Source of the DNA: Beijerinckiaceae bacterium
Lineage (GTDB): Bacteria; Pseudomonadota; Alphaproteobacteria; Rhizobiales; Beijerinckiaceae
Assembly (NCBI GenBank): GCA_947372795.1
Contig: CANBVC010000005.1
Location: forward strand, 1 to 34,613
DNA length: 34,613 nucleotides
Reading direction: 5' to 3'
In this document: positions 1 through 34,613 of the stretch, in pieces
Numbering within the stretch: position 1 is the first letter of the stretch
Layout: the number at the start of each line of letters is the position of its first letter
Notes under the pieces: generated by a model
What the model was told of the DNA's origin: nothing
Databases searched by the model: none
Seen by the model: only the letters and a program-made list of their open reading frames with translations
Made by a program: the position numbers and the translations under genes

Positions 1-9
1 CACGCTCAT
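1..9 (-). CDS. 5' end of a divergent gene leaving the window (3 codons)
   Basis: On the minus strand an ATG at 9-7 is preceded by a strong purine-rich ribosome binding site (GGAGGGGGA, about 5 bases upstream). Only the codons for M-S-V lie in the window, so no product can be named. The gene would be divergent from the substrate-binding protein gene starting at 149, and the 140 bases between would hold both promoters. This is inferred from the start codon and binding site only. Confidence 0.4.
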
Positions 10-148
10 GCGTCTCCCCCTCCTGCCTTCGCACAGATGCCGCAGAACCGCGCCCCTGTCTATCGGCGCCCCGCTTGCGCGAAGAGCTGCAAAGCTCCAT
101 CATGTACGCAACAAGAACGGCAAGATCCGTAAAAAAGGGAGGAGCGTC

Positions 149-1165
149 ATGGTCATAGCCCGCCGCAGCCTGTTGCAGGGAGGCGCCGCCTTCCTAACGT
201 CGCCCGCCATATCATCTCCCGCACTGGCGCAGCAACGCGGCCGCGCGCGCATCGGCGTATTGCCCACCTCGGGCGCTGGCCCCATGTATCTGGCGCTGGA
301 GCGAGGCTATTTCGCAGCCGAAGGGCTCGACGCGAAGATCATCAAATTCGATAGCGCCCAGCCTCTGGCTGTGTCGCTGGCGGCAGGCGATCTCGACTTT
401 GGCGCGACAAGCCTCGCGGTTGGTTTCTACAATCTCGCTGCGCAGGGGGTCATGCGCATCATCGCCGCGCAGGGGCGCGACAATGCGGGCTTTCCTAACA
501 ATGGTTTCGTAGTTTCGAACAAGGCGTGGGAGAGCGGCTTTCGCAGCTACAAGGATATGGCGGGGCGTTCGGTCGGGATCTCGACGCTCGGCTCCGCGCC
601 GCATTATTGCGTTGGTCTGCTCGCCGATAAATACGGCGTACCCATGTCCAAAATCGATGTGCAAAGCCTGAAGACCAATCCCAACATCGTCGCCACCATC
701 GCGGGTGAGCGGATTGATGCAGGCGTCATGCCCTCCACCTTCGCCCTCTCCCTGACGCGCAACAATCAGGGCAAGTTGCTTGGCTGGGTCGGCGATGAAA
801 GCCCATGGCAGCTTGGCGCAGCCTATACGACGACGAAGGTCGCAAACGAGCGTGGCGAGGATGTCCGCAAATTCCTGCGCGCCTATAAAAAAGGCATGGT
901 CGATTTCGCAGACGCGTTCATCACTGCAGATGACAAACGCAAGGATGGCCCAACCTCTGAAATGGTTCTCGCCATCTTGTCGAAACATCTCGACCAGCCC
1001 GTGGAGTTGCTGCGCGCAGGCATCAGCTATGTCGACAGGGAGGCGCGGCTCGACGGGCCGGACATCGCGCGGCAGGTGGCGTGGTACAAGGCCCAGGGGC
1101 TGCTTGAAGGCAATGTCGATGTGGAGACGCTGATTGATAAGCGATATGCGGGGCTGTTGCCGTGA
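149..1165 (+). CDS. ABC transporter substrate-binding protein, NMT1/SsuA-like, Tat-exported
   Basis: A periplasmic solute receptor of 338 residues. I chose the ATG at 149, not the in-frame ATG at 8, because GGGAGGAG lies just upstream and the protein then opens with a twin-arginine signal (RRSLLQGG, residues 5-12), a hydrophobic stretch and an AxA-like cleavage site near ALAQQ. The mature part begins RIGVLPTSGAGPMYLALERGY, close to the NMT1/THI5 and sulfonate/nitrate receptor families (ligand-contacting N-terminal lobe, then 'AAGDLDFGATS'). No permease or ATPase gene is adjacent, so the transporter partner is elsewhere or in the divergent gene to the left. It converges on the amidohydrolase gene, whose stop lies 3 bases away. 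The ligand cannot be told from sequence. Confidence 0.85.
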   Translation: MVIARRSLLQGGAAFLTSPAISSPALAQQRGRARIGVLPTSGAGPMYLALERGYFAAEGLDAKIIKFDSAQPLAVSLAAGDLDFGATSLAVGFYNLAAQGVMRIIAAQGRDNAGFPNNGFVVSNKAWESGFRSYKDMAGRSVGISTLGSAPHYCVGLLADKYGVPMSKIDVQSLKTNPNIVATIAGERIDAGVMPSTFALSLTRNNQGKLLGWVGDESPWQLGAAYTTTKVANERGEDVRKFLRAYKKGMVDFADAFITADDKRKDGPTSEMVLAILSKHLDQPVELLRAGISYVDREARLDGPDIARQVAWYKAQGLLEGNVDVETLIDKRYAGLLP

Positions 1166-1168
1166 GGC

Positions 1169-2134
1169 TCACAATTCCCGCAACCTCGGGAACAGCACCA
1201 ACGCATTCTCCCGATCAATAGCGGCGCGCATGGCGACGCTAAGGGGATATGCGTCGAGCTCCTCGATGCTGTGCGATCCCTCGACGAAGGGATAGTCGCT
1301 GCCAAAGAGGATATGCGTGGACGGGAAGAAGTTCAGCATGGCCGCGAGCTGCGGCCCGCTCCCCGCTGAGGCCGTGTCGCAATAAAGTCGCTTCAGCATG
1401 GTCTCGATGCCGTCCGGATTATTATCTGCGAAGTGCTTGTAGCGCCCGCCCACGTGATCGATGCGCGCGGCAAGGAACGGCAGCACGCCGCCGCCATGGG
1501 CGAAGATGAATTTAATGTCTGGGCAGCGCGCCAATACGCCATTCAGCACGAGGCTGGTGATGGTGCGCGTGGTGTCGAGAGGGAACTCGATACCCTGCGG
1601 CGCGAGCCCGGGGATGAGCCCCGCCGTGCAGGGATGAGCGGTCGGGTGAACATAGACCACCGCCTTGCGTCGATTGAGCTCTTCGAAGACCGGCATGAAG
1701 GAGGGATCGCCAAGCGCCTTGCCTTCATAGTTCGAGAGCAGGCCGATCCCCTCCGCCTTTAGCGTGTCGAGCGCATATTCAATTTCCTTCAGCGCGCCCT
1801 CTGTGTCGGGCGGGGCGACCACGGCGAAGAAGCCGAAACGGCCGGGATAATCCTGCACCGCACGCGCTGCGCATTCGTTCCAGTCGCGAGACAGGCGACG
1901 CGCCGCCCTAATGTCGCCGAACCAGACGCCGGGCGTCGAGACCGAACCGATGGCGCAGGCGATGCAATGCTCATCCATCATCTCGATCGCTTGCGCAGGC
2001 GTCCAGCTCAGCAACCGCTCGGGCGTAGCGCCGGTATGTTTGTATCCGGCGTTGCGCTCCTGCTCTTCCTGCATATAGGCGCGCGGCAGGAAGTGGTGGT
2101 GCATGTCGATGCGGCGCGGCGTCATTCTGGCCAT
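1169..2134 (-). CDS. amidohydrolase family 2 (ACMSD-like) metal-dependent hydrolase/decarboxylase
   Basis: A 321-residue TIM-barrel amidohydrolase. Visible metal ligands are the strand-1 HxH in DMHHHFLP (residues 10-17), a histidine in VHPTAHP (about 163), the AHGGG histidine (about 213) and the aspartate of GSDYPF (about 280). This is the pattern of the amidohydrolase_2 group, which includes ACMSD-type decarboxylases and 2-pyrone-4,6-dicarboxylate-like hydrolases; a role in aromatic or carboxylic acid breakdown is inferred. The start at 2134 is preferred over a longer frame to 2230 because conserved sequence begins there, AGGGA lies upstream, and the longer version would overlap the Bug receptor gene that ends at 2157. 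The two genes are probably co-transcribed, 22 bases apart. Confidence 0.85.
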   Translation of the reverse strand: MARMTPRRIDMHHHFLPRAYMQEEQERNAGYKHTGATPERLLSWTPAQAIEMMDEHCIACAIGSVSTPGVWFGDIRAARRLSRDWNECAARAVQDYPGRFGFFAVVAPPDTEGALKEIEYALDTLKAEGIGLLSNYEGKALGDPSFMPVFEELNRRKAVVYVHPTAHPCTAGLIPGLAPQGIEFPLDTTRTITSLVLNGVLARCPDIKFIFAHGGGVLPFLAARIDHVGGRYKHFADNNPDGIETMLKRLYCDTASAGSGPQLAAMLNFFPSTHILFGSDYPFVEGSHSIEELDAYPLSVAMRAAIDRENALVLFPRLREL

Positions 2135-2156
2135 GGCTGTTTCATCCCTGAGAGCG

Positions 2157-3128
2157 TCAGTCTGGTATGATCTTCGCGGTCTTGATGACCTTGCTCCATT
2201 TTTCGTACTCGGCGGCGAAGAGCTTCTCAAGCTCCGCCGGAGACAGGGACATGGGCGAGGCGTTCGAGACAGCGATGCTTTTCTGCATCGCGGGATCGGT
2301 GAAACCGACTGCGATGGCGCTGTTCAATGCCTGGATGATTTCATTGGGCGTATCCTTGCGCGCCACATAGGCGTACCAGGCCCCGACTTCATAGCCCGGC
2401 ACGGTGACTGAGATCGGGGTGATGTCGGGGAATTCCTTGCTGGGCCCGAGCGAAGTCACGCCAAGCGCGATCAACTGTCCCGTGCGGATATATTCGGCCA
2501 CGGGCAGATTGCTGAACATGACCTGCACATGGCCTGCGATGAGATCGGTCATGGCAAGCGCGCCGCCGCGATAGGGCACATGGGTCATCTCAATGCCGGT
2601 CATCATCTTGAGCAGTTCGGCGCAAAGATGCGGATCGGTGGCGTTGCCCGGCGTGCCATAATTGATCTTGGTTGGATTGGCCTTCGCATAGGCGATGAAC
2701 TCGGGCAGGGTCCGCGCGGGCACGGAGGGATGCAGCAGCATGACGAGACTGCCATTGGCGATGCCCGCCACGGGCTTGAAGTCGCGCTGAAAATCAAAAT
2801 CCAGCTTGTCGTAGATGAGATTGGCGAAGATGTTGCCCTTGGGGATCGACAGCAGCGTGTAGCCATCGGCGGGCGCGCTGAATGCGGCGTTAGCAGCGAG
2901 GTTGCCGCCTGCGCCCGGCCTGTTGTCGATCACGAAGGGCTGGCCCAGCCGCTCCTGCCAATAACGCGCGGTCAGGCGCGTCAGAACGTCGGAAGTACCG
3001 CCCGCCGCAACTGGAATCAGCACCTTCACCGGGCGTGTGGGATAATCGAGCGCGCGCGCCGCGCCCGAGAACAGAGACGTCGCAGCCGTAGCCGAGACGC
3101 CGCGCATGATTTGACGGCGTGTAAACAT
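2157..3128 (-). CDS. Bug/TctC-family tripartite tricarboxylate transporter receptor
   Basis: A 323-residue extracytoplasmic solute receptor. The N-terminus has an RRQIM twin-arginine-like motif and a hydrophobic stretch ending near ALDYP. The mature protein starts YPTRPVKVLIPVAAGG and continues with 'IDNRPGAGGN' and 'HVPYRGGA', hallmarks of Bug proteins. Family members bind carboxylates (tricarboxylates, nicotinate, aromatic acids) and normally work with TctA/TctB membrane proteins. Neither is present here, so this is an orphan receptor, which is common in this family. A strong binding site (GGGAGGAAG) precedes the ATG at 3128. It sits upstream of the amidohydrolase gene in the same direction and may supply or sense its substrate. 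Confidence 0.9.
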   Translation of the reverse strand: MFTRRQIMRGVSATAATSLFSGAARALDYPTRPVKVLIPVAAGGTSDVLTRLTARYWQERLGQPFVIDNRPGAGGNLAANAAFSAPADGYTLLSIPKGNIFANLIYDKLDFDFQRDFKPVAGIANGSLVMLLHPSVPARTLPEFIAYAKANPTKINYGTPGNATDPHLCAELLKMMTGIEMTHVPYRGGALAMTDLIAGHVQVMFSNLPVAEYIRTGQLIALGVTSLGPSKEFPDITPISVTVPGYEVGAWYAYVARKDTPNEIIQALNSAIAVGFTDPAMQKSIAVSNASPMSLSPAELEKLFAAEYEKWSKVIKTAKIIPD

Positions 3129-3218
3129 AACTTCCTCCCGATGTCGCCCCTTGTGGGGTCTCTTGGAGGACAGTCTGGCCCGGGCGAGGGAGGTTTGGCA
3201 AGCAGGCGGTAGGGAGGG

Positions 3219-4346
3219 CTACTCCCCCGACAGAACCATGTCGTCGCGATGGATCATTTCGGCGCGTCCGGGCACGCCGAGCACCGCCTCGATATCGCGG
3301 GAGTTACGACCCACAAGCTGGCCCGCCTCGCCCGCATCATAAGCCACGAGGCCACGGCCAATTTCAGCACCCGAGGGGTCGCGCAGCACGACGCAATCCC
3401 CGCGGTCGAAATTGCCTTCGACGCGGGTCACGCCCGCTGACAAAAGACTCTTGCCAGAGAAGAGCGCCTTAGCGGCGCCAGCGTCCACGTGCACCGTGCC
3501 GCGCGGCTCCAGCGAACCGGCGATCCATTTCTTGCGCGCGGTGACGGGGGTCGAGGGCGTGAGAAACCAGGTGCAGGGCGCGCCTTCGGCGATGCGGCGG
3601 ATCGGGTTGCGCACCCGTCCGTCAGCGATGACCATATGGGCGCCGCCAGTCGTGGCGATCTTGCCAGCCTCGATCTTGGTGCGCATGCCCCCGCGCGAAA
3701 GTTCGGAAGCCGCGCCGCCCGCCATGGCCTCAATATCAAAAGTGATGCGCGGGACGACGGGGATGAGCTGCGCGCTAGGATCGTCTTTCGGGGGCGCGGT
3801 ATAAAGGCCTTCGATATCCGAGAGCAGGATCAGAAGATCGGCGCTCGCCATGGTGGCGACGCGCGCCGCAAGCCGATCATTGTCGCCATAGCGAATCTCG
3901 GTGGTGGCGACTGTGTCGTTTTCGTTGATGACAGGCACGGCCCGCATCTCAAGCAGGCGCCCGATGGTCTCGCGCGCGTTCAGATAACGACGACGCTCTT
4001 CGGTGTCGTGCAGGGTGACGAGAATCTGGCCCGCCGTCATGCCGCGCTGGCCCAAAGCCTCCGCCCATGTGCGCGCAAGCTCGATCTGACCCACAGCCGC
4101 CGCCGCCTGACTGTCTTCCAGCTTCAGCGGCCCCTTGGGGAGTTTCAGAACCGTGCGACCCAGCGCGATGGAGCCAGAGGAGACGGCCATCACATCCGCG
4201 CCGCGCTGATGAAGCTCTGCAAGATCGTCCGCCAGCGCCTCCAGCCAGTCGCGCTTGAGAAGGCCCGCGCTCTGGTCGACGAGCAGCGACGAGCCGACCT
4301 TGACGACGATGCGACGAAACGAGGCGAGGGAAGGCGTGGCGCTCAA
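3219..4346 (-). CDS. proB: glutamate 5-kinase
   Basis: Catalyses ATP-dependent phosphorylation of glutamate to gamma-glutamyl phosphate, the first step of proline synthesis. At 375 residues it has the amino-acid kinase fold followed by a C-terminal PUA domain (about 285-365). Visible motifs are [11 protein letters not shown] (residues 14-24, phosphate binding), [18 protein letters not shown] and [13 protein letters not shown]. The frame opens with TTG at 4346 (AGGAAG about 5 bases upstream); no ATG fits the conserved N-terminus, so a TTG start is likely. It lies 11 bases after obgE in the same direction, the usual obgE-proB operon of this group. Confidence 0.95.
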
Positions 4347-4357
4347 TCGATCTTCCT

Positions 4358-5488
<1,131 letters not shown>

Positions 5489-6121
5489 TCAGGCGGTCAG
5501 CATCTGGGCGGACCCCAGATGATCGGCCGCTCCCACGCCTTGGCCCGCCGCCATGGACGCTCGCCTCAGCAGATATTGCGCAACGGGAACCGCCCCGCCG
5601 CGCGTGGGCGCTTGTTGAATTCCCGCTCCTGCGGCGATGAAACCGCAGTCGCCGAGCAGGCGAGAGGATCTCTCGTCAGCAAGCCGCACGCTGGCGCTGA
5701 TGGCGTCAAAATCGCAGATACGGAAAGCCAATCCGGTCAGCGCGTCAATCGCTTCGCGCATCAGCCCATGCCCCGCATGCGCCTTGCCGAGCCAGAAACC
5801 CAGCTCCGCCACGCCCGTGTCTTGCGGCCGCAGGCTGATCGCGCCGATCGGCTCGCCGTGGCGCGGCTTGTGGGTGAGGACAAGGCTTAGCGCCTCGCCA
5901 GAAAGATTGCTCTGCCGAGCGCGCAACACATATTCGGCGCCAGCGCCCTGCGGATAGGGATGAGGAAGATCTGTCGTCATCCGCGCCACCTCGGGGTCGG
6001 CGGCGAGAGACGTTATGGTTGCGGCGTCAGCGGCGCGCGGCCAGCGCAGCCAGAGCCGCGAGGTTTCGAGCCGGAAGACATCATCGAGCAACAAATCGGG
6101 GAACATATCCGGGTTCTCCAT
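5489..6121 (-). CDS. GNAT N-acetyltransferase, RimJ/RimL type
   Basis: A 210-residue acetyltransferase. The opening pattern 'LETSRLWLRWPRAADAATI' and later 'ELGFWLGKAHAGHGLMREA' (acetyl-CoA loop) followed by 'ADERSSRLLGDCGF' match the Acetyltransf_3 / RimJ-RimL branch, which acetylates protein N-termini or small molecules. The substrate cannot be predicted. The position between rpmA and obgE is conserved in many Hyphomicrobiales. The binding site is weak; a second ATG five codons downstream (6106) is an alternative start. Confidence 0.85.
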   Translation of the reverse strand: MENPDMFPDLLLDDVFRLETSRLWLRWPRAADAATITSLAADPEVARMTTDLPHPYPQGAGAEYVLRARQSNLSGEALSLVLTHKPRHGEPIGAISLRPQDTGVAELGFWLGKAHAGHGLMREAIDALTGLAFRICDFDAISASVRLADERSSRLLGDCGFIAAGAGIQQAPTRGGAVPVAQYLLRRASMAAGQGVGAADHLGSAQMLTA

Positions 6122-6155
6122 TGAGAACGCGCTTGCACGAAGCTTTAGCGCGCGA

Positions 6156-6184
6156 AAAAGGGGCTGAGCGACTCAACCCCTTTT
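6156..6184 (-). terminator. rho-independent terminator after rplU-rpmA
   Basis: AAAAGGGG at 6156-6163 pairs with CCCCTTTT at 6177-6184. The stem extends inward with one mismatch (CTGA/TCAA) around a GCGAC loop. Read on the minus strand it is followed by a run of five T residues, so it should end the ribosomal protein transcript before the acetyltransferase gene. Confidence 0.7.
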
Positions 6185-6248
6185 GCTCTTCTGGAGCCTG
6201 GACTAGCGGACCTTTGTGACAGGACCTCGTCCACCGGGGTTGAAAACC

Positions 6249-6272
6249 GGTGGAGGAGATTTGTCCTCCACC
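6249..6272 (-). terminator. hairpin directly after the rpmA stop codon
   Basis: GGTGGAGGA (6249-6257) is perfectly complementary to TCCTCCACC (6264-6272), a 9-bp GC-rich stem with a 6-base loop directly beyond the rpmA stop. A short T-rich stretch follows on the minus strand. It may be a first terminator or an RNA-stabilising 3' hairpin; an overlapping alternative stem (CCACCGG/CCGGTGG) lies just beyond. Confidence 0.45.
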
Positions 6273-6542
6273 TTATTCGGCGGCCATTTTGGCGGCCGTA
6301 GCCACCATTACGTAGGAGCGGTCGCCCTTCTTCTTGAACTCCACCTTGCCCTCTGTCAGGGCGAACAAGGTGTGGTCCACGCCAATGCCGACATTGGCGC
6401 CAGGATGCCACTTGGTGCCGCGCTGGCGTATGATGATGTTGCCAGGAACGACACTCTCGCCGCCGAACTTCTTGACGCCAAGACGGCGACCGTCGGAATC
6501 GCGGCCGTTGCGGGATGAACCGCCTGCCTTTTTATGAGCCAT
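6273..6542 (-). CDS. rpmA: 50S ribosomal protein L27
   Basis: An 89-residue large-subunit protein near the peptidyl transferase centre. The start [20 protein letters not shown] and the central [13 protein letters not shown] are unmistakable L27 signatures. There is no N-terminal extension needing cleavage, as is usual outside Firmicutes. The ATG at 6542 has GGAG upstream; an earlier in-frame ATG at 6575 would add residues foreign to L27. It is downstream of rplU in the same transcript. Confidence 0.98.
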
Positions 6543-6643
6543 GGATCTGCTCCAAACCTCGTGCCCGCAGCGCATTGCGCAAGACCGGGCTGATGAACTT
6601 GATTAGGGCATTATACCCTGTTTGCGATGACCACGGAACCTGT

Positions 6644-6958
6644 TCAGGCCGCCGAGATCCCCGTGATGCGCACGATCGTCAGATCCTGACGATGGCCGCG
6701 CTTGCGCTTCGAATTCTTGCGACGACGCTTCTTGAAAGCGATGACCTTGGGGCCACGCGCCTGCTCGACGATCTCGGCCGCAACCGAAGCGCCAGCCACG
6801 AAGGGCGCGCCCACGGTGGTGGCGTCGCCATTGACGAGCATCATGACATTGTCGAACGTGATCTTGTCGCCGGGCTCGCCAGCGAGAGTCATGACGGTAA
6901 TCGTATCTTCAGCGGCAACCTTGTACTGTTTGCCGCCGGTTTTGATGACTGCGAACAT
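6644..6958 (-). CDS. rplU: 50S ribosomal protein L21
   Basis: A 104-residue large-subunit protein. MFAVIKTGGKQYKV at the N-terminus and FKKRRRKNSKRKRGHRQ near the C-terminus are diagnostic for L21. It heads the rplU-rpmA operon. The 240 bases between its start and the divergent comF start (7202) must contain both promoters; I see no clear riboswitch or known leader there. Confidence 0.98.
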   Translation of the reverse strand: MFAVIKTGGKQYKVAAEDTITVMTLAGEPGDKITFDNVMMLVNGDATTVGAPFVAGASVAAEIVEQARGPKVIAFKKRRRKNSKRKRGHRQDLTIVRITGISAA

Positions 6959-7201
6959 CTTTCATCCTCGTGTTCGATTCCAGCCTGTCGGTTTCCCGGC
7001 GGCCGGCTTCTTTGCAGTTGTGACCAGCGATGCCTCCAATTCGCCGCCGGAAGACCGGCGCAAACGAAAACACGCGGCCGGAGCCGCGCGGGAGACGGTG
7101 TGTAATGACCGAAGGCGCCCCGCATGTCAACCAAAACAGCATCGCCGCCGCTTGCTACAGATTCGCCTCACGCTTAAGCTTCACCTTGATGAGGTGGAGC
7201 G

Positions 7202-7981
7202 ATGGGCTTGCTTGGCGCAGGAGCTTCAAATTTCCGGAACGCCCTTTCGGCCTTGAGCCGTCTGGGGCTGAACCTGCTCTATCCACCCTGCTGCATGGCC
7301 TGCCATGGCGCAGCAAGCGCGCTAGACGCCCTGTGCCCCACCTGCTGGCGACAGGTGCGCTTCATCGAACGGCCCTATTGCGAGCGCCTCGGCACCCCCT
7401 TCGCGCAGGATCTGGGGCCAGGGCTCCTATCGCCAGAAGCCATGGCCGACCCGCCCGTCTGGGCGCGCTCGCGGGCAGTGGCAAGTTTCGATGAAGGCCC
7501 AGTGCGACAGCTGGTCTACCGGCTGAAATATTACGACCGGATGGAGATAGCCCGGCCGCTCGGGCGCTGGATGGCGCGCGCAGGGGCGGAATTGCTGGAA
7601 GAGGCGGACCTGCTGGTTCCCGTTCCGCTGCACCGCTGGCGCCTCGCGAACCGCCAGTTCAACCAGTCCATGGCGCTTACGAGCTCGATCTCGGAGCGCT
7701 GCGGCGTGCCGGTGGAGGCCTTCGCGCTGGAACGGGTGAAGCGCTCGGCGCCGCAGGTGGGGCTTTCGCGCATCCAGCGGGCCGCAAATATGCAGGGCGC
7801 ATTCAAGGTTCCAGCGGAAAAGCGCCACCTGATTGCAGGGCGGCGCATCGTGCTCGTCGATGATGTGCTCACCTCCGGGGCGACGAGCAACGCCGCCGCT
7901 CGCATATTGCTGCGAGCCGGGGCGGCGCAAGTGGATCTGCTGGTTTTCGCCCGGGTGATCATTGGAGATGGGGCATTGTGA
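7202..7981 (+). CDS. comF: ComF family phosphoribosyltransferase-like protein
   Basis: A 259-residue ComF homologue. An N-terminal cysteine cluster (CCMACHG, CPTC) suggests zinc binding. The C-terminal half carries the phosphoribosyltransferase PRPP motif VLVDDVLTSGAT (about residues 218-229) and the ComF signature VPVPLHRWRLANRQFNQS. In competent bacteria ComF assists uptake of single-stranded DNA; in alphaproteobacteria without an obvious competence system its role is unclear. GAGGTGGAG precedes the ATG. It is followed 57 bases later by grxC. Confidence 0.92.
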   Translation: MGLLGAGASNFRNALSALSRLGLNLLYPPCCMACHGAASALDALCPTCWRQVRFIERPYCERLGTPFAQDLGPGLLSPEAMADPPVWARSRAVASFDEGPVRQLVYRLKYYDRMEIARPLGRWMARAGAELLEEADLLVPVPLHRWRLANRQFNQSMALTSSISERCGVPVEAFALERVKRSAPQVGLSRIQRAANMQGAFKVPAEKRHLIAGRRIVLVDDVLTSGATSNAAARILLRAGAAQVDLLVFARVIIGDGAL

Positions 7982-8038
7982 CGTAGGCGTGACTGACCAT
8001 ATAAAGAGAGCAAGCCTTGCAAAGCCTCAGGAACGACA

Positions 8039-8293
8039 ATGCCCTCCGTCACGATCTACACGAAACTCTGGTGCCCCTATTGCGACGCCGCCAAGGCCTT
8101 GCTGCAAAGGAAAAGCGTGACCTTTGACGAGATCTCCGTCGACGGCGACGCTGCGGCGCAGAACGCCATGGCCGAGCGCGCCAATGGCCGCCGCACCGTT
8201 CCGCAGATCTTCATCGGCGACCATCACGTGGGCGGCTGTGATGATCTTCATGCGCTGGAAAGCGCCGGCAAGCTCGACCCCTTGCTGGCCTGA
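8039..8293 (+). CDS. grxC: glutaredoxin 3
   Basis: An 84-residue dithiol glutaredoxin with active-site CPYC (residues 12-15), the cis-proline segment TVPQIFIG and the glutathione-binding GGCDDL near the C-terminus. It reduces protein disulfides and glutathione mixed disulfides using glutathione in the cytoplasm. The start is preceded by CAGGA. It is followed nine bases later by the DUF1178 gene, a conserved pair in Hyphomicrobiales. Confidence 0.96.
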   Translation: MPSVTIYTKLWCPYCDAAKALLQRKSVTFDEISVDGDAAAQNAMAERANGRRTVPQIFIGDHHVGGCDDLHALESAGKLDPLLA

Positions 8294-8302
8294 GGCCATG
8301 CG

Positions 8303-8806
8303 ATGATCAAATACGCGCTCATCTGCGATCAGGGCCATACATTCGAGAGCTGGTTTTCGAATGCGGAAGGCTATGAGACGCAGGTCAAGCGCGGATTTGT
8401 GGAATGTCCGACCTGCCAGTCCAAGCAGGTGACCAAGGCGCTGATGGCGCCTTCCGTTTCGACATCGCGGCAAAAAGAGAGGATCAAGGCGCAGACGGCA
8501 TCGATCATGGCGGCGGAAATGAACGCTCCCCCGGCTCCCGCCCCTGCCCCCGATCCCCAGCCCATGGCCCTGCTGGACGAGGGCCAGCAAGCCATGCGCG
8601 CCATGGTGCGCGAACTCCATCGGAAGATGACGGAAAACTCCACCGACGTGGGCGACCGCTTCGCGAGCGAGGCGCGCGACATGCAGAGTGGCGATGCCCC
8701 CACGCGCCCCATCCATGGGCGAGCCTCGCTTGAGGACGCCAAGGCGCTGCTCGAGGAAGGCATTGCGTTGATGCCGCTGCCGACCTTGCCGGATGAGCAG
8801 AACTAG
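8303..8806 (+). CDS. DUF1178 family protein
   Basis: A 167-residue protein of unknown function. It begins MIKYALICDQGHTFESWFSN and has a CPTCQS knuckle which, with the cysteine near residue 8, resembles a small zinc ribbon. A proline/alanine-rich linker (about 75-90) separates it from a helical C-terminal part containing HGRASLEDAKALLEEG, typical of DUF1178. Its tight linkage to grxC suggests a redox or metal-related function, which is inference only. It converges on the cysteine peptidase gene, 6 bases between stops. Confidence 0.88.
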   Translation: MIKYALICDQGHTFESWFSNAEGYETQVKRGFVECPTCQSKQVTKALMAPSVSTSRQKERIKAQTASIMAAEMNAPPAPAPAPDPQPMALLDEGQQAMRAMVRELHRKMTENSTDVGDRFASEARDMQSGDAPTRPIHGRASLEDAKALLEEGIALMPLPTLPDEQN

Positions 8807-8812
8807 GCGGCT

Positions 8813-9463
8813 CTATCGCGAGACGATGAGCGGCGCGCTGGTCGGCTCGCCAATCTGTTCCCAGACATTGGGATCGCTCTGGGACTGGCGCTTGACGAAG
8901 CGATAGGGCAGTTGATTCCAAGCCTTCACTTCATCGCGCATATTGTCGAGGACGAAATCGCCCCGGTCAGTCTTGATGGTCAGAATGGCATGGCCATCGC
9001 CGTTCTCATCCTTCACAACGGTGATAAGCAAGGCCTGCCGAGGAAGACCTTCGGCCATCAGAAGTTTGCGCTTCAGGAGCGCATAGTCCTCGCAATCACC
9101 ATAGCCGTCGGTTGGAATGTCCCAGCGGTCGAGGACATTCCAGTGGTCTGTGTCGGAGAGCGGCTGGATCATGGCGTTGACGAGCATATTGACGCGCGAC
9201 AGGGCGCTCCAGCTGCTGGCCGTGAGCTTGGCGTCCTCAGGGGGAAGTGCGCCGGGTGGACATTCTTCAGCATTGCGATTGCAGAAATCCGCCCAGCCCC
9301 AGGGGGTCAAGGTCTGTTCGCCCACGCTGATGGAGGTCGCTTGCGGCACGCGCCCAGCAAGGCGTTCCTGACGCGAGCCAGCTTGAGCGCCCGCGCAAAG
9401 CAAAAGCGCGGAAAGCGCCAGAACGCTCCCCGCCAATACGGGGCGACACAGCAGCACACGCAT
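8813..9463 (-). CDS. transglutaminase-like cysteine peptidase (BTLCP family)
   Basis: A 216-residue secreted protein with an N-terminal signal peptide (MRVLLCRPVLAGSV..., cleavage near AQA). The papain-like catalytic set of bacterial transglutaminase-like cysteine proteinases is visible: Cys in YGDCEDYALLKR, His in GDGHAILTI and the following Asp in FVLDNM. LapG, a member of this fold, cleaves a surface adhesin, but many alphaproteobacterial relatives have no known substrate and no adhesin partner is adjacent. Start 9463 is preferred to an in-frame ATG at 9520 because it gives a normal signal peptide. Confidence 0.88.
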   Translation of the reverse strand: MRVLLCRPVLAGSVLALSALLLCAGAQAGSRQERLAGRVPQATSISVGEQTLTPWGWADFCNRNAEECPPGALPPEDAKLTASSWSALSRVNMLVNAMIQPLSDTDHWNVLDRWDIPTDGYGDCEDYALLKRKLLMAEGLPRQALLITVVKDENGDGHAILTIKTDRGDFVLDNMRDEVKAWNQLPYRFVKRQSQSDPNVWEQIGEPTSAPLIVSR

Positions 9464-9567
9464 GTACTTAACCCGCTCCAACCTCGCCTGATGGTTCAGG
9501 CTCCCAGCCAAGCCGCGCAACCGCGAAGCCTTGGTTAAGGAACCGTAAACGAGGGAAGCTTGGGCGT

Positions 9568-9599
9568 CACTCCGGTTTCCACGGAAATCCGGGAGCGTG
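9568..9599 (-). terminator. imperfect hairpin downstream of ubiG
   Basis: The segment can fold as CACTCCGG-TTTCC with GGAAA-T-CCGG-G-AG, giving two short GC-rich stems separated by bulges. It lies between the ubiG stop and the peptidase gene start. There is no clear T-run, so factor-independent termination is uncertain. Confidence 0.3.
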
Positions 9600-9634
9600 G
9601 TTAATCCGCCTCACGTCATTCGACCACAAGCAGG

Positions 9635-10357
9635 TCAAATACGACGGGCGGACATCATGTAGTTGACATCGGTGTCCGCTGAGACCGACCAGCGGTTACG
9701 CAGGGGCTGGAAGATGACGCCCGCACGGCCTTGCGCCATGAGCCCGGCGTCTTCAATCGCGTCCTCCAGCTCAATGGGGGTGATGAATTTCTCCCATTGG
9801 TGCGTCCCCTTCGGCACCCAGCCCAGCACATATTCCGCGCCGACGATGGCGAGCGCGAAGCTCTTCAGGGTTCGGTTGAGGGTGGCGGCGAAGAACCAGC
9901 CACCCGGCTTCACCATGCTGCAGGCCGTCGCCACGAAGCTAGGCATGTCGACCACATGCTCCAGCACCTCCATGGCGCAGACGACATCGAATTTCGCTCC
10001 GCTTTTGGCCAGATCCTCGGCGGTCTGGGCGCGGTAATCGATGTTGAGGCCGCCTTCGGCCGCATGTTTCGTGGCGATGCCGATGACGCCGGACGAGGGA
10101 TCGACGCCGGTCACATGAGCGCCCGCCTTGGCCATAGCCTCGCTGAAAAGCCCCCCGCCGCAGCCAATGTCCAGCACGCTTAGGCCTTCGAGGCCCGCGC
10201 CCCCCAGCCTGACGATCTCATCCTCGACGAAGCGCAGACGCAAGGGGTTGATCTTATGCAGGGGCCGCATGGGTCCGCGCGGATCCCACCAGCTCACGCT
10301 CAGACGTTCAAACCGTTCGACGTCGGCGGGGTCGATGGAGGCTGAATGTTGGGACAT
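9635..10357 (-). CDS. ubiG: bifunctional 2-polyprenyl-6-hydroxyphenol methylase / 3-demethylubiquinol O-methyltransferase
   Basis: A 240-residue SAM-dependent O-methyltransferase that carries out both O-methylations in ubiquinone synthesis. Motif I is VLDIGCGGGLFSEAMA (about residues 61-76), and the UbiG-specific regions SWWDPRGPMRPLHKINPLR and MEVLEHV are present, as is the C-terminal GTHQWEKFI. The length is normal for UbiG. It is divergent from the AT-hook protein gene and near lysC, a common arrangement in this order. Confidence 0.96.
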   Translation of the reverse strand: MSQHSASIDPADVERFERLSVSWWDPRGPMRPLHKINPLRLRFVEDEIVRLGGAGLEGLSVLDIGCGGGLFSEAMAKAGAHVTGVDPSSGVIGIATKHAAEGGLNIDYRAQTAEDLAKSGAKFDVVCAMEVLEHVVDMPSFVATACSMVKPGGWFFAATLNRTLKSFALAIVGAEYVLGWVPKGTHQWEKFITPIELEDAIEDAGLMAQGRAGVIFQPLRNRWSVSADTDVNYMMSARRI

Positions 10358-10560
10358 GGGGAGGCTCCGAAGGATCGGGTGCTATTACCCCGTTTCTCGG
10401 GCGCCGCCAAACAGGCAGGTTGTCTGATGCTTTCAGCCGTTATATTGTATGAAATGTTTTCTGATCTGTATTGCTGGCGGGATTTCAATTTTTCCTTTCA
10501 GGTTTGCGAATGGTCGGAACGTGGCGAATCCAGCAAACAGCTTTGGAACGCAGAGGAACC

Positions 10561-11406
10561 ATGAAGCGTCCAATCAAGTCCTTCGTCGTCGAAGTGCGCA
10601 AAGGTCAGAAAAGCCAGAGGAAAACCGCTTCTATGCCGGAAGCGCCCTCGTTTGGCCTGTTCGAGGAGCAGCCGCGGGAGAGCGATGCGCTTCGGCGCGC
10701 CGAGGCCGCCCTGTTCGGGGGCGCACCAAAGCCTGACCCTTTCGCTTCCTCAAGCCGGTCGGGGCGGATTCTGGAAACGATTCCTGATGAGGCGATCCCT
10801 GCCGAGGCGCTCCCGGTCGAGGGAAAACGGCGCGGCCGCCCACCCGGGTCACGTAATAAGCCAAAGGATGAGAGCGAAGCTTTCGTTATGGCTACCGTTG
10901 AGGCGCCTTCAGCTCCCAAGCGGCGCGGCAGGCCGCCGCGGATGGCCGAAGGGACGGTGCGCAAGGTCGAACTCACCCCGGAACTCGCCAACGCCGCGCT
11001 CGAAAGCATCGCCCGCGCAGGCGTGACGCGCGCACCCATCCCGACAAGACCCGGGCAGGGCGCGCCGATTTCTCCTGTCAAACAGCCGCGCGGCCCAAAG
11101 CGTGTGAAAGTCGCCCGAGAAAAGCCGGTCGGAGACGATGCTGCGGCTTTCGCCCGGTCCAGCTGGTCCGTGCTGGAGACCCCGACGACCTTCGCCCCTG
11201 CGCCCGTCGCGCAGCCCCGAGGCCCGCTCGACACCCTGCCCCGACTTGTGCGCATCGCAACAGAACTGGCTAAGGGCGATCCCGCCGCCTTGCTCAGCGC
11301 CCTGCGGCGCCCGCGCGCTGGGGAACGCTGGAAACGGCGTCTGCGCGGCGCGGCGCTGGTCGGTTATGAGCGTCGCTTGAAAAAAAGCATCGCCGCCCCG
11401 CGTTGA
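10561..11406 (+). CDS. hypothetical protein with two AT-hook-like motifs
   Basis: A 281-residue basic, low-complexity protein of unknown family. Two segments match AT-hooks, short arginine-flanked GRP cores that bind the minor groove of AT-rich DNA: KRRGRPPGSRNK (about residues 89-100) and KRRGRPPRM (about 120-128). The rest is rich in Ala, Pro, Lys and Arg. The start at 10561 has GAGGA upstream; upstream in-frame ATGs give sequence unlike the rest. A nucleoid-associated or regulatory role is inferred from the motifs. It precedes lysC by about 100 bases in the same direction. Confidence 0.75.
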   Translation: MKRPIKSFVVEVRKGQKSQRKTASMPEAPSFGLFEEQPRESDALRRAEAALFGGAPKPDPFASSSRSGRILETIPDEAIPAEALPVEGKRRGRPPGSRNKPKDESEAFVMATVEAPSAPKRRGRPPRMAEGTVRKVELTPELANAALESIARAGVTRAPIPTRPGQGAPISPVKQPRGPKRVKVAREKPVGDDAAAFARSSWSVLETPTTFAPAPVAQPRGPLDTLPRLVRIATELAKGDPAALLSALRRPRAGERWKRRLRGAALVGYERRLKKSIAAPR

Positions 11407-11432
11407 CAGGCGCGAACGCGACCGTCATAGAA

Positions 11433-11451
11433 CCGGCTCATCCAGAGCCGG
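11433..11451 (+). terminator. short hairpin between the AT-hook gene and lysC
   Basis: CCGGCTC (11433-11439) pairs perfectly with GAGCCGG (11445-11451) around a 5-base loop, and related GC-rich repeats follow. There is no T-run. It could be a weak terminator or part of the lysC leader; I do not recognise a riboswitch. Confidence 0.3.
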
Positions 11452-11508
11452 GCTCAAGCCGGGCTCGCATGCGCGCCTCACGGCGCCTCAGATAATCGCT
11501 CGGGATCA

Positions 11509-12744
11509 ATGGCTCGTCTCGTCATGAAATTCGGCGGCACGTCTGTCGCCAACATCGAACGGATCCGCAACGTCGCGCAGCATGTGAAGCGCGAGGTGGA
11601 GGCTGGCCATGAGGTCGCCGTCGTGGTCTCGGCCATGTCGGGCAAGACCAATGAGCTGGTCGCCTGGTGCGCCGACGCCTCGAAGCTCTATGACAAGCGC
11701 GAATATGACGCGGTCGTGGCTTCGGGCGAACAGGTGACATCCGGCCTCCTCGCCATCGCCCTGCAGGAAATCGGCATCTCCGCCCGCTCATGGCAGGGCT
11801 GGCAGATCCCGATCCTCACGTCCGACGCCCATGGCTCAGCCCGCATCGAATCAATCGACGGCGCGGGTCTGGCGGAGGGTTTCGCCCGCAAGGAAGTGGC
11901 GGTCGTGGCGGGCTTTCAGGGAATTCATGAGACCAGCGGCCGACTGACGACGCTGGGACGAGGCGGCTCAGACACGAGCGCCGTCGCTATCGCAGCCGCC
12001 ATCAAGGCAGATCGCTGCGATATCTACACCGATGTGGACGGCGTCTATACGACGGATCCGCGCATCGTGCCCAAGGCCCGCCGGCTCGACCGCGTGGCCT
12101 TTGAAGAAATGCTTGAAATGGCGTCGCTCGGCGCCAAGGTGCTGCAGGTTCGCTCGGTCGAGGTGGCGATGGTGCACAAGGTGAAAACCTTCGTGCGCTC
12201 GTCTTTCGATGACCCGGCCAACCCAATGCCCGGCACACTTATTTGTGACGAGGAGGATATCGTGGAACAGCAGGTCGTCACCGGAATCGCTTTTTCCCGC
12301 GATGAGGCTCAGCTGACCCTGCGCCGCGTATCGGACAAGCCAGGCGTCGCGGCGGCGATCTTCGTGCCGCTCGCCGAAGCCAATATCAATGTCGACATGA
12401 TCATTCAGGTCGTCTCCGACGATGCGAAGACGACTGACATCACCTTCACCGTGCCGCAGGCAGATTTCGAGCGCGCGCGCGCTATGCTCGAAGGCATGCG
12501 CGGTGAAATCGGCTTCGCCTCCCTGCAGGGTGCCAATGATGTAGTGAAGATCTCCGCTATCGGCATCGGCATGCGCAGCCATGCCGGCGTTGCGGCCCGC
12601 GCTTTCAAGGCGCTGGCGGACAAGGGGATCAATATCCGCGCCATCACCACCAGCGAGATCAAGTTCTCCGTGCTGATCGACGCGGAATATACCGAACTGG
12701 CGGTGCGCACCCTGCACACGCTCTACGGTCTCGACAAGGCCTGA
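11509..12744 (+). CDS. lysC: aspartate kinase
   Basis: Phosphorylates aspartate at the head of lysine, threonine and methionine synthesis. At 411 residues it has the amino-acid kinase domain (KFGGTSVA at residues 7-14; TTLGRGGSDTSAVAIAAA; DIYTDVDGVYTTDPR) and two C-terminal ACT domains (about 265-410), the alpha/beta-type aspartokinase with feedback control by lysine and/or threonine. The start MARLVMKFGG is clear. It converges on the SDHAF4-like gene. Confidence 0.96.
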   Translation: MARLVMKFGGTSVANIERIRNVAQHVKREVEAGHEVAVVVSAMSGKTNELVAWCADASKLYDKREYDAVVASGEQVTSGLLAIALQEIGISARSWQGWQIPILTSDAHGSARIESIDGAGLAEGFARKEVAVVAGFQGIHETSGRLTTLGRGGSDTSAVAIAAAIKADRCDIYTDVDGVYTTDPRIVPKARRLDRVAFEEMLEMASLGAKVLQVRSVEVAMVHKVKTFVRSSFDDPANPMPGTLICDEEDIVEQQVVTGIAFSRDEAQLTLRRVSDKPGVAAAIFVPLAEANINVDMIIQVVSDDAKTTDITFTVPQADFERARAMLEGMRGEIGFASLQGANDVVKISAIGIGMRSHAGVAARAFKALADKGINIRAITTSEIKFSVLIDAEYTELAVRTLHTLYGLDKA

Positions 12745-12762
12745 TCGCTTTCGCGGGGGCGG

Positions 12763-13011
12763 TCAGAAGTCGACCGCCCGCCCATCGATCTCCCAATCCC
12801 CAAAACGCGACGGGTCGAGCCCGCCGCGGCCGTTGACCTCACGAGGGGCAGCCGCACGGGCCTCTTCCGCGAGCCTGCGCCGTTCGGCCGCCTCCGCAAG
12901 GGCGCGCTGGGCGGCTGGCGAAAGCTGCTTTTTCGGGGTCTCATCCTGTGACGGTTCGGGCGCTTGATCTATCGGCGCATCGGTCTGCATCGCTCTATCC
13001 CATCTGCTCAT
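12763..13011 (-). CDS. DUF1674 / SDHAF4-like succinate dehydrogenase assembly factor
   Basis: An 82-residue protein with a Glu/Ala-rich helical middle and a conserved C-terminus GGLDPSRFGDWEIDGRAVDF. This tail is the signature of DUF1674, the family of eukaryotic SDHAF4, which helps flavinated succinate dehydrogenase subunit A enter the complex. The bacterial role is inferred from the family. Its start overlaps the extended frame of the rsmB gene on the other strand, supporting the shorter rsmB start. Confidence 0.85.
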   Translation of the reverse strand: MSRWDRAMQTDAPIDQAPEPSQDETPKKQLSPAAQRALAEAAERRRLAEEARAAAPREVNGRGGLDPSRFGDWEIDGRAVDF

Positions 13012-13213
13012 GCCGGTCCCCGCAAGGACTGGCGTCTATATAAGTCATCGCTTCGAAAAGTTCAGCCTTTCGGCGATGCTGCGCCACACTTGCAAGCTTT
13101 CCTTGCCTCTCATCCACTCCGACCCTATGAAATGGGGACAGGCTTTCCGGATACGGACAAGTGATTCCGTATGTGCCGTCGCCTTTCCCGATCCGCATCA
13201 GAAAAGTCGCCTC

Positions 13214-14575
13214 GTGACGAAACCGCCCCGCTCTTTTCATCAACGGCCCGCCCCCTCGCCTGCGCCCCCACCCCCGGGATTGAACGCGCGGCTGGTGGCG
13301 GCGAGCGTGCTCGCGGATGTGGCCGGGCAAGGATCAACCCTCGACGAGCGGCTGGGGGCTGACACCTCGACGCGCATGAGCGACCTGGATCTGCGCGACC
13401 GGGCGCTCGCCCGCTCCATCGCCACGGTCGCCCTGCGCAGGCTCGGCACAATCCGGGCGGCGCTCGCGCGGTTCCTTGACAAGGGACTGCCGAAGAAAGC
13501 CGCCGCAGTCGAATGGACGCTGATCACCGCCACGGCCCAGATTCTCTTTCTCGATGTGCCCGATCATGCGGCCGTCGACCTTGCGGTCCACGCCATCCGC
13601 CGCGACCCCCGCACCGCCGCTTTCGCGGCTCTGGTGAACGCCGTTCTGCGTAATGTGATTCGCGCACGCGACGAACTCCTTGCCCCGGCTGATCCCTTCA
13701 TCGATACGCCCGCCTGGCTCGCCGCCCGCTGGCGCAAGACCTATGGGGAAGAAGGCGCCACCGCCATCGTGCGCGCGCATCAGTTCGAGCCGACCCTTGA
13801 CCTCACCGTAAAAAATGATTCGCAACTCTGGGCGGAGAAGCTCGACGGCTTTGTTCTGCCCATGGGGTCGGTGCGCCTTCTCAACCATGCCCCGGTCGCA
13901 GAATTGCCGGGCTACGACGAAGGCGCATGGTGGGTGCAGGATGCGGCCGCGAGCCTGCCCGCAAGGCTCCTTCGCGCCCAGCCGGGCATGCGCATCGCCG
14001 ATCTCTGCGCGGCGCCGGGGGGCAAGACCGCGCAACTCGCCCATGCGGGCGCGGAAGTGACCGCGCTCGACCGTTCCGCCGAACGCATGAAGCGCGTCAG
14101 CGCCAATCTTGAACGCCTGCATCTGTCGGCGGATCTCACGGTGGGCGACGCACTGTCCTATGAAGCACAAGCCTTCGACGCCATTTTGCTCGATGCGCCC
14201 TGCTCCTCAACTGGCACCATTCGCCGTCACCCCGATGTCGCCTGGACCAAGCGCGCCAGCGATATCGCCAGCCTGTCGAAAATTCAGGCGCGCATGATCG
14301 ACCATGCGATTGATCTTCTGAAGCCCGGCGGCAGGCTGGTTTATTGCACCTGCTCGATCGAACCCGAGGAGGGCGAGCTGCAGATCAATGCGCTGTTGCG
14401 GCGCAATCCCGATGTCGTTCGCGTTCCTGTCACAGCGGAAGAACTCGGCGTCCCAAACATGTGCATATCAGCGCAAGGGGACTTGCGGACGCTTCCCTTC
14501 CATCTCTACGATGATGACGCGCGGCGTAGCGGCCTTGACGGATTCTTCGCGGCGCGCGTTGAGCGTCTCATTTAA
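13214..14575 (+). CDS. RsmB/NOP family 16S rRNA cytosine-5 methyltransferase
   Basis: A SAM-dependent rRNA (cytosine-C5) methyltransferase. An N-terminal NusB-like helical domain (about 20-150) precedes the Rossmann methyltransferase domain. Motifs are DLCAAPGGKTAQLAH (SAM binding), LDAPCSSTGTIRRHPDV (catalytic Cys region, motif IV) and CTCSIEPEEGE (second Cys, motif VI). The open frame extends to 13010, but the extra N-terminal residues overlap the opposite-strand gene and look non-coding. A GTG at 13214 gives 453 residues, normal for the family; the start is uncertain (13127 ATG is an alternative). It precedes the heparinase gene, a pairing frequent in Hyphomicrobiales. Confidence 0.9.
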   Translation: MTKPPRSFHQRPAPSPAPPPPGLNARLVAASVLADVAGQGSTLDERLGADTSTRMSDLDLRDRALARSIATVALRRLGTIRAALARFLDKGLPKKAAAVEWTLITATAQILFLDVPDHAAVDLAVHAIRRDPRTAAFAALVNAVLRNVIRARDELLAPADPFIDTPAWLAARWRKTYGEEGATAIVRAHQFEPTLDLTVKNDSQLWAEKLDGFVLPMGSVRLLNHAPVAELPGYDEGAWWVQDAAASLPARLLRAQPGMRIADLCAAPGGKTAQLAHAGAEVTALDRSAERMKRVSANLERLHLSADLTVGDALSYEAQAFDAILLDAPCSSTGTIRRHPDVAWTKRASDIASLSKIQARMIDHAIDLLKPGGRLVYCTCSIEPEEGELQINALLRRNPDVVRVPVTAEELGVPNMCISAQGDLRTLPFHLYDDDARRSGLDGFFAARVERLI

Positions 14576-14604
14576 GGCGTTGGTGCTGCGGAGGCAGATT
14601 TAGC

Positions 14605-16308
14605 GTGACCCAATCAGTCGCTGGACGGGGCCAGTTCGCCCGGTTGCTGGCTGGCGACGGCTTCGGCTGGATTCGCCGCTGCATAGCCTGGCCAATGCGT
14701 TACGCGGACCTTCTGGGTTTTGGCGGCCCCAAGCGGTTGCTGATCGCGCCGCAGGACATCCGCACGGCTGATCCTACCATGGCGGCTGATTTTTATGCCG
14801 GCTACTTCGCCTTTGCGGGCAAGATGGCGAACACCCATGGCCTTTCGCCCTTTGATGTGGCCCCGCCCTCCGCCGCATGGGCCGCCAATCTTGCAGGTTT
14901 TGGCTGGCTCCGCCATCTGCGCGCCGCCGACACGGCCTTGTCACGCGCAAATGCCCGGGCGCTGGTCGAGGATTGGATCAAGCAGAACGCCCGCAAATCG
15001 AAGCCTGAAGACTGGGAGCCGCGGGTGGCGACCCGGCGCCTGCTGTCTTGGATGAGCCAGTCGCCGCTGATTCTCGAAGGGGCGGACAGCCCGTTCTATC
15101 GGCTTTTCATGAAGAGCATCGGCCGACAGGCGATGCTTTTGCAACGACGCCTGAACGACGACATCGAAGGTGAAACGCGTCTCTTCGGATTGATCGCACT
15201 CGCGGAATTCGGCCTTTGCGGGGAGGGCCTCGACAATTTGCAGGAACGCATGAGCCTCTTGCTCGGCGAGGAGCTGGGGCGTCAGGTTCTGGCCGATGGC
15301 GGCCATATCGGACGCAATCCTCAGACGGTCATCGACCTGTTGCTTGATCTTCTGCCGCTGCGTCAGGCCTATTCGGCGCGCGGCGTGAGCGCCCCGCCGC
15401 AACTGCTGAACGCCATTGATCGCATGATGCCGATGCTGCGGCTGTTTCGACTTGGCGACGGGTCGCTCGCCCTGTTCAACGGCATGGGACAAACCGCCCC
15501 CCATGACCTCGCCACCATCCTCGCCCATGACGACGCGCGCGCAGCGCCGCTCATAAATGCGCCCTACAGCGGCTACCAGCGCATGGAGGGCGGGTCCGCA
15601 ATAGTCATCATGGACACCGGCGCCGCGCCGCCCACCGCCTTTTCCGACCGCGCCCACGCAGGCTGCCTTTCTTTCGAATTTTCCTCCGAGAACCAGAGGC
15701 TTATCGTCAACTGCGGGAGCCCGAACGACAGCCGCGCCAATATGCGCGATGCGGCGCGCTCGACGGCGGCTCACTCGAGCCTGACGCTCGCCGACACCTC
15801 CTCCTGCCATTTCGGCGCGGAGGGCAAGAAACGTTCGCTCGAAGGCAAGATCGTCAGCGGCCCGACCAAGGTCCAGGTCAAAAGGCAATCAGCGGAGGAT
15901 TGCATCGCGCTTGAGGCCAGCCACAACGGCTATGAGCGTCAGTTCGGGCTGATCCACACCCGCAGCCTCTATCTCTCCACCGAGGGCGACCAGCTTGAAG
16001 GCGAAGACAAGCTCACGCCAGTAGGCGGCAAGAAGGCGAGCGTCCTCACCGCCGATTATGCGGTGCGCTTCCATCTTCATTCGAGCTTGCGGACAAAAGT
16101 TCTGGGAGACCGTCAATCGGTCGAAATACTGACCCCATCAGGCCAAGTCTGGCTATTTCACGCCGAAGGGCACAGGCTCGCTGTGGAAGAGAGCATCTCC
16201 TTCGCGACGGCTGAGGGCGTTCGTGGCGCGGACCAGATCGTGGTCCACACCAATTATCAGGATTATCCAAGCGTCAGCTGGACGCTCTACAAGACCACGG
16301 GCGACTGA
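14605..16308 (+). CDS. heparinase II/III family protein
   Basis: A 567-residue protein with an N-terminal alpha/alpha-toroid-like half and a C-terminal beta-rich heparinase II/III half containing SSENQRLIVNCGSPND and AARSTAAHSSLTLADTSS, a conserved stretch in this family. True heparinases are lyases of acidic polysaccharides; alphaproteobacterial homologues beside rsmB lack a proven substrate, and a role in envelope polysaccharide turnover is inference. No signal peptide is obvious. The start is GTG at 14605 with GGAGG about 10 bases upstream. Confidence 0.87.
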   Translation: MTQSVAGRGQFARLLAGDGFGWIRRCIAWPMRYADLLGFGGPKRLLIAPQDIRTADPTMAADFYAGYFAFAGKMANTHGLSPFDVAPPSAAWAANLAGFGWLRHLRAADTALSRANARALVEDWIKQNARKSKPEDWEPRVATRRLLSWMSQSPLILEGADSPFYRLFMKSIGRQAMLLQRRLNDDIEGETRLFGLIALAEFGLCGEGLDNLQERMSLLLGEELGRQVLADGGHIGRNPQTVIDLLLDLLPLRQAYSARGVSAPPQLLNAIDRMMPMLRLFRLGDGSLALFNGMGQTAPHDLATILAHDDARAAPLINAPYSGYQRMEGGSAIVIMDTGAAPPTAFSDRAHAGCLSFEFSSENQRLIVNCGSPNDSRANMRDAARSTAAHSSLTLADTSSCHFGAEGKKRSLEGKIVSGPTKVQVKRQSAEDCIALEASHNGYERQFGLIHTRSLYLSTEGDQLEGEDKLTPVGGKKASVLTADYAVRFHLHSSLRTKVLGDRQSVEILTPSGQVWLFHAEGHRLAVEESISFATAEGVRGADQIVVHTNYQDYPSVSWTLYKTTGD

Positions 16309-16331
16309 GCCGCAGCTGACCCGCCCTTGCC

Positions 16332-16760
16332 TCAGCGACCGCCGAGGCGGATGAGGGTGCGCGGCGCCCCTGCCACACCCAGGCCCCTGAAGGGCGTGCG
16401 CTCGACGGTCACGCCCTCGCTGCGCTCAAAACGGGGTGCAAAGCCCCCGCTCTTGCGCTCAACCACCACCGAAGGCTTGCGCTCGACCACGACGGCCCTA
16501 TGAGCGCCAGCGCGATTGCTGGTGAAGGCGACCTCGGGAGCCGGCGCACGCCTGGTAGCAGCCGCGCGAACCGCCATCTTGGCGATCAGCTCGCGCGCCT
16601 CCTCAATCGGGGCGCCCATCAGCTCGGCAGCGAATTCAGCCTGATGCTCGGCGTCATCCATGAAGCCCTGAGCGGCGAGGACCGCCTCTTCAAGGGTCGG
16701 GGGATCGTAGCGCACACGGACGGGGGGACGGTTTTTCGCCTTTGGGGAGGTGGGGCGCAT
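16332..16760 (-). CDS. hypothetical protein (alphaproteobacterial)
   Basis: A 142-residue basic protein I do not recognise. The N-terminal half is a likely helical segment (PPTLEEAVLAAQGFMDDAEHQ... IEEARELIAKMA). The C-terminal half contains two repeated VVVERK segments and ends in an Arg/Gly-rich tail. It has typical host codon use, so it is probably real. It converges on the heparinase gene, with 23 bases between stops. Confidence 0.6.
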   Translation of the reverse strand: MRPTSPKAKNRPPVRVRYDPPTLEEAVLAAQGFMDDAEHQAEFAAELMGAPIEEARELIAKMAVRAAATRRAPAPEVAFTSNRAGAHRAVVVERKPSVVVERKSGGFAPRFERSEGVTVERTPFRGLGVAGAPRTLIRLGGR

Positions 16761-17053
16761 CTCGGTTTTCCGGTTTTATAAGTTGGCCACGCTTGTCGCA
16801 GTGCAGCAGGTTTGTTGTGCGGTGCACAATATGCCTATCCGGGTCTGAATGCAAGTTGGCGCATGTCCGGATTAAGGAATCGTGGACGCATGCCACGTCG
16901 GGTCGCGATTGGCCAGCCTTGGGGCACCATTTTTTCGATATTGATCACAATCTTCGGCCAGCTCACTGCCGCGCCCTGCTTTTGTCTTGCGCCGCATCGT
17001 GGTAAGCGCCCGCAAGCTCTTCTCAGCAAGCCCACAACAGATTGCAGGTTTCC

Positions 17054-18646
17054 ATGGCCTCCGACCTTCGCCGCGTCTCCCGCGCGCTCCTTTCCGTTTC
17101 CGACAAGACCGGCCTGGTCGATTTCGCCCGCGCCCTCAGCGCAAGGGGCGTGGAGCTCGTCTCGACCGGCGGCACGCGCAAGGCCCTGGCTGACGCTGGC
17201 CTGCCCGTGAAGGACGTTTCCGACCTCACCGGCTTTCCCGAAATGATGGACGGCCGGGTAAAGACCCTGCATCCCATCGTACATGGCGGATTGCTCGCCA
17301 TTCGCGAAAATCCCGAGCACGAGGCGGCCATGCTCGCACACGGCATCGGCCCCATCGATCTGCTCGTGGTGAATCTCTATCCTTTCGAAGCCACGGTCCT
17401 GAAGGGCGCGGGCTACGACGATTGCATCGAGAACATCGACATCGGCGGCCCCGCGATGATCCGCGGCGCGGCCAAGAACCATGGCGATGTGACGGTGGTC
17501 GTTGAAGTAAGCGATTATAAAGCCGTCCTCGATACGCTTGAGGCCAATGGGGGTGCGACCACGCTCGCCCTTCGCAAACAGCTCGCCCAGAAGGCCTATG
17601 CGCGCACCGCCGCCTATGACGCGGCTATCTCCAACTGGTTCGCGGCGCAATTGGGCGAGGCGACACCGGACTATCGCGCGGTGGGCGGTCACCTCGCCGA
17701 GAAGATGCGTTACGGCGAAAACCCGCATCAGTCAGCTGGCTTCTATAAAACGCCCGAGCAACGCTTTGGCGTCTCGACGGCTCGTCAGGTTCAGGGCAAG
17801 ACTTTGTCCTATAACAACGTAAACGACACAGACGCCGCTTTCGAATGCGTCGCCGAATTCGATCCCGCGCGCACCGCCGCCGTCGCCATCATCAAGCACG
17901 CCAATCCCTGCGGCGTGGCAGAAGGCGCCAGCCTGCGTGAAGCCTATGAGAAGGCGCTACGCTGCGACCCCGTTTCCGCCTTCGGTGGAATCGTGGCCCT
18001 GAACCGCAAGCTCGACGCCGAGGCGGCGCTAGAAATCGTCAAGATCTTCACCGAGGTCATCATCGCGCCTGACGCCGACGAAGAGGCGATCCGCATCGTC
18101 GGCGCCAAGAAGAACCTGCGCCTGCTGCTGACTGGCGGCCTGCCTGATCCGCGCGCCCAGGGCCTCGTGCTGCGCACTGTCGCTGGCGGCATGCTCGTGC
18201 AGGGCCGCGACAATGCGGTGGTGGACGATATGGATCTTCGCGTCGTCACCAAGCGCGCCCCTACGGCGCAGGAACTGGCGGATCTGAAATTCGCCTTCCG
18301 CGTCGCCAAGCACGTCAAGTCAAACGCCATCGTCTATGCGCGTGGGGGCGGGACTGTGGGCGTGGGCGCCGGCCAGATGAGCCGCGTCGACTCCTCGCGC
18401 ATCGCCGCCTGGAAAGCCTCTGAGGCCGCCAAGGCCGCAGGCCTCGCCGAAACGCTCGCCAAGGGTTCGGTCGTCGCCTCGGACGCTTTCTTCCCCTTCG
18501 CGGATGGCTTGCTGGCGGCGGCCGAAGCTGGCGCAACCGCCGTCATCCAGCCCGGCGGCTCAATGCGCGACGATGAGGTCATCAAGGCGGCCGACGAAGC
18601 GGGGCTCGCCATGGTGATGACAGGGCATCGCCATTTCCGCCATTGA
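17054..18646 (+). CDS. purH: bifunctional AICAR formyltransferase / IMP cyclohydrolase
   Basis: Catalyses the last two steps of IMP synthesis. At 530 residues it has the N-terminal MGS-like IMP cyclohydrolase domain ([27 protein letters not shown]) and the C-terminal AICAR transformylase ([27 protein letters not shown], ending TGHRHFRH). Start 17054 ATG is preferred over the TTG at 17042. The 290 bases upstream (16761-17053) hold no gene I can support and probably contain the promoters of this gene and the opposite hypothetical gene. Confidence 0.97.
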
Positions 18647-18714
18647 AATCAGAACCATCCTGTTCATCGGGCGTTCACCAATAAGGCATATTCGAGGGCC
18701 TCAGCCTTCAAAGC

Positions 18715-18750
18715 GGCCAAGCTTCTCCTTGTTCGGGGCGAAGCTTGGCC
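18715..18750 (+). terminator. strong hairpin downstream of purH
   Basis: GGCCAAGCTTC (18715-18725) and GAAGCTTGGCC (18740-18750) are perfect 11-base complements around a 14-base loop. It has no T-run after it, so it may act as a rho-dependent or mRNA-stabilising 3' structure. Confidence 0.5.
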
Positions 18751-18781
18751 ATTATGCCGCGCGAGAAATGAACCCACGCGG

Positions 18782-19102
18782 ATGAACCGCAAGAGCGAAC
18801 AGGATTTGAAATCAATGCAGATCAGCTTCACCAATGACGTCGAAAGCGGGCGGGTTCTCTATCCGCTCGGCCGCGTTCAGGCCGCTGCTTCATGGCATGG
18901 GACAGCGCAGGCGGGAGACGGCGAGGATTGCCGCAAGGCCGCGCTCCAGGCCCTGATCGAAAAGGCGCAGGAATTCGACGCCGACGCCATCATCGGCGTG
19001 AACTACAGCTATGACGAAGCGACCCTTGCCGAACTCTGCGCGGTCGAGCTGCGCCGCGTCTCGGCCTCCGGTGTCGCGGTCAAGCTGGCGCGCGCCGCCT
19101 GA
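18782..19102 (+). CDS. YbjQ-like heavy-metal-binding domain protein
   Basis: A 106-residue protein of the YbjQ/UPF0145 type, recognised by ALQALIEKAQEFDADAIIGVNYSYD, the core of these small pentamer-forming domains. The biochemical function is unproven. Only one start is visible with no strong binding site; the ATG at 18815 (MQISFTNDVESG) would give the conserved domain without the charged N-terminus and is a reasonable alternative. Confidence 0.75.
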   Translation: MNRKSEQDLKSMQISFTNDVESGRVLYPLGRVQAAASWHGTAQAGDGEDCRKAALQALIEKAQEFDADAIIGVNYSYDEATLAELCAVELRRVSASGVAVKLARAA

Positions 19103-19106
19103 CCTT

Positions 19107-19658
19107 TTAAACCTTCTCAAGCGGGCGGTGAGGCTCCGGCGGCAGTTCGACTTTGATCACGTCGCCGGGGGCTATGTCCCCGCCCGCAAGCACCACGCCC
19201 ATGACGCCGGACTTCATGAGCACCCGGCCATCGCTGCGCTCGACGAGCTGCGCCATCAACCCCTGCTGAAACTTGTCGATCTGGGTGCAGGGATTGCGCA
19301 GCCCCGTGATCTCGACCACCGCCGCCCCGATGCGCAGCCGCGCGCCTGTTGGCAAATCGAGCAGGGCGAGGCCGCGCGTCGTGACATTCTCACCAAGCTC
19401 GCCCGGCTTCACATCAAAGCCCGCCTGCGCCAGCTCATCAAACAGTTCGGCATGGATCAGATGCACCTGCCGCAGGTTGGGCGCCTGGGGATTTTTGCGC
19501 ATGTGATAGCTGTGCTGCACCGTGACGCCCATATGCGCATCGCCTTCGACGCCAAGGCCTTCCAGCAACCGGATCGACATCTCGTTCGGCTTGCTGAATC
19601 TATGGCTGCGCGCCCGGCTCACGGCGACGACGCTTGCGGGCCTTGCATCTTCGCTCAT
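19107..19658 (-). CDS. MOSC domain-containing protein
   Basis: A 183-residue MOSC-domain protein. MOSC domains are sulfur-carrier or molybdenum-cofactor-related folds; the conserved cysteine is in ITGLRNPCTQIDKF (about residue 130) and GELGENVTTRGL is typical. The frame opens with GTG at 19679 in a GTGA overlap with the prfA stop, but the ATG at 19658 has GGGAG about 8 bases upstream and is preferred. Close coupling to prfA suggests co-transcription. Confidence 0.85.
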   Translation of the reverse strand: MSEDARPASVVAVSRARSHRFSKPNEMSIRLLEGLGVEGDAHMGVTVQHSYHMRKNPQAPNLRQVHLIHAELFDELAQAGFDVKPGELGENVTTRGLALLDLPTGARLRIGAAVVEITGLRNPCTQIDKFQQGLMAQLVERSDGRVLMKSGVMGVVLAGGDIAPGDVIKVELPPEPHRPLEKV

Positions 19659-19675
19659 CGCCTCGTCTCCCGCGC

Positions 19676-20749
19676 TCACGCCTCACTCGCCGCCAGCTGC
19701 GCCGCCTGATGTTCGGTGATCAGAGGATCGATCACATCGTCGAGCGCTTCGCCGGTGATGATTTTGTCGAGCTTGTAGAGAGTGAGATTGATCCGATGAT
19801 CGGTCAAGCGTCCCTGCGGAAAATTATAGGTGCGGATGCGCTCGGAACGATCGCCTGAACCAACCTGCGATTTACGATCGGCGGCGCGTTCCGAATCGAG
19901 CTTCTGGCGCTGCATGTCATAGAGCCGCGCCTTCAGGAGGCCCATGGCGCGGGCGCGGTTCTTGTGCTGTGAACGCTCATCCTGCACGAAGACGATGGTG
20001 TTGGTTGGCACATGGGTGATGCGGATCGCTGATTCCGTTTTATTCACATGCTGGCCGCCGGCGCCCTGCGCGCGCATGGTGTCGACCTTGAGATCGGCCT
20101 CGTTGATTTCGATATCCACATCCTGCGCTTCGGGCAACACGGCGACCGTCGCGGCGGACGTATGAATGCGCCCCTGCGTTTCGGTATCGGGCACGCGCTG
20201 TACGCGATGCACGCCTGACTCGAATTTCAGCTTTGCGAAGACGCCGCGTCCTGCGACGCTGGCGATGACTTCCTTGAAACCGCCAGCGGTTCCCTCGCTC
20301 GCAGAGAGGAGTTCGACCTTCCAGCCCTTGGTCTGCGCATAGCGTTCGTACATGCGGTAAAGATCGCCCGCGAAGATCGCCGCCTCATCGCCGCCTGTGC
20401 CCGCGCGCAGTTCCAGAATGGCGCCGCCCTCATCAGCCGCATCTTTCGGCAGAAGGGCGATGCGGATCTCTTGCTCGAGCTCTTCGAGCCGCTTTTGCGC
20501 GTCGTGCTTTTCCGCCTCGGCGAGTTCGCGCATCTCGGCGTCAAGCGCAGGGTCCGCAAGCATGGCTTCAACGCTCGCCTGATCGTCCTGCGCTTGCCGC
20601 AAGGCGCGGATGGCGGCGACGATGTCGTTCAGATCGGAGAGCTCGCGCGAGAGTGTGGCGAACTCCGGCCCGTTCACGCCTTCAGCTAGGCGCGCCGACA
20701 GCTCCTCGTGGCGACGCAGGATGAGATTGAGTTTGTCTTCTGGCAGCAT
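19676..20749 (-). CDS. prfA: peptide chain release factor 1
   Basis: Class I release factor for UAA and UAG. At 357 residues it contains [19 protein letters not shown] with the catalytic GGQ (about residues 232-234), and [18 protein letters not shown], whose PDT fits the RF1 PxT anticodon-like tripeptide rather than the RF2 SPF. It lies 55 bases downstream of ptsP in the same direction, a conserved alphaproteobacterial arrangement (an intervening prmC is not present here). Confidence 0.97.
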
Positions 20750-20804
20750 GGATGGCTCGACGGGTGGGCGAGGGGAGCAGGCGAAGGCGCTTCAATTGCC
20801 GTAA

Positions 20805-23081
20805 CTAAAGCGGCACGCCCTTCCCCTCCGCATAGGCCCGCAGCTCTTCGCGGATAGAGGCGGCGCCATCCTTTCGCGCAAGCATCTCTTCCATAAGGGA
20901 GCGCAGCTCGCCTGCATGGACCGCCATCACCATGGCCTTTACGGGACCGATGGAGGAGGGCGTCATCGAGAGGCCGCGATAGCCGACGCCAATGAGCGCC
21001 ATGGCCTCGAGTGGATGACCGCCAATTTCACCGCAGAGCGTAACCGGCGTTTTAGTGATGGCGGCTTTGTCTGTGATCGACTTCAAGGCGCGAAGGACCG
21101 GGGCCGTGAGCGGGTCAAACCTGTTTGACACGCGTTTATTGTCGCGATCAGCGGCGAAGAGATATTGCACGAGATCGTTTGAGCCAACGGAGACAAAATC
21201 GACGCGCGCCAGAATCTCGTCGAGCTGCCACAGGATCGAAGGCACTTCGATCATCACGCCGAGTTTCAACTCACGCGGCAATTCGTAGGAATGGCGCGTA
21301 AGATGTTCGATCTCGCGCTGCACGAGCTCCTTCGCTGCATCGAATTCCGCCGCATGGGCGACCATGGGGAACATGATGCGCAATTCGCGGCCCGCGCCCG
21401 CGCGCAGCATGGCGCGCAATTGCGATCGCAAGAGGCCGGGACGATCGAGGCCGATGCGGATCGCCCGCCAGCCCAGCGCAGGGTTCTCCTCCTCGAGGGT
21501 CTGCATATACGGCAGGATCTTGTCGCCGCCGATGTCGAGCGTGCGGAAAGTCACGGAGCGTTCGCCCGCCGCATCCATCACCGCGCGGTAAAGCGCAAGC
21601 TGCGCGTTCATGCGAGGGAATTGCGAGGCGACCATGAACTGAAGTTCGGTGCGGAAGAGCCCGATGGAGGCCGCCCCCGCCTCTTCAACATGCGGCAGAT
21701 CGACGAGCAGGCCCGCATTCATATGCAGACCAATCATCACGCCGTCGAGCGTGACCGAAGGGGCCTCGCGCAGGTTGCGATATTGCTCTTGCCGGCGTGC
21801 GCGCAGGCGCGCCTTCTCGCCATAGGCGGCTTCGACATCGGCAGAGGGGCGCAGTTGCACCTCGCCGCTTGAGCCGTCGATGATGATGGCGTCGCCCTGT
21901 TCGACGAGGTCTGTGACATTGGCGATCTCGCCGACGGTCGGAATGCCAAGCGCCCGCGCCACAATGGCCACATGGCTGGAAGGCCCGCCCTCTTCCAGCA
22001 CAAGGCCGCGCAACTTCTTGCGATCGTAATCGAGCAGCGCCGCGGGGCCCATGGTGCGCGCGACGAGAATGGCGTTGTCGGGCAGATCTTCGTTTGCGGT
22101 GACGAAGGGCTGGCCGGTGAGCTGATGCAAAAGGCGGTTCGCAAGATCATCGAGATCATGCAGGCGCTCGCGCATATAAGGATCGGTGCGGCGTTGCAGC
22201 TTGGCGCGCGCATCGTTCTGCACACGCTCGACGGCGGCCTCCGCCGTGAGGCCGGTCATGACAGCCTCGCGCAGGCGCCGCAACCAGCCCTGGTCATGAG
22301 CGAACATACGGAAGGTTTCGAGCACTTCGCGATGTTCGCCAGGCCCAGCCTGATCGCCCCTGTCGATCAACTTGTCGATACTATCGCGCACCGCACTGAT
22401 GGCGTCGGCGAGGCGCCCCTCTTCTTTCTTGAGGTCTTCGGCGACGATGTGCTTCACCACCACGCGCGGCTCATGCAAGATCACATGGCCAAGGCCCACG
22501 CCTTCAGAGATGGCGGCGCCCTTGAGCGCGATGGGACGACGCAGCGCGATGTCGGAGCCCGGCCGCACGATGGATTGCAGCTCGCCAGAGGCGATCATCT
22601 CCGCGATCAGCATCGCGGTGGTCTGGAGAACCTCGACCTCTTCCTCGGAATAGGTGCGGCGGGCGCGGTTCTGCACCACGAGCACGCCCAGCGTGTTGCC
22701 GCCGCGCAAGATCGGCACGCCAAGGAAGGAATGATAAATCTCTTCGCCCGTCTCCGGCTTGTAGGAGAAGGCGGGATGGGACTGGGCGTCAGCAAGCGCC
22801 AGTGGTTCAGCGCTCTCGGCGATGAGGCCGACGAGGCCCTCGCCGGCGCGCATGGTGGTCAGATGGACCGCCTCACGGTTGAGGCCTTCGGTGGCGAAGA
22901 GCTCCAGCCGCCCGTCCGAGCGCAGCACATAGACCGAGCACACCTCGGCGACCATGTTGGACGCGATGTGCACGACGATCTTGTCCAGACGCGCCTGTGG
23001 GCTGACCGGCTCCGCCATGACTTCGCGGAGTCGGCGCAACAGCAGCCGTGGTCCGGCGAGTGCGCCACGCAATGGCATCAA
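20805..23081 (-). CDS. ptsP: phosphoenolpyruvate-protein phosphotransferase of the nitrogen PTS (EI-Ntr)
   Basis: First enzyme of the regulatory PTS-Ntr relay; passes phosphate from PEP to NPr. At 758 residues it has an N-terminal GAF domain (about 20-165), then the EI phosphohistidine domain with GGPSSHVAIVARALGIPTV (His about 370), and the PEP-binding TIM barrel (GLFRTELQFM, SVGSNDLVQYLFAADRDN, LCGEIGGHP with catalytic Cys). In alphaproteobacteria this system senses nitrogen status through GAF binding of glutamine. AGAGGG lies just upstream of the ATG. Confidence 0.96.
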   Translation of the reverse strand: MMPLRGALAGPRLLLRRLREVMAEPVSPQARLDKIVVHIASNMVAEVCSVYVLRSDGRLELFATEGLNREAVHLTTMRAGEGLVGLIAESAEPLALADAQSHPAFSYKPETGEEIYHSFLGVPILRGGNTLGVLVVQNRARRTYSEEEVEVLQTTAMLIAEMIASGELQSIVRPGSDIALRRPIALKGAAISEGVGLGHVILHEPRVVVKHIVAEDLKKEEGRLADAISAVRDSIDKLIDRGDQAGPGEHREVLETFRMFAHDQGWLRRLREAVMTGLTAEAAVERVQNDARAKLQRRTDPYMRERLHDLDDLANRLLHQLTGQPFVTANEDLPDNAILVARTMGPAALLDYDRKKLRGLVLEEGGPSSHVAIVARALGIPTVGEIANVTDLVEQGDAIIIDGSSGEVQLRPSADVEAAYGEKARLRARRQEQYRNLREAPSVTLDGVMIGLHMNAGLLVDLPHVEEAGAASIGLFRTELQFMVASQFPRMNAQLALYRAVMDAAGERSVTFRTLDIGGDKILPYMQTLEEENPALGWRAIRIGLDRPGLLRSQLRAMLRAGAGRELRIMFPMVAHAAEFDAAKELVQREIEHLTRHSYELPRELKLGVMIEVPSILWQLDEILARVDFVSVGSNDLVQYLFAADRDNKRVSNRFDPLTAPVLRALKSITDKAAITKTPVTLCGEIGGHPLEAMALIGVGYRGLSMTPSSIGPVKAMVMAVHAGELRSLMEEMLARKDGAASIREELRAYAEGKGVPL

Positions 23082-23290
23082 TCCCTCTCAGCGCCGCAGA
23101 ACATGGGCGTTTGCGGCGCGGCCGCCTCAATCAGACGGAGCGCTCACGCGCAACCGTCCCCATGAGAGCCGTATAGGCAAGGGCCGACCGCCCGGCAAGC
23201 GTGACGGGAGCCTTATAGCGGCTATGGCGAGAAGAATTCGGACGGGTGAGGCGACGCCGCCTCTCCCGCCCCCGGCCAGCCCTTGCAGTC

Positions 23291-23845
23291 TCAGCGCACG
23301 GCGACCACCGCCGTCCCTACGGACACGCGATCGAAAAGGTCGACAACATCCTCATTATACATGCGAATACAGCCAAAAGAGGCGGCTGTGCCGATTGAGG
23401 CCCGCATGGAATTCGTTGTGCCGTGGATGGCGATTTCGTCACGATCGAGGGTCAGGGCCCGGGCCCCCATGGGATTGCCGGGCGACCCGCCCCGGATAAG
23501 GTTCGGCAGGCGAGGATTGGCCTGCTTGACCATGGCTGGCGGCATCCAGTCAGGCTGGACATGCTTGCCATTGATTCGCGCCCAGCCCGACCAGGCCTTG
23601 CCGGCCTTGCCAACAGCGATCGGATAGGAGAGCGCCATGCCATCGCCCTGCAGCAGAAAGATCCTGCGCTGGCTTTGGCTGATGACGAGCGTGCCTGCGG
23701 GCAGGCGAGCCTCGGCGAAGGGCGCCGGCATCATGGCGGGCCGCGCCTCCCCCGCCTGCGGCATGGCGCAGGACAGGCACAGGACGGCGGCGAGGAGGGC
23801 AGGCGTAACAAGGTGTTGCGATGAGAATGAGCGGGGTGACGTCAT
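23291..23845 (-). CDS. YkuD-family L,D-transpeptidase
   Basis: A 185-residue periplasmic peptidoglycan L,D-transpeptidase with signal peptide (hydrophobic LVTPALLAAVLCLSCA) and a complete YkuD active site: AIHGTTNSMRASIG (His) and SFGCIRMYNEDVVDLFD (catalytic Cys about residue 158). Such enzymes make 3-3 crosslinks or attach proteins to peptidoglycan. Start 23845 is chosen for the signal peptide; an in-frame ATG at 23935 would add an unrelated N-terminus. It is the last complete host gene before the split tRNA. Confidence 0.9.
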   Translation of the reverse strand: MTSPRSFSSQHLVTPALLAAVLCLSCAMPQAGEARPAMMPAPFAEARLPAGTLVISQSQRRIFLLQGDGMALSYPIAVGKAGKAWSGWARINGKHVQPDWMPPAMVKQANPRLPNLIRGGSPGNPMGARALTLDRDEIAIHGTTNSMRASIGTAASFGCIRMYNEDVVDLFDRVSVGTAVVAVR

Positions 23846-24044
23846 GGCGGGGATCCCGGCTGGTTGGCTTGACTGGAAATCAATGGTCAAGCCAGACGCC
23901 GGTTCCGGCGGACGGAGCCTTCCGCCCGCAAGCATGAGATGCGGGGAACGCCGAGGATCGGAAGTGGCGCCCCATGCCCCGATAGAGGAACATCGCCGCT
24001 CGGGCGTTGAGGGCCGCGCCCCGTGATGCTACAAGGCGCGGCGC

Positions 24045-24084
24045 GGTTCCGTAGCTCAGCAGGATAGAGCAGCGGTTTCCTAAA
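24045..24084 (+). pseudogene. 5' half of host tRNA-Arg(CCU), cut in the anticodon loop (attL side)
   Basis: Acceptor strand GGTTCCG, D-arm GCTC..GAGC and anticodon stem GCGGT are intact, followed by the anticodon CCT and AAA. After position 24084 the sequence departs into AT-rich element DNA. The missing 3' half is at 34107-34152. Joining the two at the shared TTTCCTAAA core rebuilds a full tRNA in which acceptor GGTTCCG pairs with CGGAACC. This half alone cannot form a functional tRNA. Confidence 0.93.
24076..24084 (+). repeat. attL core
   Basis: TTTCCTAAA, identical to 34107-34115, covers the anticodon loop of the tRNA. The bases on either side differ between the ends: GCGG before and GCATG after at attL, TTGA before and CCGAAG after at attR. 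The crossover is therefore confined to about these nine bases. Confidence 0.85.
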
Positions 24085-24100
24085 GCATGATATTTTCTCT

Positions 24101-24120
24101 AAGTAATTGATTTATTTCAA
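24101..24120 (+). repeat. left-end copy of a 20-bp repeat shared with the right end
   Basis: AAGTAATTGATTTATTTCAA resembles AAGTTGTTGATTTATATCGA at 34077-34096 (15 of 20 identical), in direct orientation. It lies 16 bases inside the attL core; the right copy lies 10 bases outside the attR core on the element side. It is possibly an integrase or host-factor site. Confidence 0.5.
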
Positions 24121-24137
24121 CTTTTATGTGAGTCAAA

Positions 24138-24159
24138 AAGTATAGACAGGTATAGACTT
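24138..24159. promoter_or_regulatory. left-end inverted decamers, putative integrase/excisionase arm site
   Basis: AAGTATAGAC, two bases, then GTATAGACTT: an imperfect inverted pair with consensus AAGTMTAKAC. A related pair sits near the right end (34046-34070), so this is the kind of symmetrical end signal recognised by tyrosine integrases. It is followed by a run of T residues, so a weak terminator is an alternative reading. Confidence 0.5.
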
Positions 24160-24196
24160 TTTTTTGCAAATTTCTCATGGTATCTAGCTGCTCGCA

Positions 24197-24270
24197 CTCC
24201 GCGTAGCTCATCAGGATAGAGCGTAGGTTTCCTAAACCTGAGGTAGTAGGTTCGAGTCCTACCGCGGAGG
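24197..24270 (+). tRNA. complete tRNA-Arg(CCU) carried by the element
   Basis: A full cloverleaf can be drawn. Acceptor CTCCGCG pairs with CGCGGAG; the D-arm is GCTC..GAGC; the anticodon arm AGGT-TTCCTAA-ACCT carries CCT; the T-arm is GTAGG-TTCGAGT-CCTAC; the discriminator is G. CCA is not encoded, whereas the host gene has it. It differs strongly from the host gene in acceptor and T stem but keeps the 13 bases GGTTTCCTAAACC around the anticodon. It is in the same orientation as the broken host gene, 112 bases past the attL core, and could be read from the host tRNA promoter. It decodes AGG. Confidence 0.92.
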
Positions 24271-24490
24271 CGACCTCATTCATTGCTCAGTCTCGCTAGA
24301 CGGTTGCAGCGTGAAAATGACGCACCGGACGGGCTGAGATATTTCGGTGGAAATCTGAACAAGCCTGCAATTAGGTTCAGATTATGTATGCTCGTTGGTC
24401 GCGAAAGGGCGTTCGTTGCGGTTACTCAATGCCTTCTTCAAACAAAGCCCCGATGGGATTGCGACAAAGCGCCTGACCAGAACTTAAAAC

Positions 24491-24721
24491 TTGAAGATAC
24501 GCCGCTGGTCTGTACCGCAGCGACATCCGCTTGGCTTTAACGACGCTTCGAATCATAGTGGTCGCAGGACAGCAATCACTGGCTGGGCGAGAAAAATCTC
24601 TACGGTTGGCGGTTCGCTCAGGGACGTGCAGCTTCTGGCTGGGCACTCAGCGCTGGGGAGTACTCAGCGGTACATCGAGGGTTCAGAGGAATCGAAGCGG
24701 CGCGTGGTGGAGATGGTGTGA
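24491..24721 (+). pseudogene. 3' remnant of a small tyrosine recombinase gene
   Basis: From about 24545 the frame encodes NHSGRRTAITGWARKIS, LLAGHSALGSTQRYIEGSEE and RRVVEMV. This matches the C-terminal third of the recombinase at 27189-27761, including the HxxR, GHS and nucleophile Tyr motifs. Nothing upstream in any frame resembles the rest of that protein, so the 5' part is lost. It points towards the flagellin gene and is convergent with the intact paralogue on the other side. The two copies differ at roughly 30% of bases by eye. The 278 bases between the tRNA and this remnant (24271-24548) show no other supportable gene. Confidence 0.75.
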
Positions 24722-24812
24722 ATAAATTCCCCAGCCCATCTGTAGCCGATCATTTTATATTTCAAAATTAGGGCAAGATGCTTTTCAAAAATTCAAGCGA
24801 GATTACACCCTG

Positions 24813-26678
24813 CTACATTGATGCCTTGATCAACTGAAGTACCATCTGTGGCATTTGGTTCGCTTGAGCGAGCATTGCCATGGATGCCTTCTGGATGATT
24901 TGGCTTTTTGTTAAAGCAGTGATTGCTTCGGAGTGATCGGTGTCTTCAATGCGACTGCGTGATTGCTGAAGGTTCATAGACATGCTGGTGAGGTAATCGA
25001 CGGTGTAGTTCAGACTGCTGACGGCTGCTCCAAATCCTGCTCGTGCTTGGCTAACGGTCGTTAGGTAGCCGTCGATTTGATCCATCGTAGGATTGTCAGC
25101 CCAAAAAGTATAGGGACTGGAGTTTAAGGCAACTGAAACTTGTGATGACAAATAGTTAGCCACCGCTATATCGGGCTTGTGGTCGTTATTAAAGTCCGCA
25201 GTCACGACTGCGATGGGCTGGTTACCTGCAGCGAATATTGTTGGTGCCTTAAAAGTGCCGTCACCATTTCCTTGCAGAACAGTGACCCCTGCTGAAGCTG
25301 TATTAGCTGCAATAACATCAACTTTTCCATCATTGTTGAGATCTACAGTAGTTATTGCCTGAGCTTGAACCCCGATATTGTAGGCGACCGAATTTGTAAA
25401 AGAACCATCGCCATTCCCAACTAAAACTGAAATACTTCTGGAACCATAATTTGAAACCAAGATATCAGGGGTTCCATCACCATTTAGATCAGCTGTTGTA
25501 ATCCCGTAGGGCGACGAGCCAACAGTATAAGTCACTTGAGGTTTGTAAGTTCCATCTCCATTCGCAATTAAAACGGAAATGTTATTGTTAAACGCATTAG
25601 AGACGACTATATCATTTTTCCCGTTCTTGTTTAGGTCTGCGACTGCGGCAAAACATGGAGCTCCGCCTGTGGGGAGTGCAATTGACGGGTCAAAAGTCCC
25701 GTCCCCCTTATTTAAGGCGATAAAAATCGAGCTACCACTATTACCAATAATAAGATCCGGTTTTCCGTCACTATTTAAGTCAGAACTTGACAGTGATTGC
25801 GCTGAGCTTGGATACGAACTGAAGCGAGGTTGCTCGAAGGTGCCATCGCCATATCCAAAATAGCTTGAGATGCTACCATCTTGATTGGTGGTGATAATAT
25901 CCATTTTCTCATCTCCATTAAAATCACCTGCAACTACAGATGCCGGAGTTCTTGAAGAAGTAGAAAAAGTTTCGGTTTGGAATACCCCATCACCATTTCC
26001 AAGCAGAACAGAAATACTCCGTGATACGGTCTCGGCTGTAACGAGATCTGCATTTCCATCGCCATTGAAATCAGCGGTAGCAACAGTTTGATCGAAAAAT
26101 CCTGTTGTTGAAGTGGTTGGAGCTGAAAATGAGACTGTTTCAGAGTGAGGATTTATACCAATCGTTTGAAGCAAATTTGGTGTTTGAACCGACAGCTGAC
26201 TTTGAACAGATCTATCTCCATTGATATTCAAGTTGAAGTTTCTGGCGTCGTTGCTTCCACCACCGTCAAACAAACTGATTCCGTTCCATGCTGCGTTTGT
26301 CACAACATTGCTAATCTCAGCCTTGAGGCTTTTTATCTCAGATAGGATAGAAGTTTTATCTGCCGGATTGTTAGTGTCGTTATCATACTGAACACGCAAT
26401 TCACGCATTCGTTGAAAAAGACTGACCATACTGCCTGCCGCAGCATCAGCAGTCTGTATCAAAGCGATGCCATCATTAGCATTGCGTATAGCTTGTGCGA
26501 CTCCCCTGATCTGTGAAGTCAGTCGCGTGCTGATCGCCAGTCCTGCGGCATCGTCAGCGGCAGAGTTGATGCGCTTGCCCGTCGCCAACTGCTGCATGCC
26601 CCGTGCTGCTTCACGGGTTGAGACTTGATTGGCTGCTTGAGCAATAAGGGCGGCTGTGTTGGTGTTCAATGAGAGCAT
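24813..26678 (-). CDS. flagellin with a seven-repeat FG-GAP beta-propeller in its variable region
   Basis: A 621-residue protein. Residues 1-165 are a standard flagellin N-terminus (MLSLNTNTAALIAQ, QLATGKRINSAADDAAGLAI, IQTADAAAGSMVSLFQRMRE), and about 540-621 is a flagellin C-terminus (RSRIEDTDHSEAITALTKSQ). The D2/D3 region is replaced by seven repeats of about 45 residues, each with a Ca-binding DxNxDGxxD-type loop: DFNGDGNAD (203), DFNGDEKMD (252), DLNSDGKPD (300), DLNKNGKND (348), DLNGDGTPD (397), DLNNDGKVD (446) and DFNNDHKPD (495). Most are followed by a GNGDGxF motif. Seven FG-GAP/VCBS repeats imply an integrin-alpha-like seven-bladed propeller. The start is the ATG at 26678 with GGGGGC upstream; the frame extends 46 codons further but without flagellin sequence. 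No other flagellar gene is in the element. Confidence 0.92.
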   Translation of the reverse strand: MLSLNTNTAALIAQAANQVSTREAARGMQQLATGKRINSAADDAAGLAISTRLTSQIRGVAQAIRNANDGIALIQTADAAAGSMVSLFQRMRELRVQYDNDTNNPADKTSILSEIKSLKAEISNVVTNAAWNGISLFDGGGSNDARNFNLNINGDRSVQSQLSVQTPNLLQTIGINPHSETVSFSAPTTSTTGFFDQTVATADFNGDGNADLVTAETVSRSISVLLGNGDGVFQTETFSTSSRTPASVVAGDFNGDEKMDIITTNQDGSISSYFGYGDGTFEQPRFSSYPSSAQSLSSSDLNSDGKPDLIIGNSGSSIFIALNKGDGTFDPSIALPTGGAPCFAAVADLNKNGKNDIVVSNAFNNNISVLIANGDGTYKPQVTYTVGSSPYGITTADLNGDGTPDILVSNYGSRSISVLVGNGDGSFTNSVAYNIGVQAQAITTVDLNNDGKVDVIAANTASAGVTVLQGNGDGTFKAPTIFAAGNQPIAVVTADFNNDHKPDIAVANYLSSQVSVALNSSPYTFWADNPTMDQIDGYLTTVSQARAGFGAAVSSLNYTVDYLTSMSMNLQQSRSRIEDTDHSEAITALTKSQIIQKASMAMLAQANQMPQMVLQLIKASM

Positions 26679-26917
26679 AAAAATGCCCCCGTACCGATGG
26701 GCGCAGGAGTGCGTTCCCGCATAGCAGGCACTCCAATCGCCGAATGAGCGACTTGGCGCAGCACTCTTCCGAAACTCCACACAACAGCAACTCACGCCAA
26801 CAGCGTTGAGAGCCAACCGACCACTTCAAGTCGTCAGTAACGGTGGATTGGGATTGGTTTGTAGGCGCTTTAAGCTATTATTAAATTAGAGTTAACTTCG
26901 GGGGTGAATAGCTGTGA
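26679..26917. other. leader region of the flagellin gene, no gene
   Basis: About 240 bases between the flagellin start and the integrase remnant. It should contain the flagellin promoter. I looked for a sigma-54 site (GG-N10-GC); two TTGGC..GC candidates have 8-base instead of 10-base spacing, so none is claimed. The stretch just downstream of the recombinase remnant (about 26870-26900) is AT-rich. Confidence 0.5.
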
Positions 26918-27181
26918 TCACTGGACATCGTTAACTATGTGTATTGACGTTATGATCCAATCTACTGCCTTCATCTCCTTATTCCCCTTGAATTTCCCGC
27001 CCTTCGTCAATTCAGCTGCACTAGCAACATTGCTCGTATGACCGTAATGTTTTTCGAGCATAGCCACGCTGGTTCCCATATTGCGCGCGAGAATGAATTG
27101 ATGAACGCCCTTTTGTAGACGGAATGTCGCGCAGGTATGGCGCAGTGAACAGATGGGGCGCGGTACCCTTAGTTTCCTCAT
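26918..27181 (-). pseudogene. C-terminal remnant of a second type of tyrosine integrase
   Basis: The 87 codons contain RPICSLRHTCATFRLQKG, FILARNMGTS and MLEKHYGHTS, the final catalytic segment (R, H and nucleophile Tyr) of a phage-type integrase. The rest of the catalytic domain and the whole N-terminal part are missing. The frame is closed by a stop just before its first ATG, 7 bases after the stop of the recombinase at 27189-27761, so a deletion or insertion junction lies here. It cannot be active. Confidence 0.75.
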
Positions 27182-27188
27182 CTACCTC

Positions 27189-27761
27189 TCAACCCACCAC
27201 ACGTCTCATAGCGTCTTCTGAAACCTCAATATACCGCTGCGTCATTGCTAAGCTGCTGTGTCGAGCCAGACTCTGTACATCACGCATCGAACCACCGGCT
27301 GCTGAAATCTTCCTAGCCCAGCGAGTGATTGCTGTCCGACGCCCACTGTGACTGCTGCAACCGAAGAAGCCAAGTTCAAGATAGAGCTTGAAGAACCAGT
27401 TCACGACCGTCTGAGCACCCATTCCACGCCCGCCCTGAGCCTTCATCACAGGACCCTTCAGAGCCTCACCAGCAGCAAGGGCTTCCAGAGCCTGCCTCAG
27501 CCTCTTGCTCATGAAGACCACACCACCAGACCTCCCCTTTGACGCCCTGTCCTGAAGTCTAATCTCATCTGTCAGCGCACCCTGAGCGTCTGTCACCATC
27601 GCCCATTCCAACGCTGCGATCTCTTTTGCTCTGAGCCCTGCATCGACCGAGAGCAGGAACATCACCGTATTGCGTTGAGCCAGCCGACGCCCTGCAAGAT
27701 AGGACAACACCACCTTTTGCTGAGCTTCTGTCAAAATCTTTGCTTGTTTGCCGAGAGCCAT
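27189..27761 (-). CDS. small tyrosine recombinase lacking the N-terminal DNA-binding domain
   Basis: A 190-residue protein that is essentially only the catalytic domain of a tyrosine recombinase: AGLRAKEIAALEW (Arg44), Lys75 in RASKGRSGG, HSGRRTAITRWARK (His138, Arg141), His168 in LARHSSLAM and Tyr177 in TQRYIEVSE. All catalytic positions are present, so it could be active, but it lacks the SAM-like core-binding domain and would need a partner or an unusual mode of binding. It is convergent with its own paralogue fragment at 24491-24721 across the flagellin gene. GC content and codon use are closer to the host than the 28-34 kb part. Confidence 0.85.
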   Translation of the reverse strand: MALGKQAKILTEAQQKVVLSYLAGRRLAQRNTVMFLLSVDAGLRAKEIAALEWAMVTDAQGALTDEIRLQDRASKGRSGGVVFMSKRLRQALEALAAGEALKGPVMKAQGGRGMGAQTVVNWFFKLYLELGFFGCSSHSGRRTAITRWARKISAAGGSMRDVQSLARHSSLAMTQRYIEVSEDAMRRVVG

Positions 27762-28036
27762 CGCTTGCCCCTCAAAATGTTAGAATATTAGCGATGGAAG
27801 CACTTTCCTACTCGATGGCAACCAGACGCGAAAAATGCATTCCGGGATTGCCGTTGGAAATCAGCTGGTTGGTGGAAAGAGTTAGGAAATGGAACTTTCA
27901 TAATAACTTTTTTCACTCAGCCTACCTTATCCGCAACTGTCTCCACGGAGCGGCACTGTAGCTTGTCAATGATGCCGACCCGATCCCGAAACTTGACAGA
28001 TAGCCCAGCAGCTTGCGACTTTTCCGATCTTGATGA
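27762..28036. other. intergenic region between divergent genes
   Basis: About 275 bases separate the recombinase start from the palindrome before the next gene. A TTGACA hexamer at 27993-27998 points towards the gene at 28053, but I find no convincing -10 at the proper distance. No open frame here can be supported. Confidence 0.4.
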
Positions 28037-28052
28037 TTTTCACCGGTGAAAA
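28037..28052. promoter_or_regulatory. perfect 16-bp palindrome abutting a start codon
   Basis: TTTTCACCGGTGAAAA is a perfect inverted repeat ending at the base before the ATG at 28053, and includes that gene's GGTGA ribosome-binding sequence. A protein bound to the DNA, or a hairpin in the mRNA, would block initiation. It is a likely operator, probably for an element-encoded regulator. Confidence 0.6.
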
Positions 28053-29039
28053 ATGCCAAAGCGCAGCCCAACCCATAATTCATTGTCCTTGAGGCAAGGT
28101 GTCATCGATAAATATCTCAAGGAGATATCAGCTGGCTGGTATGAAACTACCAGAAGCATCCTTGCTGTCGCCAAGACATGCGCTGACGCCAATGCTCAAT
28201 TAGACGCGGAGGAAAAGCGGGAGCTACTGCATGAGCTGCCATTCGGCGCTTCCGTCTTTAGCAAGTTAGCCAAGATCGGCGCTGACCCCCGGCTAAAGAA
28301 ACAGGCTGTTGCCAAGCTCTTGCCGCCCAACTACTCGACCATTTATGAGGTGAGCCACCTGTCTGACACACGACTAGCAGATGCTGTGCGAGGAAAGGTT
28401 TTGACCCCCCAAGCTTCGCGGGCTCAAATCGTCTCCTTTGTACAGAACAAGAATGGGGGTGAGGAGCGGCAAGACACGGGCGCTGATTCACACAAAGCCC
28501 TTCTTGCCGAGATCCGCCTCCCTAAGGATATCAATAAGGCTCAACTCGCCAAAATCGTCAGGTGGCTTCAGAATCTCAATGAGGAAAGCCCGGGCTCGGT
28601 TGTGTTTGGATCAGACCTCCCAGCCTATGAACGGCTATTGAACCGGCATCAGACGCTATTGGGAAAGCGGGAAACGATGGTCCTGCGGAAAATGCGATCT
28701 TTAATTCGAAAGCGCATCTCAAGGATGAAAAACGACAAGACACGAGGGGACAAGTGGGGCTTCCTTCCCGATGAGACTGATCTCAATGTCTTAGATAACG
28801 AGTTACGGGAACGCATCGTACAGGTACTTTGTACACTCGGGTTCGAGAGCGACTTCGATCAACTTTACCAAGAGGCTGATAAAAGCGTTGACTACTCAGC
28901 GATCAAAGCTGCTGAAGAGAAGTTAGCCCAGCTGTTCCCATTCGAAATCACAAGTGTCGAGCCGTTGAAACTTGATCGCCCAAATCAGGCTGAATTGAAG
29001 GCATCACGCAAGCCAAAATTAGCGAAGCTCAAGGTGTAA
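28053..29039 (+). CDS. hypothetical element protein, DUF3102-like helical N-terminus
   Basis: A 328-residue protein. The first 130 residues (KYLKEISAGWYETTRSILAVAKTCADAN... ELLHELPFGASVFSKLAKIG) look like the helical domain of phage and plasmid proteins in the DUF3102 group, which often accompany replication or partition functions; that match is by eye and uncertain. The centre contains a very basic helix (KMRSLIRKRISRMKNDK, about 213-229), suggesting nucleic-acid binding. The C-terminus is Lys-rich. It is the largest plus-strand gene of the element and is preceded by the palindrome at 28037-28052. Confidence 0.7.
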   Translation: MPKRSPTHNSLSLRQGVIDKYLKEISAGWYETTRSILAVAKTCADANAQLDAEEKRELLHELPFGASVFSKLAKIGADPRLKKQAVAKLLPPNYSTIYEVSHLSDTRLADAVRGKVLTPQASRAQIVSFVQNKNGGEERQDTGADSHKALLAEIRLPKDINKAQLAKIVRWLQNLNEESPGSVVFGSDLPAYERLLNRHQTLLGKRETMVLRKMRSLIRKRISRMKNDKTRGDKWGFLPDETDLNVLDNELRERIVQVLCTLGFESDFDQLYQEADKSVDYSAIKAAEEKLAQLFPFEITSVEPLKLDRPNQAELKASRKPKLAKLKV

Positions 29040-29147
29040 AACTGACAATCTGCAAAGTCCACAAGCTAAGCAATAGAAATGCAAGGTTTGCAGTGCTTTA
29101 AGCAGCCATTCCAGCCCATAGTATCAAACGCACACACCATCCCCCAA

Positions 29148-30194
29148 TCAATATATTCCAACAACAAGACCACGATGGCTATCCACACCACCAATCTCAT
29201 TATGAGCAGACACCAACAGTCTTATGTCCGTCTTAGATAGCTGTTCATCAAACGTATGGTCATTCACCTCTTCAGCAAAACCTATAATTCCAGAACAACC
29301 ATTGACCTCTTCACCACTTTGAAAAACCACCTTCCCAGCACCCCAATTTCTTGCATATTGAAGGCGACTATTACTGCCAGTAAAGCAATACCGAGACATA
29401 CCAAGCAATCCATTATCTAATGTCTGCTTGATAGCTTTCCTCATTCCTTTCAGTTTAATGAGAGAGCATGTGCGCTGAATGTGAAGCTGCTTTTCTGTCA
29501 ATGACCAATGATTTGCGAACAGGTCCTTGAAATCACGATCACTCATTCCACCAGTATCAGCCAATGCATGGAAATGAACGAGAAAATACCGATCCACCAC
29601 CTTTCCTGGTGGCAAAGCAGCATCAATGAAACCAGATAGCGTATTCTGTTTCGTCGTCTTCTTCCCAGCCAGATGTGCAAATTGGAACATTTCATAATCA
29701 ATCAATTCAGCATGAACACCACCACGCAGCCAAATATCAGTTCCATGTTTGCGCCTAGCTGTACGCCCCACATTCGAAATATACCCCTTCATCTTTTCCA
29801 CGTCACTCTTGATCTGATTTACGCACTCATTGGAAATCTCACTTGATTCATAACTCACCGGAACCAGCGAATGTAGAACAGTCACCCATCTGAGCCTTTC
29901 CCTTGCCACAACCTCATCATTCCCAAAAGCTTTCTCACAATGACGCTTATAAGCCTGATACATATTCATTGATTTCCGATGCTTACAACGATCACAAAAA
30001 ACGCTACCACAAGCTGAGCCACCATTATCACATTCATTCATTGCAGCTTCATATTGCGTTCCTTTAATCGAAGAGAATATGCGAGATTTGTAGCTACTAT
30101 TTTTTGCAAATGTTTCCGATGAGCCCCTTACGGACTTTGCAGCCACCAAAACTCTTTCGCTTCCTGCTTCCTGTTTCTTCCTGAAGTCGCTCAT
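29148..30194 (-). CDS. putative HUH-type (rolling-circle) replication-initiation-like protein
   Basis: A 348-residue protein. A cysteine cluster CGSVFCDRC (Cys62, 67, 70, with Cys55) looks like a zinc-binding N-terminus. WVTVLHSLVP (about 103-112) resembles HUH motif 1. RYFLVHFHALADTGG (about 202-216) has the His-hydrophobic-His metal-binding motif 2, H207 and H209. A candidate catalytic tyrosine is Y280 in LQYARNWGAGK, but no standard YxxK/YxxxY motif 3 is evident, so the assignment is tentative. It is divergent from the small-gene operon at 30265. Codon 5 is AGG, the codon read by the element's tRNA. Confidence 0.5.
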   Translation of the reverse strand: MSDFRKKQEAGSERVLVAAKSVRGSSETFAKNSSYKSRIFSSIKGTQYEAAMNECDNGGSACGSVFCDRCKHRKSMNMYQAYKRHCEKAFGNDEVVARERLRWVTVLHSLVPVSYESSEISNECVNQIKSDVEKMKGYISNVGRTARRKHGTDIWLRGGVHAELIDYEMFQFAHLAGKKTTKQNTLSGFIDAALPPGKVVDRYFLVHFHALADTGGMSDRDFKDLFANHWSLTEKQLHIQRTCSLIKLKGMRKAIKQTLDNGLLGMSRYCFTGSNSRLQYARNWGAGKVVFQSGEEVNGCSGIIGFAEEVNDHTFDEQLSKTDIRLLVSAHNEIGGVDSHRGLVVGIY

Positions 30195-30264
30195 AGGTGC
30201 CTCTAATTTGTATTATAAATATATATATCCAACAAAGCTCACCTTTACCAGAACGGAGGGAAAA

Positions 30265-30444
30265 ATGCTTACAAAAGAAGAAGAACTTGAGCTGACAATT
30301 CGAGCTATCTTAGCAGAGCCAGACTCTGATATCTGCCGACACATACTCAATTTGAATGCAGAAATTGTACGCGACAAGAAACTGATGCAGCCAGCCACGG
30401 CAACTGAATTACAGCCTACATACAAAAAGAAAGGAAATTCATGA
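30265..30444 (+). CDS. small hypothetical protein, first of a three-gene operon
   Basis: A 59-residue acidic helical protein (MLTKEEELELTIRAILAEP...) without a recognised family. The ATG at 30265 has a strong AGGGA binding site; the frame extends 19 codons further upstream without one. Its TGA overlaps the next ATG (ATGA), indicating translational coupling to the ribbon-helix-helix gene. The upstream 70 bases are very AT-rich and separate it from the divergent HUH-like gene. Confidence 0.6.
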   Translation: MLTKEEELELTIRAILAEPDSDICRHILNLNAEIVRDKKLMQPATATELQPTYKKKGNS

Positions 30445-30650
30445 GATACAAGAAAGACAAGACCCACATCACCAGCTTCAGAATGTCTCAAGACCTACGA
30501 GAACAAGCTGAGAAATCTGCGCGATCATTGCGAATGAATTTCAGCGATTTTCTCCGCCAATCCATAATCAGAAATATTCATGTTTCCTACAATGTGGAAC
30601 AAGAGCTACTTAGACAAATTTCAGAACTAGCGAAAGGAAAATCCATATGA
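30441..30650 (+). CDS. ribbon-helix-helix (CopG/Arc-like) DNA-binding protein
   Basis: A 69-residue protein whose middle, THITSFRMSQDLREQAEKSARSLRMNFSDFLRQSI, fits a ribbon-helix-helix fold: a beta-strand with alternating polar residues, then two helices. Such proteins act as operator-binding repressors, antitoxins or relaxosome accessory proteins (MobC-like). It is coupled by ATGA to the genes on both sides. A second, diverged copy lies at 31566-31769. Confidence 0.7.
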   Translation: MRYKKDKTHITSFRMSQDLREQAEKSARSLRMNFSDFLRQSIIRNIHVSYNVEQELLRQISELAKGKSI

Positions 30651-30820
30651 GCGACAATGAAATTAAGACAATAATGTCCTTAGGTTCCAGTAAGATTTTC
30701 ACCGTAGACCCAAGCCATAAAGATATCATTTCCAAGGCTACAATTGATGCTCTTATCCGAGAAGCAAAACGGCATTTAGCAACGAAGAAAAAAGTTCATT
30801 TAGTCCTTGTCAAAGAATGA
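30647..30820 (+). CDS. small hypothetical protein, third of the operon
   Basis: A 57-residue protein (MSDNEIKTIMSLGSSKIF ... KKKVHLVLVKE) overlapping the ribbon-helix-helix gene by ATGA. It has no family I recognise. A homologue, about 60% identical by eye, lies at 31756-31932, again directly after a ribbon-helix-helix frame. Conservation of the pair across the duplication supports both as real proteins that work together. Confidence 0.65.
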   Translation: MSDNEIKTIMSLGSSKIFTVDPSHKDIISKATIDALIREAKRHLATKKKVHLVLVKE

Positions 30821-30849
30821 ATTTATTAGCCAGAAACAATACAATTATC

Positions 30850-30885
30850 TTGCCATTTAAGCGTCCTTACTGTATAATCTATACA
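30850..30885 (+). promoter_or_regulatory. promoter with a palindrome over its -10 box
   Basis: TTGCCA (30850-30855) and TATAAT (30873-30878) are separated by 17 bases. The -10 lies within TGTATA-ATC-TATACA (30871-30885), a perfect inverted repeat that would suit a dimeric repressor such as the ribbon-helix-helix protein. It faces the structured stretch at 30894-30946 and the gene at 31128. Confidence 0.6.
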
Positions 30886-30893
30886 ACATAAAA

Positions 30894-30946
30894 ATTGCAT
30901 TGGTTCCCTTATGGAATCTTTTTGATGCCAATCTTTTTGCAGCAAT
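30894..30946 (+). ncRNA. candidate structured leader or small RNA
   Basis: Nested complementarity: ATTGC (30894-30898) with GCAAT (30942-30946), ATTGG (30899-30903) with CCAAT (30928-30932), and TTCC (30904-30907) with GGAA (30913-30916). It starts about ten bases after the promoter at 30850-30878. The T-rich segments (five T residues twice) could serve as terminators or protein-binding sites. The stretch 30821-31127 has no coding gene. Confidence 0.35.
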
Positions 30947-31065
30947 AAAAGCCCAAAAGAAAGTGTCATTCTAAGGATGGAACGCTCAGTTCCTATCAAT
31001 ACAATTTCAAAGCAATTGCTTGTGATCCTGTGTCATCAAATCACAACGATATCAAGCAGAATGAA

Positions 31066-31102
31066 TCTGACTGAGTGTCAGATATCGAGAGAAATATTTC
31101 TC
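31066..31102. promoter_or_regulatory. inverted repeats upstream of the gene at 31128
   Basis: TCTGAC-N5-GTCAGA (31066-31082) is followed by the perfect 14-bp palindrome GAGAAATATTTCTC (31089-31102), 25 bases before the ATG. These are possible operator sites. No matching promoter is clear at this place, so transcription may come from the promoter at 30850. Confidence 0.4.
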
Positions 31103-31127
31103 CTATATTAAAGAAAGGGTTATCACT

Positions 31128-31484
31128 ATGGACTACATCACTAAAAAGAAAATCGAACTTGGTTGTGATCTTGAGAATATAACGACATTGGAAACACGTT
31201 TAAGAAGAATCTTGAAACCTGATGATTTAGAACTCTGGGTAGCTAAGGCATTTGCTGAAGATCACAAAATGTTCTTGGAAACTTTTTTCTTTAATGAATC
31301 TAATTATTGGACTCAAAATTTTACTTTATGGGGAGAGATTATGGAGATAGCATTGCATACAGGCTATAGCGTATATAACAAGAGTGGTCATCCGTGTAGT
31401 AATTCGTGGACAATTAAACCTATCCACTATAAGGAGTCCAAACAATCTCGTGTCAATGCGCGGAAACTTTTCATTGGCGAATAA
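31128..31484 (+). CDS. hypothetical element protein
   Basis: A 118-residue, AT-rich gene of unknown function. AAAGGG lies about 6 bases before the ATG. The protein is mixed alpha/beta, with aromatic-rich stretches (ETFFFNESNYWTQNFTLWGE) and a basic C-terminus (KESKQSRVNARKLF). There is no recognised domain and no membrane segment. It ends just before a strong terminator, so it is a separate transcription unit placed between the two copies of the ribbon-helix-helix cassette. Confidence 0.6.
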   Translation: MDYITKKKIELGCDLENITTLETRLRRILKPDDLELWVAKAFAEDHKMFLETFFFNESNYWTQNFTLWGEIMEIALHTGYSVYNKSGHPCSNSWTIKPIHYKESKQSRVNARKLFIGE

Positions 31485-31500
31485 CTGAACTTTTCCTAGT

Positions 31501-31537
31501 AGAATGGGTACCTGCAAAGTACCCATTCTTATTTATC
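31501..31537 (+). terminator. rho-independent terminator
   Basis: AGAATGGGTAC (31501-31511) and GTACCCATTCT (31519-31529) form a perfect 11-bp stem with a 7-base loop, followed by a T-rich tail (TATTTAT). It lies 17 bases after the stop of the gene at 31128-31484. Confidence 0.85.
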
Positions 31538-31565
31538 TAAATATCCACAACAGAAAGAGACATAA

Positions 31566-31769
31566 ATTACATACAAGAAAGACCTCACCATTCTCATCAC
31601 ATTCCGTCTATCACCAAATCTTAAAGATGATGCAGAGCATGAAGCGAAGAGATTGAATATCTCGTTCAGTGACTTCATCCGTCAATCCATACTCCGAAAC
31701 ATTCAATCCACAATCACTAATAAGTCTTCCACTTGCACATTCAACGAGCTTCAGAATGACCTCAGATAA
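31566..31769 (+). CDS. second ribbon-helix-helix protein, start codon ATT instead of ATG
   Basis: The frame encodes TYKKDLTILITFRLSPNL...NISFSDFIRQSILRNI, a clear homologue of the protein at 30441-30650. In alignment the codon in the place of that gene's ATG is ATT (31566-31568), with an in-frame TAA directly before it, and no other start precedes the conserved domain. It is either initiated at ATT, as a few bacterial genes are (infC, pcnB), or is a silenced copy. The frame is otherwise intact, with no stop or frameshift. It overlaps the next gene by 14 bases. Confidence 0.5.
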   Translation: MTYKKDLTILITFRLSPNLKDDAEHEAKRLNISFSDFIRQSILRNIQSTITNKSSTCTFNELQNDLR

Positions 31770-31932
31770 AGATATCAAGTCAGTTCTATCACTCGGTCAG
31801 AAGTCAGTCTTCTCCATCGATCCAGCACACAAAGATGCAATCTCCAAAACAACGCTTGAACTTATTAACAAAGAAGCCAAGCGTCATCTATCTGCAAGAA
31901 AGAAAGTCCACGTCATTCTCATCAAAGAATGA
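31756..31932 (+). CDS. second copy of the small coupled protein
   Basis: A 58-residue homologue of the protein at 30647-30820 (MTSDKDIKSVLSLG ... KEAKRHLSARKKVHVILIKE). I chose the ATG at 31756, where similarity begins; the frame is open further upstream to 31669 but there it is in the wrong register over the ribbon-helix-helix sequence. No strong binding site, so translation probably depends on coupling to the upstream frame. Confidence 0.6.
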   Translation: MTSDKDIKSVLSLGQKSVFSIDPAHKDAISKTTLELINKEAKRHLSARKKVHVILIKE

Positions 31933-31937
31933 CCTAT

Positions 31938-32144
31938 TCAATCCATCTCCTCGATCTCATCTTTGTTGATTTCAAATTTAAGATAATAATCATCTGAAGA
32001 GAGAACATCATAGAATTCCATTGATGGTCCCTCTTCTCGCCGCTTTATGAATTCCCGAAACCAGTTCAATTGCTCTTTGTTCCCATAACTGACGCACTGC
32101 CAGCCTTCAGATTTCCAAAATGCTTTCTTCTCAAGCTGCTGCAT
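31938..32144 (-). CDS. hypothetical small protein coupled to the upstream gene
   Basis: A 68-residue protein (MQQLEKKAFWKSEGWQCVSYG...) with a helical, acidic C-terminus (EINKDEIEEMD). Family unknown. The start at 32144 overlaps the preceding gene's end by 14 bases and has AAAGG about 9 bases upstream; a longer frame to 32219 exists but its added residues are a shadow of the upstream gene. It converges on the small gene ending at 31932, with 5 bases between stops. Confidence 0.55.
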   Translation of the reverse strand: MQQLEKKAFWKSEGWQCVSYGNKEQLNWFREFIKRREEGPSMEFYDVLSSDDYYLKFEINKDEIEEMD

Positions 32145-32538
32145 TGAGTTTTGCCTTTCTTCCCGCTCTTGCTTCTTCCATTCGTTCTTTTCGTGCATTG
32201 AAGACCTTCTTGATTGCATCTCTTTCCGTCGGTGATATCGAGCCAGACTTCAAAGCCTCTGCATAAGCAACAACCTGTTCGTTCGCATCGCTCAACGTCT
32301 TTGCAACACCTTCCAGACAATATGCTTCCATCGTTCCATACTTGATCCGCAAATAGACCTTGCCTTTCTCTGCATTGAACGAGAACACCTTCCCAGTTCG
32401 CCCCTTGCCTTTGCCTTCATTCTGAACAGCAACAATCAGCCCATCAGCAATCTTCTCCATGACGCCTTCGATTGTCATTGTGCGTGGTGTCAGACGAACG
32501 AACTCGTCCTGCACTGCTTCAAATTTCACGATTTTCAT
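32131..32538 (-). CDS. hypothetical element protein
   Basis: A 135-residue protein (MKIVKFEAVQDEFVRLTPRT...) with a beta-rich N-terminal part (GKVFSFNAEKGKVYLRIKYG) and a long basic C-terminal helix (VFNARKERMEEARAGRKAKLNAAA) typical of small nucleic-acid-binding proteins; no family recognised. The start at 32538 is favoured by AAAGGG 7 bases upstream. It is first of a two-gene minus-strand operon, with the palindrome at 32608-32621 in its promoter region. Confidence 0.6.
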   Translation of the reverse strand: MKIVKFEAVQDEFVRLTPRTMTIEGVMEKIADGLIVAVQNEGKGKGRTGKVFSFNAEKGKVYLRIKYGTMEAYCLEGVAKTLSDANEQVVAYAEALKSGSISPTERDAIKKVFNARKERMEEARAGRKAKLNAAA

Positions 32539-32607
32539 GAGTTTCCCTTTCAACATTCAAATCCACGATCAGACTGTTCCTGTCGTGTTATTGATAAGGG
32601 TAGAGGT

Positions 32608-32621
32608 CCACCTATAGGTGG
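32608..32621. promoter_or_regulatory. perfect 14-bp palindrome
   Basis: CCACCTATAGGTGG lies 70 bases upstream of the gene starting at 32538 on the minus strand, and 90 bases downstream of the integrase stop. It is a likely operator. The other intergenic feature is an AAGCCAC/GTGGCTT hairpin at about 32678-32701 that could end integrase transcription. Confidence 0.45.
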
Positions 32622-32710
32622 CAACCATGCTGGTGAAATGAATTTGTAGAATTTTCTGCAATGTCTGCGTTAGAAGAAGCCACGTGGGAGCAGGTGGCTT
32701 GCTACTGGTT

Positions 32711-33964
32711 CTACGCCCCACCATCTCCGAATGATTGGAGATTACGCGCCAACTCTCTCGTCATTGGCAAATACTTCAAATAAAACTGCGTCAACATATC
32801 AAGAGACGTTCCAGCGTTTCGAGCCAGGACTTCCATATTCACTGTTCCATCACTCAGCACCAGTCGCATACATAAAGCCGTGTGCCGCAAAGAGTACATA
32901 GAATGCGATAGGTTTGTGTATGGATCGACCTCCAGCCCACACTGTTTCAGCAGGTAAGCGAATTGCCTCATGATGATAGTTCTAGCGGTTGTGCGGTTTT
33001 TATATGCTGGTAAAAAGACAAAATCTGTAGGCTTTGGTTTTTGATCCAACCGCTCAACCATTCTCTTGTACAAATCTACAGCTGCTGGCATCGTGTTCGA
33101 AACACGATACCCCGTCTTTCCTTTTTTGACGGTCAGCAAAAGTCTCTGAGGGTTTGCTTCTATTGTCACGTCCTGATGCGTGAGCGCATAAAGCTCAGAT
33201 ACCGTTGGTCGTAAAAATGTGTGAGTAGTAAATATGATTATGTCACCAAGCTCACTCGTAATTGGGATTCCTCTAACAATGTGGCTCTCTGTCTCGATCT
33301 TTCGTGCGGTTTGGATAAGGTTCTTGTATTGATCTTCGTCTTTCGCGACGAGAGGATGAAACCTGAAGAATGGTCTTGGTGAGTGTTTTCCCTCATTCAG
33401 TTTTGGTGGTGCTGGTACTTGCGAGATAACTCCATCATACAGAGCTACCTTCATCACGTTTCTGAATGCTGATCGCAACGCGCCATGCACTGAGGGCGAA
33501 AGATTGGGATGGGTTTCCATGAGCTTGCGGGAGAAGTCGGCATAGTCTTTTACCGAAATTTGTCGCACATCCATCTGACCAAAAAATTGATCAAGCCCAT
33601 ACGTCTTGCTCTCTAGATTGTACTTTAGGTCCTTCGCGTATAACGGGTTTCGTGATCCTCGTTCGACATCTGATCGCGCCGTCTTCAATGCAATCTCTGC
33701 GAAGTGACGAAATTGCATGTCTCTCGGCACCACCTCCAGCTTCGACGTGCTTTGGATTTGTTGTGCGATTTCTTCTGCCACGATCCGCGCTTGGATTCGT
33801 GAGGTCTCTTTGGTGCTGCGGACGACGTACTTTGGTTTGCGTGATGGGTTTAGCACTCGCGCCATGTAGAATGGTGAAGCATGAATTTTGTAGATCGCCA
33901 CACCCCGTCGTATGGGAACTATGTCACCATCGAGGCTTTGCCTGCTCTTTTTGTCGCTTTCCAT
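32711..33964 (-). CDS. int: site-specific tyrosine integrase of the element
   Basis: A 417-residue phage-type integrase, the only complete one. A basic N-terminal arm-binding region (about 15-75) and a SAM-like core-binding domain (about 85-195) precede the catalytic domain: Arg252 in TFLRPTVSELYAL, a Lys in KKGKTGYRV, YSLRHT (Arg360, His361) and the nucleophile Tyr395 or Tyr398 in QFYLKYLP. The box often starting with His has Tyr, as in many phage integrases. It reads inward from the right end, its start 143 bases from the attR core, with the arm-like repeats in its promoter region, which fits autoregulation. GGAG lies 7 bases before the ATG. Codon 8 is AGG. Confidence 0.93.
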   Translation of the reverse strand: MESDKKSRQSLDGDIVPIRRGVAIYKIHASPFYMARVLNPSRKPKYVVRSTKETSRIQARIVAEEIAQQIQSTSKLEVVPRDMQFRHFAEIALKTARSDVERGSRNPLYAKDLKYNLESKTYGLDQFFGQMDVRQISVKDYADFSRKLMETHPNLSPSVHGALRSAFRNVMKVALYDGVISQVPAPPKLNEGKHSPRPFFRFHPLVAKDEDQYKNLIQTARKIETESHIVRGIPITSELGDIIIFTTHTFLRPTVSELYALTHQDVTIEANPQRLLLTVKKGKTGYRVSNTMPAAVDLYKRMVERLDQKPKPTDFVFLPAYKNRTTARTIIMRQFAYLLKQCGLEVDPYTNLSHSMYSLRHTALCMRLVLSDGTVNMEVLARNAGTSLDMLTQFYLKYLPMTRELARNLQSFGDGGA

Positions 33965-34045
33965 CCTCTGGCTCCAAACTGGACGAAGTATTTGCTGCGC
34001 CCAAGATCGAGAATCGTATTGGTCAGCCTACATTTTTCTCAAAAA

Positions 34046-34070
34046 AAGTCTAGACAGATGGTATAGACTT
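34046..34070. promoter_or_regulatory. right-end inverted decamers, putative arm site
   Basis: AAGTCTAGAC, five bases, then GTATAGACTT: 9 of 10 positions match in inverted orientation. It is the counterpart of 24138-24159 and lies upstream of the integrase start, so bound integrase could repress its own gene. Confidence 0.5.
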
Positions 34071-34076
34071 GCATCC

Positions 34077-34096
34077 AAGTTGTTGATTTATATCGA
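34077..34096 (+). repeat. right-end copy of the 20-bp shared repeat
   Basis: AAGTTGTTGATTTATATCGA, direct-orientation partner of 24101-24120. Its GTTGTTGATTT segment (34079-34089) occurs again 20 bases on at 34099-34109, running into the attR core, so there are two tandem sites next to the crossover. Confidence 0.5.
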
Positions 34097-34106
34097 AGGT
34101 TGTTGA

Positions 34107-34115
34107 TTTCCTAAA
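34107..34115 (+). repeat. attR core
   Basis: TTTCCTAAA, identical to the attL core at 24076-24084; here it is followed by the genuine tRNA sequence CCGAAGGTC. Confidence 0.85.
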
Positions 34116-34152
34116 CCGAAGGTCACAGGTTCGAATCCTGTCGGAACCGCCA
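34107..34152 (+). pseudogene. 3' half of host tRNA-Arg(CCU) with CCA (attR side)
   Basis: It begins in the anticodon loop, continues with the stem ACCGA, variable loop, T-arm ACAGG-TTCGAAT-CCTGT, acceptor CGGAACC, discriminator G and encoded CCA (34150-34152). The sequence to its left is element DNA that does not restore the anticodon stem or acceptor, so no functional tRNA is made here. It completes the 5' half at 24045-24084. Confidence 0.93.
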
Positions 34153-34410
34153 GTTAAATCAATGAGTTAGAAGAATTTCATGAATAACCATGAACATCTT
34201 CGATCTCCACGGTAAGCGGTGGGTAAGCAGATTTTCTAGGTTCCCGGGCACAACCTTCACCGACTCACCCTGATAGCCTTCGCGATACGCACCGAGGGCA
34301 TGGCCGTGGGAGACCCCGCCATCGCCATGCCTGAGCGGGCAGTGTCCCCATACCACCTCCATCGCCGAACTCTGACGCGGACCAGAAGACACGGTGTGGG
34401 GACCTGAAAA
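34153..34410. other. post-element flank without a supported gene
   Basis: About 258 bases after the tRNA 3' half. A 77-codon minus-strand frame spans most of it but lacks a convincing start, binding site or recognisable sequence, so I do not call it. GC content returns to host level here. Confidence 0.4.
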
Positions 34411-34590
34411 TTAGTGCTTTGACTTGGAGGGTGGAGTTTGAGCCATCAGAGCACGGCGTGCCAGCCCATCAGCGACAGCTTGCTTAGCTGCTTTGGCATA
34501 AGCCTCGAACGCCGCAGGATCCAGCAGACGTGCCGCGGTCGACGGCATGCTAGATCCGGGTTGCTCATCCTGACGGGAGGTCTGGCTCAT
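34411..34590 (-). CDS. short hypothetical protein
   Basis: A 59-residue frame (MSQTSRQDEQPGSS ... LLDPAAFEAYAKAAKQAVAD ... PPSKSKH). The helical Ala-rich middle and host-like codon use suggest a real protein; family not recognised. The ribosome binding site is poor and only 23 bases of upstream sequence are in the window. Confidence 0.5.
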   Translation of the reverse strand: MSQTSRQDEQPGSSMPSTAARLLDPAAFEAYAKAAKQAVADGLARRALMAQTPPSKSKH

Positions 34591-34613
34591 GGTCGTATAA
34601 ATTTTCGAAGAGC

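Follow-up and report, generated by a model that had tools for sequence, protein, structure and literature searches.

The outer domains of flagellins are diverse and the role of most of them is unclear, and a clean swap of these domains for a well-understood binding fold would offer a testable case. Here we ask whether a gene of a Beijerinckiaceae bacterium encodes such a swap, how the gene came to its present place and what its product might do. The gene lies in a stretch of 34,613 nucleotides (the window; assembly GCA_947372795.1, contig CANBVC010000005.1), and the assembly comprises 3.16 Mb in 330 contigs and is 90% complete.

Domain architecture of the propeller flagellin

A preliminary description of the window had placed at positions 24813-26678 a flagellin carrying an FG-GAP propeller. 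These coordinates proved exact, with the gene on the minus strand (ATG at 26678, stop codon at 24815-24813) and its 621 codons free of an interrupting stop (Table 1). The reported flagellin D0/D1 termini were recovered by Pfam at residues 5-140 (Flagellin_N) and 532-617 (Flagellin_C), along with seven stretches of FG-GAP_3 (6.5e-62) and five of FG-GAP (9.2e-35), all above the gathering cut-offs. Flagellin and FG-GAP were the only Pfam families in the chain, and no enzyme family was matched. Among the best 25 of 28 NCBIfam rows, 24 were flagellin-related models, all below their whole-protein cut-offs, as expected with a foreign middle in the chain; the XAC2610 family also gave a short match (residues 492-514) that passes its cut-off and is taken as a probable by-product of the FG-GAP motif.

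The description had also counted exactly seven repeats, and this number was found both for the FG-GAP_3 stretches and for the calcium-loop motifs (DxNx[DN]xxxD), which are spaced 48-49 residues apart. The acidic or Asn ligand positions were kept in all seven loops, and the full motif, with G at position 6, in five of them, the other two carrying E and H. A loose form of the pattern matched eight times in the protein, the extra match lying in D1 (residue 99), and 10,000 composition shuffles gave a mean of 0.07 matches and a maximum of 3. Since pairwise identity between blades was 27-45%, the repeats represent neither a recent tandem duplication nor an assembly stutter.

Table 1. Features of the propeller flagellin gene and of the element that carries it (window positions)
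Feature	Position	Strand	Basis or remark
5' half of split host tRNA-Arg(CCT)	24045..24084	plus	ends with core TTTCCTAAA at 24076-24084
Low-GC inserted element carrying the flagellin gene	24085..34106	no strand	GC drop; tRNA restored on joining the flanks
Intact tRNA-Arg(CCT) inside the element	24197..24271	plus	third core copy at 24228
Integrase remnant	24506..24709	plus	resembles the 190-aa integrase (64.7% identity, 68 aa)
Propeller flagellin gene	24813..26678	minus	621 aa; frame and Pfam matches
Flagellin D1/D0 C-terminal helices, residues 527-621	24816..25100	minus	Flagellin_C 6.3e-20
Predicted seven-bladed FG-GAP propeller, residues 181-526	25101..26138	minus	Pfam, two AlphaFold models, fold matches
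Calcium-loop motif blade 7, residues 495-503	25170..25196	minus	motif scan
Calcium-loop motif blade 6, residues 446-454	25317..25343	minus	motif scan
Calcium-loop motif blade 5, residues 397-405	25464..25490	minus	motif scan
Calcium-loop motif blade 4, residues 348-356	25611..25637	minus	motif scan
Calcium-loop motif blade 3, residues 300-308	25755..25781	minus	motif scan
Calcium-loop motif blade 2, residues 252-260	25899..25925	minus	motif scan
Calcium-loop motif blade 1, residues 203-211	26046..26072	minus	motif scan
D1 hairpin/linker region, residues 141-180	26139..26258	minus	low model confidence, pLDDT <50 for 131-176
Flagellin D0/D1 N-terminal helices, residues 1-140	26259..26678	minus	Flagellin_N 8e-35; helices in both models
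C-terminal fragment, second integrase type	26918..27181	minus	matches the 417-aa integrase at 47% (38 columns, E 2.3e-6)
Tyrosine integrase, 190 aa	27189..27761	minus	PF00589 1.1e-11; phrog_216 1.8e-32
Tyrosine integrase, 417 aa, adjoining the right core	32711..33964	minus	PF00589 1e-4 (below curated cut-off); phrog_1 2.2e-13
Right core TTTCCTAAA (34107-34115) and tRNA-Arg(CCT) 3' half (34116-34152)	34107..34152	plus	tRNA join

Predicted structure of the propeller

AlphaFold2 was run twice, with an alignment of 12 FG-GAP stretches and three flagellins (A4) and with one of 14 FG-GAP stretches (A2); the two models are not independent, since most FG-GAP rows were common to both alignments. The mean pLDDT was 78.7 for A4 and 76.3 for A2 (pTM 0.64 and 0.63, respectively). 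Structure prediction had been proposed as a check on the closed propeller, and both models gave a closed seven-bladed ring at residues 181-526, with agreeing strand patterns. Within residues 181-520 every ten-residue block had a pLDDT of at least 87, except for one block of 81 in the A4 model. Confidence in D0/D1 was moderate to low (ten-residue blocks of 36-86 in A4 and 29-82 in A2), and values below 50 were found in both models at residues 131-176 and at the outermost D0 ends. In the A2 model, DSSP assigned 28 strands of at least three residues. One spans 188-191, blades 1-6 have four strands apiece and blade 7 has three, suggesting that the N-terminal strand 188-191 is the fourth strand of blade 7. 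The A4 propeller lacked just one of these strands, the fourth in blade 1, and two extra strands (148-151 and 159-162) appeared with low confidence at the expected site of the D1 hairpin. In every blade of both models the calcium-loop motif sits between strands 1 and 2.

Fold comparison of model residues 181-523 placed the integrin alphaIIb propeller first, at Z 34.0 with 320 residues aligned to 2.4 A, and integrins made up 39 of the best 50 rows. Aldos-2-ulose dehydratase (Z 33.1) was tied with integrin alphaIIb by the aligner's own rule, and the virginiamycin B lyase and LGI1 propellers followed at Z 31.5-32.0. Because this list was filled by propeller matches, the absence of other folds from it is uninformative on the flagellin part. 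Foldseek returned KICSTOR, CRTAC1 and BBSome chains as its first propeller matches, with no integrin among the best 50 rows, and also found flagellar filaments, at low TM-scores (about 0.2-0.4). The description of the propeller as integrin-alpha-like was thus borne out by the top fold match, but not by the tie with an enzyme propeller or by the Foldseek ranking. With integrins tied in this way and other propellers close, the fold alone does not imply adhesion; the models show an FG-GAP-type propeller with seven blades, and its integrin likeness concerns the fold. The features that the models share with the integrin alpha propeller are the seven FG-GAP blades, the loop between the first two strands and closure by an N-terminal strand. 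In contrast to an integrin alpha subunit, the propeller flagellin has no leg, transmembrane or cytoplasmic parts, and the integrin rows were 14-17% identical to its propeller. It also carries calcium-loop motifs in all seven blades, unlike integrins, which have fewer than seven.

Fit of the two halves and divergence of the flagellin ends

As judged from the sequence and from matches to flagellin structures, a complete D1 with its hairpin was readable to about residue 175 and the C-terminal helices resumed at about 527, which puts the propeller at the position that D2/D3 occupy in other flagellins. The models accordingly show the predicted replacement of D2/D3 (at 181-526) by one closed seven-bladed propeller with a calcium-loop motif in every blade, as had been claimed for the outer domain. 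The GC content of the propeller (0.435) was below that of the N-terminal (0.502) and C-terminal (0.491) parts, as was its third-position GC (0.338, against 0.479 and 0.547), which fits a domain swap between sources. Both the sequence and the predicted fold give good support to a propeller flagellin.

To compare the flagellin ends, we used 26 of the 42 frames that had both ends, 16 having been dropped by a coverage filter. Of 63 columns at least 90% conserved in the other 25 flagellins, the propeller flagellin kept 52; its 11 departures were the most of any of the 26 (the next had 7), and most were mild, e.g. I/L, S/A, E/D and R/K. It also had the longest terminal branch of the 26, and its place in the tree was with flagellins of the same genus (node support 0.81). 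The number of departures may reflect relaxed selection, and the gene is a fast-diverging extra copy beside another flagellin, a point that the preliminary description had missed.

The gene is carried by an element inserted in a tRNA gene

At about 24.1 kb the GC content in 1-kb windows drops from 0.60-0.67 to 0.36-0.53. At this place an element of ~10 kb splits the host tRNA-Arg(CCT) in the anticodon loop: the joined flanks form a 77-base tRNA-Arg(CCT) with a fully paired acceptor stem, and each junction region alone gives no tRNA. The locus thus has a split tRNA with a flanking repeat, an integrase and a deviant composition, as required of an integrative element. The flagellin gene is cargo of this element and lies outside the flagellar cluster, which had also gone unnoticed; it arrived with the element in a host that has flagellar genes and another flagellin.

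The element carries an intact tRNA with the same anticodon; together with the split host tRNA and the three TTTCCTAAA cores, this marks tRNA-Arg(CCT) as a hotspot and suggests stacked insertions. The flagellin gene sits between inward-pointing copies of one integrase type, the left one a remnant. The fragment of the second integrase type had no Pfam or PHROGs match of its own. The 417-aa integrase matched seven plasmid records, which come from Rhizobium, Asticcacaulis, Novosphingobium, Azospirillum and Pararhizobium and make an alphaproteobacterial host probable; the three plasmid matches that reach 85% cover carry an integrase annotation.

Element ORFs to the right of the flagellin gene were scanned with Pfam (eight ORFs) and PHROGs (nine). 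Among these, no TldR/TnpB-like or phage structural gene was recognised, a result that a divergent regulator could escape, and PHROGs gave for the non-integrase ORFs a single one with weak CopG/Arc-like matches. Apart from the integrase ORFs, five ORFs of the element had no Pfam or PADLOC match. A 328-aa protein (28053-29039, plus strand) had no match in Pfam, PHROGs or PADLOC, and a 348-aa protein (29148-30194, minus strand) had none in these or in plasmids; the latter has an N-terminal cysteine cluster and an HFHxxxD stretch and is possibly a replication protein, which is a guess. To the left of the tRNA lie ordinary chromosomal genes, e.g. for a release factor and a PEP-utilising enzyme. A 66-aa ORF of the right flank had a 59% match in another genome (G016), there without the tRNA or the left-flank genes.

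Flagellar genes of the host

In one 20-kb stretch the host genome encodes FlhA, FlhB, FliR, FliP, FlgD, FlgA and an FlgF/G-type rod protein, along with a sigma-70-family factor, an SRP54-type GTPase and a ParA-type ATPase. A second flagellin lies on another contig (C166), whose end truncates it. A scan of the host genome for FliD_N gave no match, which says little, since this model also misses Caulobacter. Scoring against sigma-28 and sigma-54 consensus sequences gave no convincing promoter upstream of the propeller flagellin; its best sigma-28 score was 10/16, and the other flagellin genes scanned scored 8-14.

Search for relatives

Across 61 genomes, which comprise this one, 36 others of its genus and 24 from the order, only this gene spanned flagellin ends and propeller. 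The same held for 398 genomes of the phylum (E 1e-25), among the matches listed and with at most three candidates scored per genome. A tail query of the last blades and the C-terminus (residues 440-621), for which this genome was the sole positive control, matched no gene but this one among 385 genomes of the class. It found nothing in 349 genomes of the phylum, nor in 372 and 376 genomes from the phyla to which a Planctomycetota and an Acidobacteriaceae record belong, three sets without a positive control. The 398- and 349-genome surveys sample the same phylum and overlap, and the surveys of 349-398 genomes scored at most three to nine candidates per genome. Of the 15 genomes behind the studied loci, eight were matched at E 1e-30, each by flagellin or FG-GAP stretches. 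The window and 94 loci, 29 of these from genome contigs, gave 4,193 frames of at least 60 aa. The N end of flagellin was matched by 65 of them, its C end by 58 and the propeller by 40; the propeller flagellin alone matched an end and the propeller together. Matches were also returned from 234 plasmid records and 12 phage records, none with a place covering 80% of the protein, and a pattern search of viral contigs matched seven stretches, none of which encodes a relative.

Several candidates were rejected. An Acidobacteriaceae locus (L094) with an FG-GAP alignment reaching residue 562 had no flagellin end. Of other alignments past a domain border, those in G048 and G153 concerned proteins that combined flagellin with Flagellin_IN and had no FG-GAP family, and the flagellin frames of G120, G196, G265 and G362 had no strict FG-GAP motif. 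Short flagellin pieces in two genomes of the genus (L066 and L067) were genes cut by contig ends and not a fragment family. The proposed search for Flagellin_N, FG-GAP/VCBS and Flagellin_C in one protein therefore yielded no second fusion; with a limited number of genomes sampled and few candidates scored in each, rarity is indicated, not proved.

Discussion

We propose, with a probability of about 0.5, that the gene encodes an accessory flagellin, acquired with the element, which co-assembles into the filament and displays calcium-loaded binding propellers on it. The best same-genus match of the propeller (38% over residues 172-522) lies in a giant protein (L070:4047-10229; 2060 aa) built of cadherin, SdrD_B and RTX repeats besides FG-GAP, in which no flagellin family was matched. 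The make-up of this protein appears adhesin-like, and the match was counted in favour of a binding propeller. The integrase remnants around the gene and the lack of a relative with the same architecture in the surveys were counted against an accessory filament protein.

The flagellar export channel is narrow and a folded propeller should not pass it, which makes calcium-dependent folding an attractive idea. In the proposed sequence of events, the propeller flagellin would pass the channel as an unfolded chain, the low calcium inside the cell keeping the propeller unfolded until its exit, and it would fold outside, where calcium is high. D0/D1 would then mediate co-assembly with the host flagellin, giving a filament with many propellers that might bind a surface, a polysaccharide or another cell. 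A bolder version, in which the element turns the host flagellum into a calcium-switched, integrin-like adhesive organelle by co-polymerisation after integration, with calcium-dependent folding permitting export, is speculative and rather unlikely to hold as a whole. If true, a propeller flagellin would present the filament as a display scaffold, raise the question of how a large propeller passes the export channel, tie a change of the flagellar surface to a mobile element and offer a natural model for filament display under calcium control.

The element could instead remodel the flagellum, with the propeller a bulky coat and not an adhesin. The main gain would then be escape from phages that bind flagella or from the immune system, or a change in swimming. 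The element that bears the flagellin does have integrases and occupies a tRNA site, and a precedent exists in a prophage flagellin that replaces that of the host and alters motility and immune recognition (Walker et al. 2026, PMC13418256). Both are flagellins of mobile elements with divergent outer domains, but FliCP of the prophage has an adjacent TldR and phage genes (PMC13418256), whereas neither was recognised among the ORFs scanned here, and the outer domain is a predicted seven-bladed propeller. Moreover, the ligand positions kept in the seven calcium loops suggest a folded, functional module. We regard remodelling without adhesion as possible, though unlikely.

It is improbable that the gene is decaying cargo, unexpressed or dying in a junkyard at the tRNA site. 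Integrase remnants on both sides, the longest branch and the most departures from conserved D0/D1 positions, a promoter not recognisable by consensus scoring and the gene's absence from the 36 other genomes of the genus that were searched would all agree with decay, but the frame is open over its whole length, most of its D0/D1 changes are mild and all seven loops are intact at the acidic or Asn positions.

Flagellin homologues act at the cell surface in Sphingomonas sp. A1. The PDB entries 3k8v and 3k8w, named 'Flagellin homolog', match residues 25-170 of the propeller flagellin, which could accordingly be a flagellin-derived protein located at the cell surface or secreted via the flagellar channel and not a filament subunit; both D0 ends are present, however, and resemble those of filament flagellins, making this very improbable. 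A chimera in which the assembly joined a flagellin gene to a separate FG-GAP gene, to which the fragmentation of the source assembly into 330 contigs and the GC of the propeller (0.435, against about 0.50 for D0/D1) might point, is scarcely credible in view of the single open frame with both junctions at natural D1 borders, of flanks that restore a tRNA and of all seven FG-GAP_3 matches of the host genome falling within this gene, so that no donor gene is seen.

Comparison with known flagellins

Sialidase is itself a propeller fold. Eckhard et al. (2017) reported 61 domain types in flagellin hypervariable regions, the ten most frequent including vWFA and sialidase but not FG-GAP (PMC5595980). 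The preliminary description knew of no propeller flagellin, and its novelty holds in so far as FG-GAP lies outside that top ten and a literature search, which leaves most subscription papers outside its coverage, gave no paper on an FG-GAP-propeller flagellin by title or start of abstract among the matches listed; it is reduced by the 61 domain types, sialidase included, already reported. The available parts of PMC7018530 (which we take to be by Hu and Reeves) and of the filament review PMC8306008 do not mention a propeller domain in flagellins.

Flagellinolysins and other domain-insert flagellins likewise have a foreign folded domain between intact flagellin ends. Display on the filament has been shown for flagellinolysins (PMC5595980), whereas for the propeller flagellin it is our expectation, and flagellinolysin carries an HExxH metallopeptidase, whereas the propeller flagellin has FG-GAP, no HExxH and no peptidase family. 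With inserted-domain flagellins (PMC5595980) and prophage flagellins (PMC13418256) already published, the propeller flagellin would extend a known theme.

Large middle regions without a Pfam match were seen in two further flagellins, one of 1109 aa from Ktedonobacteria (L015:202-3528, plus strand), with a middle of about 880 aa, and another giant flagellin, of 932 aa, from the same genus as the propeller flagellin (G021; L077:1662-4457, minus strand), with a middle of ~700 aa.
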